From assembly GCA_020851035.1 (NCBI GenBank), contig JADZDM010000006.1, positions 1-64,000 on the forward strand: a stretch of 64,000 nucleotides of DNA, given 5' to 3'. Below, in pieces: positions 1-64,000 of the stretch; within the stretch, counting starts at the first letter, position 1; each line of letters opens with the position of its first letter. A model generated the notes under the pieces. That model was not told where the DNA came from and searched no databases. It was given only the letters and a program-made list of their open reading frames with translations. This DNA comes from Gemmatimonadaceae bacterium (GTDB lineage: Bacteria > Gemmatimonadota > Gemmatimonadetes > Gemmatimonadales > Gemmatimonadaceae). The position numbers and the translations under genes were made by a program.

Positions 1-49
1 CCGCCCCGCCGTGTTTCATCGCACGCCGTCCATGCCGGACGAGCGTGCG

Positions 50-526
50 TCAGAGCATCCGTGCGATGACCGCGCCAAGCGCCAGGAACACCAGCGCGAG
101 GAGTCCGAGCGTGACGGGCTGCATCGTGACGCCGGCGTTCGCCACCGGTGCCACCTCACGCGCCACCGGGGTGGACGCCGTGTGCACCGCCGGTGCCGCC
201 ACCAGGCGCTGGGCGCCGGCCGGCGGGAGGGCGTTCATGATCTGCGCCGCCACGTGCGCCGGCGTGCGCACGTCCTTCCGCGACGACGCCTCGCGGCTGA
301 TCCGCGACCAAAGCTCGGCCTCGGGGGTCAGCTGGTTGTTCGCCAGGCGCGGGGCCGGCGCCTCGCCATCCAGCCAGGCATTCAGGGCCGCCATCGCGCC
401 GTCGTTGCGAAGGGGCACCTCACGATCCGTCAGTGGACGATCACCCAGGGGCTTTGCCGCCGAGGGCTGCGAGATCTCGCGATCGCCGCGCACGCCGTCC
501 GGGTTCGGTGTCATGTCCATGTTCAT
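50..526 (-). CDS. Putative anti-sigma factor, single C-terminal membrane segment
   Basis: A 158-residue protein with a soluble, polar N-terminal part, an Ala/Pro/Val linker at about residues 105-130 and one hydrophobic helix at the C-terminus (about 136-156, ending in a short RML tail). Its ATG overlaps the stop of the ECF sigma gene by four bases, so the two are translationally coupled. Small membrane proteins directly downstream of ECF sigma genes are usually their anti-sigma factors; that role is inferred from position and topology. I see no HxxxCxxC zinc motif, so it is not a classic ZAS-type anti-sigma factor. Confidence 0.6.
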   Translation of the reverse strand: MNMDMTPNPDGVRGDREISQPSAAKPLGDRPLTDREVPLRNDGAMAALNAWLDGEAPAPRLANNQLTPEAELWSRISREASSRKDVRTPAHVAAQIMNALPPAGAQRLVAAPAVHTASTPVAREVAPVANAGVTMQPVTLGLLALVFLALGAVIARML

Positions 527-1224
527 GCGTACTTCTCCTCGAGAAGAGCCTGCAGCGCTTCGCGTGCACGATGCACACGCATCTTGAGCGCGCCGACGGT
601 AGAGTCGAGCATTTCGGCCATCTCCTCGTACGACCGGCCTTCCACATGCTTCATGATGAAGGCCTCCCGCAGCGAAGGAGAGAGCTGGCCCAGGGCCCAG
701 TCGAGGTCGACGCGGAGCTCACTGCGATCGAGCTCCTCGTCAGGCGTCGTCAGGTGAGACGGCTGATCGTCCTCTTCGTAACTCACATGCGTGCGCCGGA
801 TGTTCTTCAACCAGTCCTTGCACCCATTGGCCACGATCCGGAAGATCCACGCATCGAACCGCCCACGCACCTCACCGAGGTGCGAGAACGCCTTGATGAA
901 CGAGGCCTGCATGATGTCCTCGGCGACATCAGGACTGCCCGTCATGTTCAATGCATGTCGGTACAGCGGATCGCTGTACTTCGTCACGAGGACCGCGAAG
1001 GCCTCCCGGTCGCCCGACAGCACGCGGGCGATGGAGCGGGCATCGATGTCCGCCTGCTCGGCAATGTCAGCCGGAACTGCTTGAGGTGGTGTTTGCACGA
1101 GCGCACGATAACTACCGTGCGACTCCCTCGACAACGTTCGGCGTGGCATGACGAGTGTTCCCATGGCACTGTGCAGACGACGCATCCCGGCATCGGTCAC
1201 AAACGCCTGAGGTGCTGCCGACAC
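523..1224 (-). CDS. RNA polymerase sigma factor, ECF (sigma-24/RpoE) type
   Basis: This directs RNA polymerase to a specific promoter set. Region 2 is visible in the middle (YRHALNMTGSPDVAEDIMQ, then FDAWIFRIVANGCKDWLKN) and region 4 at the C-terminus (LSPSLREAFIMKHVEGRSYE, then a helix-turn-helix with VGALKMRVHRARE). There is no region 1.1 or 3, as expected of the ECF group. The start is uncertain: GTG at 1224 gives 233 residues, but ATG at 1185, 1164 or 1149 would remove a tail of low-complexity residues. It is followed by its likely anti-sigma gene with a four-base overlap. The CoA-transferase gene lies 30 bases upstream on the same strand. Confidence 0.9.
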   Translation of the reverse strand: MSAAPQAFVTDAGMRRLHSAMGTLVMPRRTLSRESHGSYRALVQTPPQAVPADIAEQADIDARSIARVLSGDREAFAVLVTKYSDPLYRHALNMTGSPDVAEDIMQASFIKAFSHLGEVRGRFDAWIFRIVANGCKDWLKNIRRTHVSYEEDDQPSHLTTPDEELDRSELRVDLDWALGQLSPSLREAFIMKHVEGRSYEEMAEMLDSTVGALKMRVHRAREALQALLEEKYA

Positions 1225-1253
1225 TCTCCGCGGACATCCTGCCCTTTAATGGC

Positions 1254-2357
1254 TCAGTTCGCTTCAATCGCACGCCATCCGTGCGTCCGGACTTCCGCCG
1301 TGTGCTCCCCGAGCCGCGGCGGCACACGCCGCACGGTGCCACCGACACTCGACGGCACCCCGGTGAGCGGCGACGCATGCATCCCCTCGAGCGCCTCGGA
1401 CACGGTCCGCACAAGACCCACCGGCACGCCGGCCGCGCGACAGTCACGCACCCAGTCTGCCGCGGTTCGCTGCAGCAGGATGGCCTGCAGGGCCGCGACG
1501 CACCGGTCCCGGTCACGGACCCGACCGGCGTTCCGCAGCCACGCAGCCTCGTGCGTGATCGCCGGATCACCCAGCAGTGCGCACAACGCCTCCCACTGGG
1601 CATCGCTGCCGACGGCGATCACGAGGGGGCGATCGGCGGCCTGGAAGAGCTGGTACGGAACGAGGTTGGCGTGGGCGTTCCCCCAGCGCCCCGCCTCCTG
1701 CCCCGACACGAGCGTGTTCTGCGCCACGTTCACGAGCGCGGCGGCGGCGGAGCCCGTGAGGGTGAGCGTGAGGCGGCGCGTGCGAGGCGGACCACCGCGG
1801 CCACCCACGAGCGCCGCCAACACCGCGATCGCGGCGTCCTTGCCCGTGAGCACGTCCACCAACGCCACGGCTGTCTTCATCGGCGCACCGCCGGGATCAC
1901 CCGTGACGCTCATCCACCCGGCCTCTGCCTGCACGGCGAAGTCATACCCGGGCCGGGCGTGATCGCCATCATATCCGCGTATGGAACACCATATCAGCCT
2001 TGGATTCTCGGACAGTAACCGGTCAGCATCAAGCCCTTTACGCGTCAATGCGCCAGGGAGGAAGTTCTCGATCACGACATCGGCCTCCGCGATGAGGCGC
2101 AGGAGGAGGGCACGGTCCTCGTCGCGGTCCAGGTCCGCTGCCAGCGAGCGCTTGTTCCGGTTGATGCTCATGAAGTAGGCCGATTCGCCACGCGCGTCGA
2201 AGGGTGGTCCCCACCCGCGCGTGTCGTCGCCAACACCCGGGCGCTCCACCTTGATGACGTTCGCGCCGAGGTCCCCGAGGATCATGCTGCAGAGCGGACC
2301 GGCGAGAACCCGGCTCATATCGAGCACATTGATGCCTGAAAGCGGCGATGATGTCAC
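1254..2357 (-). CDS. CaiB/BaiF family (class III) CoA transferase
   Basis: Class III enzymes move CoA between carboxylic acids, or racemise 2-methylacyl-CoA in the AMACR branch. The N-terminal signature is clear (VLDMSRVLAGPLCSMILGDL, then GANVIKVERPGVGDDTRGWG), as is NRNKRSLAADL. The catalytic aspartate is expected in RPGYDFAVQAEAG (Asp139), where family members have the same D-x-x-x-Q-A pattern. At 367 residues it is close to the usual 380-400. It stands alone, without a partner acyl-CoA synthetase, so the acid substrate cannot be named. The 217-base gap upstream separates it from the divergent gene at 2575. Confidence 0.88.
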   Translation of the reverse strand: MTSSPLSGINVLDMSRVLAGPLCSMILGDLGANVIKVERPGVGDDTRGWGPPFDARGESAYFMSINRNKRSLAADLDRDEDRALLLRLIAEADVVIENFLPGALTRKGLDADRLLSENPRLIWCSIRGYDGDHARPGYDFAVQAEAGWMSVTGDPGGAPMKTAVALVDVLTGKDAAIAVLAALVGGRGGPPRTRRLTLTLTGSAAAALVNVAQNTLVSGQEAGRWGNAHANLVPYQLFQAADRPLVIAVGSDAQWEALCALLGDPAITHEAAWLRNAGRVRDRDRCVAALQAILLQRTAADWVRDCRAAGVPVGLVRTVSEALEGMHASPLTGVPSSVGGTVRRVPPRLGEHTAEVRTHGWRAIEAN

Positions 2358-2574
2358 GTTAATGACGTGTTGAAGGTGCTATTTCCGCGATCGATGTGCA
2401 TGCTACGCGTGCCGGTGTAGGGTGTTCGTGTATTGCGTTTTCTGCCTGACGGACTATTATCTGTCTGTTGTCATTCAGCCGCGTCGCGCATCCAGGCGCT
2501 GACGTGGCGATTCGCTTTATCCGACGCGCCGTTCCGGGACCTCGAGTCCGACACGACGGCGCCCATCAATCTGT

Positions 2575-3426
2575 ATGGAACCCATGACTCCCGACGTGCC
2601 CGTTGCTCCCGCGGAGGTTGCGGCGCCGGCCCCGGCGCCCGTGAAGCGCAGCCCCGGTCATCGCGGCACGGACATTCGCGACACCGTCGCTGAAATGACC
2701 GCGCGCGCGAACGAAATCCAGTTCGAGGCCGGCAGCAAGATGGCGAATGCGCTCCGGAACATCGTTCGTGCCGCCATCGCCGACACCGAGCTGAGCCTCG
2801 AGAGCACACGTGACGTCGTGGACTACTTCCGTCGGCGAGCCCTGATGTCCACCGAGGACGCGCAGGGGTTGCTGGACGAAGTGGCCGAGTACGCTTCGAA
2901 GCGCAAGCCCGTCGAACCGCCGCCGGGGAAGACGCCGCCGGGGAAGCCCACTGCGGCGAAGGTGCAGCCATTGGCCAGCCTGGCCGAGTCGCTCGCCTTG
3001 CCCGTGACACCGGTCATGAACGCCGGCCGACCCACTGCCGGACCACCGACGATCTCGTCGCCGGCGCCCGCCCCGGTCAAGGTCGCCCCGCCGACTCCGA
3101 TCCCGGAGCCGACCGTCATCCCGCTGGCCCAGACCTCGATCGCCAAGGGCGCCAAGGCACCCGCCGCCAAGCCAGCCGCCCCGGCCAAGGCTGAGGCAGC
3201 TCCGGCCGCGAAGACTGCCGCGAAGACCCCAGCCGCCAAGACTGCAGCCCCGGCCAAGGCTGCTGCGGCTCCCGCCGCGAAGTCCGCATCGGCTCCCAAG
3301 ACGCCCGCGGCCAAGGCGGTTCCTGCAGCAAAGGTCGCAGCAAAGGTCGCAGCGAAGGCACCGGCAAAGGCACCCGCCAAGGCCGCCGCCAAGACTCCGG
3401 CCAAGGCGCCCGCGAAGAAGAAGTGA
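2575..3426 (+). CDS. PhaF-like protein: short helical domain plus histone-H1-like Lys/Ala/Pro tail
   Basis: Residues about 25-108 form a charged helical domain (FEAGSKMANALRNIVRAAIA, then LMSTEDAQGLLDEVAEYASKRK) resembling the poly-granule-associated (phasin PhaI/PhaF) pattern in which a T/SxEEAxxLxxE motif closes the domain. From about residue 185 the protein is almost only Lys, Ala and Pro in AKAPAK/AAK repeats, as in PhaF and in bacterial histone-H1-like proteins that bind DNA. A role in tying PHA granules to the nucleoid, or simple DNA binding, is inference. ATG at 2575 or 2584 can start it. No PHA synthase is in the window, although a thiolase lies at 13973. Confidence 0.6.
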   Translation: MEPMTPDVPVAPAEVAAPAPAPVKRSPGHRGTDIRDTVAEMTARANEIQFEAGSKMANALRNIVRAAIADTELSLESTRDVVDYFRRRALMSTEDAQGLLDEVAEYASKRKPVEPPPGKTPPGKPTAAKVQPLASLAESLALPVTPVMNAGRPTAGPPTISSPAPAPVKVAPPTPIPEPTVIPLAQTSIAKGAKAPAAKPAAPAKAEAAPAAKTAAKTPAAKTAAPAKAAAAPAAKSASAPKTPAAKAVPAAKVAAKVAAKAPAKAPAKAAAKTPAKAPAKKK

Positions 3427-3466
3427 GCCGTGCCATCGTGCGGCGACCATCGCCGCGCCTGGTGTC

Positions 3467-3501
3467 CACTGCCCGTCGTGCCTCGAGCGCGACGGGCAGT
3501 G
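3467..3501 (+). terminator. Strong hairpin after the PhaF-like gene
   Basis: A perfect 12-base stem (CACTGCCCGTCG pairing with CGACGGGCAGTG) around an 11-base loop lies 41 bases after the stop of the gene ending at 3426 and before the kinase gene. There is no T-run, as is common for terminators in GC-rich genomes. It probably separates the two transcription units. Confidence 0.55.
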
Positions 3502-3613
3502 TCGTCCGGGGCCGCCATCGGGTCGCTGGGGCTGCTGCGTGGCGACGCCTGCGCCCTCCCGCCCCCATTGCCCCGGCTCCGAGCGCCATGCCGCCCCATC
3601 TCTCCCACCCGAC

Positions 3614-4570
3614 GTGACGCGCCCTGCCATTGTCGCCAGCGCGCCGGCGCGTGTCGACCTGGCCGGCGGGTGGACGGACGTCGCGCCGTACACGACGGAG
3701 CAGGGTGGCGCGGTCTGCAACGTCGCCATCGAGATGCGCGCGACCGCGACGGTCACCACACGCCCGGCCGGGGGGGCGACCGCGCCGGACGAACCGCTCG
3801 TGCGCGCCGCATGGGAACGTGCCGGGTGCCCTGACGTCGGCATCAGCCTGCGGTCCGACATTCCCGTGGGGTCCGGGCTCGGCGGTTCGTCGTCTGCCGG
3901 CGTGGCGCTCGCGGCGGCACTGGCCGCGTGGCGGCACGCCACCCTCTCGTTGCATGAGCTCGCCGAGTTGAGCCGGCGCACCGAGACCGAGACGCTGGGC
4001 GTGCCCGGGGGTTGTCAGGATCACTTCGCAGCCGCGTTCGGCGGGGCGCTGCTGCTCACCTGTGGCGCGACCACGGACGTGGAAACGTTGCCGTTGGGCG
4101 AGACCGCCATCGCCGCGTTCGAGGCGCGCGCCCTCGTCGCGTTCACCGGTGAGTCGCGCATGTCCGCGCGCACCATCTCCGCAGTGCTGGACGCCTATCG
4201 CGCGGGGGAGGAGCGGACCTGTGCGTCGCTGGCGGCGATGAAGCGGCTGGCCCCGCTGCTCGCCGACGCGCTCCGGCGCGGCGACATCGACCGGCTTGGC
4301 GTGCTGCTGGCGGACCAATGGACCGCACAGCGCGCCTTGCACGACACCATCACCACGCCGCGCATCGACCGGATCGTCTCGGCGGTTGCCGAGGCCGGGG
4401 CGCTCGGCACCAAGGCGCTCGGTGCATCGGGGGGCGGGTGTGTGCTCGTGATCGCCCGGGCCGATCGCGTGGACGCGGTGCGGGACGCGCTCGCGGCGCA
4501 GGCCACGCTGCTGCCGGTGCGGGTGGCGCGCACCGGCGTCACGATTCACACGCCCGAGGTCCAGTCCTGA
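3614..4570 (+). CDS. GHMP family sugar kinase (heptose/fucose kinase-like)
   Basis: GHMP kinases phosphorylate small sugars or mevalonate-type substrates with ATP. The N-terminal motif APARVDLAGGWTD (residues 10-22) is the sugar-kinase version seen in D-glycero-D-manno-heptose 7-phosphate kinase and L-fucokinase. The ATP loop is PVGSGLGGSSSA (84-95) and the C-terminal motif is LGASGGG. The chosen GTG at 3614 gives 318 residues; an in-frame upstream start at 3539 adds 25 residues without family similarity. The stop shares one base with the ATG of the next gene (TGATG), and it opens a six-gene run to 8063. No other heptose genes are visible, so the substrate is open. Confidence 0.82.
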   Translation: MTRPAIVASAPARVDLAGGWTDVAPYTTEQGGAVCNVAIEMRATATVTTRPAGGATAPDEPLVRAAWERAGCPDVGISLRSDIPVGSGLGGSSSAGVALAAALAAWRHATLSLHELAELSRRTETETLGVPGGCQDHFAAAFGGALLLTCGATTDVETLPLGETAIAAFEARALVAFTGESRMSARTISAVLDAYRAGEERTCASLAAMKRLAPLLADALRRGDIDRLGVLLADQWTAQRALHDTITTPRIDRIVSAVAEAGALGTKALGASGGGCVLVIARADRVDAVRDALAAQATLLPVRVARTGVTIHTPEVQS

Positions 4571-5727
4571 TGCCGATCCGACCGGGCGATGTCCGCGCGC
4601 TCACCGAGACGTTGGTGCGGATCGATTCGCGGAATCCCACGCTGGTGCCGGGCGCGCCGGGGGAGTCGGGGTGTGCGCACGTGCTGGCGGAGGTGCTGGG
4701 CGGATGGGGGTTCCGGCTCGAGTGGCAGGAGGTGCGAGACGGTCGTGCGAACCTCCTGGCGCGCATTGGCGCCGCGGCGGCGGGCGCGCCGGTGCTCATG
4801 TTCAACGGGCACCTGGACGTCGTCGGCGTGGACGGCATGGATCACGCGCCGTTCACTCCCGAGATCCGCGGTGACCACCTCTACGGCCGCGGATCCTGCG
4901 ACATGAAGGCGGGAGTGGCGGCGATGAGCGTGGCCGCGTGGCAGGCCGCACAACGCGGGATCCGCGGCGAGATCGTCGTGGCGGCGGTGATCGACGAGGA
5001 GTTCGAGTCGCTGGGAACACGAGCGATGCTGGAGCGGGGCACCCGCGCCGACGTGGCCGTGGTGACGGAGCCGACGCGACTGGCGATCTGTCCCGCGCAC
5101 CGCGGGTTCGTCTGGCTCGAGTTCACGCTCACCGGCCGCGCCGCCCACGGCAGCCGCTACGACCTCGGCGTGGATGCGATCCAGCATGCCGCGCAGCTGC
5201 TCGGCGCGCTGGAGCGGTTCCAGCAGGTGGTGCTCCCCACGCGCACGCATCCACTGCTCGGCCGGGCGTCACTGCATGCGTCGACGATCGCCGGGGGGGT
5301 GGGCTGGAGCACGTATCCAGAGCGCTGCGTGCTGCGGGTGGAACGCCGCACCGTGCCCGGCGAGACCACTGCGTCGGTGCTGCACGAGGTGGAGGGGCTG
5401 CTCGCCTCCCTGCGCAGCGCGGATCCGGCGTTCCGGGCGACCGTGCGGGTGGACACCGCACAGGGCCCGAGTGACGTGGCGGTGGATGCGCCGCTGGTGA
5501 CCCGCCTGTCTGCCGCGCACGCCGCGGTGCGCGGCAGCGTGCCGCCCGTGGAGGGGCTCAGCGCGTGGACCGACGCCGCACTGCTCAACGATGCCGGCAT
5601 CCCGGCGGTCTGCTTCGGGCCCGGCGATATTGCGCTGGCACATGCCGCCACCGAATACGTGCCGCTGCCGGAGATCGACGCGGCGACGGCCGTGCTGACG
5701 GCGTTCGCCCTCGATTGGTGTTCCTGA
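4570..5727 (+). CDS. M20 family metallohydrolase (ArgE/DapE/acetylornithine deacetylase-like)
   Basis: A two-metal amidohydrolase of 385 residues. Metal-site motifs are in order: FNGHLDVV (His81, Asp83), GRGSCDMKAG (Asp111), IDEEFES (Glu143 catalytic, Glu144 metal) and TEPT further on; the dimerisation insert holds TGRAAHGSRYD. Members deacylate N-acyl amino acids or split small peptides; the exact substrate is not evident. ATG at 4570 overlaps the kinase stop by one base, and the following gene starts at or just after this stop, so it is part of the same transcript. Confidence 0.85.
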   Translation: MPIRPGDVRALTETLVRIDSRNPTLVPGAPGESGCAHVLAEVLGGWGFRLEWQEVRDGRANLLARIGAAAAGAPVLMFNGHLDVVGVDGMDHAPFTPEIRGDHLYGRGSCDMKAGVAAMSVAAWQAAQRGIRGEIVVAAVIDEEFESLGTRAMLERGTRADVAVVTEPTRLAICPAHRGFVWLEFTLTGRAAHGSRYDLGVDAIQHAAQLLGALERFQQVVLPTRTHPLLGRASLHASTIAGGVGWSTYPERCVLRVERRTVPGETTASVLHEVEGLLASLRSADPAFRATVRVDTAQGPSDVAVDAPLVTRLSAAHAAVRGSVPPVEGLSAWTDAALLNDAGIPAVCFGPGDIALAHAATEYVPLPEIDAATAVLTAFALDWCS

Positions 5728-5960
5728 CCCTTGCTGCCACGGACCTGCCGGTGACTGCTGCACAGTATGACAAGCTCGAACGGGCGATCGTGGACCGTGC
5801 GCGTGTGGCGCTCCGCGTCAACGGCGCCGAACTGGTGGTGATCCCGGAGAAGATCCAGACCACGCAGGGGCGCGAGCTGCTGGTGACGCAGAACCCCTCG
5901 AGCGGGCTGCCGCTGCTGATCCCGATCGACACCATCGAACGGCTCGAGGTGGTGCGGTGA
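5718..5960 (+). CDS. Small conserved-looking protein, unknown function
   Basis: An 80-residue product if GTG at 5718 is used, 69 residues from GTG at 5751. It is a compact mixed alpha/beta sequence (ERAIVDRARVALRVNGAELV, then a PLLIPIDTIERLEVV end) without cysteines, membrane segments or a recognised motif. Coding is supported by its exact fit between neighbours: the 5718 start overlaps the M20 gene end and its TGA overlaps the GTG of the RNase HI-like gene. I do not recognise the family. Confidence 0.65.
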   Translation: MFLTLAATDLPVTAAQYDKLERAIVDRARVALRVNGAELVVIPEKIQTTQGRELLVTQNPSSGLPLLIPIDTIERLEVVR

Positions 5961-6580
5961 GTGCACGCTACCCGCTGGTGGCCGTGTATGCGGACGAGAG
6001 CTGCCTCGGCAACGGCAAGGCGGGCGCCACGCCGGGCGGCGCCGGGGGGCTGGTCGAGTACCAGCTCCGGAACGGCGATCTCGTCTTCCGGGACTTCTGG
6101 ATCAGCGAGCCAGACACGACGAACAACCGGATGGCGCTCCAGAGCGTGATCCAGGCCTTCACACACCTGTCGGCGAAGGGCGAGCGGCTGAGCGTGGTGT
6201 TCACGACCGACTCGCGCTACCTCGTCGACGGCATGACGAGCTGGGTGCATGGCTGGTCGCGAAAGCAGTGGCGGAAGGCCGACGGCAAGCCGGTGGAGAA
6301 CCTCGCGCTCTGGCATGCGGCGTTGCAATCGGTGACCGCCGGTGGTCATGAGGTGGAGTGGCGGTGGGTGAAGGGGCATGCCGGCCACGTGCAGAACGAG
6401 TGGGCCAACCACCTTGCGACCACCGCCGCTGCGAACCAGACCCTCTCCGACGGCCTGGTCGACTCCGGGTTCTCCGCCTGGATGGAGACCAATCCGCTGG
6501 CCGTCCGCCGCAGCGGACCACCCGCCCTGTTTCCCACGGCGTCGGCGTTCGTGCCGGCGCGGCCCCTTCCCGTCACGTGA
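5957..6580 (+). CDS. RNase HI-like protein with two active-site carboxylates changed
   Basis: RNase HI cuts the RNA strand of RNA-DNA hybrids. The fold is clearly there: YADESCLGNG (Asp13), TTNNRMALQS, FTTDSRYLVDG (Asp85), KPVENLALWH, then WVKGHAGHVQNEWANHLA. Compared with the Escherichia coli quartet D10/E48/D70/D134, the first and third are kept, but the Glu of NNRMEL is Ala60 and the last Asp is Asn151. The C-terminal 50 residues are an unrelated Pro/Ala-rich tail. GTG at 5957 overlaps the previous stop by four bases. It may be a weak, Mn-dependent or non-catalytic hybrid binder; that is inference. Confidence 0.82.
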   Translation: MSARYPLVAVYADESCLGNGKAGATPGGAGGLVEYQLRNGDLVFRDFWISEPDTTNNRMALQSVIQAFTHLSAKGERLSVVFTTDSRYLVDGMTSWVHGWSRKQWRKADGKPVENLALWHAALQSVTAGGHEVEWRWVKGHAGHVQNEWANHLATTAAANQTLSDGLVDSGFSAWMETNPLAVRRSGPPALFPTASAFVPARPLPVT

Positions 6581-6600
6581 CGCCCCCCTATTCTGCTGAG

Positions 6601-7830
6601 ATGAACGTCGATCCCGCCGTCCTCGACCGCATCTTCGACCGACTGGTCCGCACGCTCTCTGCCGGCGGCCCCGACCAGCTTCGCGCCCCGTTCACGATTG
6701 CCGACATCGTGCAGGCCTTCGTGCCGTATCGGACCTACCGGCATGAGCTGGGCGTGGACACCCTGCAGGACTACGAGCATGCCGTGCTCGAACTGCTCGG
6801 CGGCGAGCGCCCGATGCTCGAGTGCGACCCTGATACCGTGGCCGCCATCCGGAAGGAGCTGGCGTCGCCGGATCCCGACACGGCGCTGCTGCGCCGGCTC
6901 CAGTCGGTGCAGGTGCGGATGGGCGCGATCCGCATGCCCGTGGTGGCAGATCCCGCCCCGTCCTCACCACGTGCCGAGACGCCACTCCCGCTCATTGCGG
7001 TGACGGAGGCCGACCAGGACTCGCTGCGCGACATGGTCTCGGACGCGGTGGCGTTCGGAGGCGCCATCGATCGCGGGGAGTACGTGCCGGTGCCCGAGAG
7101 CGACCTGGGTTCGGCCGCGCTGCCGGCCGTGGAGGTCGTGACATCGGCGGACGGGGCCACGGATGCCGCGGCGGGCACCGCGCCGCCAGCGCCTGACCTG
7201 GCCGACGGCAGCGCTGAGCGCGGCGTGGTGGCCGCCGAGGCGGACAGTGCGCAGGCCGACGGCGCGGAAACACTCCCTGCGGCCGCCGCGGTGGCGACGC
7301 CCGCAGCGGTCGTCGTGACCGAGCCTGTGACTGAGCCCGTGACCGCGCCTGCGCTGCCATCACTCGCGGGGCTCCGGCAACTGATCGCCGAGCCCGCCCC
7401 CGTGACCGCACTCCAGGCCGTGCACGGCGTGACGATCGCGAGCGCGCAGACGGTCTCGCGCATCACCCCGTTGACGATGCCGTCGGTCTACGGCGACCCG
7501 ATCGACTTCCGCGGCGTGCGGCACGCCCCGGTGGACGCAGGCGGCGTGATCTTCCTCTTCGGCATGATCGCGCGCGAGCTCGGCTTCCACGTGGAGGCGA
7601 TGACCAGTGGCTTCCCGCGCTGCGAGGCGAAGCGCCAGCTCGCACCGGGTCGCTGGGCGCGGGTCCGGATCGACTTCGAGCTCGAGAGCCGACAGTTCCG
7701 CGACGCCGGCCGGAACCCATCGTCATGTGACGTGGTGGTCTGCTGGCGTGACACCTGGCCAGACCGCCCGGCGACCCTCGAGGTCCTGGCGCTCGAGCGC
7801 ATCATCTCGACCCTCCCGGCCCGCGAATGA
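6601..7830 (+). CDS. Three-part protein with putative PD-(D/E)XK-like C-terminal domain
   Basis: ATG at 6601 gives 409 residues. The N-terminal 120 residues are helical and acidic (IADIVQAFVPYRTYRHELGV). Residues about 165-285 are an Ala/Pro/Glu/Val linker of low complexity. From about 296 a compact domain follows, with VIFLFGMIARELGFHVEA, FPRCEAKR, RIDFELESRQFRDAG and CDVVVCWRDTWPD. The order Glu-x-Lys, acidic strand, Asp-x-x-CW recalls PD-(D/E)XK nuclease-like domains found in many uncharacterised proteins; this is inference from motif order. It sits between an RNase HI-like gene and a zinc-ribbon gene whose ATG overlaps its stop, which suggests a nucleic-acid role. Confidence 0.6.
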   Translation: MNVDPAVLDRIFDRLVRTLSAGGPDQLRAPFTIADIVQAFVPYRTYRHELGVDTLQDYEHAVLELLGGERPMLECDPDTVAAIRKELASPDPDTALLRRLQSVQVRMGAIRMPVVADPAPSSPRAETPLPLIAVTEADQDSLRDMVSDAVAFGGAIDRGEYVPVPESDLGSAALPAVEVVTSADGATDAAAGTAPPAPDLADGSAERGVVAAEADSAQADGAETLPAAAAVATPAAVVVTEPVTEPVTAPALPSLAGLRQLIAEPAPVTALQAVHGVTIASAQTVSRITPLTMPSVYGDPIDFRGVRHAPVDAGGVIFLFGMIARELGFHVEAMTSGFPRCEAKRQLAPGRWARVRIDFELESRQFRDAGRNPSSCDVVVCWRDTWPDRPATLEVLALERIISTLPARE

Positions 7831-8063
7831 CTCCCAAGCCACCGAAGGCGACCACCGATCGCGGTGGCCCCTGCCCGTACTGCACCAACCCGTTGCCGAC
7901 GGGTCGTGCGATCTCGTTCTGTCCACACTGCGGCATGAACGTGGTGGTGGCACAGTGCCCGGCCTGCAGCAGTGAGGTCGAGCCGGGCTGGCACTACTGC
8001 GTCACCTGCGGTCGTGACGTGAGCGCGCTCCCGCAGCCGTCGTCCGGGCCGCAGGCACCGTAG
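7827..8063 (+). CDS. Small double zinc-ribbon protein
   Basis: A 78-residue protein with four Cys pairs: CPYC, CPHC, CPAC and CVTC, spaced as two zinc ribbons (about residues 16-37 and 44-61), with a Pro-rich tail. Zinc ribbons of this double type bind nucleic acids or proteins. Its ATG overlaps the stop of the preceding gene (ATGA), closing the six-gene run. Ends in TAG, showing that TAG works as a normal stop in this genome. Confidence 0.75.
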   Translation: MTPKPPKATTDRGGPCPYCTNPLPTGRAISFCPHCGMNVVVAQCPACSSEVEPGWHYCVTCGRDVSALPQPSSGPQAP

Positions 8064-8072
8064 TCCGGGGGT

Positions 8073-8088
8073 GCGCGGTGCACCGCGC
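8073..8088. terminator. Palindrome between convergent genes
   Basis: A perfect 16-base palindrome (GCGCGGTGCACCGCGC) lies in the 36-base gap between the zinc-ribbon stop and the stop of the convergent KAS III gene. It could serve as a bidirectional terminator. It has no T-run. Confidence 0.4.
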
Positions 8089-8099
8089 GTGGCGCGACG

Positions 8100-9110
8100 T
8101 CAGTACGTGATGGCGCAGCCGCCGAGTGACAGGCCGGCGGCAAGGCCGAAGAGGAGCACCCGATCCCCCCGCACGATCCGGCCGGCGGCAATGGACTCGG
8201 CGAACGCCAGCGGAATCGATGCGGCGATGCAGTTGCCGCGTGTGGCGAGGTTGGTGATCACCTGCTCCTCGCGGAAGCCGAGCCGCTTCCATCCCAGCTC
8301 GATGCCATGGCGGCTGGCCTGGTGCGGCACCACTGCGGCGATGTCGGAGCGTGTCCAGCCGGCGCCGTCGCAGACACCGTCGATGAACGGCAGCAGCAGC
8401 GGCGCCGCCTTGCGGAAGAGGGACGGGCCGCGCATCGCGAAGAGGTTGTCACCGCGGGTAGTGGCGGGATCGTTGGGGTGATGCAGCGTGCCGCCGCCGC
8501 GGATCTGGCTCAGCTCCGCGCCACTGTGCCAGGTGCGGAGGTGCACACCGTGCAGCGCGCTGCCAGTGCCGGACGCCGGGGACACCACCACGGCCGCCGC
8601 CGCATCGCCGAACAGCACCGCGCTTTCCGGCTCATCGGGGTTCAGGCTGCGGCCAGCGTTCTCGCTGCTGAACACGAGCACATGTCGATGCGCCCCGCCG
8701 CAGACGAGGCGGGCTGCGACATCGAGTGCGGCGAGGAAGCTGAGGCAGGTGGCGTTCACGTCGAAGCAGGCCGTCGCACCCTCCGGCGCGCCCAGTTCGC
8801 GCTGGACGAACACCGCCGTGCAGGGGATCGCCTGCTGCGGCGTGCTCGATGCGCCGATGATCGCGGTCAGGTCGCGGGCGTCGAGGCCGGCCATCACCAG
8901 CGCATCACGTGCCGCGGCCGCCGCCATCATGGCAGCGCTCTCGCCGGTGCAGCGCCGCCGCTCGCGCACCCCGGTGCGATCGAAGATCCAGCCCGGCTCG
9001 AGTCCGAGCTGCGACTCGAGCTCCGCATTCGTGACGATGCGCGACGGCAGGTAGCAGCCGATGCCGGTGATGCGCACCGGCAGTGCGGTGGTGGTCGGCG
9101 CGGACGTCAC
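8100..9110 (-). CDS. 3-oxoacyl-ACP synthase III-like (KAS III/OleA superfamily) condensing enzyme
   Basis: A thiolase-fold condensing enzyme joining two acyl units. From GTG at 9110 it has 336 residues with the full triad: Cys122 in DVNATCLSF, His263 in VPHQAS and Asn293 in RGNCIAASIP. The N-terminal motif WIFDRTGVRERRR is typical. The GTG overlaps the stop of the adenylating enzyme by four bases; an in-frame start at 9221 would run back into that gene and is unlikely. Given its partners (reductase, adenylating enzyme, hydrolase) it likely makes the core of a small lipid-like product instead of starting bulk fatty acid synthesis. Confidence 0.85.
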   Translation of the reverse strand: MTSAPTTTALPVRITGIGCYLPSRIVTNAELESQLGLEPGWIFDRTGVRERRRCTGESAAMMAAAAARDALVMAGLDARDLTAIIGASSTPQQAIPCTAVFVQRELGAPEGATACFDVNATCLSFLAALDVAARLVCGGAHRHVLVFSSENAGRSLNPDEPESAVLFGDAAAAVVVSPASGTGSALHGVHLRTWHSGAELSQIRGGGTLHHPNDPATTRGDNLFAMRGPSLFRKAAPLLLPFIDGVCDGAGWTRSDIAAVVPHQASRHGIELGWKRLGFREEQVITNLATRGNCIAASIPLAFAESIAAGRIVRGDRVLLFGLAAGLSLGGCAITY

Positions 9111-10441
9111 GCCGCCACCCCGGGCGTCGCCGCACGCCAGGTGCAGGTGACACGTCGACGCTTGGCGCCCGCTGCCGGCGGCTGCACTCCGTGCACCACC
9201 GTCACGGCGCCGGCATGACACCCGTATCCCCGGAGCACCGCGGTCACTGATGCCTCGACCGCGCGTGCGACCGGGGCGAGCGGGGTGCCGGCGCGCACCT
9301 CGACCTCCACCCGCAGCGCCCCCGGTGCGTCCTGCACGGCGCGATACTCCGTGATCCGGTCGTCGGCGAGCAGCACCATGCGCCGGATGGCATCCGGGAA
9401 CACCACGCGCAACGTCTCGTCACGCTGCGGGAACCAGCAGAGGTCATCCTGCCGCCCCTCGATCGCGGCGATCCGCTGCCACGCAGACCCGCAGGCGCAC
9501 CGCTCGGCGGAGAGGTGCAGGACATCGCCAAGCCGGTAGCGGACGATCGGCTGCGTGCGGCGCCAGAGATCGGTCAGGATCGGCGCCACCCGTTCCGGCT
9601 CCGTCGGGGCGAGCGGTTCACACTGCACCACCATCACGTCCTCCTGCACATGAAGCACGTCATGCCGGCAGCTCACGGCCACCAGCCCCTCGGTGCACTG
9701 GTACACTTCGCCGACGGGGGCCTGGAACGCGGCGGCGATCGACGCGCGATCCTGCGGCTCGATCACCTCGGCCACCGAGACGAGGCGCGCGGGTGTCGCG
9801 CGCAACGCGTTCCGCCGCCGCGCATCGGCGAGCAGGCCGAGCAGCGACGGCGGTCCCACGATGAGCTGCGGGCGGAACTCGTTCAGCGCGGCGACCACAC
9901 CGTCCAGCGGCTGCATCAGGTCGAAGAACCGGAACTGCACCACACTCGACGTGCGCTCGTAGAGCCGGCTGTTCGCGCGCAGGAAGAAGGCCACGCGATG
10001 GCCGGGACGCAGGTCCGGGATCGCACGGGCGAGGATGGTTCCGGCCCACCGCGTCTGCTCGGCCGGGCTGACGACGAACAGGCCGCGGTGCCCCGACGTG
10101 CCGCTGGACAGGCCCACCGTGCAGCCACGCACGGTGGCGGAATAGTCACCGCGTGCCTCGGCATCGAGTGCCACGCGCATCGCCTCGTCGCGCGGGATGC
10201 CGGTGGTCGTGAAGCCGTCGAACGACTCCATCATCAGGCGCTTGTCCACCAGTGGGAACTCACGCCACTGTGACGCGGGCCGCGTGCCCCAGTGTGCGGC
10301 GTGGAACGGGCTGTTGGCGCGGACGTGTGTGACCAGCGCGGCGGCGCGCGCATCCTGCCAGGCGCGCAGCCGGTCGCCGTGCAGCGTCGCGGCGCGCCAT
10401 CGGGCGCCGAGATACGCCCCGATCACGTCGAGGCGCGTCAC
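9107..10441 (-). CDS. PaaK/F390-synthetase-like adenylate-forming enzyme
   Basis: Adenylates a carboxylate with ATP, the first half of CoA ligase chemistry. The ATP loop SSGTSGHRG is at about residues 112-120 and the YRLGD motif follows in the C-terminal half (IVRYRLGDVL), next to CACG and a late R-x-D pattern (IEGRQDD). It resembles the group often named F390 synthetase-related rather than long-chain acyl-CoA synthetases. GTG at 10441 gives 444 residues and overlaps the hydrolase stop by four bases. It could activate the free acid or 3-hydroxy acid made by its neighbours. Confidence 0.8.
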   Translation of the reverse strand: MTRLDVIGAYLGARWRAATLHGDRLRAWQDARAAALVTHVRANSPFHAAHWGTRPASQWREFPLVDKRLMMESFDGFTTTGIPRDEAMRVALDAEARGDYSATVRGCTVGLSSGTSGHRGLFVVSPAEQTRWAGTILARAIPDLRPGHRVAFFLRANSRLYERTSSVVQFRFFDLMQPLDGVVAALNEFRPQLIVGPPSLLGLLADARRRNALRATPARLVSVAEVIEPQDRASIAAAFQAPVGEVYQCTEGLVAVSCRHDVLHVQEDVMVVQCEPLAPTEPERVAPILTDLWRRTQPIVRYRLGDVLHLSAERCACGSAWQRIAAIEGRQDDLCWFPQRDETLRVVFPDAIRRMVLLADDRITEYRAVQDAPGALRVEVEVRAGTPLAPVARAVEASVTAVLRGYGCHAGAVTVVHGVQPPAAGAKRRRVTCTWRAATPGVAA

Positions 10442-11259
10442 GAGCCGGCGGCCCAGCGCAGGGTGTCGGGACAATGGGTCGGCAGGATGGTGCACGCGGG
10501 ACGGGCCGCCGCAAAGCGGCGCAGCGCATCGAGTGTCGCGACCAGTTCCGTCAAGTCGTCCTGCATCAGGCGCGTGATCGGGTGTGGTGGTCGCAGCTCG
10601 CGATAGGCACGCGTGGACCAGGCACCATCAGCGCAGAGCAGCACGTCGCCGGTGTCGGTGCGGAGCATGGCGCCAAGCTGGCCGCGTGCGTGCCCCGGCA
10701 GTGGCACAAGGCGAACGCTGCCGTCGCCGAGGAGGTCGTGGGTGGCGCCGAGCGCCGGCAGTGCCTCGCCGGCGAAGGCGTCGATCACGGTGGCGCGGCG
10801 GTCGAAGTCGGCGGGAAAGAGCTGCTGGACGATGCCACGACGCACCGCGTCGACACCACGCGCCCGCCGCTGCAGCGCCAGCGCGGCACCGCTGACCACG
10901 AACCGAGCGGCGGCGAAGTCGAGGAGGCCGGCAACATGGTCGGCATGCAGGTGCGACACGATCACGGTCCGCACCTCGTGCGCGGCGACGCCTGCCCCGG
11001 CCAGCTGCGCCACCAGCGGCATGCCGATGGTGGTGGGTGTGGCCAGTGCATAGATGCGGGCGGGCCAGGTGCGGAAGGCATCCAGCAGGCGTGGCGCGTA
11101 CCCCGTGTCGAACAACAGCGGACCGTGGCCCGGATGCTCGATGAGGAAGGCCGGCGCGTGACAGCGCGCCTCGTGCCACCCCGTCCCGCGCGCGATCAGG
11201 CCGGCGCGCGCAACGCAGTAGCCCGTGTCGAAGGCACGAACCCGCACCGTGGTGCTCAT
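10438..11259 (-). CDS. Metallo-beta-lactamase fold hydrolase (AHL-lactonase-like)
   Basis: 273 residues with the metal motif HLHADH (His103, His105, Asp107, His108), LPGHARGQ and the late THCPD. The FDTGY motif near the N-terminus and overall pattern resemble the lactonase-like branch that opens lactones or hydrolyses thioesters. It lies second in a four-gene operon, seven bases after the reductase gene and overlapping the adenylating enzyme by four bases. A substrate made by the same operon (acyl thioester or lactone) is a reasonable guess only. Confidence 0.8.
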   Translation of the reverse strand: MSTTVRVRAFDTGYCVARAGLIARGTGWHEARCHAPAFLIEHPGHGPLLFDTGYAPRLLDAFRTWPARIYALATPTTIGMPLVAQLAGAGVAAHEVRTVIVSHLHADHVAGLLDFAAARFVVSGAALALQRRARGVDAVRRGIVQQLFPADFDRRATVIDAFAGEALPALGATHDLLGDGSVRLVPLPGHARGQLGAMLRTDTGDVLLCADGAWSTRAYRELRPPHPITRLMQDDLTELVATLDALRRFAAARPACTILPTHCPDTLRWAAGS

Positions 11260-11266
11260 CGCCCGA

Positions 11267-12262
11267 TCATATGGCCAGCCACCGGGTGCGCAGCGCGTCG
11301 ATGGTGCGCGCGACGCCGTCGGTGGAACTCACGCGTGGCATGTACCCGAGCAGCGCCCGCGCGCGACCGATGTCGCAGGTCTGGGTGCGTGCCAGGATGA
11401 GGGCGGAGTAGCGGGTGAGGAGCGGCTCACGGCGCGTGACCGCCGCGACGACCTCCATCGCGGCCGCAGCGGCCAGCGCGGTGCGCACGGAGAGGATGCG
11501 CGACGGGTACGGCAGGCCGGCGCCGGTCAGCAGTTCGCGGATCAGGGACCAGAGCAGCACGTGCTCACCACCGGTGATGAGGAAGGTCTCGCCGATGCCC
11601 TGCCGGGTGTGCAGCGCGCACTCCACGGCCTGCACGACATCGTCCACGTGCGTCACGTCGACGCGATTGCGACCGTCACCCACCTGCGGCAGGCGCCCCG
11701 CGCTGGCGGCGCGCAGGAGCCGCGGCACCAGCGAGCGATCCCCTTCCCCGTAGATCGCCTTCGGGCGCAGGATGATGCACTCGAGGTCACCCGGCGTCGC
11801 CCGCACGCGCAGCTCGGCCTGCTGCTTGGTCTCGGCGTAGCGGCTGCTGAAGTGGCGCGGATACGGCGCCGAGTCGCTGAGGTCGTGCTGGTCCCGTCCA
11901 TCGAAGAGCACGGCGGGGGACGAGATGTGGACCAGGCGACGGACGCCGGCGGCACGGGCGGCGGCGATGACATGCTCGGTGCCGATGACGTTGGTCGCAT
12001 GGAACTCGGCTCGCGGTCCCCAGGGGGCGGAGAGCGCCGCCGCGTGCACGATGGCGTCGCACCCGGCGGCGGCGGCGGTCAGGGTGGGCAGGTCACGCAG
12101 ATCGCCCAGGCACGGCGTGATGCCGGGGGCCGAGGGCATCCGGCTCCGCTGCCGGCCGTGCGCACGCACGGCGATGCCCTGCGCGGCCAGGGTCCGGCAG
12201 GTGTGGCTGCCGAGGAAGCCGGAGGCGCCGGTGACGAGGACCGTTCGGAGTGTTGGGCTCAC
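11267..12262 (-). CDS. NAD(P)-dependent extended short-chain dehydrogenase, OleD/3-beta-HSD-like
   Basis: 331 residues with the Rossmann motif VTGASGFLGSH, the DLRD acidic motif, the active-site SSPAV serine and YAETK (Tyr/Lys). The middle region (LRPKAIYGEGDRSLVPRLL, GDGRNRVDVTHVDD) is the pattern of the 3-beta-hydroxysteroid dehydrogenase group that includes OleD, the 2-alkyl-3-ketoacid reductase of head-to-head hydrocarbon synthesis. It leads the operon reductase, hydrolase, adenylating enzyme, KAS III. Ordinary nucleotide-sugar epimerase is less likely, as no sugar genes are nearby. Confidence 0.82.
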   Translation of the reverse strand: MSPTLRTVLVTGASGFLGSHTCRTLAAQGIAVRAHGRQRSRMPSAPGITPCLGDLRDLPTLTAAAAGCDAIVHAAALSAPWGPRAEFHATNVIGTEHVIAAARAAGVRRLVHISSPAVLFDGRDQHDLSDSAPYPRHFSSRYAETKQQAELRVRATPGDLECIILRPKAIYGEGDRSLVPRLLRAASAGRLPQVGDGRNRVDVTHVDDVVQAVECALHTRQGIGETFLITGGEHVLLWSLIRELLTGAGLPYPSRILSVRTALAAAAAMEVVAAVTRREPLLTRYSALILARTQTCDIGRARALLGYMPRVSSTDGVARTIDALRTRWLAI

Positions 12263-12320
12263 GAGCCGATGATACCCGGCTTCGCCCCTGGCGGACCCAT
12301 GCGACGGCGACGATCGGTGC

Positions 12321-13805
12321 TCAGGCGATGGTCCGGCTCAGGCGCTGGAGGGTGTGCGAGGCGACGCGGGGACCATCCACGTCACCATCCGCGGCATCGC
12401 GGAGCAGGCGGGCGGCGAACTCCATCTCGAAGATGGCGAGCAGCGCGTGCAATGCCCCGCCGCCGGAGCCGTAGCCCTCGAGGTATGCCTTGCGGGCCTC
12501 GCGTTCCCAGAGCCAGGCGATCTCGAGCGCCTTGTCGTCGCCGCCGGCCAGCCTCGCGGCCTCCGCGGCCGATTCGGCGATCGAGACGAGGACGCGCGCG
12601 ACATCGCGCCAGGGGGACTGCGGGGCGAGGCGTTCCTCGTCGGGGAGGCCGGGATCGCCGTCGAATTCGACGACGGTGAGGTGGCGGGGCGGCGTGATGA
12701 GGACGGCGTCGAGCGTGAGGGATCCGTGGATGCGCTGGATGATGCCCGGGGCACTCTCGGCCGCGGCAGCGAACTGCTGCAGCCGGGCCGGCAGCAGCGG
12801 GAGGGCTGCCTGGAGCAGCCGGTCCTTGCTGTCGACGGCGCCGTCGGCGCAGAGGGTGGTGGCCTGATCGAGGGCGGTCCAGGTGCGCGCGACCCAGGCA
12901 TCGACGTCGGCCGCGCCGGCGGGTTCGGCGCCGACGAGCACGCCTTCGGCGAAGGGTCGACCGAGTCCGGCGTGGAGCTCGCGGGTCGCGACACCGACGG
13001 CGCGGACGTCGTCGAGGGCAGACGCCTGGAGTGACGGGTCACCGTCGAGGGCACGCCGGAGCCGGCCGACGACGACGGATCGGACGGTTGCGGTTCCGTC
13101 GGCGAGCGTTTCCAACGCGGCACTGGCGCTACGCTGTCCTGACGGCGACCTCAAGATGGCGCTTCCGAGTAGTGCCGGAGCCACCTGTGCCACCGGCACG
13201 CGTTCCAGATGGCGCAGCAGGTCCAGCTCCGCCTGTCCGCCCCGGGTCAGCCGTCTGTAGAGGATGGCCACTCCTGCCGGCTCGAACAGCACCACGTCAT
13301 GTCGCCGGCCGGCGAGCTGGCGGGAGGCCTGCGTGACCGAGCGGCTGACTGCAGAGCGTTCCGGCGTGGCCACCCACTCCCAGCCGTCGGCGCGCAGCAC
13401 AGCCCCTGCCGAGAGCGCTTCGCGAAGCCAGGTGCGGAGGTCAGGATCCGCCCATGCCGACGCCAGCGTCCAGAGGACGGAGCCGGCGGCATCGCGCTCC
13501 TCGTGCAGCACGCGAGCCCCCTCCGGCGCCGGGCCAGGCCAGCGGCGCAACGCTGCCTGCGCCAGGGTGCCGTCGCCGCCCGTGAAGGAGACCGGCGCCT
13601 CGAACACGCAGAGTGCCGCATGCCCTGCACCACCCGGGAGCGCAAACGCGGCCTGCAGCGTGCGATGGAGTGGCGTGCCGTCGCTGCCCAGCGCCACGCG
13701 ATCGGCGAACCAGGCCGTCCACGCCTCGGGCGGCACCGACGCGAGCGCCGTCAGGAACGTGGGGTCCAGCGACTGGCCGATGCCTCCAGCGGCGGTCATG
13801 CGCAC
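12321..13805 (-). CDS. Maltokinase/trehalose-synthase C-domain homologue, probably catalytically dead
   Basis: The last 150 residues match the aminoglycoside-phosphotransferase-like fold of maltokinase (IIQRIHGSLTLDAVL, VVEFDGDPGLPDEERLAPQS, PWRDVARVLVSI). In active enzymes the loop reads HGD-x-H-x-GQ and the metal motif DF(E/D)G. Here the catalytic Asp is Ser362, the following His is Thr, the metal motif starts with Glu380, and the ATP lysine of the ILK-x-FRR strand is Tyr (ILYRRL, about 181-186). It is 494 residues long with an N-terminal domain like other maltokinases. A sensor or scaffold role is inference. No trehalose or GlgE genes are near. It lies 58 bases upstream of the reductase gene on the same strand. 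Confidence 0.65.
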   Translation of the reverse strand: MRMTAAGGIGQSLDPTFLTALASVPPEAWTAWFADRVALGSDGTPLHRTLQAAFALPGGAGHAALCVFEAPVSFTGGDGTLAQAALRRWPGPAPEGARVLHEERDAAGSVLWTLASAWADPDLRTWLREALSAGAVLRADGWEWVATPERSAVSRSVTQASRQLAGRRHDVVLFEPAGVAILYRRLTRGGQAELDLLRHLERVPVAQVAPALLGSAILRSPSGQRSASAALETLADGTATVRSVVVGRLRRALDGDPSLQASALDDVRAVGVATRELHAGLGRPFAEGVLVGAEPAGAADVDAWVARTWTALDQATTLCADGAVDSKDRLLQAALPLLPARLQQFAAAAESAPGIIQRIHGSLTLDAVLITPPRHLTVVEFDGDPGLPDEERLAPQSPWRDVARVLVSIAESAAEAARLAGGDDKALEIAWLWEREARKAYLEGYGSGGGALHALLAIFEMEFAARLLRDAADGDVDGPRVASHTLQRLSRTIA

Positions 13806-13972
13806 TCCCGTTGCCAGGCACCGAGGCTGGCGTCCTGGGTATCATCCGGATTGAACGTACGCACCGATCCGGAGCGACCGTCCACCGGAATCGCTGCGAG
13901 GCGACGTACCGCCCCGCCGGCACTTCCCAGCGCCGGCGGGCTTCCTTCCAGACCTGACACCCGGCACACCGC
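13806..13972. promoter_or_regulatory. Divergent intergenic region
   Basis: The 167 bases between the pseudo-maltokinase gene (minus) and the thiolase gene (plus) must hold both promoters. I see no clear -35/-10 pair or operator palindrome. Confidence 0.35.
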
Positions 13973-15181
13973 ATGGGCACGCAAGGCACTGCCACCGACG
14001 TCGTGATCCTTTCCGCCGTGCGCACCCCGTTCGGCACCTTCGGGGGCACCCTGCGTGACCTGTCGGCAGTCGACCTGACGGTGGCGGCGGCGACGGCAGC
14101 GATGGAACGTGCCGGCGTGCAGCCGGCCGACATCGGCCACTCCATCTTCGGCAACGTCATCCAGAGCACCACCGACACGGTCTATTTCGCGCGGCACGTC
14201 GCACTCAAGGCGGGATGTCCGATCGAGGTCCCGGCACTGACGGTGAACCGTCTCTGCGGCTCGGGGTTCCAGGCGATCATCTCCGGGGCGCACGAACTGA
14301 TCACCGGCGATGCCGATGTCTGCCTGGTCGGTGGCGGCGAGAGCATGTCCACCGTGCCCCACGCGGCCCGCGGGTTGCGCTGGGGACTGCCGTACGGCGC
14401 CTCGCCAAAGCTCGAGGACCTGCTGTTCGACGGGCTGACGGATTCCTGGTGCCAGACGCCGATGGGCATCACGGCGGAGAACCTCGAGGCGGCCTATCAT
14501 CTCGGGCGCGCTGCCGCCGACGAGTTTGCGCTGCGCTCGCAGCACCTGACCCGCGATGCGTGGGCGAACGGCCTGATCCGGGACGAGATCGTGCCCGTCC
14601 CGGTGGTCGACCGCAAGACACGGCAAGTGGTGCCGTTCGCGCGCGACGAGCATGCGCGTCCGGAGAGCACGTTCGAGTCACTGACGAAGCTGAAGCCGGT
14701 GTTCCGCCCCGACGGTGTCGTCACCGCCGGAAACGCCAGCGGGTTGAACGACGGTGCCGGGGCGCTCGTCATCGCGAGGGCGGACTGGGCGCGCGAGCGC
14801 GGCCTGCGCCCGCTGGCGCGACTGGTGAGCTGGGGCGTGAGCGGCGTGGAGCCACGCATCATGGGGATCGGCCCCGTCTCGGCCGCCCGCATGGCGCTGG
14901 GGCGTGCCGGCCTGACGCTGGACCAGATGGACCTGGTCGAGGTCAACGAAGCCTTTGCGACGCAGGCGCTCGCCGTGCAGAAGGAGTTGGGCATTCCATT
15001 GGACAAGTTCAACCTGCACGGTGGAGCCATCGCGATCGGACATCCCCTCGGTGCGAGTGGCGCGCGCATCGCCGCGCACGTCACACATGCCCTGCGACTG
15101 CTTGGCAAGAAATACGCCCTTGGCTCCGCCTGCATCGGTGGTGGCCAGGGCATCGCCGTCGTGATCGAGTCGCTGTCGTGA
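13973..15181 (+). CDS. Thiolase (acetyl-CoA acetyltransferase / 3-ketoacyl-CoA thiolase)
   Basis: 402 residues with all thiolase catalytic residues: Cys95 in VNRLCGSG, His357 in AIAIGHPLGASG and Cys387 in GSACIGGGQG; NEAFA is also present. Works either in acetoacetyl-CoA formation (PHA or mevalonate routes) or in beta-oxidation. Length and motifs do not decide between these. It is transcribed alone from the divergent region upstream. The acyl-CoA dehydrogenase at 47583 and the PhaF-like gene at 2575 are possible functional partners, but they are not adjacent. Confidence 0.92.
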   Translation: MGTQGTATDVVILSAVRTPFGTFGGTLRDLSAVDLTVAAATAAMERAGVQPADIGHSIFGNVIQSTTDTVYFARHVALKAGCPIEVPALTVNRLCGSGFQAIISGAHELITGDADVCLVGGGESMSTVPHAARGLRWGLPYGASPKLEDLLFDGLTDSWCQTPMGITAENLEAAYHLGRAAADEFALRSQHLTRDAWANGLIRDEIVPVPVVDRKTRQVVPFARDEHARPESTFESLTKLKPVFRPDGVVTAGNASGLNDGAGALVIARADWARERGLRPLARLVSWGVSGVEPRIMGIGPVSAARMALGRAGLTLDQMDLVEVNEAFATQALAVQKELGIPLDKFNLHGGAIAIGHPLGASGARIAAHVTHALRLLGKKYALGSACIGGGQGIAVVIESLS

Positions 15182-15238
15182 ATCCCCGGGGTCGGGATTT
15201 CCGTTCTGTGAGCAGTGGCCGCAGCCGATGGCGTCGGC

Positions 15239-16213
15239 ATGAAGGTAGAACGCCGGACTGGAGCACCAATTCCCACCGCCGCAATCCGTACCGTGCCTGA
15301 CGACCGTTCAGAGGTTACCGTCGCTGCCCCGTCATCGGTCCAGCCACTGCTCGATCGCGCCGCGATGGAGCGGGTGCTGGCGCGCGCCGCTGAGCTCGCG
15401 AACCAGGGTTCGGACGCACCCGATGGCATGAGCGAGGCGCAGCTCCTCGAGATCGCGAAGGAAGTCGGGCTGTCCGCCTCGACGATCAAGCAGGCGCTGG
15501 CCGAGGAGCGCACGCGCGTCATGCTCGCGGAGGAGACGGGGTTCGAGGCGCGGGTGATGGGGCCCGCCGCGGTGAGCGCCACGCGCGCCGTGCCGCACGC
15601 CCCCGAGGTGGTGCTCGCGGCCCTCGACGAATGGCTGCGCGCGGAATACCGCCTGATCCCGAAGCGCCGCTACGACAACCGGCGCACCTGGGAGAAGCGG
15701 CATGGCATGTTCGCCGAGCTGGATCGCAACCTGCGCGGCAACCAGGCGGCCGCCTCGCTGATGCGCGCCACCGAGGTCGCGGCAACGGTGAGCCCGATCG
15801 GTGACGGTCGCACGGCGGTGCGTCTCGACGCCGACATCAGCCATGTGCGCAGCCAGCACAAGGCGGGGGGCATCGGCCTCGCGATCGGTGGCATCGCGAT
15901 CGGCACGGTGCCGGTGATCATCGGCGCCGTGCTCGCACCGCTGACGATGCTGCCGCTGTTCATCGCCCTTGGCACGCTCCCCGGCGTGGGCATGGGCATC
16001 GGGGGGTGGACGATGCTGAAGGCACACCGGAAGCAGGCGGAGCGTGCGCAGCTTGCCCTCGAGCAGATCCTCGACCGCCTCGAGCACGGCGCCCTGCCCC
16101 GCGGCGCACTGGCCGGCGGAGCCACACCGCTGCTGTCCGAGACCATCACCGCGGTGGCGCAGGGCGTGCGCGACGTGGCCAAGGCGATGCAGGACTCACG
16201 CCGCCTGCGCTGA
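15239..16213 (+). CDS. Unknown membrane protein with helical N-terminus and two Gly-rich membrane segments
   Basis: About 324 residues from ATG 15239 (GTG at 15215 also possible). Residues about 45-85 form a helical, possibly DNA-binding-like segment (MSEAQLLEIAKEVGLSASTI). The centre holds basic residues (LIPKRRYDNRRTWEKRHG). Two adjacent hydrophobic stretches follow (GGIGLAIGGIAIGTVPVIIG and PLFIALGTLPGVGMGIGG), then an amphipathic helix and a basic tail. I do not recognise the family. The gene is 57 bases after the thiolase stop and may be co-transcribed. Confidence 0.7.
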   Translation: MKVERRTGAPIPTAAIRTVPDDRSEVTVAAPSSVQPLLDRAAMERVLARAAELANQGSDAPDGMSEAQLLEIAKEVGLSASTIKQALAEERTRVMLAEETGFEARVMGPAAVSATRAVPHAPEVVLAALDEWLRAEYRLIPKRRYDNRRTWEKRHGMFAELDRNLRGNQAAASLMRATEVAATVSPIGDGRTAVRLDADISHVRSQHKAGGIGLAIGGIAIGTVPVIIGAVLAPLTMLPLFIALGTLPGVGMGIGGWTMLKAHRKQAERAQLALEQILDRLEHGALPRGALAGGATPLLSETITAVAQGVRDVAKAMQDSRRLR

Positions 16214-16505
16214 CCGGCTCCGTCACCTGCAACTGCCCTGACGCACAGGCGCAAAGGACGCCACGAACGCACAGCGATCGTTTCGCGAGGTGTCGCACGC
16301 ATGCGCCATGCGCCATGCGCCATGCGCATCGTACTTGAGGGCAACTGCGGTGGCTCCTGCAGTTCCCCTCAGTGTGTCCGGTACTCGTGCAGCCCGGAGA
16401 TCGCCAGCCGGGTAGTGCTGCTGTTCTTCGCGTCCTTCGCGACTTTGCGTCGTGCGGTTGCTGTTGTCGTTGCTGTTGCCGTTGCTGTTGCCGTTGCTGT
16501 CCCTG
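16214..16505. repeat. Repeat-rich convergent intergenic region
   Basis: 292 bases without a supportable gene between two convergent genes. It holds four near-copies of a 7-base unit ATGCGCC at 16301-16328, and four near-copies of a 12-base unit GTTGCTGTTGCC at 16457-16504. It also has two facing copies of a GCGCAAAGGACGC / GCGTCCTTCGCGACTTTGCG-type sequence (about 16250-16275 and 16428-16452), the sort of short dispersed repeat seen between genes in several high-GC phyla. Confidence 0.6.
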
Positions 16506-17540
16506 TCAGGTGCCAGCCAGCACGAACGCCCGGAGCTTGACGCGTTCCACCAGCCAGCGCACGGCACGATTGCTGCCGACGAGGATGGGAGCGAGGACGA
16601 GCAGCGACTTCACTTCCCGGCGCGTGATCTTCACCACGCCGCCGTGCTGCAGCATGGCGCGGGTCTGCGTGAGGTCGCGCAGCGTGGCGAAGGCGAACAG
16701 CAGCGGCCAGACGCAGAAGGTGCGGATGCTCCAGGCGCGACGCGGCACCATGAGCAGGTAGCGCACGGCATCCTCGAGGTCGGCCCAGGCCAGCTTCACC
16801 AGGTCGGTGAGCGCCGCGTGGTTGGCGTGCGAGTGGGCGGGCGAGAGGATGGTGGCGTGCCCGCTGCCGTGCGCGCGCAGGGCATGTTCGGGGATGTAGA
16901 TCGAGTTCTCGTGCTCGGCGTCGGCGGCGACGTCCTTGAGGATGTTGACCGTCTGCAGCGCCTCGCCGAATTGCCGGCTCTTCTCGCGGAGCCGGCGGTA
17001 GACCGTCTCGCTCACGGCGTGGGAATGCTCGTGCCAGAGGTCGGTGAGCATGTACCCCACGGTGCCGGCCACGTAGTAGCAGTACTCCTTGTACTCCTCG
17101 ATGGTCTGGATCCGGATGCCGTCCGGGTAGAGCAGGACGAACTTGCGCATGCCCCGGGTCATCTCGGCGACCCAGCGGTGGACATGCCGCTGCGTCCCCA
17201 CGGGCAGGGCGCCGAAGAGGGCGAAGACGCGGTCGGTCCCGCCGCTGAGCTCGACGTGGGCGGCGTCGCCCGGCCAGGAGGCCAGGTCGGCGGCGAGTGC
17301 CGCGGCGGACGCTGGATCGTCAAAGCCGTGCAGGAAACGATCGAGCGTCGCCGCCTTGACCAGGGCATCGCGTTGTGGCGCGTCCTCGATCGTGTCCGCG
17401 ATCCGGCAGAGCAGGTAGGCGGCCAGCACGGCGCGGCCCAGCTCGCCCGGCAGCACACGCACGCTGAGCGCGAACGTGCGGGAGACGCGGGGCAGGATGT
17501 CGCGGCACCAGCGCTCCACCTCGCGGGGAACGGGGCGCAT
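16506..17540 (-). CDS. Squalene/phytoene synthase family protein
   Basis: Condenses two prenyl diphosphates head to head to give squalene or phytoene. ATG at 17540 gives 344 residues, the usual size. Both aspartate-rich motifs are present: DTIED (residues 49-53) and DVAAD (203-207), plus EYKEYCYYVAGTVGYMLTDL and an SIYIPE motif after the second Asp region. In-frame sequence extends upstream to 18626 but is antisense to the oxidase gene and has no family similarity. No carotenoid or hopanoid gene is adjacent, so squalene versus phytoene is undecided. Confidence 0.88.
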   Translation of the reverse strand: MRPVPREVERWCRDILPRVSRTFALSVRVLPGELGRAVLAAYLLCRIADTIEDAPQRDALVKAATLDRFLHGFDDPASAAALAADLASWPGDAAHVELSGGTDRVFALFGALPVGTQRHVHRWVAEMTRGMRKFVLLYPDGIRIQTIEEYKEYCYYVAGTVGYMLTDLWHEHSHAVSETVYRRLREKSRQFGEALQTVNILKDVAADAEHENSIYIPEHALRAHGSGHATILSPAHSHANHAALTDLVKLAWADLEDAVRYLLMVPRRAWSIRTFCVWPLLFAFATLRDLTQTRAMLQHGGVVKITRREVKSLLVLAPILVGSNRAVRWLVERVKLRAFVLAGT

Positions 17541-17702
17541 CGAGAAGGCTGGCGGTTCGGCAGGGGGATCACCGGCGCCTGCCAGTTCCCGAAACTCGTG
17601 TGAGAGCACAGTCAATATATGGTTGCACGCAGCGCCCGACGCCACGCAAAGACGGTCCGCCCCTCTACACAAGTGTCGGCAGGTGGTGCATCTATCGGCG
17701 TG
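17541..17702. promoter_or_regulatory. Divergent promoter region, synthase/oxidase
   Basis: These 162 bases separate the prenyl synthase gene (minus) from the FAD oxidase gene (plus). AT-richer sequence around 17610-17625 (CAGTCAATATATGGTTG) could contain a -10 element; nothing more specific can be read. Confidence 0.35.
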
Positions 17703-19358
17703 ATGACACCACAGGGTTTCCGCGGCACCTTCCGCGACGATGACGACGCACGCGGCGTGTACTCGGAGGCGGCCGGCATCGCACGCATCCTGCCCCGCGC
17801 CGTGGCGGTGCCGGCGGACGAAGCCGATGTCGTGACGCTGGCCGCATGGGCCCAGGCCACGCACACCCCGCTGGTCCCGCGCGGTGCGGGGTCGTCGATG
17901 GCGGGCGCCGCGATCGGCGACGGCGTGGTGGTGGACACCACCCGGCTGGCAACCATCGGACCCATTGATCCGGAGACGAAGCGCCTCTGGGTGGGCCCGG
18001 GCGCGGTGCGCGACGACGTCAACGCCGCGGCGAATGCGGCCGGCCTCTGGTTCCCGGTGGACCCCTCGAGCGGCCCCTGGGCGACGATCGCCGGCATGGT
18101 CGCCACCAACGCGGCCGGTCCCCACTCGCTGAAGCACGGCGCCATGCGCCACTGGGTCACGGCCCTCGACTGCGTCTTCGACGACGGCGCACGCGCCACC
18201 ATCCGCCGCGGCGCCGAGCTCCCGACACAGGCCCGCACCGTGGCCGCGATCCGGCGGTTCTCGACGCAGGCGATGAGCACGATCTTCACCACCGCCATGG
18301 CCGAGCCGATCGCGCGCATCCGGCAGGCGGGCGTGCGCAAGCAGTCGTCGGGGTACGCGCTGGTGGACTTCGCGAAGAGCGGCGACCTGGTGGACCTGTT
18401 CGTCGGGAGTGAGGGCACGCTGGCGCTGATCGTGGGCATCGAGCTGCAGCTGGCACCGCTGCCCGCGGGCCGCGTGGCCCTCTGCGCCGGCTTCCCGTCG
18501 CTCGAGGCGGCAGTGGATGCCGCCGGCCGCGCCACCGCCCTCGGCGCCGCCACCTGCGAACTGCTCGACCGGACCTTCCTCGACGTGGTGCGACAGGGGC
18601 ACGCGCCGGTCGCGATCGACCCGCACCTGGAGGCGCTGCTGCTGCTGGATGCCGAGGCGCCGTCACAGGCGGAGGCGGAGCAGCTCGCGGCCGCCATCAC
18701 GGCCGCCTTCACTGCCCTGGGCGCCGAAGGGCTCACGCAGGCGAGCACCCCCGCCGCGATCGAGGCGCTCTGGCACGTGCGCCATGCCGCCAGCCCGATC
18801 CTGAGCACGATGACGCATCTCGGTGCCTCGATGCAGTTCATCGAGGACACTGCCGTCCCGCCGCTCGCCCTGCCGGAGTACGTCCGCGGCGTGCGCGGCA
18901 TCCTCGAGCACCACGGCTTCCCGGGCGTGATCTTCGGCCACGCCGGTGATGCCAACGTGCACGTGAACCCCCTGGTCGACACCTCGAAGCCGGGCTGGCG
19001 TGCACGTGTCGAGGCGGCGCTGGACGAGGTCGTGACACTCACCGCCGTGCTTGGCGGTACCCTCGCCGGCGAACATGGCGATGGCCGGCTGCGGACGCCC
19101 CTGCTGCCGCGGGTGTGGGCCAACGATGCGATGGTGCTGTTCGACCTCGTGAAGCGGTGCTTCGACCCGCGCGGGATCCTGAATCCCGGGGTGAAGGTCG
19201 CCCTCCCGGGCCAGGTGCCGCTGGGCCAGATCAAGTACGACCCGGAGCTCGCCGCGTTGTCGCCACGGGCGACGCGGGCGCTGGAGACGGTGGCGGCGGA
19301 TCGCGCCTACGGCGCGTTCCGGCTCGACCTGCTGGACCGGCCGCTCACTGCGGGCTGA
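17703..19358 (+). CDS. FAD-binding oxidase (D-lactate/glycolate dehydrogenase type)
   Basis: 551 residues from ATG 17703. The FAD-binding (PCMH, VAO-type) domain carries VPRGAGSSMAGAAIGDGVVV, GPGAVRDDVNAA, and the VDPSSGPWATIAGMVATNAA loop. The C-terminal FAD-oxidase domain has FGHAGDANVHVNPL and LAGEHGDGRLR, the metal/substrate histidines of the D-2-hydroxyacid dehydrogenase family, and ends with the usual FDPRGILNPG. Oxidises D-lactate, glycolate or another 2-hydroxy acid. There is no C-terminal iron-sulfur domain, so it resembles GlcD or Dld rather than the fused FAD/4Fe-4S proteins. It appears to be a single-gene unit. Confidence 0.87.
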   Translation: MTPQGFRGTFRDDDDARGVYSEAAGIARILPRAVAVPADEADVVTLAAWAQATHTPLVPRGAGSSMAGAAIGDGVVVDTTRLATIGPIDPETKRLWVGPGAVRDDVNAAANAAGLWFPVDPSSGPWATIAGMVATNAAGPHSLKHGAMRHWVTALDCVFDDGARATIRRGAELPTQARTVAAIRRFSTQAMSTIFTTAMAEPIARIRQAGVRKQSSGYALVDFAKSGDLVDLFVGSEGTLALIVGIELQLAPLPAGRVALCAGFPSLEAAVDAAGRATALGAATCELLDRTFLDVVRQGHAPVAIDPHLEALLLLDAEAPSQAEAEQLAAAITAAFTALGAEGLTQASTPAAIEALWHVRHAASPILSTMTHLGASMQFIEDTAVPPLALPEYVRGVRGILEHHGFPGVIFGHAGDANVHVNPLVDTSKPGWRARVEAALDEVVTLTAVLGGTLAGEHGDGRLRTPLLPRVWANDAMVLFDLVKRCFDPRGILNPGVKVALPGQVPLGQIKYDPELAALSPRATRALETVAADRAYGAFRLDLLDRPLTAG

Positions 19359-19493
19359 GTCTCGTGCGGGCCGGCTGCGCCGGTCGCGAGGGGGCTCCGC
19401 CAGGCGGGAACGGAGGACACAACGACGGGCGCAGGGTGGGTAGGTTTGGAGGCCTCTGATCACCGACAGCCCCCACACCAGCCTTCGCCGACC

Positions 19494-20249
19494 GTGCCTG
19501 AGTTCTTCACCGCACCCCGCCTGACGCTCCTGTCGCGCCCCCAGTTCCTCGAGCCGGAGCACCTGGGTGTCGCGTGGCTCGGGGAGGCCACCGACGGTGA
19601 GCGGCTGGCCGAATTCGCCGGCCGCCTCTGCTACATGAGCCAGCGCAACCCGGCCGGCCGCGAGACGCGCGACTACCTCGAGAACATCAAGAAGCAGGGG
19701 CACGGCAGCGTGCTCGAACATGCCACGTACGGCATCCTGCTGGAGGGGGTGAGTCGCTCGCTGACCCACGAACTCGTGCGCCATCGCGCCGGCTTCGCCT
19801 ACTCGCAGCTGAGCCAGCGGTACGTGGACGAGAGCGAGGCCGCCTTCGTGGTGCCGCCGGCCATGGTGGGCGACGATGCACTGATGGCGGCCTGGCGCAC
19901 GCAGATCGAGTCGGCGCAGGCCGCGTACGTGCACCTGGTGGACGAGCTCATGCAGCGCTACGGCTGGGTGGCCGACAAGGTGCACCGCCGCAAGATGGCC
20001 CGTGAGGCGGCGCGCGGTGTACTCCCGAATTCCACCGAGACGAAGATCGTCGTGACGGCCAACGCGCGGGCGTGGCGCACGATGCTCGAGCTGCGGTCGA
20101 GCGAGGCGGCGGAACTCGAGATCCGTCGCATGGCGGTGGCGGCACTGCGCCTGATGCAGGCGGAAGCGCCGGCGTTCTTCAGTGACTTCGAGATCTACAC
20201 TGCGGAGGATCGCCGCGAGGCGGCCCGCATCGGCTTCCACAAGGTCTGA
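19494..20249 (+). CDS. thyX: Flavin-dependent thymidylate synthase
   Basis: Makes dTMP from dUMP with FAD and methylenetetrahydrofolate. The ThyX signature is present: RHRAGFAYSQLSQR (residues 96-109), with YLENIKKQGHGSVLEHATYG before it and RGVLPNSTETKIVVTANARA after. GTG at 19494 gives 251 residues; TTG at 19446 would add 16 residues and has a GGAGG downstream of itself, so 19494 is preferred but not certain. The protease gene begins eight bases after the stop. Confidence 0.95.
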   Translation: MPEFFTAPRLTLLSRPQFLEPEHLGVAWLGEATDGERLAEFAGRLCYMSQRNPAGRETRDYLENIKKQGHGSVLEHATYGILLEGVSRSLTHELVRHRAGFAYSQLSQRYVDESEAAFVVPPAMVGDDALMAAWRTQIESAQAAYVHLVDELMQRYGWVADKVHRRKMAREAARGVLPNSTETKIVVTANARAWRTMLELRSSEAAELEIRRMAVAALRLMQAEAPAFFSDFEIYTAEDRREAARIGFHKV

Positions 20250-20257
20250 GAGGCAGC

Positions 20258-21934
20258 ATGCCCACTCGTCGTCGTGCCGCGCTGGGGTACAGCGCGCTCT
20301 TCCTCGCCGCCTGCGCGCCACAGCGTCCGGCCACAGCTCCGGCACCCGCGCCGACCCCGCCGGTGGCAGCGGCGCCCGCCCCGGTGCCGGCCCCCGCCAC
20401 CCCGGCGCCCGCCGCCCCGCCACGCGCCGCACTCCGCGCCGCGCCGGCCGACTGGCACCTGCTCGATCCGGCGACCGACGGCGTGGCCGGCGTGGGTGCC
20501 CGGCGCGCGCTGACGGAGTTGCTCGGCAATGCCGCACCGAAGCGCGTGATCACGGTCGCCGTGATCGACGGCGGCGTGGATACGTCGCACACGTCGCTGC
20601 GCGATGCGCTGGTGCTCAACAGCCGCGAGACGCCGGCCAATGGCCGTGACGATGACGGCAACGGCTACGCCGACGACGCACGGGGCTGGAACTTCATCGG
20701 CGGTGCCACCGGCGACATCGACGACGACCGCCTGGAGGTCACCCGCCTGGTGGCGACCTGCCGCGCCAATGCCGGCCGGAGCCCGGTGCCCACGCCGTGC
20801 CCGGAGCTCGAGTCGCAGTATCGCAGCGATCGCGCCGAGGCGGCCGCGCAGTGGGAGCAGCTGCGTCCCGTCCTCACGGAGTACGACTCGCTGCTCACCG
20901 TGGTCGCGCAGCAGAACGGGGTCGCCAAGTCGGCCATCACCGACGCCAAGCTCGCGAAGATGATCCCGAAGGACGGCAGCGGCCGCTCGGCGCTCGACCG
21001 GCTGCGGATGTACGCCGGCAACGGGCTCACGCCGTCCGTGTCGCGGGCGGTCCGGAAGCAGGTGCAGCAGCGGCTGGAAATCGGTTTCAACCTCGCGTTC
21101 GACGGGCGCAAGGTCATCGGCGACACGCCCGCGATGGGCCGCCGCTACGGCAACGCGAACGTGACCGGCCCCGACGCATCACACGGCACCGCCGTGGCGA
21201 GCGTGATCGGTGCGGTGCGCGGCGACAGCGGGTTCGTCGGCATCGCCCCCGGCATCCGCCTGCTGCCGGTGCGGGTGGTGCCGAACGGCGACGAGTACGA
21301 CAAGGATGTCGCGAACGGGATCCGCTACGCGGTGGATGCGGGGGCGCAGATCATCAACATGTCGTTCGGCAAGCCCTACTCGCCGGGCAAGGCGCAGGTG
21401 GACAGCGCGGTGGAGTACGCCGTCTCGAAGGGGGTGCTGCTGGTGCACGCGTCGGGCAACGAGAGCACCGACGTGGATGCCACGCCGACCTTCCCGAGCG
21501 CGACCTACGCCGCCGGCAGCGCGCGGGCGGCAACCTGGATCGACGTCGGCGCGTCCAGCTGGCGCTCCGGTGAACGGCTGGCGGCGGACTTCAGCAACTA
21601 CGGCCAGAAGTCGGTGGATCTCTTCGCGCCCGGCGTGTCGATCTTCTCGGCAGCCCCGGGCAACGAGTACGCGCGCGAGGACGGGACGAGCCTGGCCGCA
21701 CCGGTGGTGAGCGGCGTGGCCGCCCTGCTGATGTCGCAGTTCCCGACGCTGACGGCCGCCGACGTGAAGCGGATCCTGATGGCGACGGTCACGCGGTACC
21801 CGGACCAGCAGGTGCTGCGGCCGGGGAGCAGGACGGTGCGGGTGCCGTTCGCGTCGCTGTCGGCCTCGGGCGGGATCATCAACGCGTACGAAGCCGTGAA
21901 GATGGCGCAGCGGGAGACGGCGAAGGCCCAGTGA
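20258..21934 (+). CDS. Subtilisin-like (S8) serine protease, lipoprotein
   Basis: A secreted protease of 558 residues. A lipoprotein signal (ALFLAAC, Cys19) and a Pro/Ala linker to about residue 60 tether it to a membrane. The catalytic triad is complete: Asp104 in AVIDGGVDTSH, His309 in ASHGTAVAS, Ser478 in DGTSLAAPVVSG; the oxyanion Asn401 is in HASGNES. The Asp-to-His distance of about 205 residues is far longer than in subtilisin, with an insertion of charged helices (about 150-290). An acidic DDDGNGYADD loop after Asp104 looks like a calcium site. It follows thyX closely and ends at a strong hairpin. Confidence 0.9.
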   Translation: MPTRRRAALGYSALFLAACAPQRPATAPAPAPTPPVAAAPAPVPAPATPAPAAPPRAALRAAPADWHLLDPATDGVAGVGARRALTELLGNAAPKRVITVAVIDGGVDTSHTSLRDALVLNSRETPANGRDDDGNGYADDARGWNFIGGATGDIDDDRLEVTRLVATCRANAGRSPVPTPCPELESQYRSDRAEAAAQWEQLRPVLTEYDSLLTVVAQQNGVAKSAITDAKLAKMIPKDGSGRSALDRLRMYAGNGLTPSVSRAVRKQVQQRLEIGFNLAFDGRKVIGDTPAMGRRYGNANVTGPDASHGTAVASVIGAVRGDSGFVGIAPGIRLLPVRVVPNGDEYDKDVANGIRYAVDAGAQIINMSFGKPYSPGKAQVDSAVEYAVSKGVLLVHASGNESTDVDATPTFPSATYAAGSARAATWIDVGASSWRSGERLAADFSNYGQKSVDLFAPGVSIFSAAPGNEYAREDGTSLAAPVVSGVAALLMSQFPTLTAADVKRILMATVTRYPDQQVLRPGSRTVRVPFASLSASGGIINAYEAVKMAQRETAKAQ

Positions 21935-21971
21935 CCGACTGGAAACATCCGTTTCCGCCGGCATGAGACCA

Positions 21972-22010
21972 GCGACGGGGCCGGCAGCACATGCTGTCCG
22001 GCCCCGTCGC
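21972..22010. terminator. Strong bidirectional hairpin
   Basis: A 13-base perfect stem (GCGACGGGGCCGG with CCGGCCCCGTCGC) encloses a 13-base loop that can itself pair (AGCA with TGCT). It sits between the protease stop and the stop of the convergent gene at 22053, the expected place for a shared terminator. Confidence 0.7.
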
Positions 22011-22052
22011 ACCTCCGGTTCCTGCTTCCGGAGCACATCCCTCGCGGACGAG

Positions 22053-22532
22053 TCAGGCTGCGATCTCGTCCTCCAGCTGTTCGGTGTCCACGTCACCTTC
22101 CGCCTCGCGGAGGTTGGCCAGCATGAGATCGCCGTCCACTCCGTCGCAGACGCTCACCTTGAGCGGCACGCGGATCGCGGCGCTGTGTTCCTCCTGGCCG
22201 CGAACGCTGAGCAGGTGCGCGATCGCCGTCCGGAGTTGTGGCCCGTTGCTGCCAAGCAGCACCGCCGCATCGTCCCGCAGCACGCCGGTGGCGAGGGAGA
22301 GCTCCGCTGCCGTCGCACTCCCGTCCTCCGCGATGGACCACACGGAATCAGCCTGACCCCGGTTCGCAGCTGCCACCGCCCACGCGAGATGCGCGACGGT
22401 GGGGTCACCGTAGAGCGTGACGACCTGATGCCGCGAGGAGGCCGGGTCTGCCCCGGCGGCCCAGCGGACCGACTCGGCCACGACACCGGCTGCTGCCGGT
22501 GCTGCGGCCAACCTGACGAACACATCGATCAT
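22053..22532 (-). CDS. Unknown small acidic protein
   Basis: 159 residues from ATG at 22532, chosen because a GGGAGGG ribosome site lies about five bases upstream (22538-22544 on the complementary strand); an in-frame upstream start at 22556 lacks this. The sequence is Ala/Val-rich with alternating strands and helices (HQVVTLYGDPTVAHLAWAVA, then VRGQEEHSAAIRVPLKVSVC) and an acidic C-terminus. No membrane segment or signal peptide. I do not recognise it. It is transcribed away from the response regulator gene. Confidence 0.65.
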   Translation of the reverse strand: MIDVFVRLAAAPAAAGVVAESVRWAAGADPASSRHQVVTLYGDPTVAHLAWAVAAANRGQADSVWSIAEDGSATAAELSLATGVLRDDAAVLLGSNGPQLRTAIAHLLSVRGQEEHSAAIRVPLKVSVCDGVDGDLMLANLREAEGDVDTEQLEDEIAA

Positions 22533-22834
22533 CGACTCCCTCCCCGTGGTGCGCACGGACCCGGTGCGGCGGATTCCGCTGCCGGAGGGGCCGGGCAGGA
22601 CCCGTCCGGGTCACCGCCGGTGCAGGGCGCACGCCACGCCCTGTTCCCATCCGGAATGACGGCAGCAAGCGTCATACCATCTCAGATACTGGCTCCGACC
22701 CGGCCGGGTCACCAGCCCAGCGCCCCGGCCCGACGCTCCCTCCCGCCAACGTGAGGGGACGATCGATCATTAGTGACGTTTCATCACGGTCCGTTCGACT
22801 TGCCCGACCCGGGTTGAGCTCTAGTTTGTGAGAC
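22533..22834. promoter_or_regulatory. Divergent region upstream of the response regulator
   Basis: 302 bases with no gene. Near the regulator start there is a TTGCCC-16 bases-TAGTTT pair (about 22800-22827) that could be a promoter placing the transcript start only a few bases before the ATG. A partial palindrome GTGACG-TTT-CATCAC is at about 22772-22786. Both are weak, by-eye calls. Confidence 0.35.
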
Positions 22835-23533
22835 ATGACTCTGCGAGACGAGAGGGCACGCGCGACGATCCTGGTGGTTGAGGATCGGGCTGAGGTACTG
22901 GAGGTAGTCTCGCGCACGCTCACCGAAAGTGGATACGACGTCCTCACGGCCCAGGACGGCGAATCCGGTCTCGCGCTTGCGATCGACCAGGCACCGGATC
23001 TCCTGATCCTCGATATCGGCCTGCCGAAGGCGAACGGGCTCGACGTGGCGCGTGAACTCCGCGAGCGGGGCTTCCGCGCCCCCGTCCTGATGCTGACGGC
23101 ACGCGTGACGATCGGAGACCGCGTGGCCGGCCTCGATGCCGGTGCCGACGACTACCTCGTCAAGCCATTCGACGTGGACGAGCTCGTGGCACGGGTGCGC
23201 GCACTGCTGCGACGGTCCACCCTGCGGGACGAGGAACTGCTCCTCCGCGTCGGCACGCTGCAGCTCGACACGGTGTCCCGCGAAGTGAGCCGCGACGGCC
23301 TGCCGATCTCGCTCACGCAGAAGGAATACGCGCTGCTCGAGTACCTCATGCGGCATGCCGGCCGCGCGGTGACGCGCGAGCAGATCGCGGAGCACGTGTG
23401 GAAGACGGAGTTCGACCCGTCGACGAACATCGTGGACGTGTACATCAACTACCTGCGCAAGAAGATCGACGGCTCCGACGGCCCGCAGCTGCTGCACACG
23501 GTGCGCGGCACGGGGTACATGCTGCGCGCCTGA
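22835..23533 (+). CDS. Response regulator, OmpR/PhoB family
   Basis: 232 residues: receiver domain with ILVVEDRAEV, phosphate acceptor Asp60 (LLILDIGLPK), LMLTAR and YLVKPFDVDELVARVRALLR, then a winged-helix DNA-binding domain with TQKEYALLEYLMRHAGRAVT, NIVDVYINYLRKKID and HTVRGTGYML. It activates or represses promoters on phosphorylation. No histidine kinase gene is adjacent, so the partner kinase is encoded elsewhere (an orphan regulator). The gene is flanked by a divergent promoter region and a terminator-like hairpin. Confidence 0.93.
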   Translation: MTLRDERARATILVVEDRAEVLEVVSRTLTESGYDVLTAQDGESGLALAIDQAPDLLILDIGLPKANGLDVARELRERGFRAPVLMLTARVTIGDRVAGLDAGADDYLVKPFDVDELVARVRALLRRSTLRDEELLLRVGTLQLDTVSREVSRDGLPISLTQKEYALLEYLMRHAGRAVTREQIAEHVWKTEFDPSTNIVDVYINYLRKKIDGSDGPQLLHTVRGTGYMLRA

Positions 23534-23580
23534 TCGCGCGGGCGCGACGCACGCGCATCGACTGCCGCTGCACACACGAC

Positions 23581-23615
23581 CGACCCACACTGCACGCACG
23601 GCGCAGCGTGGGTCG
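23581..23615. terminator. Hairpin between convergent genes
   Basis: A 13-base stem with one mismatch (CGACCCACACTGC with GCAGCGTGGGTCG) and a nine-base loop, followed by TGTTC. It lies between the regulator stop (23533) and the stop of the convergent GGDEF gene (23619), and is probably a shared terminator. Confidence 0.6.
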
Positions 23616-23618
23616 TGT

Positions 23619-26600
23619 TCATTCGCGCATTTTCATCGCGTCCATCGCGCCGCGCGGCAGTTCCGCGCCGGCCCCCGCATCGCCGTCACGCAGGCGCGCG
23701 AGCAGTGCCGGCGCCACGCGATTGACGGTGGCGGTGACTTCGCTGAGCAGCCAGTTCGCGGCCCACGCGTCGGCGACCCGTGCGCGCTGCCACCCCTCGG
23801 TGAGACGCGCCTCCACGGCAGACGCGTCGCCGATGGCGGCGAGCAGCTCGACCGACAGCGCATCCTGCAGCTCGCGGCCGGGAAACCAGCCATCGCGGCC
23901 TGCCACGAGCGACTCGGCCCTGGCGAGGCTCTGCTGTGCACGCGTGCGATCGCCGAGGCGCAGGCGACAGAGCCCGGCGCCCGCGACGGCACCCACCTCC
24001 ACGTCGTGCTGACCGACGCGCTCGGCGAGGGAGGCGGCGACGTCGTACAGGTCGGCCGCCGCCGTGAGGTCGCCGCGCTCGCGGTCGAGGTGTGCCAGAT
24101 GGTAGAGCGCGAGAAGCTGCCGCTCGCTGTTCTGGACGGCGGCGAAGAGGGCGAGGGCGTCGCCGAACAGCTCGCGCGCCTGCTCGAGGTCACCGGTGCG
24201 GCGTGCCACGACGCCGAGGTCGAGCGCCGCGAGCCCCCACTCATCCGGGGTGCCGGCCGTGCGCCCGAGGTCGATCGCGCGGCGCAGTGACGTGCGGGCC
24301 TCGGCCCACATACCCCGTTGCGCCGCCACCACACCGATCCGGTCCCAGCAGCGGGCCTGTCCGCGCGGATCCTGCAGGTGCTCGTAGAGGGCCAGGGCGC
24401 GGCGGTAGCTGTGCTCCGCCTCGCCCGCGTCGTCGCCGTCCAGCGCGATCCCGAGCCGCACCAGCGCCTCGGCCAGCAGCGCGTCGTCGCCCAGGTTGCC
24501 GGCCAGCGAGACCGCGTCCTTGGCCGCATGGACCGCGGCGGCGCGATCGCCGAGCCGGAGGTGCGTGGCGGCGAGCATGCCGAGCAGTGCCACGCGCTCG
24601 TCATCGGCGCCGAGGTCGGCCGCGTCGTGGACCAGCGCCTCGCAAGCCTGCAGCGTCTGGCGGGCGGGTTCACCGAGGAGGGCGCGGAGGCGCTCGCGCA
24701 TGCGCCGCAGGCGCAGGGTCTGGCGCTGGTCGGCGCGGGCCGAGAACCAGTCGAGGGCCAGGGCACACGTCTCCTCCGCCTCGACGTAGTGGCCGCGCAG
24801 TTCCGAGACCTCCGCCATCGCCACGCGCACCGCGGCCACTGCCGCCGGGTCGGGGGCATGGCGCTCCGCGATGCGCAGGAACTCCTCGGCGTCCTCATGT
24901 GCGTAGACGCGGCGCGCCCGTTCGCTGGCGGCGAGGGCGAATGCGTGCGCCTGCACCGCGTCGTCGGCGCGATCGAAGTGCATCGCGATCTCGGCCACGG
25001 CGTCCGGGTTCCGCTTGCGCAGCGCGTTGGCGACGCGTTCGTGGGCGCGCTGCAGGCGCCGCGCATCCAGCGGCTTGCAGAGCGCCTCGATCAGCAGGGT
25101 GTGCACGAAGACGTACCGATCGCTGCCGCGGCCATGGGCGGGCTGGATGACGCTCGCGCGCACGCCGCTCTCGATGGCATCGTGCAAGGCCTCGACCGGC
25201 ACGCGGGCGGCGTCCTGGACCACGCCGAGGTCGAATTCGCGCCCGACGACGGCTGCGATCGTGAGCACGTCGCGATCGGCCGCGCTGAGCTTGGCGAGAC
25301 GGCGTCCCATGAGGTCCAGCACGCCATTCGGGAGGCGCAGCTCGGAGACCGGGTGCCAGTGCCAGCGGTCCTTCTCCCACCAGATGTCGCCTTCGTCCAC
25401 CAGCGTGCGCAGGGTCTGCACCACCAGCAGCGGGTTGCCCTCGGTCTGGCGGTAGAGGTAGGCGAGGAACTCGCGCTCCACCTCCTGTCCGTAGAACGCG
25501 GTGTCCACCCAGCGCCGCAACTCGTCGCGGGTGAGCCGTGCGAGGGCCTGCTCATGGATGCGGCCGTTGTGCGCGAGCTTCCGCATCCGCTCGTGGACCT
25601 CGGGCGTCATGTCCTCCATGCGGAGCGTCAGGCAGAGCAGCACCGGTTCGGTGCTGAACTGGGTGACGAGGTGCTCGAGGGCATCCCAGCTCGCGGCGTC
25701 ACCGCACTGCAGGTCATCGAGGACGATGACGAGCGGCCGGCGCGCGGCCGCGTCGGCGATGTAGGCGGCCAGTTCGACCAGGAGTGCGAACTTGCCGCCG
25801 GTGGGCAGCGGGGTCGTGGTGCCGACGTTGCGGCCCGGCTGGGCCAGGGCCGGCACGATCCGGGAGAGTTCGGGCCAGCGCACGCCGTCGGTCGTGACGG
25901 CACGGTCCTGCGGCGGCGCGGTGGGAATGCGCATGCCGAGCGGCGAGGCACCGCCGTCGGCGAAGAGTGTCGCGAGTGAGGCGGCGCTCGGGGTCCCGCC
26001 GGGCGTCGGCATCGAGGTGGTCGGCTCGATGGCGGCGGAGGCCGGCGGCGTGCCGCGCGGCGTGTCCGACTGGAGCTTCTGCCGCTCGAGCGCCTCGACG
26101 ACCTCGATCCAGGGGGCGTAGGGCGGCTGCACCATGACGGCATCGAGGGCGCGTCCGACGACCATCGACCCGCCGCGGAGGCGGATCTCGGGCTCGAGCT
26201 GTCGGAGGAGCGTGGTCTTGCCCACACCCGCCTCACCGAGCACGGCCACCGTGCGCGGGTGGCCGCGCGACGCGTCGTCGAGGAGGCGGACCAGCCCGCG
26301 GAGCTCCTCGCTGCGGCCGACGAAGCGGTCGAGCGCGGGCATCATCGCGGCCCCGTGGGCGCCGCCGGCCACGGCCACGCCGTCACGGCCGCGACGCTTC
26401 ACCTGGTACATGGCGCGATCCGCGGCCGCGAACAGCGCCTCGGGGTCATTGCCGTGTGACGGGAACGAGGCCACGCCGATGCTGACCGAGATGGCGAGCG
26501 GCGGCAGCCCCGGTTCGGAGAGACCGCCGTGCCCCCGGATGGCGGCGGCGAGGCGCTCGGCGACATCGCGGGCGCGCGAGATCGGCGCGCCGGGGAGCAG

Positions 26601-26870
26601 CGCCACGAACTCGTCGCCGCCCCAGCGTGCAGCGAGGTCGCCGCCGCGCAGGGTGCGGTGGAGCAGTTCGCCGACGAGCACCAGCACGGCATCACCCTTC
26701 AGGTGGCCGTAGGTGTCGTTCACCATCTTGAACTGGTCCACGTCGATCACGAGGAGTGCGCATTCCCCGCGCGACGCGCGCGCGGCGGCAATCGCCTCGG
26801 CGGCGGCCGCCACGAACGCCCCGCGCAGGGGAAGTCCGGTCAGGTCATCGACGGGCTGTTCGTTCGGCAA
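23619..26870 (-). CDS. GGDEF diguanylate cyclase fused to AAA-type ATPase and TPR domain
   Basis: About 1083 residues. The N-terminal domain is a diguanylate cyclase: DDLTGLPLRGAF, DVDQFKMVNDTYGH and an intact GGDEF (84-88) with a c-di-GMP inhibition site RGGD five residues before it. Then a STAND/AAA-type ATPase: GEAGVGKT (212-219), LVIVLDDLQCGD Walker B, ALARLTRDELRRW. The C-terminal half is helical TPR-type repeats. The start is unclear: TTG at 26870 begins just before the GGDEF domain, while GTG at 27044 would add an Arg/Cys-rich stretch that does not look coding. It likely couples c-di-GMP synthesis to an ATP-driven, repeat-mediated switch. Confidence 0.85.
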   Translation of the reverse strand: MPNEQPVDDLTGLPLRGAFVAAAAEAIAAARASRGECALLVIDVDQFKMVNDTYGHLKGDAVLVLVGELLHRTLRGGDLAARWGGDEFVALLPGAPISRARDVAERLAAAIRGHGGLSEPGLPPLAISVSIGVASFPSHGNDPEALFAAADRAMYQVKRRGRDGVAVAGGAHGAAMMPALDRFVGRSEELRGLVRLLDDASRGHPRTVAVLGEAGVGKTTLLRQLEPEIRLRGGSMVVGRALDAVMVQPPYAPWIEVVEALERQKLQSDTPRGTPPASAAIEPTTSMPTPGGTPSAASLATLFADGGASPLGMRIPTAPPQDRAVTTDGVRWPELSRIVPALAQPGRNVGTTTPLPTGGKFALLVELAAYIADAAARRPLVIVLDDLQCGDAASWDALEHLVTQFSTEPVLLCLTLRMEDMTPEVHERMRKLAHNGRIHEQALARLTRDELRRWVDTAFYGQEVEREFLAYLYRQTEGNPLLVVQTLRTLVDEGDIWWEKDRWHWHPVSELRLPNGVLDLMGRRLAKLSAADRDVLTIAAVVGREFDLGVVQDAARVPVEALHDAIESGVRASVIQPAHGRGSDRYVFVHTLLIEALCKPLDARRLQRAHERVANALRKRNPDAVAEIAMHFDRADDAVQAHAFALAASERARRVYAHEDAEEFLRIAERHAPDPAAVAAVRVAMAEVSELRGHYVEAEETCALALDWFSARADQRQTLRLRRMRERLRALLGEPARQTLQACEALVHDAADLGADDERVALLGMLAATHLRLGDRAAAVHAAKDAVSLAGNLGDDALLAEALVRLGIALDGDDAGEAEHSYRRALALYEHLQDPRGQARCWDRIGVVAAQRGMWAEARTSLRRAIDLGRTAGTPDEWGLAALDLGVVARRTGDLEQARELFGDALALFAAVQNSERQLLALYHLAHLDRERGDLTAAADLYDVAASLAERVGQHDVEVGAVAGAGLCRLRLGDRTRAQQSLARAESLVAGRDGWFPGRELQDALSVELLAAIGDASAVEARLTEGWQRARVADAWAANWLLSEVTATVNRVAPALLARLRDGDAGAGAELPRGAMDAMKMRE

Positions 26871-27161
26871 TGGATCACGTGTCGCAGGACGAGTGTCCGC
26901 GCGGCGTGGCGCGGGAACATGCTCGAAGGGTGGGATACTACAGGGATCGCGCGGGTGCAAACAGCGGGCGCGGCCTCTGCAGCAGACGCGGCTGCGGGTC
27001 CGGGTGTCACAGCGGCGAGCGCGGGTGTGCCGGACCCGAGGCACCGGGGCGCGACACGACCCGCCATGTGCATCCAGTCCGGAACGGCGTTAACGAAGTG
27101 CGCGGCGCGACGTCTGCGTTGCACAGTCCGTCCGAGTGAATCCGGAACCAGGAGCCAGTCC
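26871..27161. promoter_or_regulatory. Divergent intergenic region
   Basis: 291 bases between the GGDEF gene (minus) and the DUF1800 gene (plus). The only clear features are a GGAG ribosome site and a 15-base direct repeat CCAGTCCGTGCCGAG at 27155-27184 that straddles the GTG start of the DUF1800 gene. No promoter is obvious. Confidence 0.35.
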
Positions 27162-29015
27162 GTGCCGAGCCAGTCCGTGCCGAGACATGCCACGCTGCCG
27201 TTGCGCCTCACGATCGTTCCAGGCCTCCTGGCGCTCGCCGCGGCGTGCGCAACGGGTGCGGGCGGCACGCCGGCGGGCGCGGCCGCAGCTGCGGCGCAGG
27301 GCTTGCCGACACCGGATGCCGTCAGCGTGGCGGCGCGTGAACAGACGGCCGACCAGCAGGTGCTGCATGCACTGAACCGGCTGGCGTTCGGGCCGCGACC
27401 GGGTGACGTGCAGCGCGTGCGCGAGGTCGGGGTGGATCGCTGGATCGCGCTGCAGCTCGAGCCGAAGCGGATCAGCGATGCGGCCGGCGAGGCGGCAGCC
27501 GGGCGGTACGGCACGCTGGCGATGCCACTGCCGGTGCTGCTGGACAGCTTCCCGCCCAACCCGGTGCTGCGCCGCCTGCTGCGGCAGGCGGCGGCAGGTG
27601 CACGACGCGACTCACAGCCCTTCACGCGGGACGACTCGCTGGCATACCAGATGGCACGGCGTCGCGCCCAGGTGGTGGGGCAGCAGCTGGTGTCCGCACG
27701 GGTGGCGCGGGCGCTGGCGAGCGAACGCCAGCTCGACGAAGTGCTGACCGATTTCTGGCTGAACCACTTCAGCGTGTACGCCGGGAAGGGTGCGGCGATG
27801 CGCCACTATCTCGTGTCGTACGAGCGCGACGCGATCCGCCCGCATGTGCTGGGGAAGTTCCGTACGCTGCTCGGCGCAGTGGCGCACAGCCCCGCGATGC
27901 TGTTCTACCTGGACAACTGGGAGAGTGCCGCCGACAGCGGCCGCCCGCGCCTGGTGCCGGTGCGGGCAGCGCGCGCCGCGCAACGTCGCGCCGTGCAGCG
28001 CGCGCCGGCCCTGGCGGGCATGCAGGCGGACCGGCGCGACACGCTGGTCGCGCGGCTGCAGCAGCGCCGGCGCGGCCTGAACGAGAACTACGCGCGCGAG
28101 CTGATGGAGCTGCACACGATGGGCGTGGATGGCGGCTACACGCAGCAGGACGTGTCGGAGGCCGCGCGGATCCTCACCGGGTGGACCATCGAGCGGCTGA
28201 ACGAGGCGGCAGCCTTCCGCTTCAATCCCGCGCTGCACGACGCGGGGGCGAAGGTGGTGCTCGGCACGGCATTCCCCGCCGGCGTCGGGGTGGCGGAGGG
28301 AGAACGACTGCTGGACCTGCTCGTTCGGCAGCCCGCGACGGCGCGCTTCATCGCCTCGAAGCTGGTGCAGCGGTTCGTGAGCGACACGCCGCCGGCCAGC
28401 CTGGTGGCGCGCGCCGCCGCCACGTTCACGCGCACCGACGGCGACCTGCGCGAGGTGGTGCGCACCATCGTCACGAGCGAGGAGTTCTTCGCGGCGGCGG
28501 CGTGGCGCGCGAAGGTGAAGTCGCCGTTCGAGGTCGTGGTGAGCGCACTCCGCGCGCTCGACGCCCCGGTGGACACGAGCCCGCGGACGGCGGCGCTGGT
28601 GGCGCGGCTGGGCCAGCCGATCTTCCAGCACCAGGCGCCGAATGGCTGGCCCGAGCTGGGCGATGGCTGGATCAACACCGGCGCGATCCTCAACCGCATC
28701 AACTTCGGCATGGCGCTCGCCGCCGGCAGCGTGCCCGGCGTGCGGGTGCGGGAGTGGCCCACCTACGCCACGCTCGAGCCGCTGCCGCGCGACCAGCAGG
28801 TGGACGGGGTGGTGCGCGCCCTCCTCGGTGGCACGGTGAGCGCGGACATGCGCGCGATCCTGCAGAGCGGCGACCACCCGATGCTGGAGCGTGCGCGTGC
28901 GGTGGCAGACACGGCGCTGCCGGCAGCGGTGATGGCACCGCGCCGCACCGATGGGGGTGGCCTGGTGCAGGTCATCGGCCTGGCGCTCGGGTCGCCGGAG
29001 TTCCAGCGTCGATGA
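27162..29015 (+). CDS. DUF1800 family lipoprotein
   Basis: GTG at 27162 is preferred: AGGAG lies seven bases upstream and the product then begins with a lipoprotein signal (LALAAAC, Cys29). 617 residues. Family features are the early HALNRLAFGPRPGDVQRV, a FWLNHFSVYAGKG motif, NENYARELMELHTMGVDGGY and RILTGWT. DUF1800 proteins are secreted proteins of unknown function that nearly always precede a DUF1501 gene, as here, 28 bases downstream. The longer in-frame sequence upstream to 26529 is antisense to the GGDEF gene and is not coding. Confidence 0.85.
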   Translation: MPSQSVPRHATLPLRLTIVPGLLALAAACATGAGGTPAGAAAAAAQGLPTPDAVSVAAREQTADQQVLHALNRLAFGPRPGDVQRVREVGVDRWIALQLEPKRISDAAGEAAAGRYGTLAMPLPVLLDSFPPNPVLRRLLRQAAAGARRDSQPFTRDDSLAYQMARRRAQVVGQQLVSARVARALASERQLDEVLTDFWLNHFSVYAGKGAAMRHYLVSYERDAIRPHVLGKFRTLLGAVAHSPAMLFYLDNWESAADSGRPRLVPVRAARAAQRRAVQRAPALAGMQADRRDTLVARLQQRRRGLNENYARELMELHTMGVDGGYTQQDVSEAARILTGWTIERLNEAAAFRFNPALHDAGAKVVLGTAFPAGVGVAEGERLLDLLVRQPATARFIASKLVQRFVSDTPPASLVARAAATFTRTDGDLREVVRTIVTSEEFFAAAAWRAKVKSPFEVVVSALRALDAPVDTSPRTAALVARLGQPIFQHQAPNGWPELGDGWINTGAILNRINFGMALAAGSVPGVRVREWPTYATLEPLPRDQQVDGVVRALLGGTVSADMRAILQSGDHPMLERARAVADTALPAAVMAPRRTDGGGLVQVIGLALGSPEFQRR

Positions 29016-29043
29016 TGACCCGCCCCTCTTTTCAGGAGTCCTG

Positions 29044-30336
29044 ATGCATCGCCGCGTCTTCATGCGCTCCGGCGCCATGGCACTGGTCACGATGGGCCTC
29101 AACCCGTCGTTCCTGCGTCGCACGACGTTCGGCATGCCGCTGCCGGGCGCGGCGAAGGGCAAGGTGCTGATCTGCATCTTCCAGCGGGGGGCGGCGGATG
29201 CGCTGAACGTGGTGGTGCCGCACGGTGACCCGGCGTACTACCAGTTGCGCCCCAGCATCGCGATCGCGCGCCCCTCGCTGGCCGCGGGCGCTGCCGGCGC
29301 ACTGGATCTCGACGGCGAGTTCGGCCTGCACCCGTCGCTGCGTGCACTCAAGCCACTCTACGATCGCGGGCTGCTGGCGCCGATCGTGGCCGTGGGCAGC
29401 CCGAGCAGCACGCGGTCGCACTTCGATGCGCAGGACTACATGGAGAGCGGCACGCCGGACCGGAAGGGCACCACCGACGGCTGGCTCAACCGCTATCTCG
29501 CGGTGTCGGGCACCTGCGAGGCGGCCTCCGGGTGTGGCGCGGTGCCGTTCAAGGCCGTGTCACTCACGCCGCAGATGCCGCGCATCCTCGAGGGACCGAG
29601 CCCGGTGGTGGCGATGAACTCGCTGGAGGAGTTCACCGTGCGCGCCACGGGCACACAGGCGGAACGCCTCGAGGCGCTGTACCGCACCGGACGGGCGGAC
29701 GTGATCCACGCCACCGGGAGCGACACGTTCGAGGCGGTGAAGATGCTGCGGGCCGCCAATCCCCAGCAGTACGCGCCGGCGAACGGCGCGTCGTATCCCG
29801 GCACCGAGTTCGGTCGCCGGCTGCGGCAGATCGCACAACTCGTGAAGAGTGACGTGGGTCTCGAGATCGCCTTCGCCGACATCGGGGGGTGGGACACGCA
29901 CGTGAACCAGGGTGGCGCCACCGGCCAGCTCGCCAATCGCCTGCGCGAGCTCGGGGATGGCGTGGCGGCGCTGGTGGCGGACCTTGGCGACCGGATGGCG
30001 GACGTGGTGATCCTGACGATGACCGAGTTCGGGCGCACGGCGCGGGAGAACGGCAACGGGGGCACCGATCATGGGCATGCGGGCTCGATGTTCGCCATCG
30101 GCGGGGCGGTGAACGGGCGCGCGGTGCACGGGCGCTGGCCGGGCCTGGCGCCGGAGGTGCTGAACGAGGGGCGTGACCTCGCACTCACCACCGACTTCCG
30201 GGCCGTGTTCAGCGAGATCGTCGCCGGCCACCTCGGTGGGGTGCGCTACATGGGGCGGGTCTTTCCGGGATACGACGCCGCGGCGACGCACGGGTTGCAG
30301 CTGCTGCGCGGGAGCCCGTCGTCACGCCGCGGCTGA
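29044..30336 (+). CDS. DUF1501 family exported protein
   Basis: 430 residues; the partner of the DUF1800 protein. The N-terminus HRRVFMRSGAMALVTMG has a twin-arginine-like RR before a hydrophobic run, as is usual for this family, which adopts an alkaline-phosphatase/sulfatase-like fold. Motifs include CIFQRGAADALNVVVP, SHFDAQDYMESG, FADIGGWDTHVNQG, MTEFGRTARENGNGGTDHGH and GGAVNGRAVHG. The His and Asp residues of GWDTH and TDHGH are likely metal ligands (family knowledge plus inference). Function of the pair is unknown; a cell-surface role is likely. Confidence 0.85.
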   Translation: MHRRVFMRSGAMALVTMGLNPSFLRRTTFGMPLPGAAKGKVLICIFQRGAADALNVVVPHGDPAYYQLRPSIAIARPSLAAGAAGALDLDGEFGLHPSLRALKPLYDRGLLAPIVAVGSPSSTRSHFDAQDYMESGTPDRKGTTDGWLNRYLAVSGTCEAASGCGAVPFKAVSLTPQMPRILEGPSPVVAMNSLEEFTVRATGTQAERLEALYRTGRADVIHATGSDTFEAVKMLRAANPQQYAPANGASYPGTEFGRRLRQIAQLVKSDVGLEIAFADIGGWDTHVNQGGATGQLANRLRELGDGVAALVADLGDRMADVVILTMTEFGRTARENGNGGTDHGHAGSMFAIGGAVNGRAVHGRWPGLAPEVLNEGRDLALTTDFRAVFSEIVAGHLGGVRYMGRVFPGYDAAATHGLQLLRGSPSSRRG

Positions 30337-30446
30337 CGGAAGCGGCCGGGCCCGGGCTGCGAAGCGCGCGGGCTGGGTGGCGGGAGTAGGTTGCCCCCGG
30401 GCCCGCCACGCCGAGGTGACGGTGCCGCCGCTCCAGCCCCCGTTCC

Positions 30447-31454
30447 GTGATCGTGTCGCGTACCACGTTCGTGCTGTGCAGCAGCCTGCTCATGGCAGCC
30501 TGCAACTCCCAGTCCCCAGGTTCCGGCGTGCCGGCCACCGCCACGGCGGGCCACAGCACCGCGGCCACGGCACCGCCCAACGCCGACTGGGGACCCGTGA
30601 CCCTCGCGAGTGCGGGATCGACCGGCAAGGTGCCGGTCCTGATGGTGCACCTGGTGGTGGACACCGATGCGACCTGGTCGATCACGCGGGCGCGCTTCCG
30701 GCACACCCTCGAGACACTTTACGCGCACGGCTACCGCCCGATCACGGTGGCGCAGCTGGTGGACCGGCGCATCGACGTGCCGGCGGGCCGGAAGCCGGTG
30801 GTGTTCACCTTCGACGACGCCTCGGCCTCGCAGTTCCGCTACCTCGAGCGCAACGGCGCGCTCGAGGTGGATCCGGAAAGCGCCGTCGGGATCTGGCTGG
30901 CCTTTTCGAAGGCGCACCCGGACTGGAAGCCGCGTGCCACGTTCTGCCTGCTGAGCGGGGCGGCGGCCGGCCGCAGCTTCTTCGGAGACAAGGGCATCGA
31001 GGGGCAGCAGACGGCGTGGCGATTCCGGAAGCTGCAGTTCCTGCACGCGCAGGGATTCGAGTTGTGCAATCACACGCTCTGGCACGCGAACCTGGCGAAG
31101 TACCCCGACGCGTTCGTGCAGGAGCAGATCGCGCGGGGCCAGCTCGCGATCGACTCCGCCGTTCCGGGCTACAAGGTGCGGACGTTCGCGCTGCCGCTTG
31201 GCGTGTGGCCGAAGAACCGCGATCTGGCGCGCCGCGGGTCGTGGACGGACCCGAAGACGGGGGTGGTCACGCGCTACGACTACGACGCGATCCTGGAGGT
31301 GTCGGGCGGGCCGAGCGTGAGTCCGTTCGACTCCACGTTCGACGCGCACAGCATCAAGCGATTCAACGTGTTCCACGACTCGGTGGACTCGCTGCTCGCG
31401 CGGTTCGACCGCACCGGGACCGTGTACACCGTGCCGGGCGCGGCGCCGCGCTAG
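30447..31454 (+). CDS. Polysaccharide deacetylase (CE4/NodB) lipoprotein
   Basis: 335 residues from GTG 30447. A lipoprotein signal ends in LLMAAC (Cys19), followed by a low-complexity linker. The NodB domain has TFDDA (Asp123, Asp124) and NHTLWH (His208, His212), the Asp-His-His metal triad, and RTFALPLG as motif 3. It removes acetyl or similar groups from N-acetylglucosamine-containing polymers at the cell surface. An insertion between motifs 1 and 2 is larger than in minimal NodB proteins. 110 bases separate it from the DUF1501 gene, so co-transcription is possible. Confidence 0.85.
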   Translation: MIVSRTTFVLCSSLLMAACNSQSPGSGVPATATAGHSTAATAPPNADWGPVTLASAGSTGKVPVLMVHLVVDTDATWSITRARFRHTLETLYAHGYRPITVAQLVDRRIDVPAGRKPVVFTFDDASASQFRYLERNGALEVDPESAVGIWLAFSKAHPDWKPRATFCLLSGAAAGRSFFGDKGIEGQQTAWRFRKLQFLHAQGFELCNHTLWHANLAKYPDAFVQEQIARGQLAIDSAVPGYKVRTFALPLGVWPKNRDLARRGSWTDPKTGVVTRYDYDAILEVSGGPSVSPFDSTFDAHSIKRFNVFHDSVDSLLARFDRTGTVYTVPGAAPR

Positions 31455-31699
31455 TCTGGCCGCGCCGCGGCCTTCTCGGCGCGGCGCCGCTCGAGCCACC
31501 AGACCACGCCCATCATGCCGAGCGAGCCGAGCATGCCGACGACGGCGGTGCCGAACCCGCCGGCGCCGCCGAACGCACCGTCGAGGGCTCCGTAGGCCAG
31601 GGTCCCGGCGATCACGGTGGCGCCGCCCCGCAGGCGTGGCGACCAGTAGGCCTGCGTCTCGCGGGGCGTGGGGGGCGGCGTGGTGTCGGAGCGGGGCAC
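31451..31699 (-). CDS. Small membrane protein, unknown
   Basis: About 82 residues from GTG 31699 (in-frame sequence reaches 31810 but that part overlaps the next gene). A Pro/Thr-rich N-terminus is followed by two Gly/Ala-rich hydrophobic segments (TVIAGTLAYGALDGAFGG and TAVVGMLGSLGMMGVVWWLE) and a basic tail (RRRAEKAAARPD). It overlaps the deacetylase gene by four bases at their convergent ends. Family not recognised. Confidence 0.5.
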   Translation of the reverse strand: MPRSDTTPPPTPRETQAYWSPRLRGGATVIAGTLAYGALDGAFGGAGGFGTAVVGMLGSLGMMGVVWWLERRRAEKAAARPD

Positions 31700-31739
31700 G
31701 GTCGGTGACGGAAGGGGAAGGCGAATCGGCGCCGGCAGC

Positions 31740-32330
31740 TCAGAACTTCCAGCCGCGCAGCGAGCGGAGTGCGGTGTCGAGGGCCTCGCGCTGCGTGGGC
31801 TCGGTGGCACGGGCGAGCAGCGCCTCGTACGTGTACACGGCCAGGTCGAGCGCGTCGTAGTCCTTCTCGGCGCCGGCGAGCGCGGCGGCGTTGTCGGCGA
31901 GGTTGGCCATCGCCAGTTCGTCGCCGGGGAACCGGTCCACGACCTGCTTCCAGCGCGTCATGCGGTCGCGCGGATCACTCTCGGTGAGTGCCCACATGTG
32001 CCAGCCGCCACGATTGGACGGATCGGCGGCGATGGCGCGTTGCGCGAGTTCGCCAGTGGCCTCGCTGCCGCGTCCGGAGAGCCAGTAGGCATTCGCGAGG
32101 ATCACGAGTGCACGCGCATTTCCGGGCTGGGCAGCGACGATCTTCTCATATATCGGGCCGGCGACCTCAGGGATGGTGCGATACGGCTCGGCCGCCGCGA
32201 TCAGTGCGTCGGGCATGGCGGACGCGGCGATGTGATCGAGTGCGGCGAAGAGGGCGCCGGTATCGGCGGAGGCCTGATATTCGGCCACGGCGTGCGCCAC
32301 GGCCTCGCGGGGATCGCTGTGCGTCGTCAT
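31740..32330 (-). CDS. TPR-like repeat protein
   Basis: 196 residues, helical, with TPR-like spacing: GPIYEKIVAAQPGNARALVI, ANAYWLSGRGSEATGELAQRA, IAADPSNRGGWHMWAL and a later DALDLAVYTYEALL. No signal peptide, so cytoplasmic protein-protein contact is likely. The small membrane protein gene follows 40 bases downstream on the same strand. Partner unknown. Confidence 0.7.
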   Translation of the reverse strand: MTTHSDPREAVAHAVAEYQASADTGALFAALDHIAASAMPDALIAAAEPYRTIPEVAGPIYEKIVAAQPGNARALVILANAYWLSGRGSEATGELAQRAIAADPSNRGGWHMWALTESDPRDRMTRWKQVVDRFPGDELAMANLADNAAALAGAEKDYDALDLAVYTYEALLARATEPTQREALDTALRSLRGWKF

Positions 32331-32919
32331 GGCCCAAAGCTACGGAACCGGTGCGGAATCGGGGCTCCCCGGCGGATGCCGGCGTGCGGGCTCGTGCGGC
32401 GTCGCGGCATGGTGGCGGGGCGGCCGGATGGATGGAACCGGCCGGTGCGGGGTAGGAACGACCAGTGCCGGCCGTTGCGCGGCGGAGCCGATCCTTGGCG
32501 GATGGCTTGCGCTCGCGGCGGCGGGTGACGATACTCTCGCTCACGCGTTTGTGCGTTGGAAGCCCTGCGAGTCCACGCGGGTTCCGCCCCGAACACGAGC
32601 ATCCGAGGTCGGTGTGGCCGATTGCCCGCCCGCCTGAGTGCCTCTCACCAATCGCAGTGTGTGGGTTCCGTCGCGGTCGGTGAGCAGTCCGCGATCGTCG
32701 CTCCGACGTGCCGTCGCAGCGTTCCAGTGCAGGATCGAAGTGCCTCGGGTCACGACCCGGCCAGATTTTTCCATCATGGCAGTCCCGCGCCCGCGCACCG
32801 ATCCCGGTGGCGTGTCGCCGGATGCCGTGATTGTTCCGAAGGGGTGTCGCGCGAGTCGCGTGCATCCTGGCGCGCCGGTGATTTCCCACCGTGACGTGCC
32901 CCAGTAAACCACGCAGCAC
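32331..32919 (+). promoter_or_regulatory. 589-base region upstream of rho
   Basis: No gene, tRNA or known riboswitch is visible. Some short open frames exist but are antisense or lack ribosome sites. It must hold the rho promoter on the right and the TPR gene promoter on the left. A long untranslated leader is known for rho in some bacteria, where Rho limits its own expression; whether that applies here cannot be read from sequence. Confidence 0.4.
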
Positions 32920-34814
<1,895 letters not shown>

Positions 34815-34818
<4 letters not shown>

Positions 34819-37124
34819 CGCTGCTGGGAAGACTCTCGTACAACGCCCGTCGCGCCTCGGCTGCGACGGGCTTTGTGCTGCTCGGGATCGGCGCTGCGGC
34901 GAATGCCGGGGTCGCTGGCGCGCAGGCGCTCACGCGCGTGGTGGACCGACCGGTGGTCCACTCGGTGAAGGTGGATGGCAACACGCACATCAGCACCACC
35001 GACCTGAAGGCGGCGATCGTGACGCGCGCCACCCATTCGCGCACCATCGTGGGAGTGCCGATCCCGCTGCTGAAGAAGGTCGAGCGGCTGGACCGGGCCG
35101 AGCTGGACCGCGACCTGCTGCGCCTGCGCGTGCTCTACTGGAAGCGCGGGTGGCGCGCGGCGCAGGTGGTGCCCGAGCTGGTGAAGCGCGACAAGGGCGG
35201 CGTCGACCTGCGCCTGAAGGTGACCGAGGGCCCGCCGACCCTGATCGGCGAGCTGCGCCTCGGCCCACTCGACTCCCTGCTCGACCGCCACGACCTGCGC
35301 CCGCTGGTGACCGTGAAGGTGGGCGAGCCGCTCGACCTGATCGAGCTCGACTCGATTGCCGTGCACATCACCGCACACCTGGATGCCGAGGGCTACGGCG
35401 ACGTGATGGTGACGCCGGTGGCGATGGTGGATGCGGACAACCCGCGTGCGGTGGTGTCGCTGGAGGTGAAGAAGCTCTACATCACGCGGGTGGAGGCCGT
35501 GCGGGTGGAAGGGACCGAGCACTACGATCCGCGGGTGGTGGCGAACACCATGCGCGTGAAGCAGGGCGACGTCTTCTCCCGCTCGGGGGTGATCGAGAGC
35601 CAGCGTGCGCTGTACGAGGCCGGGTTCTTCAAGCGGGCGGTGGTGCGCGTGGAGGCGGGCAGCGCCGACTCGCTGAAGCGGCTGGTCGCGGTGGTGGAGG
35701 AGCTGCAGCCGAAGTCGTTCCGCGTGACCGGCGGCGTGAGCACGGTGGACTTCCTGCAGCTCGACGCCCGCTACACTGACGCGAACTTCCGCAGCAACGC
35801 CGGCCGCCTGAGCCTGCAGGGCACCCTCGGCAACCTGCTCGCGTCCCAGTTCAACGGCCAGTGGCCGTTCAAGAACGTGCTGCCGAAGGGCATCCTGCTG
35901 AGCAACTCGCCGAAGTACCTGCAGCCGACCTTCCAGCTCAACGCGGACGTCCGCCGCCGCTGGCTCAGCGACAGCCGCAACCAGACCGGCCTGAGCGCCT
36001 TCGCCTATCGCCGCTCGTCGCCGGGCGTGTTCGTGGACCAGGGAGGCGGGGTGGGCGCGAGCTTCACGCGCAACGTGACCCGCACGATCCCGCTCAGCCT
36101 CCAGTACCGCCTGGAGTTCACGAACGTGAGCGCCGCCGACACCTACTTCTGCGTGAACTTCGGCGTCTGCGACGAGACCTCGCTGCGCGTGCTCGAGCGC
36201 ACGCAGCGGCTGTCGCCGCTGGCGATCACCGCCAGCACCGACCGGCGCGACGACCCGATCGGCCCGACGCGTGGCTTCACCTGGCGCGCGGAGCTGGAGT
36301 ACGCCGATGGCTGGACCGGCTCCCAGTTCGGCTACGGCCGCATCGAGGTGGAGGGATCGAAGTACTTCCACGCCAGCGAGAAGCTCACGGTGGCGGTGCA
36401 CGCGCGCGCGGGGATCGTGCGCAGCACCGACGGCGCGGGCGCCGTGATCCTGCCGCGGAAGCGCTTCTATGCCGGTGGCGCACGGTCGGTGCGCGGCTAC
36501 GGCGAGAACCAGCTCGGCCCGCGCGTGCTGGTGATCGCACGCACGCGGTTCCAGCCCGACTCCGCCACCTTCGCACGGTACTTCGCCGTGGGCGACACGC
36601 TGTCCGGGCGCCGCCTGCCCTGCGACCCGGCACTCTCGCTGCCGGAGTGCCCGACCGAGCCGGCCGGCCGCGCGCCACTCGACACCACGCGGCGGCTGTC
36701 GGACTTCGACGATGGCGACTTCCTCCCGAAGCCGCTCGGCGCCGAGACGATGATCGAGGGGTCGATCGAGGCGCGGTACCGGTTCTGGGGGCCGCTGACG
36801 GTCGCCGCCTTCATCGATGCCGGTGCCGTGGGCGCGAAGTTCGGCGGCACGCCGGCGGTGTTCACGCCCGGCGTCGGGGTGCGCTTCACCAGCCCCGTCG
36901 GCCCGATCCGCGTGGACCTGGGCTACAATCCGCGCGGCCGCGAGAACCTGACGGTGATCACGGAACTCGCGGCGCGTGACGCGAGCTGGCTGCCGCCCCG
37001 CACGGCGACCGCGGGACTGTACCAGCTCGCCACCACCCGCTCGTTCAATCCCGCCAACGGCACCGGGTTGAGTGGCGTGTTCGACCGTCTCACGCTGCAC
37101 CTCTCGATCGGGGAGGCGTTCTGA
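34815..37124 (+). CDS. Omp85 family outer-membrane protein (BamA/TamA-like)
   Basis: Inserts or folds outer-membrane proteins. TTG at 34815 (TTGA overlap with the rho stop) gives 769 residues starting with a good signal peptide (ATGFVLLGIGAAANAGVAGA, cleavage after AQA). POTRA-type repeats follow (VHSVKVDGNTHISTTDL, EAVRVEGTEHYDPRVVANTM, VFSRSGVIESQRALYEAGFF), then the barrel with the RRDDPIGPTRGFTWRAELEY strand, YAGGARSVRGYGENQLGP (the conserved VRGY/F loop) and GPIRVDLGYNPR near the end. With tamB directly downstream a TamA role is likeliest; BamA is possible, since in some phyla bamA and tamB are neighbours. Confidence 0.88.
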
Positions 37125-40100
37125 CGCGGCGCAGGAAGGTCGCGGCGGCACTCGCGGTCACCGCCGGCAGCGGGCTGCTGCTGGCGGTGGCGGCGGTGGC
37201 GTACCTGCCGCGCACCGCGTGGGGGCGCGAGAAGATCCGCGCCTACGTGCAGGAGGCGCTCAACCACCAGTTCGCGGGCCGGGTCTCGATCGGCCCCATC
37301 GAGGGATCGGTCTTCGGTGGCGCGACGATCCGCAACGTGGTGATCACCGACTCGGCGGGGGCGCCGTTCATCACCGCACCGATGATCCGGGCGAAGTATC
37401 GCATCGCCGACCTGTGGAACCGTCGCGTGATCCTCGACGACGTGGTGGCCGAGCGGCCGGTGATCGTGCTCGACCGGCTCCCCGGGCGCCGCTGGAACTG
37501 GGACGCGATCCTCTTTCCCGACACCACCAGTCGCCCGCGTGGCCCGCAACGCCAGTTCGGGGACTGGGTCGAGCTGCGCAACGTGAAGCTGCTCGACGCC
37601 ACGCTCACCGCGCGCAGCCCGTACGCCGTGGAGTCGTGGCGCGACGCGAAGGGGCGCGACTCGGTGCTGCAGCTCGCCCTCGAGGGCACGCTGCGCCCGG
37701 TGGTGCGCGCGGTGCCCGGCGGCTACCAGCGCGTCACGGTCCTGGAGCACGTCACGCTCGACGCGCCGTACGCGCGCATCAAGTATCCAGGCACGACGTC
37801 GCAACTGTACCGCATCGCCAGCGGCTCCGGCACGATCAAGCCATTCCACCCGCCCGTCCTCGACCTGCGCGACATCGCCGGCACGGTGGAGGTGGACAAG
37901 GACTCGCTCTGGTTCAGCCACGTGTCGGCGCAGCTCCCCAGCTCGCGCGCGTTCCTGAGCGGGCAGTACGACATGGTCAGCGGCAACGCGCACATCGAGG
38001 CGCGGTCGCCGGCGCTGCTGACCGACGACTGGCGCTGGCTGGTGCCGCTGCTGCCCACTGGGGCCACCGGGGCGATCGGTGACGTGCGGTACGTGCTGGA
38101 CGGCTTCACCAGTGACGTGCGGATGACCGGCCTCTCGCTGGCCCTGGAGCAGGCGCGCCTGGCCGGCACGCTGGACTTCGGCTTCGACAAGGACGACACG
38201 CACTTCAACGACGTGGCCGTGCGCCTGTCCGACCTCGACACGCGCCTGGTGCGCAGGCTGCTCCCCGACGTGCAGATCCCGCGGGAGGGGGTGCTCAGCG
38301 GCACGCTGGTGGCGAAGGGACCGCTGACGCAGGCGACGATCGACGCGAACCTGCGCTTCGCGGACCGGCAGGCGGGGCTGCTGGCGGTGCGGGCGCGCGG
38401 CGGCGCCGGCGTGGATCGCGGGGCGGTGGTGACGCGGAACCTGCGGCTGGACGTCGCGCCGCTGCCGGTCACGCTCGCGAGCGAGGCACTGGCACCGCTC
38501 GGCGGCCGCATCGGTGGGCTGGTGACGGTGAACGGCCGCACCGACGCGTGGATGGACACGCGCCTGGCGCTCGTGCATCGCGTGGACGGGCAGCAGTCGC
38601 ACATCGACGGCACCGCGCGGGTGAACATCGCCGGCATCGAGCCGCGGGTGGACGCGCGCCTGCGCTTCGAGCCGTTGTCGTTGCCGGCGATGGGCCGCTT
38701 CGCCCCCGCGCTGGACCTGCGCGGCAATGCGACGGGGACGCTCACGCTGCGCGGCGCCCTGTCGGACATGGGCATCGACGGTGACTTCCGCGTGGACAGT
38801 GCCGGCGGCCTGCGCGTGGCCGGACGGTTCGGCGTGCCGGAGCGCGGTGCCACGCATGCCAACGTCACGCTCACCGCCGACTCGCTCGACCTGCGCCGGC
38901 TGGTGCCGACCGCGATCGCCACCCGGCTGGTGGGTTACGCGCAGGTGGATGCGCGCGGCACGACCGTGGCGGACATCGAGGGGCGCGTGATCCTGGACCT
39001 GCGCGCGTCGGAGATCGACCGCGTGCGCGTGGACACCGTGACGATGGTGGCGTCGGCGCACGACGGGCTGCTGACGCTGGACACGCTGTTGCTGCGCGTG
39101 GGTGGCGCGGTGGGCAGCGGTTCGGGCACGTTCGGCCTGCGCGAGGGACGCACGGGGACCCTCGCGGCGATGATCCACGTGGACTCGCTGCAGCGGCTGC
39201 GCCCGTACTTCCCGACCGACACGTCCCTCATCACGCAGACGCCGGCCGCGATCATGCGGTCGTTGCGCCGCCAGCGCGCCGACTCCATCGCGCTGGCGCG
39301 ACGCACCGAGGTGGAGCGGGCCGCCCGCGGCCTCGCACCACTCGCGCTGAAGGTGCAGACGCCGCTCCCGCTGCGGGCCGACTCGCTGGCGGGTGAGGCG
39401 ACGCTGACGCTGACCCTGGACGGCTGGCTGCGCGACATCAGCGGCGACGGCGTGCTGGACGGCAGGCGCCTGTTCCTCGCCGGCCAGAGCGTCGAGGCCC
39501 TGTCGATGCGGCCCGCCTGGACGCACCTCCTCACCGACAGCTCCTCGGCACGGTTCCTGGCCGACGCGCGCGGGATCACGGCATCGGGCTACAACGTCGA
39601 CTCGCTGGACGTGGCCGCGGCGTACCGGTGGCGGCAGAACACGCTCGCCACCGGCACCGGCGACCTGTCGATCGGCCTTCACCTGCTGGATTCGACCGCC
39701 GTCGCACTCAAGGGTGGGCTGGTGATCGACTCGGCGCGGTACCTGGCGCGGGTGGACAGCACCACGCTGGTGCTGCCGTCGTCGCAGTGGGCAAACCCGT
39801 ACCCGTGGCGCGCGAGCTGGTCACAGGGTCGTTTCGTGCTCGATTCGCTGGCGCTGCAGACCGACGGCGACGCGCGCCTGCAGGTGGATGCGGTCATCGA
39901 CACCGCCGGCGCCACGAACATGACAGTGGCGATCCGGAACACGCAGCTCTGGGACCTGGCCGACCTGGCGCAGACCGTGTCGCCGGTGGACGGTCGCGTG
40001 TCCGCCGACCTGTACGTGGACGGCACGGCGAAGGCGCCGAAGATCTCGTTCCTCGGCGCGGTGCGTGACGTGGTCTACGACAGCCTGCCGCTCCCGGAGT

Positions 40101-41749
40101 TCCGGGCGCGGATGAACTACGAGGATCGCAAGGCGGTGGCATACGCCGAGGTGCGGCGTCCCGGCCAGCAGCCGAATGCGCGCGCCGACGCCACCGTGCC
40201 GGTGGACCTCGCGCTGAGCGGTGCGCCGAAGCGGCTGCTCGACAGCCCGATGATCGCCGACATCCGGCTCGACTCGCTGCCGCTGGACATCCTGCCGGCG
40301 CTGAGCGCGTCGGTGACCGGGGTCAAGGGAGAGACGGTCGGCCGGGTGAAGATCACGGGCACCCTGCCCGACCGGCTGACCTTCGACGGCAGCATGCAGC
40401 TCCGGAAGGGAGAGGCCTACATCGTCGCCGCACAGCTGCCGGTGCGCGGCATCGCCGGCGACCTGCACTTCCGCGGTGACTCGATCGTGGTGGACTCCGT
40501 TCGTGCACTGAGCGGCGACGGCACGATCAAGGTGAGTGGCGGGGTCGGGCTCTCGCCGCTGACGAACCCGGCGTTCGACCTCAAGCTGGTGGCGCGCAAC
40601 GCGCGCGTGCTGGACGGGGACCTCGGCCGCATCCGCGGCTACGCCGACCTCACGCTCACCGGGCCGTACAAGGGGGCGTCGCTGGAGGGCAGCCTGCGCG
40701 TGCGCGAGGGCGTCTACCGCCTGGCCGAGGAGCGCCGCGTGACCGAGGTCCTGAACGCGAACGATCCCGCCGTGCTTGGCGCGGTGGACAGCACACAGGC
40801 CGTGGAGCGGGGGCTGGTGGTGCCCCCGTCGGACTTCGTGCGCGGGCTCACCACGTCGGTGGTGGCGCGCATCGACCGCGACGTGTGGGTGCGCAACAGC
40901 GTGGCCAACGTGGAGATCTTCACCGACGGTGAGCTGCAGGTGGCGCTCAACCCCGTCACCGGCAGCGTCACGCTGGACGGGGTGGTGGCGTCGGAACGCG
41001 GCCAGTACGAGTTCCTGACCAAGCGCTTCAACATCGTGCGCGGCTCGGCGACGTTCCTCGGCACCTCCGACCTGAACCCGCTGCTGCAGGCCGTCGCCGA
41101 GTACCAGGTGCGGCAGGCGTCGCAGCAGGCGCTGGCGATCCGGCTGAACATCGGCGGCACGGTGCTGCGGCCGCGCCTCTCGCTGGAAAGCGATGCACAA
41201 CCACCGCTGGCCCAGACGGACCTGATCAGCTACCTCGCGTTCGGCAGCAGCAGCGGGTCGCTGCTCACGCAGTTCGGCTCGGGCACGGGTGGCACCAGCA
41301 GCGGCGGTGGGCTGATCGGAGCGGGCGCCGCGCAGGCCAACCGGTTCCTGACCTCGGTGGGCATCGGCATGGCGCTCAACAGCGCCGAGGGCAACCTCGC
41401 GCGCTATCTCGGCGCCGACGTGCTGAACATCACGTCCACCGGCTCGTCGGTGGAGTTCCAGTCGGTGCTGAAAGGCTACAAGGCGGTGCTGCTGTCCACG
41501 GAGCTCGAGTACGGCCGCTATTTCGGCACCCGCAGCTACGCGGTGCTGACGCTGAGCCCGGGCAACTTCTCATCCGAGGGATCCATCTCGCCGCTTGGTG
41601 TGCGCTGGGAGTACCGCCTGCCGCAGGGGTACCGCATCGAGACCACCTTCGGCCCGCGGTTCCTGCTGCAGAGCCAGTCGCTCGATCCGCAGCGGGCGAA
41701 CGGCCTGCAGAATTTCGGCCTGTTCATCTCGCGCGAGTGGAAGTGGTAG
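37121..41749 (+). CDS. tamB: TamB family translocation/assembly protein (DUF490)
   Basis: A giant periplasmic beta-groove protein bridging inner and outer membranes, thought to move phospholipids or help Omp85 assembly. About 1542 residues if CTG at 37121 is the start: it overlaps the previous stop (CTGA), has GGGGAGG just upstream, and alone supplies the N-terminal anchor (RRRKVAAALAVTAGSGLLLA). The first regular start, GTG 37187, would cut that membrane segment. The body is repeated beta strands (IEGSVFGGATIRNVVITDS and many like it); the C-terminal DUF490 domain has VEIFTDGELQVALNPVTGSV, RGQYEFLTKRFNIVRGSATF and the end GLFISREWKW. Confidence 0.85.
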   Translation: MTRRRKVAAALAVTAGSGLLLAVAAVAYLPRTAWGREKIRAYVQEALNHQFAGRVSIGPIEGSVFGGATIRNVVITDSAGAPFITAPMIRAKYRIADLWNRRVILDDVVAERPVIVLDRLPGRRWNWDAILFPDTTSRPRGPQRQFGDWVELRNVKLLDATLTARSPYAVESWRDAKGRDSVLQLALEGTLRPVVRAVPGGYQRVTVLEHVTLDAPYARIKYPGTTSQLYRIASGSGTIKPFHPPVLDLRDIAGTVEVDKDSLWFSHVSAQLPSSRAFLSGQYDMVSGNAHIEARSPALLTDDWRWLVPLLPTGATGAIGDVRYVLDGFTSDVRMTGLSLALEQARLAGTLDFGFDKDDTHFNDVAVRLSDLDTRLVRRLLPDVQIPREGVLSGTLVAKGPLTQATIDANLRFADRQAGLLAVRARGGAGVDRGAVVTRNLRLDVAPLPVTLASEALAPLGGRIGGLVTVNGRTDAWMDTRLALVHRVDGQQSHIDGTARVNIAGIEPRVDARLRFEPLSLPAMGRFAPALDLRGNATGTLTLRGALSDMGIDGDFRVDSAGGLRVAGRFGVPERGATHANVTLTADSLDLRRLVPTAIATRLVGYAQVDARGTTVADIEGRVILDLRASEIDRVRVDTVTMVASAHDGLLTLDTLLLRVGGAVGSGSGTFGLREGRTGTLAAMIHVDSLQRLRPYFPTDTSLITQTPAAIMRSLRRQRADSIALARRTEVERAARGLAPLALKVQTPLPLRADSLAGEATLTLTLDGWLRDISGDGVLDGRRLFLAGQSVEALSMRPAWTHLLTDSSSARFLADARGITASGYNVDSLDVAAAYRWRQNTLATGTGDLSIGLHLLDSTAVALKGGLVIDSARYLARVDSTTLVLPSSQWANPYPWRASWSQGRFVLDSLALQTDGDARLQVDAVIDTAGATNMTVAIRNTQLWDLADLAQTVSPVDGRVSADLYVDGTAKAPKISFLGAVRDVVYDSLPLPEFRARMNYEDRKAVAYAEVRRPGQQPNARADATVPVDLALSGAPKRLLDSPMIADIRLDSLPLDILPALSASVTGVKGETVGRVKITGTLPDRLTFDGSMQLRKGEAYIVAAQLPVRGIAGDLHFRGDSIVVDSVRALSGDGTIKVSGGVGLSPLTNPAFDLKLVARNARVLDGDLGRIRGYADLTLTGPYKGASLEGSLRVREGVYRLAEERRVTEVLNANDPAVLGAVDSTQAVERGLVVPPSDFVRGLTTSVVARIDRDVWVRNSVANVEIFTDGELQVALNPVTGSVTLDGVVASERGQYEFLTKRFNIVRGSATFLGTSDLNPLLQAVAEYQVRQASQQALAIRLNIGGTVLRPRLSLESDAQPPLAQTDLISYLAFGSSSGSLLTQFGSGTGGTSSGGGLIGAGAAQANRFLTSVGIGMALNSAEGNLARYLGADVLNITSTGSSVEFQSVLKGYKAVLLSTELEYGRYFGTRSYAVLTLSPGNFSSEGSISPLGVRWEYRLPQGYRIETTFGPRFLLQSQSLDPQRANGLQNFGLFISREWKW

Positions 41750-41765
41750 GGCTGGCCGCGTGCGC

Positions 41766-42401
41766 TCAGCTCACCCACAGCTCGAGTGTCCCGGCCGTCC
41801 GCCACTGGCCCCGTGCGTCACGGCGCAGGTGACGGATCTCGCCGGTCCCGCAGAGTGAGCCACACGACCGCGTGACGTACACCAGGGCGTCACGCCCATC
41901 GGGCGAGATCGACGCCGGTGAGAGGATCACGAAGCCTGGCGACTCCGGGTAGAGCTCGCGCCAGTTCTTCCAGAACAGGTCGCTGCTGGTGCCTGGTGAC
42001 GTCCGCGCGGCAGTCGCGGCGCGCGCCACCCGGCGCAGCGAATCCAGATGGCCGAACGACAGCACCAGCGCGCGTCCATCGGGGAGGATCGAGCGCGGGA
42101 ATCGCTCCGCTGCCGCACGCTGCGCATCGAGGAGTGCGGCGACGAGTGCGCGATCGACGTGCAGGCGCGAGCTGACGTAGTCCACCTGGTCGGCCATCAG
42201 GTCGCCGGGCATGAGCGTGTCGATCACGGCGAGGCGGGCCGACGAGTCGCGCGACTCACCCTGCACCTCCTGCAGCACGGCAGCGTACACACGCATGCGG
42301 TCGCCGTCGGTGAGCGGGCGCGCACCGCCGCGGTGGCAGCCAGCCAGCGCGGACGCGAGTGAACCGAACAGGGCGAGTGCCGCCCGGCGTGCCATGCTCA
42401 C
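41766..42401 (-). CDS. Putative lipoprotein, unknown function
   Basis: About 211 residues. GTG at 42401 overlaps the M20 gene stop by four bases; ATG at 42395 is the alternative. The N-terminus is a lipoprotein signal (ALFGSLASALAGC). The body is mixed helix/strand, with VYVTRSCGSLCGTGEIRHL, whose two cysteines may form a disulfide, and the end RTAGTLELWVS. Expected to be anchored in a membrane of the envelope. Family not recognised. Confidence 0.65.
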   Translation of the reverse strand: MSMARRAALALFGSLASALAGCHRGGARPLTDGDRMRVYAAVLQEVQGESRDSSARLAVIDTLMPGDLMADQVDYVSSRLHVDRALVAALLDAQRAAAERFPRSILPDGRALVLSFGHLDSLRRVARAATAARTSPGTSSDLFWKNWRELYPESPGFVILSPASISPDGRDALVYVTRSCGSLCGTGEIRHLRRDARGQWRTAGTLELWVS

Positions 42402-43780
42402 GTGCTGGCCAGCTCGTCCCAGAGGGCGGCCATGGCGCGCATGCCCAGCTCGAAGTTCTCGACGCTGATCCACTCGTCGGGGGCGTGTGCGTTCTCGCCG
42501 GGCAGGCCGAATCCCACCAGCAGCACGGGCGCCTGCAACAGGCGCTGGAAGTCGCCGACGACCGGGATCGAGCCCCCCTCGCCGGTGATCACCGGTTCCG
42601 TCCCGAATGCCGCCGTGAGCGCGCGACGAGCGGCATCGAAGATCGGCCCATGGAGTTCCGCACGCCACGGCTTGCCGCCGTGGAGGTGCTCCACCTCCAC
42701 CGTCACGCCCGCGCCCTTCACCGCGTGCACATGGTCGTGCATCAGCTGCTCGATGACGGCGGGATCCTGGTCGGGCACCAGGCGGCAGCTCACCTTCGCC
42801 ATCGCGTGCGACGGCAGCACCGTCTTCGCCCCCTCACCGGTGTAGCCGCTGAGCAGGCCGTTCACCTCGCACGTCGGGCGTGTCCAGAGGCGCTCGAGCA
42901 CGGTGTAGCCCTGTTCGCCGCCGAGGGCCGGCGCACCCACCTCCGCGCGGAAGTGCTCCTCGTCGAACGGCAGGCCGCGCATCTGCTCGCGCACCGCGTC
43001 GGGGAATGGCAACACGGCATCGTAGAAGCCCGGGATCGCGATGCGGCCATCCGGGTGGTGCAGCGTGGCCAGGATGCGTGCCAGTTCCATCGCCGGGTTC
43101 ACCACCGCCCCGCCGTACATGCCGCTGTGCAGGTCGGACTGCGGTCCCGTCACGCGGATCTCGAAGTACGCCAGGCCGCGCAGCGAGCTGAGGATCGACG
43201 GCTGGCCGGGCGCGAACATCGTCGAGTCGGAGATCACGACCGCATCGCACTTGAGGCGCGCGGCGTGCTCGGCGATGAACGGCGACAGGTTCTCGCTGCC
43301 CACCTCCTCCTCACCCTCGGCCAGCACGATCACGTTCACCGGCAGCGTGCCACGCGCCTGCAGGTGCGCCTCGAGGGCCTTCAGGTGCAGGAAGAGCTGC
43401 CCCTTGTCGTCCACGCTGCCGCGGGCGAAGAGCTTGCCGTCGCGCACGGTGGGTTCGAACGCCGGCGACGTCCAGAGCTCCAGCGGCTCGGGTGGCTGCA
43501 CGTCGTAGTGCCCGTAGATGAGCACCGTCGGCTTGCCCGGCGCGCCACGCCACTCGGCCAGCACGATCGGGTGGCCCCGGGTGTCGATCACCTCGGCGGT
43601 GGTGAGGCCGATGGCGGTGCACTGGGCGGCGACCCACTCCGCGGCACGGCGCACGTCGGCGATGTGTTCGCTGCTGGCGCTCACGCTCGGGATGCGGAGG
43701 AAGTCGTGCAGCTCGCCGTGGATGCGCGCGGAAGCGCCGGCGAGGAAGTGTTCGAGATCGGGGGCGACGGCCGCGGGCAT
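42398..43780 (-). CDS. M20 family dipeptidase
   Basis: 460 residues from ATG 43780. Metal-site motifs of the PepV/CPG2-like dipeptidase branch: LIYGHYDVQPPEPL, ARGSVDDKGQ, AEGEEEVGS, DSTMFAPGQPSI (with the Asp ligand) and GEGGSIPV; the dimerisation domain has LHSGMYGGAVVNPA and HAPDEW supplies the last His. Hydrolyses dipeptides or acylated amino acids, probably in the cytoplasm. The downstream lipoprotein gene overlaps its stop. Confidence 0.9.
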   Translation of the reverse strand: MPAAVAPDLEHFLAGASARIHGELHDFLRIPSVSASSEHIADVRRAAEWVAAQCTAIGLTTAEVIDTRGHPIVLAEWRGAPGKPTVLIYGHYDVQPPEPLELWTSPAFEPTVRDGKLFARGSVDDKGQLFLHLKALEAHLQARGTLPVNVIVLAEGEEEVGSENLSPFIAEHAARLKCDAVVISDSTMFAPGQPSILSSLRGLAYFEIRVTGPQSDLHSGMYGGAVVNPAMELARILATLHHPDGRIAIPGFYDAVLPFPDAVREQMRGLPFDEEHFRAEVGAPALGGEQGYTVLERLWTRPTCEVNGLLSGYTGEGAKTVLPSHAMAKVSCRLVPDQDPAVIEQLMHDHVHAVKGAGVTVEVEHLHGGKPWRAELHGPIFDAARRALTAAFGTEPVITGEGGSIPVVGDFQRLLQAPVLLVGFGLPGENAHAPDEWISVENFELGMRAMAALWDELAST

Positions 43781-43861
43781 GATCGGGACTCGGTGGGCAC
43801 ACCGGGGTGGATGCACCGGGCACGACCGCCGCGGCGCGTCCCCGAATATGACGGGAAGGGG

Positions 43862-45289
43862 TCAGCGCTGCAGGCCCATCGCGCCGCCGACCGGCACGAT
43901 GCGCAGGCGCTGGCGCCGCTGCTGCCGCCGCTCACGCGCCCGTGCCAGCGACACCAGCGCCGCGCGCCGGATGCCGAGCCGCACCAGCAGGACGCTCCAT
44001 GCCCACGCCACCCAGCTCAGACGTTCGGGGAGCGTGAGGCCACGCAGCGTGGTGAGCACCATCACCGGGACGGTGAGTGCCACCTCGGGCGCCGACAGCA
44101 GCAGTGGCGTCCGGCGCTCCACCACCTGCGTGGCGGTGCGCCCACGCAGCAACGCCGTCTCGAGCCGCACGGCGAGTGCCGCCGGCGTGAGGTCGCGCCA
44201 GCCCGGCAGCCGCACCAGCGTCCAGCCGCTGGCGGTGTGTCCCCACCCATGGTTGTCGGAACCCGCCACCAGCGCGAGGTTCAGCGAGTCGGCGAGGTGC
44301 AGGAGCTCGGCATGCCGCGTGAGGCCCATCGTGAGCCCCTTCGGTGCGCCATCGTTGATCTCGATGGCGTTGGTGCGGGGAAGCGAGTCCTGACCGTCGC
44401 CGGCGAACATCGGGATGCGGAACGGGATCGTCTGCACGATCACCGGCGGGCGCCCGCCGGCCAGCACGAGGCCTCGGGTGACGTGATCGCCGGCGACGAT
44501 GAACGTGGATTCCGCCGGCGTCATCGACAGCACGTTGATGTGCTGGCCCCCGCTGCGGAGCTCCAGCCCGGAGAGGAGCACCACCCCGTCGCCCGCGCGC
44601 TTCGGGTTCGTGGCGACGGCGTCGAACGCGCCGCCGAATCGCTTGTGGTCCGTGATGTAGGCCACGTCGAAGCCGCTCGCGCGGTGCCACTCGCGCACGC
44701 GGGCCGGGGTCCAGTCAGGGCGCGCGTCGTGCGAGGACGCCGTGTGGGCGTGCACGTCCACCACCACCACATCCGGATCATCCACCTCGAGTCGTGCCAT
44801 CGGGCGGGGGACGAGCACGTTCACGAGCATCGCCAGCACCGGCGCCAGCAGCACCACGACCAGCAGCCCACCACACTCGCGCCGCCAGACCGGCCAGCTC
44901 GTGCAGCGCGCGAAGGCCACGCATCGCCAGGCCACGAAGCCGACCAGCAGGGTGAGGATCACGGCGATGTGCTGTGGCACGGTGAGCAGCGCATGCATGT
45001 CGAAGAGCGCCGCCACCGGGCCGAGGAGCACCAGATCGCGGCCGATGTCGAGACGCATGCCCTGCACCTCGCCGTGCGTGGCCGCATCCCGCAGCGGTGA
45101 CTGCGCCACGAACGCCGTGCCGACCACCAGCAGCGTCACCGCCGCGGGCAGGAGCAGGTCCCGCACGCAGACGGCGCGAAGCCGGCTGCGCAGCACCAGC
45201 GCACGGCGCGTGACCGGGCACAGGACGCGCCTGCAGCGCGGTGCCCGGTTCACCTGCGACAGGACCTCTTTCGGCGTTCGTTCGGCCAC
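43862..45289 (-). CDS. Membrane-anchored PHP-type metallohydrolase
   Basis: 475 residues. Several hydrophobic segments fill the first third ([52 protein letters not shown]) and another the end. Between them lies a PHP-like domain: [37 protein letters not shown], and [10 protein letters not shown], the metal-binding His/Asp residues of PHP phosphoesterases. The active domain probably faces the periplasm (inference). Same strand as the M20 gene, 81 bases upstream of it. Substrate unknown. Confidence 0.78.
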
Positions 45290-45395
45290 GCGTGAACGGA
45301 TGGAAGTGGCGTCGAGCGGAGGGGACGTGCCGGCGCGCTACGTTGAGTGCGCTATACCCAAGCCAGCCAGAACCTTTTCCGCAAGTAACGCTTGC
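45290..45395. promoter_or_regulatory. Divergent promoter region
   Basis: 106 bases between the PHP gene (minus) and the thioredoxin-domain gene (plus). Contains TTCCGCAAGTAACGCTTGC just before the right-hand start, with a GCAAG/CTTGC inverted repeat that could be an operator; no clear promoter boxes. Confidence 0.35.
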
Positions 45396-47456
45396 ATGCC
45401 AAACAGACTCGCCTCGGAAGCCTCCCCCTACCTTCGCCAGCACGCCGACAACCCGGTCGACTGGTATCCGTGGGGGGAGGCAGCCTTCGCGGCAGCCCGG
45501 GGGACGGACCGCCCGATCCTGCTCAGCATCGGGTATGCGGCGTGCCACTGGTGCCACGTCATGGCGCACGAGTCGTTCGAGGACGCCGCCACCGCCGCCG
45601 TGATGAACCGGCTGTTCGTGAACGTGAAGGTGGACCGCGAGGAGCGCCCCGACGTGGACGCGATCTACATGCAGGCGGTTCAGGCGATGACCGGTCGCGG
45701 CGGCTGGCCGATGACGGTGTTCCTGACCCCCGACGGCGAGCCGTTCTACGGCGGCACCTACTTTCCGCCGGCGGACATCCAGGGCATTCCCAGCTTCACG
45801 CGGTTGATGCAGAGTGTCGCCAGCGCCTGGACCACGCGACGCGAGGCGGTGACGGCCACCGCCACCACGCTGCGCGACCTGTACGCCAACGCCAGCGCGC
45901 CACTCACCCCGTCGGGGCGCGTGACCGCCGCGCTGCTGCACGACGCGGCAGCGGCGACCCTCGCGCAGCACGATGCCGAGGCGCAGGGCTTCGGCACCGC
46001 GCCGAAGTTCCCGCAGGCCATGGCTCTCGACTTCCTGCTGCGCCACGGCACGCGTCACGCCCACGACGGCGCCCTCGGCGTGGTGACCGACACGTGGCTG
46101 GCGATGACACAGGGCGGCATCTTCGACCAGCTCGGCGGCGGGTTCGCACGGTATGCCATCGACCGCGCGTGGGTGGTGCCGCACTTCGAGAAGATGCTCT
46201 ACGACAACGCCCTGCTCGCCCGGCTGGGTGTGCACCTGGCGCAATCCACCGGCAGCGCCGAGATCGAGCGGGCCACCCGCGATGTGATCGGATGGGTGAT
46301 GCGCGAGATGACGGCCGGTGACGGCAGCCTGTACGCCAGCATCGATGCCGACAGCGAGGGCGAGGAAGGGCGCTACTACACCTTCACGCGCGACGAGCTG
46401 CGCGCCCTGCTGGGCGACGATGCGCCGCTGGCGGAGCTGGCGTTCGGCGTCACGGCGGGCGGGAACTTCGAGGGGAAATCCATCCTCGTGCAGGCGATGT
46501 CGCTGGAATTCGTGGCCGCCAGGCTGGCGATGCCGCTGGACGAGGTGTCCGCGCGGATGGTGCGCGTGCGGCAGCGGCTCCTGCAGGCACGGGCCCGGCG
46601 CGTGCCACCGGCCACCGACCGGAAACGCGTGGCCGCGTGGAATGGGCTGATGCTCGCCGCGCTTGCGGAAGCGGCGCGGGTGTTCGGAGACCCTGGCATC
46701 CTCCGCGCCGCCACACGGCTGGCGGCGTTCCTGACGACGACGATGTGCAACGGCGACCGTGTGGGCCGGAGCTGGATCGAGGGGAGCCGCCTGACCCCCG
46801 GCTACCTCGACGACCAGGCGGCCGTCATCGCGGGACTGCTCGCGCTCTACACCTGCACCGGCTCGCTCGACGCGCTGCAGCACGCGCGCCGCCTCGCCGT
46901 GGCGATGGTGCGCGACTTCCACGACCCGCAGGCGCGCAGTTTCTACGACACGGCGCGCGATCACGAGGCGCTCATCACCCGGCCGCGCGAGCTCACCGAC
47001 AACGCCACGCCGTGCGGCGCCGCACTGGCCTGCGACGTGTTGCTGCAGCTTGCCACGCTCGACGACATGCCGGAGTACCGTGCGATCGTGGGGCAACACC
47101 TCGAGGCCGTGGCGGCAACGATGGCCGACCACCCGCTGGGGTTCGGCCACTGGCTCGGCGTCGCCGACCGCTGGGTGCATGGCGGCGTGGAAGTGGCACT
47201 GGTGAGTGGACCGGACGGCGACGACGACTTCCTGGCGACGGTCAACAGGGCCTACGTCCCCGCCCTCACGCTGGCGCGGTCAGGCGCAGGGGCCGCGACG
47301 GATCCGGCGGTGCCGGCCCTGCTGCGCGGCCGGACGACGGCAGCGGGCCGGACGACCGCGTGGGTCTGCCGCGGCCACACCTGCGAGCTCCCCGCCACCG
47401 ACACGCGGACGCTGGCGCAGCAGCTGCGCGCCGCCGTGCGCTTCCAGGGCGGGTGA
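45396..47456 (+). CDS. Thioredoxin-domain protein, YyaL/SSP411 (DUF255) family
   Basis: 686 residues. The N-terminal thioredoxin-like domain has the family signature [20 protein letters not shown] and [15 protein letters not shown] (Cys50, Cys53), then [17 protein letters not shown] and [20 protein letters not shown]. The remainder is an (alpha/alpha)6-barrel related to N-acylglucosamine epimerase and cellobiose epimerase folds ([30 protein letters not shown]). Found in nearly all kingdoms, exact activity unsettled. Length is typical. An in-frame stretch upstream to 44742 is antisense to the PHP gene and excluded. Confidence 0.92.
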
Positions 47457-47582
47457 CGCCGCCCTCCCGGGCGTTCAGGGGGACGGGGATCCCAACGTCG
47501 CTCTCCTGTGCGCAGCCTGGCACGTAGCTTTCCTGCCACTTCGCGGCAGCCGCTCTCCGATCCCCTCGTCCGTCCACCCTGC

Positions 47583-49409
47583 ATGACCACCGCACCGCGT
47601 TCGTTCACCCGCGACCTCTTCGCCGGCGAGATCCACGACGACCTGATCTTCCCCTATCCGGATTCGCTCGAGCAGCGCGATCCGGCGGAAGCGGCCGTCG
47701 TCACCCGGATCATCCGCGAGCTCAACGCGCTGGTGGGGGACCTGATACGTCCCGAGCAGTTCGACGAGGACGAGGCGATTCCCGAGCCGGTGATCCAGGC
47801 GTTCGCACGTCTGGGGTTACTTGGCATCAGCATCCCGAAGGAGTACGGCGGCCTCGGGTTGTCCACGGCGGGGTACGCGCGGGTGTTCGCGGCGGTGGCC
47901 ACCGTCGATCCGTCGCTGGCGGTGCTGGTGGGGGTGCACTGCGGCCTGGGGGGCAAGGCCATCGCCCTCTACGGAACCGCCGACCAGAAGGCGCGCTACC
48001 TGCCTATGCTCGCGCGCGGCGAGACGCTGGCGGCTTACGCGCTGACCGAACCCGAGACGGGGTCCGACGCGCAGCACATCGTCACCACCGCGCGGCTGAA
48101 CGACGCCGGTACCCACTGGCTGCTGAGCGGGCGCAAGTACTGGATCGGCAATGGCCACCGCGCCGGCGTGCTGGCCTGCTTCGCGCAGACCCCGGTGGAG
48201 CGCGACGGTCGCACGGTGATGCGCCCCACGGCGTTCATCGTCCGGCCGGACATGCCCGGATTCCACATCGAGCGCACCTTCCGCAAACTCGGCATCAAGG
48301 GATCCACGCAGGCGGAGTTGCGGTTCGACAATATGGCCGTGCCGGTGGACCACGTGCTCGGCGAGGTGGGCAAGGGGTTCAAGGTGGCGGTGCATGCCCT
48401 GAACGCCGGCCGGCTGAGCCTCGCCGCGGGCTGCACGCTCGGCACCCGGGCGATCCTCGGCCAGTTCGTGCAGTACGCCGGCGAGCGGGTGCAGTTCGGC
48501 AAGCCGCTGGCGGACTTCGAGATCACGCAGCGCAAGATGGCCGACCTCGCCGCCGACCAGTACGCCGCCGACAGCATGATCGGCGTGCTGGTCTCGCTGA
48601 TGTCCCGCGAGGGCGTGGACGCGTCGCTGGAGGCGGCGTGCGTGAAGGTGTTCGCGAGCGAGATGGCGTGGCGCGCGGCGGACGAGATGGTGCAGCTTGC
48701 CGGCGGGCGCGGCTTCTGCAAGCCGTGGCCGTACGAGCGGCAGCTCCGCGACGTGCGCATCAACCGCATCTTCGAGGGGGCGAACGAGATCCTGCGGCTC
48801 TTCATCGCGCTGAACGGCGTGCAGGGGCCGGCCGAGACGCTGCAGGAGCTGGGCGACGCGATGAAGGCCCCGATGCAGAACATGGGGCTGCTCACGGAGT
48901 TCGTGGTGAGCAAGGTGAAGAGCGCGCTGCGGGTGGGGGAAGACGCCACCGTGGACACACCGCTGCATGCCCGCCTCGATCCCCACCGCAGGTACTTCGA
49001 GAAGCACGTGGCCGAGCTGCGCACCGCCACCGACGCCGCGATCATGGCGCACAAGAAGCAGCTCATCGACCGGCAGATGCTGGTGGAGCGGCTCTCCAAC
49101 ATGGCAATCGAGCTCTTCGCGCGCGCCTGTGTCCTGAGCCGCACGCAGCGCCTGCTGCGCGAGCGGGGGCTGGAGGCGCTGGAGCGGGAGCTGCACCTCT
49201 GCGACCTGTTCTGCGTGCAGAGCGGCCGTCGCTTCCGCGAGCAGCGCGAGAACCTCGAGAGTCCGCAGGACGCGACGCGCCGCGCGATCGCCGAGGACCT
49301 GCGGGCGGCCGGCGGGGCGTTCGTGCCGGACTCGGTGCTCGAGGTGCGGCTGGACCTGCCCCGCCACCCGGTGGTGCCGCTGCGGGAGCCGTCGCAGGAA
49401 GTTCGGTGA
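47583..49409 (+). CDS. Acyl-CoA dehydrogenase, VLCAD-like with C-terminal extension
   Basis: First step of fatty-acid beta-oxidation. 608 residues, longer than the 380-residue short/medium-chain enzymes, matching the very-long-chain group. Motifs: LGISIPKEYGGLGLSTAGYA, ALTEPETGSDAQ, KYWIGNG, FRKLGIKGSTQAELRFDN, LAGGRGFCKPWPYERQLRD and the catalytic FEGANEILRLF (Glu398). The extra 190 residues form a helical C-terminal domain. ATG at 47583. Its TGA lies inside the first unit of the CCGGTGACA array. No electron-transfer flavoprotein gene is adjacent. Confidence 0.92.
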   Translation: MTTAPRSFTRDLFAGEIHDDLIFPYPDSLEQRDPAEAAVVTRIIRELNALVGDLIRPEQFDEDEAIPEPVIQAFARLGLLGISIPKEYGGLGLSTAGYARVFAAVATVDPSLAVLVGVHCGLGGKAIALYGTADQKARYLPMLARGETLAAYALTEPETGSDAQHIVTTARLNDAGTHWLLSGRKYWIGNGHRAGVLACFAQTPVERDGRTVMRPTAFIVRPDMPGFHIERTFRKLGIKGSTQAELRFDNMAVPVDHVLGEVGKGFKVAVHALNAGRLSLAAGCTLGTRAILGQFVQYAGERVQFGKPLADFEITQRKMADLAADQYAADSMIGVLVSLMSREGVDASLEAACVKVFASEMAWRAADEMVQLAGGRGFCKPWPYERQLRDVRINRIFEGANEILRLFIALNGVQGPAETLQELGDAMKAPMQNMGLLTEFVVSKVKSALRVGEDATVDTPLHARLDPHRRYFEKHVAELRTATDAAIMAHKKQLIDRQMLVERLSNMAIELFARACVLSRTQRLLRERGLEALERELHLCDLFCVQSGRRFREQRENLESPQDATRRAIAEDLRAAGGAFVPDSVLEVRLDLPRHPVVPLREPSQEVR

Positions 49410-49682
49410 CAGAAATCCGGTGACATCAGAAATCCGGAAATCCGGTGACAGTGCACTCGGGGAAATCCGGTGACAGGAGATCCGGTGACAGGAAATCCGG
49501 TGACAGTGCACTCATTTCATGTGGGTAGTGAGTGCACTGTCACCGGATATTCCCCGGAGGAAATGAGTGCACTGTCACCGGATTTTCACTGTCACCGGAT
49601 TTTCACCTGTCACCGAATTCTTGGTCCGGAGGAAATGAGTGCACTGTCACCGGATTCTTGTCACCGGATTCTCGTCACCGAG
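49402..49682. repeat. Array of CCGGTGACA repeats, six direct then seven inverted
   Basis: Between convergent genes. Units reading (T)TCCGGTGACA start at 49402 (as TTCGGTGACA), 49416, 49441, 49466, 49481 and 49496. Inverted units (TGTCACCGGA and close variants) start at 49538, 49573, 49590, 49608, 49645, 49659 and 49673. Several carry the extension GTGCACTC. A 31-base block is exactly duplicated at 49554-49584 and 49626-49656. The two halves meet at a perfect 20-base inverted repeat (49495-49514 with 49529-49548). Not CRISPR: units are short, spacers 0-27 bases and irregular, and orientation flips. Confidence 0.9.
49495..49548. repeat. Central 20-base inverted repeat (hairpin/cruciform) of the array
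   Basis: ATCCGGTGACAGTGCACTCA (49495-49514) pairs perfectly with 49529-49548 across a 14-base loop (49515-49528). It is the axis at which the array units change orientation. In RNA from either strand it forms a stable hairpin and could end transcription from both convergent genes; in DNA it could form a cruciform or bind a dimeric protein. Confidence 0.85.
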
Positions 49683-49750
49683 ATTTCGTGCTTCGGCGCC
49701 CTCCCCTCTCGCATCGGTGACGATGCCGCGCCGAACACGCCCCCAACGGC

Positions 49751-50629
49751 CTACGACTGGAAGTCGAGCCCGAGGTCGAGCGCCGGCGCCGAGTGGGTGA
49801 GCGCCCCGATGCTGATCCAGTCCACGCCGGTGGCGGCGATGGAGCGCACGCGGTCGAGCGTCACGCCGCCACTGGCCTCCACGATCGCCCGGCCGGCGAC
49901 GAGCTTGACGCAGTCAGCCATCGCATCGAGCGACATGTTGTCGAGCATGATCACGTCGGCGCCGGCAAGCAGCGCCTTCTCGACCTGGGCGATGCGGTCG
50001 GCCTCCACCTCCACCTGCGTGCCGGCGGGGAGCGTGGCGCGGACGGCCGCCACGGCAGCCACGATGTCGCCCCCCACGGCGGCCAGGTGGTTGTCCTAGA
50101 GCATCGCCATCGACGCCAGGTCCATGCGGTGGTTCCGGCCGCCGCCGCAGCGCACGGCGTACTTCTCGAGCTGGCGGAGGCCGGGCGTGGTCTTGCGGGT
50201 GTCGAGGATGCGGGCCGGCGTGCCGGCCACGGCCTGCACGAAGGTGCGCGTGACCGAGGCGATCCCCGAGAGGTGCATCATGTAGTTCAGTGCCACCCGC
50301 TCCGCCTGCAGCAGTGCGCGTGCGGGGCCGGTGATCCGCAGCACGGCGTCGCCGGGCTCCACCACCGACCCATCGGAGCGCACGACGTCCACCCGCACGT
50401 GCGGCGAGACCTGGCGGAACGCCTCGATGGCCAGCGGGCCACCGCAGACCACGCCCGCCGTGCGCGCACCGAGCGTGGCCGACGACATCGCCGATGCGGG
50501 GATGGTGGCGAGGGTCGTCACGTCCTCGAACGCGCGGTCCTCGAACAGGGCCTCACGGACGGCGGTGCGCAGCGGGATCTCGCGCAGCGGGAAGCCGAAG
50601 ATGTCCGGGACTGCGGGCTGCGTGCTCAT
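49751..50629 (-). pseudogene. nadC: Quinolinate phosphoribosyltransferase with in-frame amber stop
   Basis: NadC converts quinolinate and PRPP to nicotinate mononucleotide. The frame is intact over 292 codons (293 with the stop) except codon 178, TAG (50096-50098, complement). Before it are EALFEDRAFEDVTTLATIP, ARILDTRKTTPGLRQLEKYA, VRCGGGRNHRMDLASMAML; after it DNHLAAVGGD, VEVEADRIAQ, DVIMLDNMS and EASGGVTLDRV. The expected residue is the Lys of KDNH, a quinolinate/PRPP-binding lysine, so AAG to TAG by one base (T to A at 50098 on the given strand). The ATG overlaps the nadA stop by four bases. Either a real lesion or a base-call error. Confidence 0.88.
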
Positions 50630-51639
50630 TCGCCCGGATCGACGCCGGGGCCGGGCGGCGTGGACGGCGTGGTGCCGCCGATCGCGATCATCCGGTCGAT
50701 GGCCCGGCGCGCCCGGTCCGCCACGTCACGCGGCACGGTGATGCGGTGCTCCATGGTCTGCAGCGCGGCCAGCACCTTGGGCAGCGTGGTCACCTTCATG
50801 TAGGCGCAGCTCGCACGATCGTTGGCGGCGAAGAAGGTCTTGGACGGGTTCTCGTGGCGCAGGCGGTGCAGGATGCCGATCTCGGTCGCGACGATGAACT
50901 CGGTGGCGGCGCTCTCGGCCGGACGCCGGATCATCCCCTCGGTGCTGAGGATCGAGAGCTGCCGGCTGGAGACCGCGCCGCTGGACACGGCATCCAGCAC
51001 ACTGGTGCTGCAGCCGCACTCCGGATGCACCAGGAACTCGGCGTCGGGATGGGCGGCGCGCATGCTGTTGATGTTCTCCGGGTCGATGCCGGCGTGCACG
51101 TGACACTCCCCCATCCACACGACGATGTTCTCGCGCCCGGTCACGCGCTTGACGTGGGCGCCGAGGAACATGTCAGGGCAGAAGAGGATGGTGCGCTCGG
51201 CCGGGATGGCCTGGATCACCTCCACCGCATTGCCGGAGGTGCAGCAGTAGTCCGTCTCCGCCTTCACCTCGGCAGTGGTGTTCACGTAGCTCACGACCAC
51301 GGCGCCGGGATACTCCCGCTTCCACGCGCGAAGCTGTTCGGCGTCGATGGTGGACGCCAGCGAGCAGCCGGCGGCCAGGTCCGGGAGCAGGACCGTCTTC
51401 TGCGGCGAGAGGATCGCCGCCGTCTCGGCCATGAAGTGGACGCCGCAGAACACGATCACCTCGGCATCGGTGCGGGCGGCCTCACGGGAGAGGCCGAGCG
51501 AGTCACCCACGTAGTCGGCCACGTCCTGGATCTCGGGCCGCTCGTAGTTGTGCGCCAGGATCACCGCGTTGCGTTCCTTCGCCAGCGCGCGGACCTGCGC
51601 ATGGAGCGCGGCGTCATACTGCGTTTCCAGCACCGTCAT
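50626..51639 (-). CDS. nadA: Quinolinate synthase
   Basis: Condenses iminoaspartate with dihydroxyacetone phosphate to quinolinate using a [4Fe-4S] cluster. 337 residues. Motifs: ILAHNYERPEIQDVADYVGD, VFCGVHFMAETA, LPDLAAGCSLA (cluster Cys), YVNTTAEVKAETDYCCTSGN, FCPDMFLGAHV, WMGECHVHAGI, HPECGCS (cluster Cys) and NDRASCAYMK (cluster Cys). Second enzyme of the operon; ten bases after nadB and overlapping nadC by four. Confidence 0.96.
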   Translation of the reverse strand: MTVLETQYDAALHAQVRALAKERNAVILAHNYERPEIQDVADYVGDSLGLSREAARTDAEVIVFCGVHFMAETAAILSPQKTVLLPDLAAGCSLASTIDAEQLRAWKREYPGAVVVSYVNTTAEVKAETDYCCTSGNAVEVIQAIPAERTILFCPDMFLGAHVKRVTGRENIVVWMGECHVHAGIDPENINSMRAAHPDAEFLVHPECGCSTSVLDAVSSGAVSSRQLSILSTEGMIRRPAESAATEFIVATEIGILHRLRHENPSKTFFAANDRASCAYMKVTTLPKVLAALQTMEHRITVPRDVADRARRAIDRMIAIGGTTPSTPPGPGVDPGE

Positions 51640-51649
51640 GCCGTCGTCC

Positions 51650-53161
51650 TCACCATTCGATGTGCGTTTCGCGCCACTTCCGCTTGGCGCGCGGGAAGTC
51701 GCTGCGGAAGTGCCCGCCGCGACTCTCCTTCCGAAGCAGCGCCGCCTGCACGATCATGCGGGCGGTCTGCACCATGTTCAGCTCCTCGGTGGCCCCCTCG
51801 GGCAGCCGCGCCTCGATGGCGTCCACTTCCTTCACTGCCACGCGCAGGCCGCGCGCGGTGCGGTCGATCCCGGCGTACTGCCACATCACGTTCCGCACCG
51901 CGTCGGCCGCCACCTGCGCGGCGCCGCGGTCCCGCAGCACCGGCACGGTCCATGGCACGAAGGCCGGCTCCCGCACGCCGTGCGGCCCGGTCAATGCAAT
52001 GTCGCGGCTGACACGCTCCGCGAACACCAGCCCCTCGAGCAGCGAGTTGGAGGCCAGCCGGTTGGCACCGTGCACGCCGGTGCAGGCCACCTCGCCGGCG
52101 GCGTACATCCCTGGCACCGTGGTACGGCCATCGAGGTCGGTCACGATGCCGCCCATCATGTAGTGTGCCGCGGGGGTGACCGGGATCAGGTCGTGGCGGG
52201 GGTCCACGCCGCGCGCGGTGCAGAGCGCGAAGATGCCGGGGAAGCGCGTGTCGAAGTCCGTGATCGCGCGGGCATCGAGGTGCACGATCCCGGTGCGTTG
52301 CTGCGCACGGAAGATCTCGCGGGCGACGATGTCGCGCGGCGCCAGCTCGGCCAGCCGGTGCTTCTCGGGCATGAACCGCTTCCCGGTGCCGTCGAGCAGG
52401 ATCGCTCCCTCACCGCGCACCGCCTCGCTCACCAGCGCCAGCGGGTTCTCGCTGGTGGCGAGGGCGGTGGGATGGAACTGCACGAACTCCATGTCGGCCA
52501 TGCGTGCGCCGGCGCGGTGCGCGATCGCGAAGCCGTCGCCGGTGGCCACGGTGGGATTGGTGGTGTGCCGGAACACCTGCCCCAGCCCACCCGTCGCCAG
52601 CACCACCGACTCCGCGTAGACCTCCACCGGCCGGCCGTCGATGGCGGCGCGCACGCCGATGCAGCGCCCGTCGACGAGGATCACGTCCAGCACGCGGGCT
52701 GTCTCGAGCACCTTCACGTTCGGGGCCGCCAGCACGCGCTCGATCAGCGTGCGTGACACCTCCGCGCCGGTCTGGTCACCGCGCGCGTGCACGATCCGGC
52801 GGCGCGAGTGTGCCGCCTCCTTGCCCAGCTTGAAGCCGCCGGCGGCTGTGAGGTCGAACTGCGCCCCCGCCTCCACCAGTTCGCGCACGCGATCCGGGCC
52901 TTCGCGCACGAGCACGTCCACCGCGTCCACGTCGCAGAGGGCTGCACCGGCGGCAAGCGTGTCGCGGCGGTGCAGCTCGGGACTGTCACCGGCGCCGAGT
53001 GCGGCGGCGATGCCGCCCTGCGCCCACATCGTGTTGGAGTCGCGCAGCGTCCGCTTCGTCATCAGCAGCACGGGGCCCTGCTCCGCGCAGCGCCAGGCCG
53101 TGAACAGTCCGGCGACACCGCTGCCGACCACCAGCACGCGGGTCGAGATGCGCGGGATCAT
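51650..53161 (-). CDS. nadB: L-aspartate oxidase
   Basis: FAD enzyme that makes iminoaspartate, first step of de novo NAD synthesis. 503 residues. FAD motif VVGSGVAGLFTAWRCAE, then DSNTMWAQGGIAAALG, the HSRRRIVHARGDQTG stretch, LATGGLGQVFRHTTNP, MEFVQFHPTAL, the active-site loop RGEGAILLDGTGKRFMPE, VTPAAHYMMGGI and GANRLASNSLLEGLVF. The ATG shares a base with the stop of the regulator gene (TGATG), so regulator and enzyme are translationally coupled. Confidence 0.96.
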   Translation of the reverse strand: MIPRISTRVLVVGSGVAGLFTAWRCAEQGPVLLMTKRTLRDSNTMWAQGGIAAALGAGDSPELHRRDTLAAGAALCDVDAVDVLVREGPDRVRELVEAGAQFDLTAAGGFKLGKEAAHSRRRIVHARGDQTGAEVSRTLIERVLAAPNVKVLETARVLDVILVDGRCIGVRAAIDGRPVEVYAESVVLATGGLGQVFRHTTNPTVATGDGFAIAHRAGARMADMEFVQFHPTALATSENPLALVSEAVRGEGAILLDGTGKRFMPEKHRLAELAPRDIVAREIFRAQQRTGIVHLDARAITDFDTRFPGIFALCTARGVDPRHDLIPVTPAAHYMMGGIVTDLDGRTTVPGMYAAGEVACTGVHGANRLASNSLLEGLVFAERVSRDIALTGPHGVREPAFVPWTVPVLRDRGAAQVAADAVRNVMWQYAGIDRTARGLRVAVKEVDAIEARLPEGATEELNMVQTARMIVQAALLRKESRGGHFRSDFPRAKRKWRETHIEW

Positions 53162-53934
53162 CAGCGCGAGCCCTCAGGGGTGGTGACCGCGATGACGCGA
53201 CCGCGGCGGCGCAGTACCGGGCTCACGCGCGCGATCTGGACCGGCGGTTGCGCGGCGATGAGCGGTTCCGGGGCGCCGATGGCCTCGGGGGCCTCGGTGG
53301 CGACGAACCGATAGAGCTGCGCGGGACGTCCGGTGGTGCTGGTGCGCTGCTCCCGGGTGGGCCTGACGATGCCGAGCATGTCCACCTTGCGACGGAAGTT
53401 CCGCTTGTCGAGATCGCGGCCAAGGATGACTTCGTAGACGCGCTGCAGCTCGCTGAGCGTGAAGCGGGGGGGCAGCAGCTGGAAGCCGACGGTGGTGTAG
53501 GAGAGCTTGTTTCGGAGCCGTGCGAGGGCGTAGTCGATGATGCGCCGATGGTCCAGCAGCAGCGCGGGCAGCGAGGCGACCGGCCACCACTCGGCAGGTG
53601 TGCCGGCGCCGGGGGGCATCAGGTCGGCGGCGACGAGGGCGTAGTGGCCGACGCTGACGGTGCGCTGGCCGGGATCGCGGGCCACGTCGCCGAACGTATA
53701 GAGCTGTTCGAGCCAGACCTCGGCGCTGCCGGCGGCCGCGGCGAGGGCTCGCCGGGCGGCGAGATCGAGCGCCTCGTCCGGGCGGACGAGGTCGCTGGGG
53801 AGGGTCCAGGCCTGACCGACCGGCGCGAGGAGCACGTGGAGTGCGTCGGCGCGGATGGTGAAGACCACGACGTCGACGCCGACACGGATCGTCGGGACGG
53901 CGGGCAACGGCCCCGCCCGGTTAGTGTCTGGCAT
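53161..53934 (-). CDS. nrtR: NrtR-type Nudix-related transcriptional regulator of NAD synthesis
   Basis: 257 residues from ATG 53934. An N-terminal Nudix-like domain (VDVVVFTIRADALHVLLAPV, QLYTFGDVARDPGQRTVSVG) precedes a winged-helix domain (FTLSELQRVYEVILGRDLDK, RNFRRKVDMLGIV). In the Nudix box the catalytic REL-x-EE-x-G becomes RALAAAAGS, so hydrolysis is probably lost and ADP-ribose or NAD-related ligand binding kept, as in many NrtR proteins. NrtR represses NAD genes; here it leads nadB-nadA-nadC. A palindrome covers its own start region, which suggests autoregulation. Confidence 0.85.
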   Translation of the reverse strand: MPDTNRAGPLPAVPTIRVGVDVVVFTIRADALHVLLAPVGQAWTLPSDLVRPDEALDLAARRALAAAAGSAEVWLEQLYTFGDVARDPGQRTVSVGHYALVAADLMPPGAGTPAEWWPVASLPALLLDHRRIIDYALARLRNKLSYTTVGFQLLPPRFTLSELQRVYEVILGRDLDKRNFRRKVDMLGIVRPTREQRTSTTGRPAQLYRFVATEAPEAIGAPEPLIAAQPPVQIARVSPVLRRRGRVIAVTTPEGSR

Positions 53935-53958
53935 ACACGATAATAGTGTACGGCACAC
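53925..53958 (-). promoter_or_regulatory. Candidate NrtR operator over the nrtR start
   Basis: TACAC-GATAATA-GTGTA (53934-53950) is an inverted repeat with an AT-rich centre in an otherwise GC-rich region, and its last T is the T of the nrtR start codon complement. Flanking GTGT (about 53925) and CACAC (about 53954) add further half-sites at roughly 10-base spacing, so two or three overlapping palindromes may exist. It lies where a repressor would block transcription or initiation of the whole nad operon. Identity as an NrtR box is inference from position. Confidence 0.5.
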
Positions 53959-54085
53959 ACCAAGCGCAATCTCGCCCGGCGACGGCGGCTCGCGCGCGCA
54001 CCCGGCTGAATCACGCGGACGGGAAATCCGTAGGTGAGGCTGTCGCGACACCCTGGCCGCGGCACGTCCCGCACGGAGATGCACC

Positions 54086-54472
54086 ATGACGCTGCTCCTC
54101 AACCTCCTCTGGTTCACCATCGGCGGCGGTATCGTCGCCGGCCTCGCCTGGCTGGCGCTGGGCGGGTTGCTGGCGCTGACGGTGGTCGGCCTGCCGTTCG
54201 CGATCGCCGCCTGGCGCATCGCGGGGTTCGCGGCGTGGCCGTTCGGGCGGACGCTGGTGGACGTGCGGGACCTGGGCGGGCAGCCGATCGCCGGCACCGA
54301 CCTGGCGAACGTGCTCTGGATCATCTTCGCCGGCATCTGGCTGCTGATCTCGCACGTGACGGCCGGCGTGGGCTACTGCCTCACGATCGTGGGCATCCCG
54401 TTCGGGCTCGCACACTTCCGGCTGGCGGCCGTGTCGTTCGCGCCGCTGGGGAAGCGGGTGCAGCACCTCTGA
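54086..54472 (+). CDS. YccF family inner-membrane protein
   Basis: 128 residues, nearly all hydrophobic. Two YccF repeats are seen: LLLNLLWFTIGGGIVAGLAW with VVGLPFAIAAWRIAGFAAWP, and NVLWIIFAGIWLLISHVTAG with IVGIPFGLAHFRLAAVSFAP. The repeated N-x-x-W and GxPF/A motifs are typical of the DUF307 (YccF) domain. Function unknown. Divergent from nrtR with a 151-base gap. Confidence 0.88.
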   Translation: MTLLLNLLWFTIGGGIVAGLAWLALGGLLALTVVGLPFAIAAWRIAGFAAWPFGRTLVDVRDLGGQPIAGTDLANVLWIIFAGIWLLISHVTAGVGYCLTIVGIPFGLAHFRLAAVSFAPLGKRVQHL

Positions 54473-54513
54473 GCGAGCGTCCGTTGCCATGGCGCGCGTG
54501 ACCCGGGCCGCCG

Positions 54514-55110
54514 CTACCGCCGCACGAACCCGGCTTCGAGCATCGTAAAGTGATCCGCATCGCCGAAACGGTGCCGCGAGAGCGCAACCCGAAGCCCCAC
54601 CGACGACGAGGCGGCGCCGGCGCTGCGCCTCGCGACGATGAGCGCGAGCGCGCCGTTCAGCCCATGCGCTCCGGTGGCGCCTGAGCTGCCGAGCGCACCG
54701 AGCAGCGTCAGCCCGCCTGACGGCACGAGCCAGACCCCGGGGCTCACCGCGATCGGCAGCGACAGGTTGGCGCGCACACCTCCGACGACGACACCGAAGC
54801 CCAGCGCACGGGGCACCACCACCACGGCGAAATCGGGGCCAGGGCGATTGGGCCGCAGGGACGTGGCGGTGAGGCCGATCGCGGCGAAGGACAGGTCGAG
54901 CGACTCACTCGAGCTGGGCAGCATGATCGTGCCACCGACCAGCCAGCGACCACTGTCCGCCGGCGTGACCGGGTCGGTCGCGATGGTGTCAGCAGGCACC
55001 GAGTCGCGCTGCTGCGCTTTGGCGGGGCGGACGGCCAGCACGACGAGCAGGCTCGCGAGCAGTGCCAGGAGTCGGCGACCGGACGGATCGCGGTATCTGG
55101 TGACGTGCAC
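54514..55110 (-). CDS. Exported protein, possibly outer-membrane beta-barrel-like
   Basis: About 198 residues from GTG 55110, chosen because it directly precedes a signal peptide (RRLLALLASLLVVLAVRPAKA). The mature part alternates strands (WLVGGTIMLPSSSESLDLSF, DFAVVVVPRALGFGVVVGGV) and ends with HFTMLEAGFVRR, where a terminal aromatic residue is lacking. The longer frame to 55380 has no coding character. Family not recognised. Confidence 0.55.
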   Translation of the reverse strand: MHVTRYRDPSGRRLLALLASLLVVLAVRPAKAQQRDSVPADTIATDPVTPADSGRWLVGGTIMLPSSSESLDLSFAAIGLTATSLRPNRPGPDFAVVVVPRALGFGVVVGGVRANLSLPIAVSPGVWLVPSGGLTLLGALGSSGATGAHGLNGALALIVARRSAGAASSSVGLRVALSRHRFGDADHFTMLEAGFVRR

Positions 55111-55393
55111 GTACGGTCGCCCCGATCGGGGTGAGAGGGTCACTCTCACCCAGGATCGCCGGCGCGGGCTCGCGACGGCATACGTCATGTGACGTAGAGG
55201 TGCGATGCGCGGCAGCCCCCACGCGTGCCGTCCGCGTGCGGATGCATGACACGCCCCGTCACACGCGGGCCACGTGCAGCCGCGTCGACATTCGCGATCC
55301 ACGATCGGCAACGGCACCCGCATGTCCCGCATGCGTTTCGCCGCCGCCTGCGCAGGGCAGACGGCGGCGGAACACGACATGCACTGCTGGCGC

Positions 55394-56647
55394 TTACGGC
55401 GTCCCGCCCAGGTTCGGGTTCGTCTCCAGCTCCGAGCGCGGGATCGGGAAACAGAGGGTCCGACCGGTCATGTCATCCGACACGCCCGGGCGTGCCAGCG
55501 CTGCCCAGCGACGCTGGTCGCCAAGCCGTCGCGCCTCGAGCCAGAGCTCGATGCCACGCTCGCGCTTGAGTGCCTCCCATGCCTCGGTGTCGTTCGTGGC
55601 AACCCAGGGTGCGAGTCCGAGCGAGATCCGCCGCGCGTTGAGCTTCGTCATCGCCGCGGGCGCGTCACCACCCACCAGCAGCGCTTCGGCCTCGATCAGC
55701 CGCATCTCCCATCCCGTCGCGAGGTTGATGGAGCTGGCGCGGTCCGGGAACTTCGTCTGGAAGAACCAGCGCACCAGGCCACCCAGGCTGGCCACGGCGG
55801 CGTCACCGTTGCGCACGGTCAGGCTCGAGTCGAACGGCACGCGCGGGTCGCGGGTGGTGCGACGGTACTCGTCGTAGAACGTGCCCCAGACGGTGTGCGC
55901 CCTGTACGGCTGGTTCGCCGAGGCCCAGTACACGCGGTTGTACTGCGCGACGGTGTTCACGTAGTACGGCATGCGATACGCGAAGGTGTTCGAGATCGCA
56001 CCGGCGTCGGTGGTGGCCCCGGCGAGGTCGTTGCGGAGCAGGCGCACCGAGGCGCGGCCGGCGGTGGCCGCATCGCGCAGCGCGGTGTTGTTGGCGGCCG
56101 TCGCCACGGTGATGGCCTCGGTGAACGCCGCCTCGGCGCGCTCGAGGTACACCGTGTACGGCTGCTTCGCCCCGCCGTCGATCACCCCGTCGCAGAAGTT
56201 CTCCCCGAGGTGCCGGTTGGCGTAGCCGGTCCAGACGAGGGCCTGTGCGAGGGTCGCGTTGTTCGTCGCCGCCGTGCCGAGCACGGTCTTGATGCGCGCC
56301 ACGCCCGACTCGGCGGTCCAGCGCGCGCGCTGCGCCTGGTTCCACCAGTCGTCGCCGTCGTCGGCGGCGAGGATGCCCACCTGCTGGCGCACCGAGATGC
56401 CGAACGCCGCGGTGGAGCCGGAGGGCAGGACCTCCTTCGTCACGGCGGCGCCGGTGTAGGCGGTGAAGTTGAGCGCCTCGGCCAGGTCACGCCCGGCGCC
56501 GTTGGCGATGGCCGTGAGTGCGGCGGCGTTGTCGAGGAACGTGGCCTGGATGGGGCCGGGGTTGGTGACCTTCAGGTCGCAGGCGGCGAGGAGGGCCAGG
56601 CCGGCGACGCGAGCCGTGCGCCCGATGGCGCGGGATGTCATCGTCAT
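55394..56647 (-). CDS. SusD/RagB family outer-membrane lipoprotein
   Basis: About 417 residues from ATG 56647. Lipoprotein signal LALLAACD (Cys23), then DLKVTNPGPIQATFLDNAAA, the typical SusD beginning. Helical TPR-like parts follow and the C-terminal half has the RISLGLAPW and LKRERGIELWLEARRLGDQRRW motif characteristic of SusD (RERxxEfwxEgxRxxDLrRW). Binds a nutrient above the SusC pore. It lies ten bases after the SusC gene. No glycosidase, peptidase or sigma/anti-sigma pair is next to it, so the ligand is unknown. Confidence 0.9.
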   Translation of the reverse strand: MTMTSRAIGRTARVAGLALLAACDLKVTNPGPIQATFLDNAAALTAIANGAGRDLAEALNFTAYTGAAVTKEVLPSGSTAAFGISVRQQVGILAADDGDDWWNQAQRARWTAESGVARIKTVLGTAATNNATLAQALVWTGYANRHLGENFCDGVIDGGAKQPYTVYLERAEAAFTEAITVATAANNTALRDAATAGRASVRLLRNDLAGATTDAGAISNTFAYRMPYYVNTVAQYNRVYWASANQPYRAHTVWGTFYDEYRRTTRDPRVPFDSSLTVRNGDAAVASLGGLVRWFFQTKFPDRASSINLATGWEMRLIEAEALLVGGDAPAAMTKLNARRISLGLAPWVATNDTEAWEALKRERGIELWLEARRLGDQRRWAALARPGVSDDMTGRTLCFPIPRSELETNPNLGGTP

Positions 56648-56657
56648 GGTCGCGGCC

Positions 56658-59507
56658 TCAGAACGTGATACGCAGGGACGTGAGGTACATCGCGGGCGCA
56701 GGGATGTGCTCCGAGATGTACCGCACGGTGGCGTTGAACCCGTCATTCCCCGACATCTCGGGATCGAACAGCGGCATGCCGTAGTTGCGGCGGAAGACGT
56801 TCTGTGCCGAGAGCACGAACATGCTGCTGGCCGTGCCCGGGATCAGCCGGCCGAGCGGCACGGTCACGGTGATGTCGCGGATCTTGAAGAAGTCGGCCGG
56901 GAAGATGAACATGTCCTGGCGCGCGTTGGCAGGGATGCAGGTGAGCGTCTCGCGCGGGGTGAGCGGCTGGCTCGCCGCGATGGCCGTGTAGGCGCGGGCG
57001 CACGTCGGCCAGAGCACGGAGCGCGAGAGGGCCTGGAACGAGGCATCCTCGTCGATGTAGGCACCGCCCTGGTACTCGCCGCGGGCCGAGATGCTGATCC
57101 CCTTCCAGGTGGTGATGCTGAGCGTCGGCGAGAGGATCAGCGTGGGCTGCGAGGGGCCGAAGGTGTAGTTGGAGGTGGTGTCGATCGGGGCGCCGATGAC
57201 GTCGGCGTTGCGGATCAGTCGGCCGCGCAGCACGGGGGCGGGCTGCCCCTCGATCACCCAGCCGAAATTACCGACGCTGAACGACGTCGCACCGCCAAGG
57301 CTCAGCACCTTGCTCTTGTTGGTGCTGACATTGAGGCCGGCGCGGATGCCGAGGTTCTTCCGCTCGAGGAGCGTCGCATTGATCGCGGCCTCGATGCCGC
57401 TCTTCTGGATCTTGCCGGCGTTGCCGAGCGAGCTGGCGAGGAAGCCGTTCGACGGAATGTTGCGGACGAAGAAGAGTGCGTCGGAGGTGACGGCCTTGAA
57501 CCAGGTGAAGTCCACCGAGAAGCGGCCCGAGAACAGCGTCTGGTCGAGCCCGAACTCCGTCTCCACGGTGCGCTCGGGACCGAGGTTCGGGTCACCGAGG
57601 TTGAGCGGCCGGACGGCCGGCGCCGTGCCCCAGCCCACCGGTTCCCAAGTCTGCACCGAGGCGAAGGCCGTCGGCGCACGACCGGCGGCGCCGTAGGCCG
57701 CGCGGGCCTTGAGCGTACCGAACTTCTCCTTCCAGAAGCTCTCGTCGGACACCACCCACGACGCACTCGCCTTCGGGTAGGTCTGGAAGCCGAAGTTGGT
57801 GCCGAAGGCGCTGTTGCCATCGACGCGTGCGCCGACGGTCACGAAGTACCGGTCCTTGTAGCCGAACAGCGCCTGGCTGAAGGCCCCGCCGGTGATGTTC
57901 TTGAGGCGGTTCTCGTCGGCGTTGCGCAGCGAGCCGGAGGCGACGGTCGGGTTGGTGGGCGCGGGGTAGTTCTCCGAGTACGCCACGACGTCACCGACCT
58001 TCGAGCTGATGTACTGCGTGCCGGCCGAGAGCGTGGCACGGAAGTCGTTGCCGGCGCGGATCTCGAAGTTGTTGGCCCAGTCGAAGCTCAGGATCTTGTT
58101 CTGCCAGACCTGGTTCTGGATGATGCCGAGCAGTGCGCCGGGGAAACCGTAGGGGCGCACGTTCCGGTTCTCGAGTGCCGAGCGATCGAGCCCGATCACG
58201 AGCCGGCTGGAGAAGCGCTCGATGGGGGTCCACGTGGTGGTGGCGCCCATCAGCAGGCGATCGATGTTCGACGTGAGCTGCTGCCCGTACACGAGCTTGA
58301 TCGTGTCCGGGTTGGCGTTGCCGAAGTAGTTGCGGCTCTGGCGGAAGGCGTTGAGCGTGACGCCCTGCGCATTGTTCCCGGCGGGGGTCTGCGTGATCAG
58401 GTTGCTGGTGTATGACGTGTTCCAGCTGAACTGCACGTGCTTCATCGGGTTGAAGTCCAGGTTCGCCCGGAGCTGGTACTTGCGCTCGTTGTCGAGCTGC
58501 AGGACGCCATTGGTGTTGTCGGCACCGAACGAGAAGAGGTACTTCACGTTGTTCTGCGTGCCGCCGGCCACCTGCGCCTGCATGCCGATGCGGCCGCCGT
58601 CGCGGAGGAACGGGTCCATGTAGAGCAGCGGGGCGTCGCCGGCCCCGAACTTCTGCATGCGGGAGAAGCCGGAGTTGAGCTGTGCGGTCCACTTCGGCGC
58701 GCCGCTGGAGCCGCGCTTGGTGAAGATCTGGATCACGCCGGCGGCGGCGTCGGTGCCGAAGAGCGTGGTGGCGGCGGCGCCCTTCACGACCTCGATGCGC
58801 TCGATGTCGTCGGGGTTGATGTCGTTGAGCGGGCTCCCGTTGGAGTTGGCCCCGCGCTGCGTGGCCCCCTGGAAGATGCCGTTGCGCGGGTACTCGTCGG
58901 ACCGGGTGCGGACGCCGTCGACGTAGATGAGCGGCTGGTTGCTGAGCGCCAGCGAGGTCGCGCCGCGAAGGCGGATCGCGCTGCCCGTGCCCGAGTTGCC
59001 GGTGCCACCCGAGATCTGCACACCGGCGACGCGGCCGGCGAGCAGGTTCGAGACGTTGGTGGGCACCTCGGGGATGTCGGCGGTGCTGACCTGGCCGATG
59101 GAGTTGCCCACCTCCCGCTTGCGGGCGGAGCCGGCGGTGCCGGTGACGACCACCTGGTCGAGCGAGACCGGGGAGGTCTTGATGACGAAGTCGAGGGTGA
59201 GGGTCTGGCCCGCCGCGAGCGTCACGGTGCGCTCCACCGACTCGTAGCCGATCGCACGGGCCCGGATGGTGGTGACACCGGCGGGGATGCGGCCGATGAC
59301 GTAGCTCCCGTCCGGGCCGGCCTGCGTGCCGTTGGTGGTGCGCAGCACCAGCACCTGTGCACCCGGCACCGGCTGGCCGCCGGGGTTGGACACCTTGCCG
59401 CGCACCGTCGCGGTCTGGCCCTGTACCTGTCCTGCGACGGTCGCCGCGAGCACTGCCGTCAACGCGACCGTTCGTCCCACACTGTTCCACGCACGCCAAG
59501 CGAACAT
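56658..59507 (-). CDS. SusC/RagA family TonB-linked outer-membrane receptor
   Basis: 949 residues from ATG 59507, supported by GGTGAGG five bases upstream. Signal peptide (TVALTAVLAATVAGQVQG), a CarboxypepD_reg-like domain (ATVRGKVSNPGGQPVPGAQV), a TonB-contact/plug region with LDQVVVTGTAGSARKREVGN, VDGVRTRSDEYPRNGIFQG, INPDDIERIEVVKGAAATTL, FGTDAAAGVIQIFTKRG, then the 22-strand barrel ending in MYLTSLRITF with a terminal Phe. Forms a gated importer with the SusD partner. Its promoter should lie in the 231 bases upstream (to 59738). Confidence 0.93.
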   Translation of the reverse strand: MFAWRAWNSVGRTVALTAVLAATVAGQVQGQTATVRGKVSNPGGQPVPGAQVLVLRTTNGTQAGPDGSYVIGRIPAGVTTIRARAIGYESVERTVTLAAGQTLTLDFVIKTSPVSLDQVVVTGTAGSARKREVGNSIGQVSTADIPEVPTNVSNLLAGRVAGVQISGGTGNSGTGSAIRLRGATSLALSNQPLIYVDGVRTRSDEYPRNGIFQGATQRGANSNGSPLNDINPDDIERIEVVKGAAATTLFGTDAAAGVIQIFTKRGSSGAPKWTAQLNSGFSRMQKFGAGDAPLLYMDPFLRDGGRIGMQAQVAGGTQNNVKYLFSFGADNTNGVLQLDNERKYQLRANLDFNPMKHVQFSWNTSYTSNLITQTPAGNNAQGVTLNAFRQSRNYFGNANPDTIKLVYGQQLTSNIDRLLMGATTTWTPIERFSSRLVIGLDRSALENRNVRPYGFPGALLGIIQNQVWQNKILSFDWANNFEIRAGNDFRATLSAGTQYISSKVGDVVAYSENYPAPTNPTVASGSLRNADENRLKNITGGAFSQALFGYKDRYFVTVGARVDGNSAFGTNFGFQTYPKASASWVVSDESFWKEKFGTLKARAAYGAAGRAPTAFASVQTWEPVGWGTAPAVRPLNLGDPNLGPERTVETEFGLDQTLFSGRFSVDFTWFKAVTSDALFFVRNIPSNGFLASSLGNAGKIQKSGIEAAINATLLERKNLGIRAGLNVSTNKSKVLSLGGATSFSVGNFGWVIEGQPAPVLRGRLIRNADVIGAPIDTTSNYTFGPSQPTLILSPTLSITTWKGISISARGEYQGGAYIDEDASFQALSRSVLWPTCARAYTAIAASQPLTPRETLTCIPANARQDMFIFPADFFKIRDITVTVPLGRLIPGTASSMFVLSAQNVFRRNYGMPLFDPEMSGNDGFNATVRYISEHIPAPAMYLTSLRITF

Positions 59508-59738
59508 CCGCACCTCACCGGCTGATGGTACGACAACACCCCCGCCTGACGGTGGCGGGCAGGAACATGAAGTCGCATCAGCGGCGCGCGGTGAACGCGG
59601 CGCTCGACTGAATCGGTGGGTCCGGACCAGCAGGGCGTGCGTGACATGTCAGGCAAACGCACGGCGCCGGCAGCGAACATGCACCACGCCGACCCGCGTG
59701 GCAAGCGAATGGCGGCGGGTGCGGGACGACGGCCGGAA
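59508..59738. promoter_or_regulatory. Region upstream of the SusC gene
   Basis: 231 bases without a gene, between the SusC start and the stop of the next minus-strand gene. A 17-base palindrome GCCGGAAT-T-ATTCCGGC at 59732-59748 covers the stop codon of the upstream gene and may be a short terminator. No cobalamin or other riboswitch pattern seen. Confidence 0.4.
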
Positions 59739-60230
59739 TTATTCCGGCGTGCCCGGCCCGGGGCTCACCGAGGAGCCACCCCGCCCCCAGATGCTCCGGA
59801 AGGCGAAGACGACGACGCCGGTGAACACGCCGGCGATGCCGGCTGCGACACCGATGCTGCGCCGCCGGTTGACCGTCCGCTGCGCGCTCCCGTCCAGCGC
59901 CTGCGACGGCACGGTCAGCGCACCACGCCGCCACGGGAGTGCGTCGCCGTCGATGGTGGTCACCTCGGTCGGCAGCACCACCAGCGCCCCATCCGGCTCG
60001 CGGAGCTGCAGCCTGCCCTCGAGGGTGCGGATCCGCAGCCCGGCGGAGTCGGTGAGCGCACGCGCGCCGGCGGTGGTGAGTGTCAGCCGCACCTCGGAGC
60101 CGGCCACCAGCGCGCCCGGCGGCGCGGCGCGATACGTGTAGCAGCCGGAGAGCAGGCTGCCGAGTGTCAGCGGCAGGAGCGCGGCGCCCCGGGGCGGCAG
60201 CAGCGGCGACCGGCGTGAATGGGCGGGCAT
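59739..60230 (-). CDS. Small lipoprotein with C-terminal membrane segment, unknown
   Basis: 163 residues from ATG 60230. Lipoprotein signal LTLGSLLSGC (Cys about 30) followed by YTYRAAPPGALVAGSEVRLT and strands with GRLQLREPDGALVVLPTEVT; the C-terminus has one hydrophobic helix (SIGVAAGIAGVFTGVVVFAF) and a Gly/Ser tail. Longer frames up to 61004 are antisense to the BMP gene. Family not recognised. The stop codon sits in a small palindrome. Confidence 0.65.
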   Translation of the reverse strand: MPAHSRRSPLLPPRGAALLPLTLGSLLSGCYTYRAAPPGALVAGSEVRLTLTTAGARALTDSAGLRIRTLEGRLQLREPDGALVVLPTEVTTIDGDALPWRRGALTVPSQALDGSAQRTVNRRRSIGVAAGIAGVFTGVVVFAFRSIWGRGGSSVSPGPGTPE

Positions 60231-60459
60231 GATCGGGAATCGAGTGGGATGTCGGGCGAGCGCAGCGCGATCGAACCGGCCGTCAGTCCACACCGCCGAG
60301 TTCCGAAGCTGGAGTCTGCCTGCGGGCAGGGCAAGCCCGGCGAGCCCCGTCCCTCCGACGGTGCGTCGCGCGCGCGAACGACCGGGGGTGCGTGCGGCTG
60401 GGACGATGGCACGCCCTTCGCTTGCCGCACCCATCCACGCTGACGACCTTTCGCCCCTC

Positions 60460-61509
60460 ATGCGATTCCTTCTCGCCGTCCTGGTCGTCCTGACGCTGGT
60501 CCACGGCGCACTGCTCTTCGTCCACCCGACCGCGGCGCCCTCGCTGGAGGCCGCCGGCACCGGGCCCACCGTCGGCGTGGTCTTCGACCTGGGTGGCCGC
60601 GGCGACAAGTCGTTCAACGACGGCGCGTACCTCGGAGCAGACTCAGCGGCGAAGGGGTTGTCGGCGCGCGTGCAGTTCATCGAGCCCGGTGACGGCTCGG
60701 ACCGCGAGGCCGGCCTCCGCCTGCTGGCCGCCGAGCACCGCGACCTGGTGCTGGGTGTGGGCTTCATCTTCTCCGACGACCTCACCGGCCTGGCGAAGGA
60801 GTACCCGGACGTGAACTTCGCCGGCGTCGACTTCGCCGTGGCGACCGACGACAAGGGCACGGTCATCCCGCCGCCGCCGAACGTCGCGGCGCTCAAGTTC
60901 CGCGAGGAGGAGGGGTCGTTCCTGGTGGGTGCCCTCGCGGCGCTCGTCGGCGGCTCGAAGAAGGTCGGCTTCCTCGGCGGCATGGACATCCCGCTGATCC
61001 ACAAGTTCGAGGCCGGCTACAAGGCCGGCGTGGCGTACGTGTGCCGCGACTGCACCGTGATCGCGCAGTACGCCGGCGTCACCCCGGAGGCGTTCCGGAA
61101 CCCGAGCAAGGGCAAGGAGATCGCCCTCAGCCAGTACCAGCAGGGCGTCAACGTGATCTTTCATGCCAGCGGGTCCACGGGGCTCGGCATGTTCGAGGCG
61201 GCGCGCTCGATGGGGCGCGGGCACTTCGGCATCGGGGTGGACGCTGACCAGTACGGCGAGGCGCCGGGATTCGTGCTGACGTCGATGGTGAAGGGCGTGG
61301 ACAACGCGGTGTTCGACACCATCCGCCGTGTGCGGGACGGCACGTTCAAGGGTGGCATCTACTCGTACGGCCTGAAGGAGAAGGGGGTGGGGTACATCTA
61401 TGATGACAACAACCGCGCCCTCATCCCCGACAGCGTGCGCACACGCCTGATGCAGATCGAGGCCGACATCGTGGCCGGCCGCATCAAGGTGCCGAGCACC
61501 CGATCGTGA
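60460..61509 (+). CDS. BMP family ABC transporter substrate-binding protein
   Basis: 349 residues from ATG 60460. A hydrophobic N-terminus (FLLAVLVVLTLVHGALLF) without a lipobox Cys suggests periplasmic or membrane-anchored export. The domain has VGVVFDLGGRGDKSFNDGAY (family signature), LGVGFIFSDDL, VGALAALVGGSKKVGFLGGM and KGVDNAVFDTIRRVRDGTF. BMP proteins bind nucleosides (PnrA, BmpA). The downstream ATPase gene overlaps by four bases. Its 229-base upstream region (60231-60459) is divergent with the lipoprotein gene; I see no clear motif there. Confidence 0.9.
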   Translation: MRFLLAVLVVLTLVHGALLFVHPTAAPSLEAAGTGPTVGVVFDLGGRGDKSFNDGAYLGADSAAKGLSARVQFIEPGDGSDREAGLRLLAAEHRDLVLGVGFIFSDDLTGLAKEYPDVNFAGVDFAVATDDKGTVIPPPPNVAALKFREEEGSFLVGALAALVGGSKKVGFLGGMDIPLIHKFEAGYKAGVAYVCRDCTVIAQYAGVTPEAFRNPSKGKEIALSQYQQGVNVIFHASGSTGLGMFEAARSMGRGHFGIGVDADQYGEAPGFVLTSMVKGVDNAVFDTIRRVRDGTFKGGIYSYGLKEKGVGYIYDDNNRALIPDSVRTRLMQIEADIVAGRIKVPSTRS

Positions 61510-63179
61510 GCACGGCGGCGCGGGGATCGCTGGCGGTCCGGATGACGGGGGTCGCGAAGTTCTTCGGCCCGGTGCGGGCCAACCACGACGCGAGCCTCGA
61601 GGTCGCCGCCGGCGAGATCCACGCGGTGGTGGGCGAGAACGGGGCCGGCAAGAGCACGCTGCTGCGGGTGCTGAGCGGGATGTACGCCCCTGACGCCGGG
61701 ACGGTGGAGGTGTTCGGGCGGGACGTGACGGGATGGAGCACGGCGGACGCGATCGCTGCGGGTGTGGGCATGGTGCACCAGCACTTCATGCTCGTGCCGA
61801 CGCTGACGGTGGCGGAGAACGTGGTGCTGGGGCGCGAGCCGATGCAGGGCCTGACGTACGATCGCGCGCATGCCGAGTCGGCGCTGGAGACGCTGAGCCG
61901 TGAGTCGGGGCTGGCGTGTGTGCCGTCGCGGCTGGTCTCGGAGCTGAGCGTGGGCGAGGCGCAGCGGGTGGAGATCCTGAAGACGCTCTATCGCGGGGCG
62001 ACGCTGCTGATCCTGGACGAGCCGACGGCGGTGCTCTCGCCGCCGGAGGTGACGGAGTTGTGGAAGGTGCTGCGGACGGTGCGTGATGGCGGGGCGACGA
62101 TCGTGCTGGTGACGCACAAGCTGGACGAGCTGATGGACGTGACGGACCGGATCACGGTGATGCGTCGCGGGGCGACGGTGGGGCGGATGGTGACGCGGGA
62201 GACGACGCCGGCGGCGATTGCGACGGCGATGGTGGGGCGCGAGGTGCGGCTGGATGCGAACGGGATGCCGACGGGGGCGGATGGGGAGGCGGTGGGTGCG
62301 GCGGTGGCGGATGCGAACGTGGGCACGGACGCGGGGGGCCCCCCCGATCAAACAATCGTCGCCACCCGCCGCGATCGCATCACCGGAACCACGCCAGCCG
62401 CCATCTTTTCCACCCCCACCCCCGCCTACACCGCCGCCCCCCGCCTCCACCTCGCCGCCATCACCGTCGCCGGCCGCTCCTCCGCCCGCGCCGTCGACGC
62501 CCTCTCCCTCTCCATCGCCCCCGGCGAGATCCTCGGCATCGCCGGCGTCGAGGGCAACGGACAGACGGAACTCGTCGAGGCCATCGCCGGCCTCCGCCCC
62601 GTCGCCAGCGGCACCATCAGCGTCGACGGCACCGACGTCACCCGCTTCCCCATCGGCAAGCGGCTCGCCCACGGCATCACGCACATCCCCGAGGACCGGC
62701 ACGCGCGCGGACTCGTGCTCGACTACTCGATCGAGGACAACCTCATCCTCGGCCGGCAGAAACAGTACTCGTGGAGCGGCAACATCGATCGCGCCCGCGC
62801 CCGCGCGTTCGCCGAGGACCGCATCACGGCGTTCGACATCCGCCCCGCCGATCCCACCGCGCCGGCCCGGTCGCTGAGCGGCGGCAACCAGCAGAAGATC
62901 GTCGTCGCGCGCGAGATGCCCGCCGACTTCCGCGTGCTGCTGGCCGCGCAACCCACCCGCGGCGTCGACGTCGGCGCCATCGAGTTCATCCACGACCAGC
63001 TCCGCATGGCACGGCGCGCGGGCAAGGCGATCCTGCTGGTGAGCGCCGAACTCCACGAGATCCTCGCCCTCAGTGACCGCGTGGCCGTGATGTACCGCGG
63101 CCGGATCGTCACCGAGATGCCGCGGGCCGAGGCGTCCGAGGACGTGCTGGGCCCGTGGATGACCGGAGCGCGCTCGTGA
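61506..63179 (+). CDS. Nucleoside ABC transporter ATP-binding protein, two ABC domains
   Basis: 557 residues from GTG 61506 (GTGA overlap). Domain 1 has GENGAGKSTLLR, a Q-loop VHQHFMLVPTL, LSVGEAQRVEIL and ILDEPTAVLSP. Domain 2 is the regulatory type with a changed P-loop GVEGNGQTEL and LSGGNQQKIVVARE, followed by AAQPTRGVDVGAIE. This asymmetric layout matches NupO/YufO and RbsA-type ATPases. The linker at about residues 255-310 is long and has an abrupt codon-usage switch at about 62339, with GCG/GTG/ACG before and GCC/GTC/ACC after, around a G6C7 tract. Confidence 0.9.
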   Translation: MSTAARGSLAVRMTGVAKFFGPVRANHDASLEVAAGEIHAVVGENGAGKSTLLRVLSGMYAPDAGTVEVFGRDVTGWSTADAIAAGVGMVHQHFMLVPTLTVAENVVLGREPMQGLTYDRAHAESALETLSRESGLACVPSRLVSELSVGEAQRVEILKTLYRGATLLILDEPTAVLSPPEVTELWKVLRTVRDGGATIVLVTHKLDELMDVTDRITVMRRGATVGRMVTRETTPAAIATAMVGREVRLDANGMPTGADGEAVGAAVADANVGTDAGGPPDQTIVATRRDRITGTTPAAIFSTPTPAYTAAPRLHLAAITVAGRSSARAVDALSLSIAPGEILGIAGVEGNGQTELVEAIAGLRPVASGTISVDGTDVTRFPIGKRLAHGITHIPEDRHARGLVLDYSIEDNLILGRQKQYSWSGNIDRARARAFAEDRITAFDIRPADPTAPARSLSGGNQQKIVVAREMPADFRVLLAAQPTRGVDVGAIEFIHDQLRMARRAGKAILLVSAELHEILALSDRVAVMYRGRIVTEMPRAEASEDVLGPWMTGARS

Positions 63180-64000
63180 GCCGTGGCACCATGCACGCCA
63201 TCGAGGACGGAGTGCTCCCGACACTCACCGCGCTGCTGGTGGCGCTGGTGGCCGGTGACCTGCTGATCCTCTCCTACGGGCAGGCACCCGGTGAGGTCTG
63301 GCGCCTCATGCTGAGCGGCACGTGGGGCAACGCCTATGGCATCGCGCAGGTGCTGTACAAGGCCACCACGCTCGTCTTCACCGGCCTCAGTGTGGCCATC
63401 GGCCTGCGCGCCGGCCTGTTCAACATCGGCGCCGAGTCGCAGCTCGCCGCCGGCGGGTTCTGCGCCGGCGCCCTCGGGCTGATGCTGCCCGCCGGCATCA
63501 CGCCCTGGGTCGCGATCCCGCTCTGCCTGCTGGCGGCGATGATCGGCGGCGCCCTGGTCGGCCTGATCCCGGGTGTGTTGCGTGCGCGGTTCGGCGCGCA
63601 CGAGGTGATCGCGACCATCATGCTGAACTTCATCGTGCTGGCCTTCCTGAACTGGGCCATCTCGGCCACCGGCCTGGCCGTACCCGAGACGCTCCACACA
63701 CCCCCCGTGGCCAGTTCCGCGATCCCGCGACTGGCCTCGTGGTTCCCGGCGTTCCACGGGTCCGCGGCCAACGCCACCATCCTGGTCGCGCTGCTGGCGG
63801 TCATCGTCGCCGCGTGGATGTTGTTCCGGTCGCGCTACGGATACGAACTGCGCGCGGTGGGGCTGCAGCCGCTGGCGGCCGAGTCGGGTGGCATCCGCGT
63901 GCCGCGCATCTGGATCAGCGCGATGGTCATCGCCGGTGCCGTGGCGGGACTGGGCTCCGCGAACTTCGTGCTCGGCTACAAGAACTACTTCGAGGACGGC
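63176..64000 (+). CDS. Nucleoside ABC transporter permease (partial, cut by window end)
   Basis: GTG at 63176 overlaps the ATPase stop by four bases; the frame is open for 275 codons to the last base. Multiple membrane segments: LPTLTALLVALVAGDLLILS, GLSVAIGLRAGLFNIGAESQ, WVAIPLCLLAAMIGGALVGL, VIATIMLNFIVLAFLNWAIS and ILVALLAVIVAAWMLF. GLFNIGAESQLAAGG and RYGYELRAVGLQPLAAESGGI are signatures of the BPD_transp_2 permease family that includes NupP. A second permease gene usually follows. Confidence 0.9.
   Translation, partial: MSRGTMHAIEDGVLPTLTALLVALVAGDLLILSYGQAPGEVWRLMLSGTWGNAYGIAQVLYKATTLVFTGLSVAIGLRAGLFNIGAESQLAAGGFCAGALGLMLPAGITPWVAIPLCLLAAMIGGALVGLIPGVLRARFGAHEVIATIMLNFIVLAFLNWAISATGLAVPETLHTPPVASSAIPRLASWFPAFHGSAANATILVALLAVIVAAWMLFRSRYGYELRAVGLQPLAAESGGIRVPRIWISAMVIAGAVAGLGSANFVLGYKNYFEDG

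Follow-up and report, generated by a model that had tools for sequence, protein, structure and literature searches.

Here, we found that four adjacent genes of a Gemmatimonadaceae bacterium, encoding an SDR reductase, an MBL-fold hydrolase, a PaaK-type adenylate-forming enzyme and a KAS III enzyme, form a cassette that is best explained as a conserved, horizontally mobile unit, because 59 of the 66 informative loci contain all four genes, which occur in two gene orders and in many phyla and are gained or lost as a block. We regard it as an even call that this unit builds acyl chains in analogy to the Ole pathway without being a member of it, and that it yields a fatty acid that is beta-hydroxylated and possibly chain-joined. 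The initial annotation had described the operon as Ole-like: the plan of enzyme classes is indeed shared, but as a claim of family membership the description does not hold, since the KAS III, the SDR, the ligase and the hydrolase all lie outside the Ole families.

In the window, i.e. the whole stretch of 64,000 nucleotides that was analysed, the four genes lie on the minus strand with intact open frames, at coordinates that we confirmed. The first gene of the operon encodes an extended, OleD/3-beta-HSD-like SDR reductase (11267..12262, 331 aa, GTG start); it is followed by genes for an MBL-fold hydrolase of the predicted AHL-lactonase fold group (10438..11259, 273 aa), a PaaK-type adenylate-forming enzyme of TIGR02304 (9107..10441, 444 aa) and a KAS III enzyme of the MxnB/CorB-related clade (8100..9110, 336 aa). 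GTGA overlaps had been said to join all of them. This is true of the MBL/ligase and ligase/KAS III junctions, where the GTG start of the downstream gene lies within a GTGA that overlaps the stop of the gene before it, but not of the SDR/MBL junction, where TGA and ATG are separated by 7 bases and the genes do not overlap. Pfam assigns the SDR to Epimerase/3Beta_HSD, the MBL protein to Lactamase_B and the KAS III to ACP_syn_III. With its frames intact, its Pfam and TIGR02304 assignments in place and its genes found together at other loci, the four-gene operon is real. Its GC and GC3 are like those of the flanking genes, and a search for an acyl-carrier-protein match within the window found none, as noted initially.

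A maltokinase/TreS-C-terminus-like gene lies 58 bases upstream of the operon (12321-13805, minus strand) and is conserved in the genus whether the operon is present or absent. It was weighed as a possible fifth gene of the operon but is not counted as one, since it persists in a genome that lacks the operon.

Is the four-gene arrangement peculiar to this genome? We scanned with the ligase alignment, which gave 80 loci with organism names, and searched all frames with profiles for the SDR, MBL and KAS III proteins built from six operons. At the 66 loci counted as informative (at least 4.8 kb of flank on each side of the ligase), KAS III and MBL genes were each found at 64 and an SDR gene at 62. 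The full cassette occurs in seven phyla, namely Bacillota, Chloroflexota, Gemmatimonadota, Armatimonadota, Bdellovibrionota, Pseudomonadota and Fusobacteriota. The KAS III gene comes first in Bacillota, Bdellovibrionota, Pseudomonadota and some Chloroflexota, and last in Gemmatimonadota, Armatimonadota, most Chloroflexota and Fusobacterium; at two cyanobacterial loci the profile search found no KAS III near the ligase. The ligase exceeded its cut-off in only 2 of 395 sampled Gemmatimonadota genomes, and the block is therefore sporadic in this phylum. A genome of the same genus (G281) has an empty site, in which the flanking genes of the cassette adjoin: those for a 490-aa protein and a small zinc-ribbon protein are separated from the maltokinase-like gene by about 110 bases. 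The four genes thus came in, or were cleanly lost, as one block; measured against this empty site, the block extends approximately from 8064 to 12320, between the zinc-ribbon gene (plus strand) and the maltokinase-like gene (minus strand). With 59 complete loci and the block absent from the same-genus site, the arrangement is not a product of chance. In another relative of the genus (G393, locus L006) the KAS III is identical to that of a Gemmatimonadaceae bin (L041), which places the genome of the window in Gemmatimonadota.

Carriers also include Paenibacillus polymyxa and Escherichia coli. The cassette is present in 672 of 5,426 complete E. coli genomes (~12%, one in eight), among them ATCC 25922 and an ST131 strain; a sequence search found no ligase in one E. 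coli control genome. The E. coli copy is located in the narI-purU interval, with genes for PAP2, a fatty-acid hydroxylase and a desaturase after the four core genes, so that ATCC 25922 has a seven-gene operon there (L174:5001-11882). The Pseudomonas megaplasmids pMPPla107, pBASL58 and FeN3W (L038, L040, L158) carry the operon complete, partial or scattered. Three further records are listed as plasmids and look chromosomal (L035, CP054248; L037, NZ_CP141085; L157, NZ_CP084075): in the two E. coli records the operon neighbours narGHJI, and the record from Fusobacterium spans 2.1 Mb.

The best PDB matches of the KAS III were MxnB (4v2p, 242.6 bits, 41% identity) and CorB (4yuc, 226.4 bits, 38% identity), ahead of FabH (176 bits) and OleA (~67 bits); PqsD reached only 86 bits. 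The Cys-His-Asn triad is intact in the window protein and complete in an alignment of 77 members (Asn in 76 of 77, one row being gapped). The position of OleA Glu117, the catalytic residue that in OleA reaches across the dimer, is Glu in all three OleA controls; in the family it is Ile in 61 members, including that of the window, and Leu in the other 16. It is Val in MxnB and CorB, and the Glu is required by PpyS (PMC4578411). Against the OleA model PRK09258, the window protein scored 110 bits with a cut-off of 285. In a maximum-likelihood tree, the family together with MxnB/CorB, FabH and OleA formed three separate groups, each with support of 100/99. The AU test rejected a grouping of the family with OleA (p = 0.0005) and a grouping with FabH that leaves out MxnB/CorB (p = 0.001), while it did not discriminate between MxnB/CorB lying inside and lying beside the family (p = 0.076). 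From its sequence, the KAS III is thus placed in an MxnB/CorB-related clade, apart from both OleA and FabH. We reject its assignment as an OleA on the AU test and on the missing Glu117 in 77 of 77 members, and its assignment as a housekeeping FabH on its separate clade and the rejected FabH grouping. A clustering with housekeeping FabH, which the initial annotation had named as an argument against an Ole-like pathway, was not cleanly recovered, the FabH grouping without MxnB/CorB being rejected (p = 0.001).

How would such an enzyme form its carbon-carbon bond? One possible, if somewhat doubtful, answer is a FabH-type extension, in which the KAS III would condense an acyl starter with malonyl-ACP and the SDR would reduce the product, with no joining of chains; we hold the later steps of this route to be possible to a similarly limited degree, with the MBL protein as a thioesterase and the ligase re-activating the 3-hydroxy acid for an amide or ester. 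The conserved triad and the absent OleA Glu are consistent with it, as are the common ATP-grasp partner (see below) and the NCBIfam assignment of the family to 'beta-ketoacyl-ACP synthase III' (PRK07204), whose cut-off is exceeded by a Paenibacillus member. However, the family falls with MxnB/CorB instead of FabH, and the genome already has a FabH-type protein of its own, at C16, ~2 kb from an ACP. We treat malonyl extension as the main rival to a chain-joined beta-hydroxy product, which we favour because the KAS III shares 41% identity with MxnB and lies with MxnB/CorB in one 100/99 group, and because MxnB itself links two acyl chains bound to carrier proteins as beta-keto thioesters (PMC5724707). 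Against our favoured reading, MxnB/CorB are on a long branch (1.06) and an identity of 41% leaves the reaction unfixed; the family could use malonyl-ACP as FabH does. In addition, MxnB needs beta-keto chains from PKS lines, whereas the window is without an ACP.

For the SDR reductase, the best NCBIfam model was that of OleD (NF042422), with 245.7 bits against a cut-off of 580. Control OleDs likewise stayed below this cut-off (442-458 bits), and it is therefore the tree that carries weight in separating the SDR from OleD. Here, the window SDR and the other operon SDRs form their own clade beside and outside the OleD clade, so that the reductase is no member of the OleD family. Tyr142 and Lys146 are invariant in six relatives. 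A sugar epimerase is not favoured either, as OleD-type models outscore HpnA and dTDP-glucose dehydratase.

The ligase had been described as PaaK-like, and this was borne out: it scored 357.6 bits against the NCBIfam model TIGR02304, 'F390 synthetase-related' (curated cut-off 251.9), and its AlphaFold2 model (pLDDT 92) is predicted to be closest to PaaK-type ligases, with PaaK1 (2y27) as the best Foldseek match. No Pfam match, PF00501 included, was found. Lys427 and Arg430, the SSGTSG loop positions and Cys315 and Cys317 are invariant or nearly so. In the open-licence papers searched, we found no function for the TIGR02304 family.

The lactonase fold of the hydrolase was likewise upheld. Its AlphaFold2 model (pLDDT 96), which like that of the ligase was built from alignments leaving out plasmid-record sequences, matched AHL lactonases and 4-pyridoxolactonase with Z of 27-30 (VIA), compared with Z of at most 18.6 for metallo-beta-lactamases and glyoxalase-type hydrolases. 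The residues H103, H105, D107, H108, H190, D211 and H262, which comprise the HxHxDH motif and further metal ligands, are invariant. As judged from the model, the protein would belong to the AHL-lactonase fold group, a placement that fits a lactonase and a thioesterase alike; the AHL lactonase equivalog cut-offs were not reached. PqsE is not among the best 50 matches by Z listed for the model, which weakly disfavours a PqsE-like thioesterase fold.

These two enzymes also bear on a genuine Ole-type pathway leading to a beta-lactone or an olefin, in which the PaaK-type ligase would stand in for OleC and the MBL protein for OleB. The four reaction classes are identical, the best SDR model is OleD, and a lactonase fold would suit a lactone intermediate; yet we consider this route improbable, given a KAS III that is not OleA, a ligase lacking a PF00501 match, a different hydrolase fold, and genuine OleABCD clusters in the same phylum that look unlike the cassette.

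At other loci, the cassette has companions that suggest that the product is a lipid, or resembles one, and that its head group varies. An ATP-grasp protein was found near it at 62 loci, a GNAT/FemAB-like protein (weak match) at 43, and a KDSR-like SDR (top named match 3-ketodihydrosphingosine reductase, below its cut-off) at 35. Seven loci, from Chloroflexota, Bacillota, Cyanobacteriota and Fusobacterium, have a family-21 glycosyltransferase (GT21), and two Rhodobacterales (Ketogulonicigenium, Paracoccus) have a sulfotransferase and a TetR gene beside the cassette. In Fusobacterium vincentii (L157:3246-10189), the four genes are preceded by a short-chain SDR, a GT21 and a 215-aa protein without a Pfam match. 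The ATP-grasp and GNAT-like companions may stand for different end products in each lineage. At about 40 Bacillota loci, a conserved protein of ~391 aa with weak GNAT/FemAB-like similarity is encoded directly 3' of the ligase (L068:11184-12398 and relatives).

We speculated whether the product could instead be a small diffusible signal or a pyrone or lactone, with the KAS III, like MxnB, forming a pyrone-like lactone that the MBL protein would open or turn over. The kinship of the KAS III to pyrone synthases and the AHL-lactonase fold group of the MBL protein are consistent with this, and photopyrone-type pyrones are signals (PMC4578411). It is nevertheless quite unlikely, as no receptor-type gene family recurs widely beside the cassette in the neighbour survey, the companions are mostly of lipid type, and a reductase has no obvious role on a pyrone.

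For the favoured chain-joined product, we infer substrates, step order and product as follows. The Cys of the KAS III would be acylated, and the enzyme would couple this chain to another thioester through a C-C bond, most likely joining it to a second acyl chain and otherwise adding malonyl; the product would be 3-oxoacyl. The OleD-like SDR would reduce the 3-oxo to a 3-hydroxy group, a step that we propose because the best model of the SDR is OleD, a 3-oxo acid reductase. The lactonase-fold MBL protein would then free the chain by cutting a lactone or a thioester, and the PaaK-type enzyme would activate the released acid as an adenylate, either so that it can be transferred to an acceptor or, possibly, so that a beta-lactone can close. 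The final compound would most likely be a hydroxylated, perhaps alpha-branched, fatty-acid-based lipid that lineage-specific companions decorate. We propose a lipid because the companions are of lipid or conjugation type (GT21, KDSR-like SDR, ATP-grasp, sulfotransferase and PAP2/hydroxylase/desaturase); against this, such companion genes are absent from the window. The route to a 3-hydroxy acid, ester or beta-lactone proposed initially is still the most reasonable reading, even though its basis in the Ole family has fallen away.

Searching open-licence papers by ligase-family names or neighbouring-gene combinations, we found no publication on the four-gene system. A cassette that spans distant phyla and includes ~12% of complete E. 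coli genomes, P. polymyxa and Fusobacterium represents unmapped bacterial lipid or natural-product chemistry, and its E. coli copy makes it testable by simple knockouts. If chain joining is true, the KAS III would define a new class of head-to-head ketosynthases without the residue proposed for OleA and needed by PpyS. More tentatively, and rather against expectation, the cassette might encode an undescribed lipid pathway, in which an MxnB-type KAS III without the OleA glutamate joins two fatty acyl chains and the other three enzymes reduce the product, release it in the manner of a lactonase and activate it in the manner of PaaK, to give mycolate-like alpha-alkyl-beta-hydroxy lipids in many phyla, common E. 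coli lineages included; such a pathway would be one more evolved way of joining two such chains, beside OleA, PpyS and the mycolate Pks13.

How does the cassette compare with known systems? OleABCD, the head-to-head pathway that makes long-chain olefins via a cis-beta-lactone, as in Xanthomonas and in the genuine clusters of two Gemmatimonadota genomes (G116, L145; G118, L146), shares with it a short cluster of a ketosynthase III, an OleD-type reductase, an adenylating enzyme and a hydrolase. The two differ at each gene and in gene order: the KAS III of the cassette is not an OleA and is without Glu117, its SDR lies outside the OleD clade, its ligase is PaaK-type without a PF00501 match whereas OleC is a PF00501 enzyme, and its hydrolase is a lactonase-fold MBL protein (Lactamase_B) whereas OleB is an alpha/beta-hydrolase. 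Indeed, the control OleA of the G116 and G118 clusters scored 481 bits (cut-off 285) with Xanthomonas OleA structures as best match, the control OleC matched PF00501 with 196.5 bits, and the control hydrolase is Abhydrolase_1. The cassette thus fails all four protein-level features tested for membership of the Ole pathway. A third kind of Ole-like cluster in the same family of Gemmatimonadota (G144, L147:1386-6978; G158, L148) combines a KAS III carrying the OleA-type Glu with a P450, a PF00501 enzyme and an OleD-like SDR. PqsABCDE-type clusters combine a ligase, a KAS III and the MBL thioesterase PqsE, a mix of enzyme classes comparable to that of the cassette, in which the reductase of the cassette has no counterpart. 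The 'F390 synthetase-related protein' family TIGR02304, of which the cassette ligase is a member, is so far a name only in the literature searched. The closest characterised relatives of the KAS III are MxnB and CorB, the alpha-pyrone ketosynthases of myxopyronin and corallopyronin, which share its supported group, its triad and a hydrophobic residue at the OleA Glu position; they are stand-alone enzymes in PKS clusters, whereas the KAS III of the cassette, in a window without an ACP, is encoded beside a reductase, a hydrolase and a ligase.
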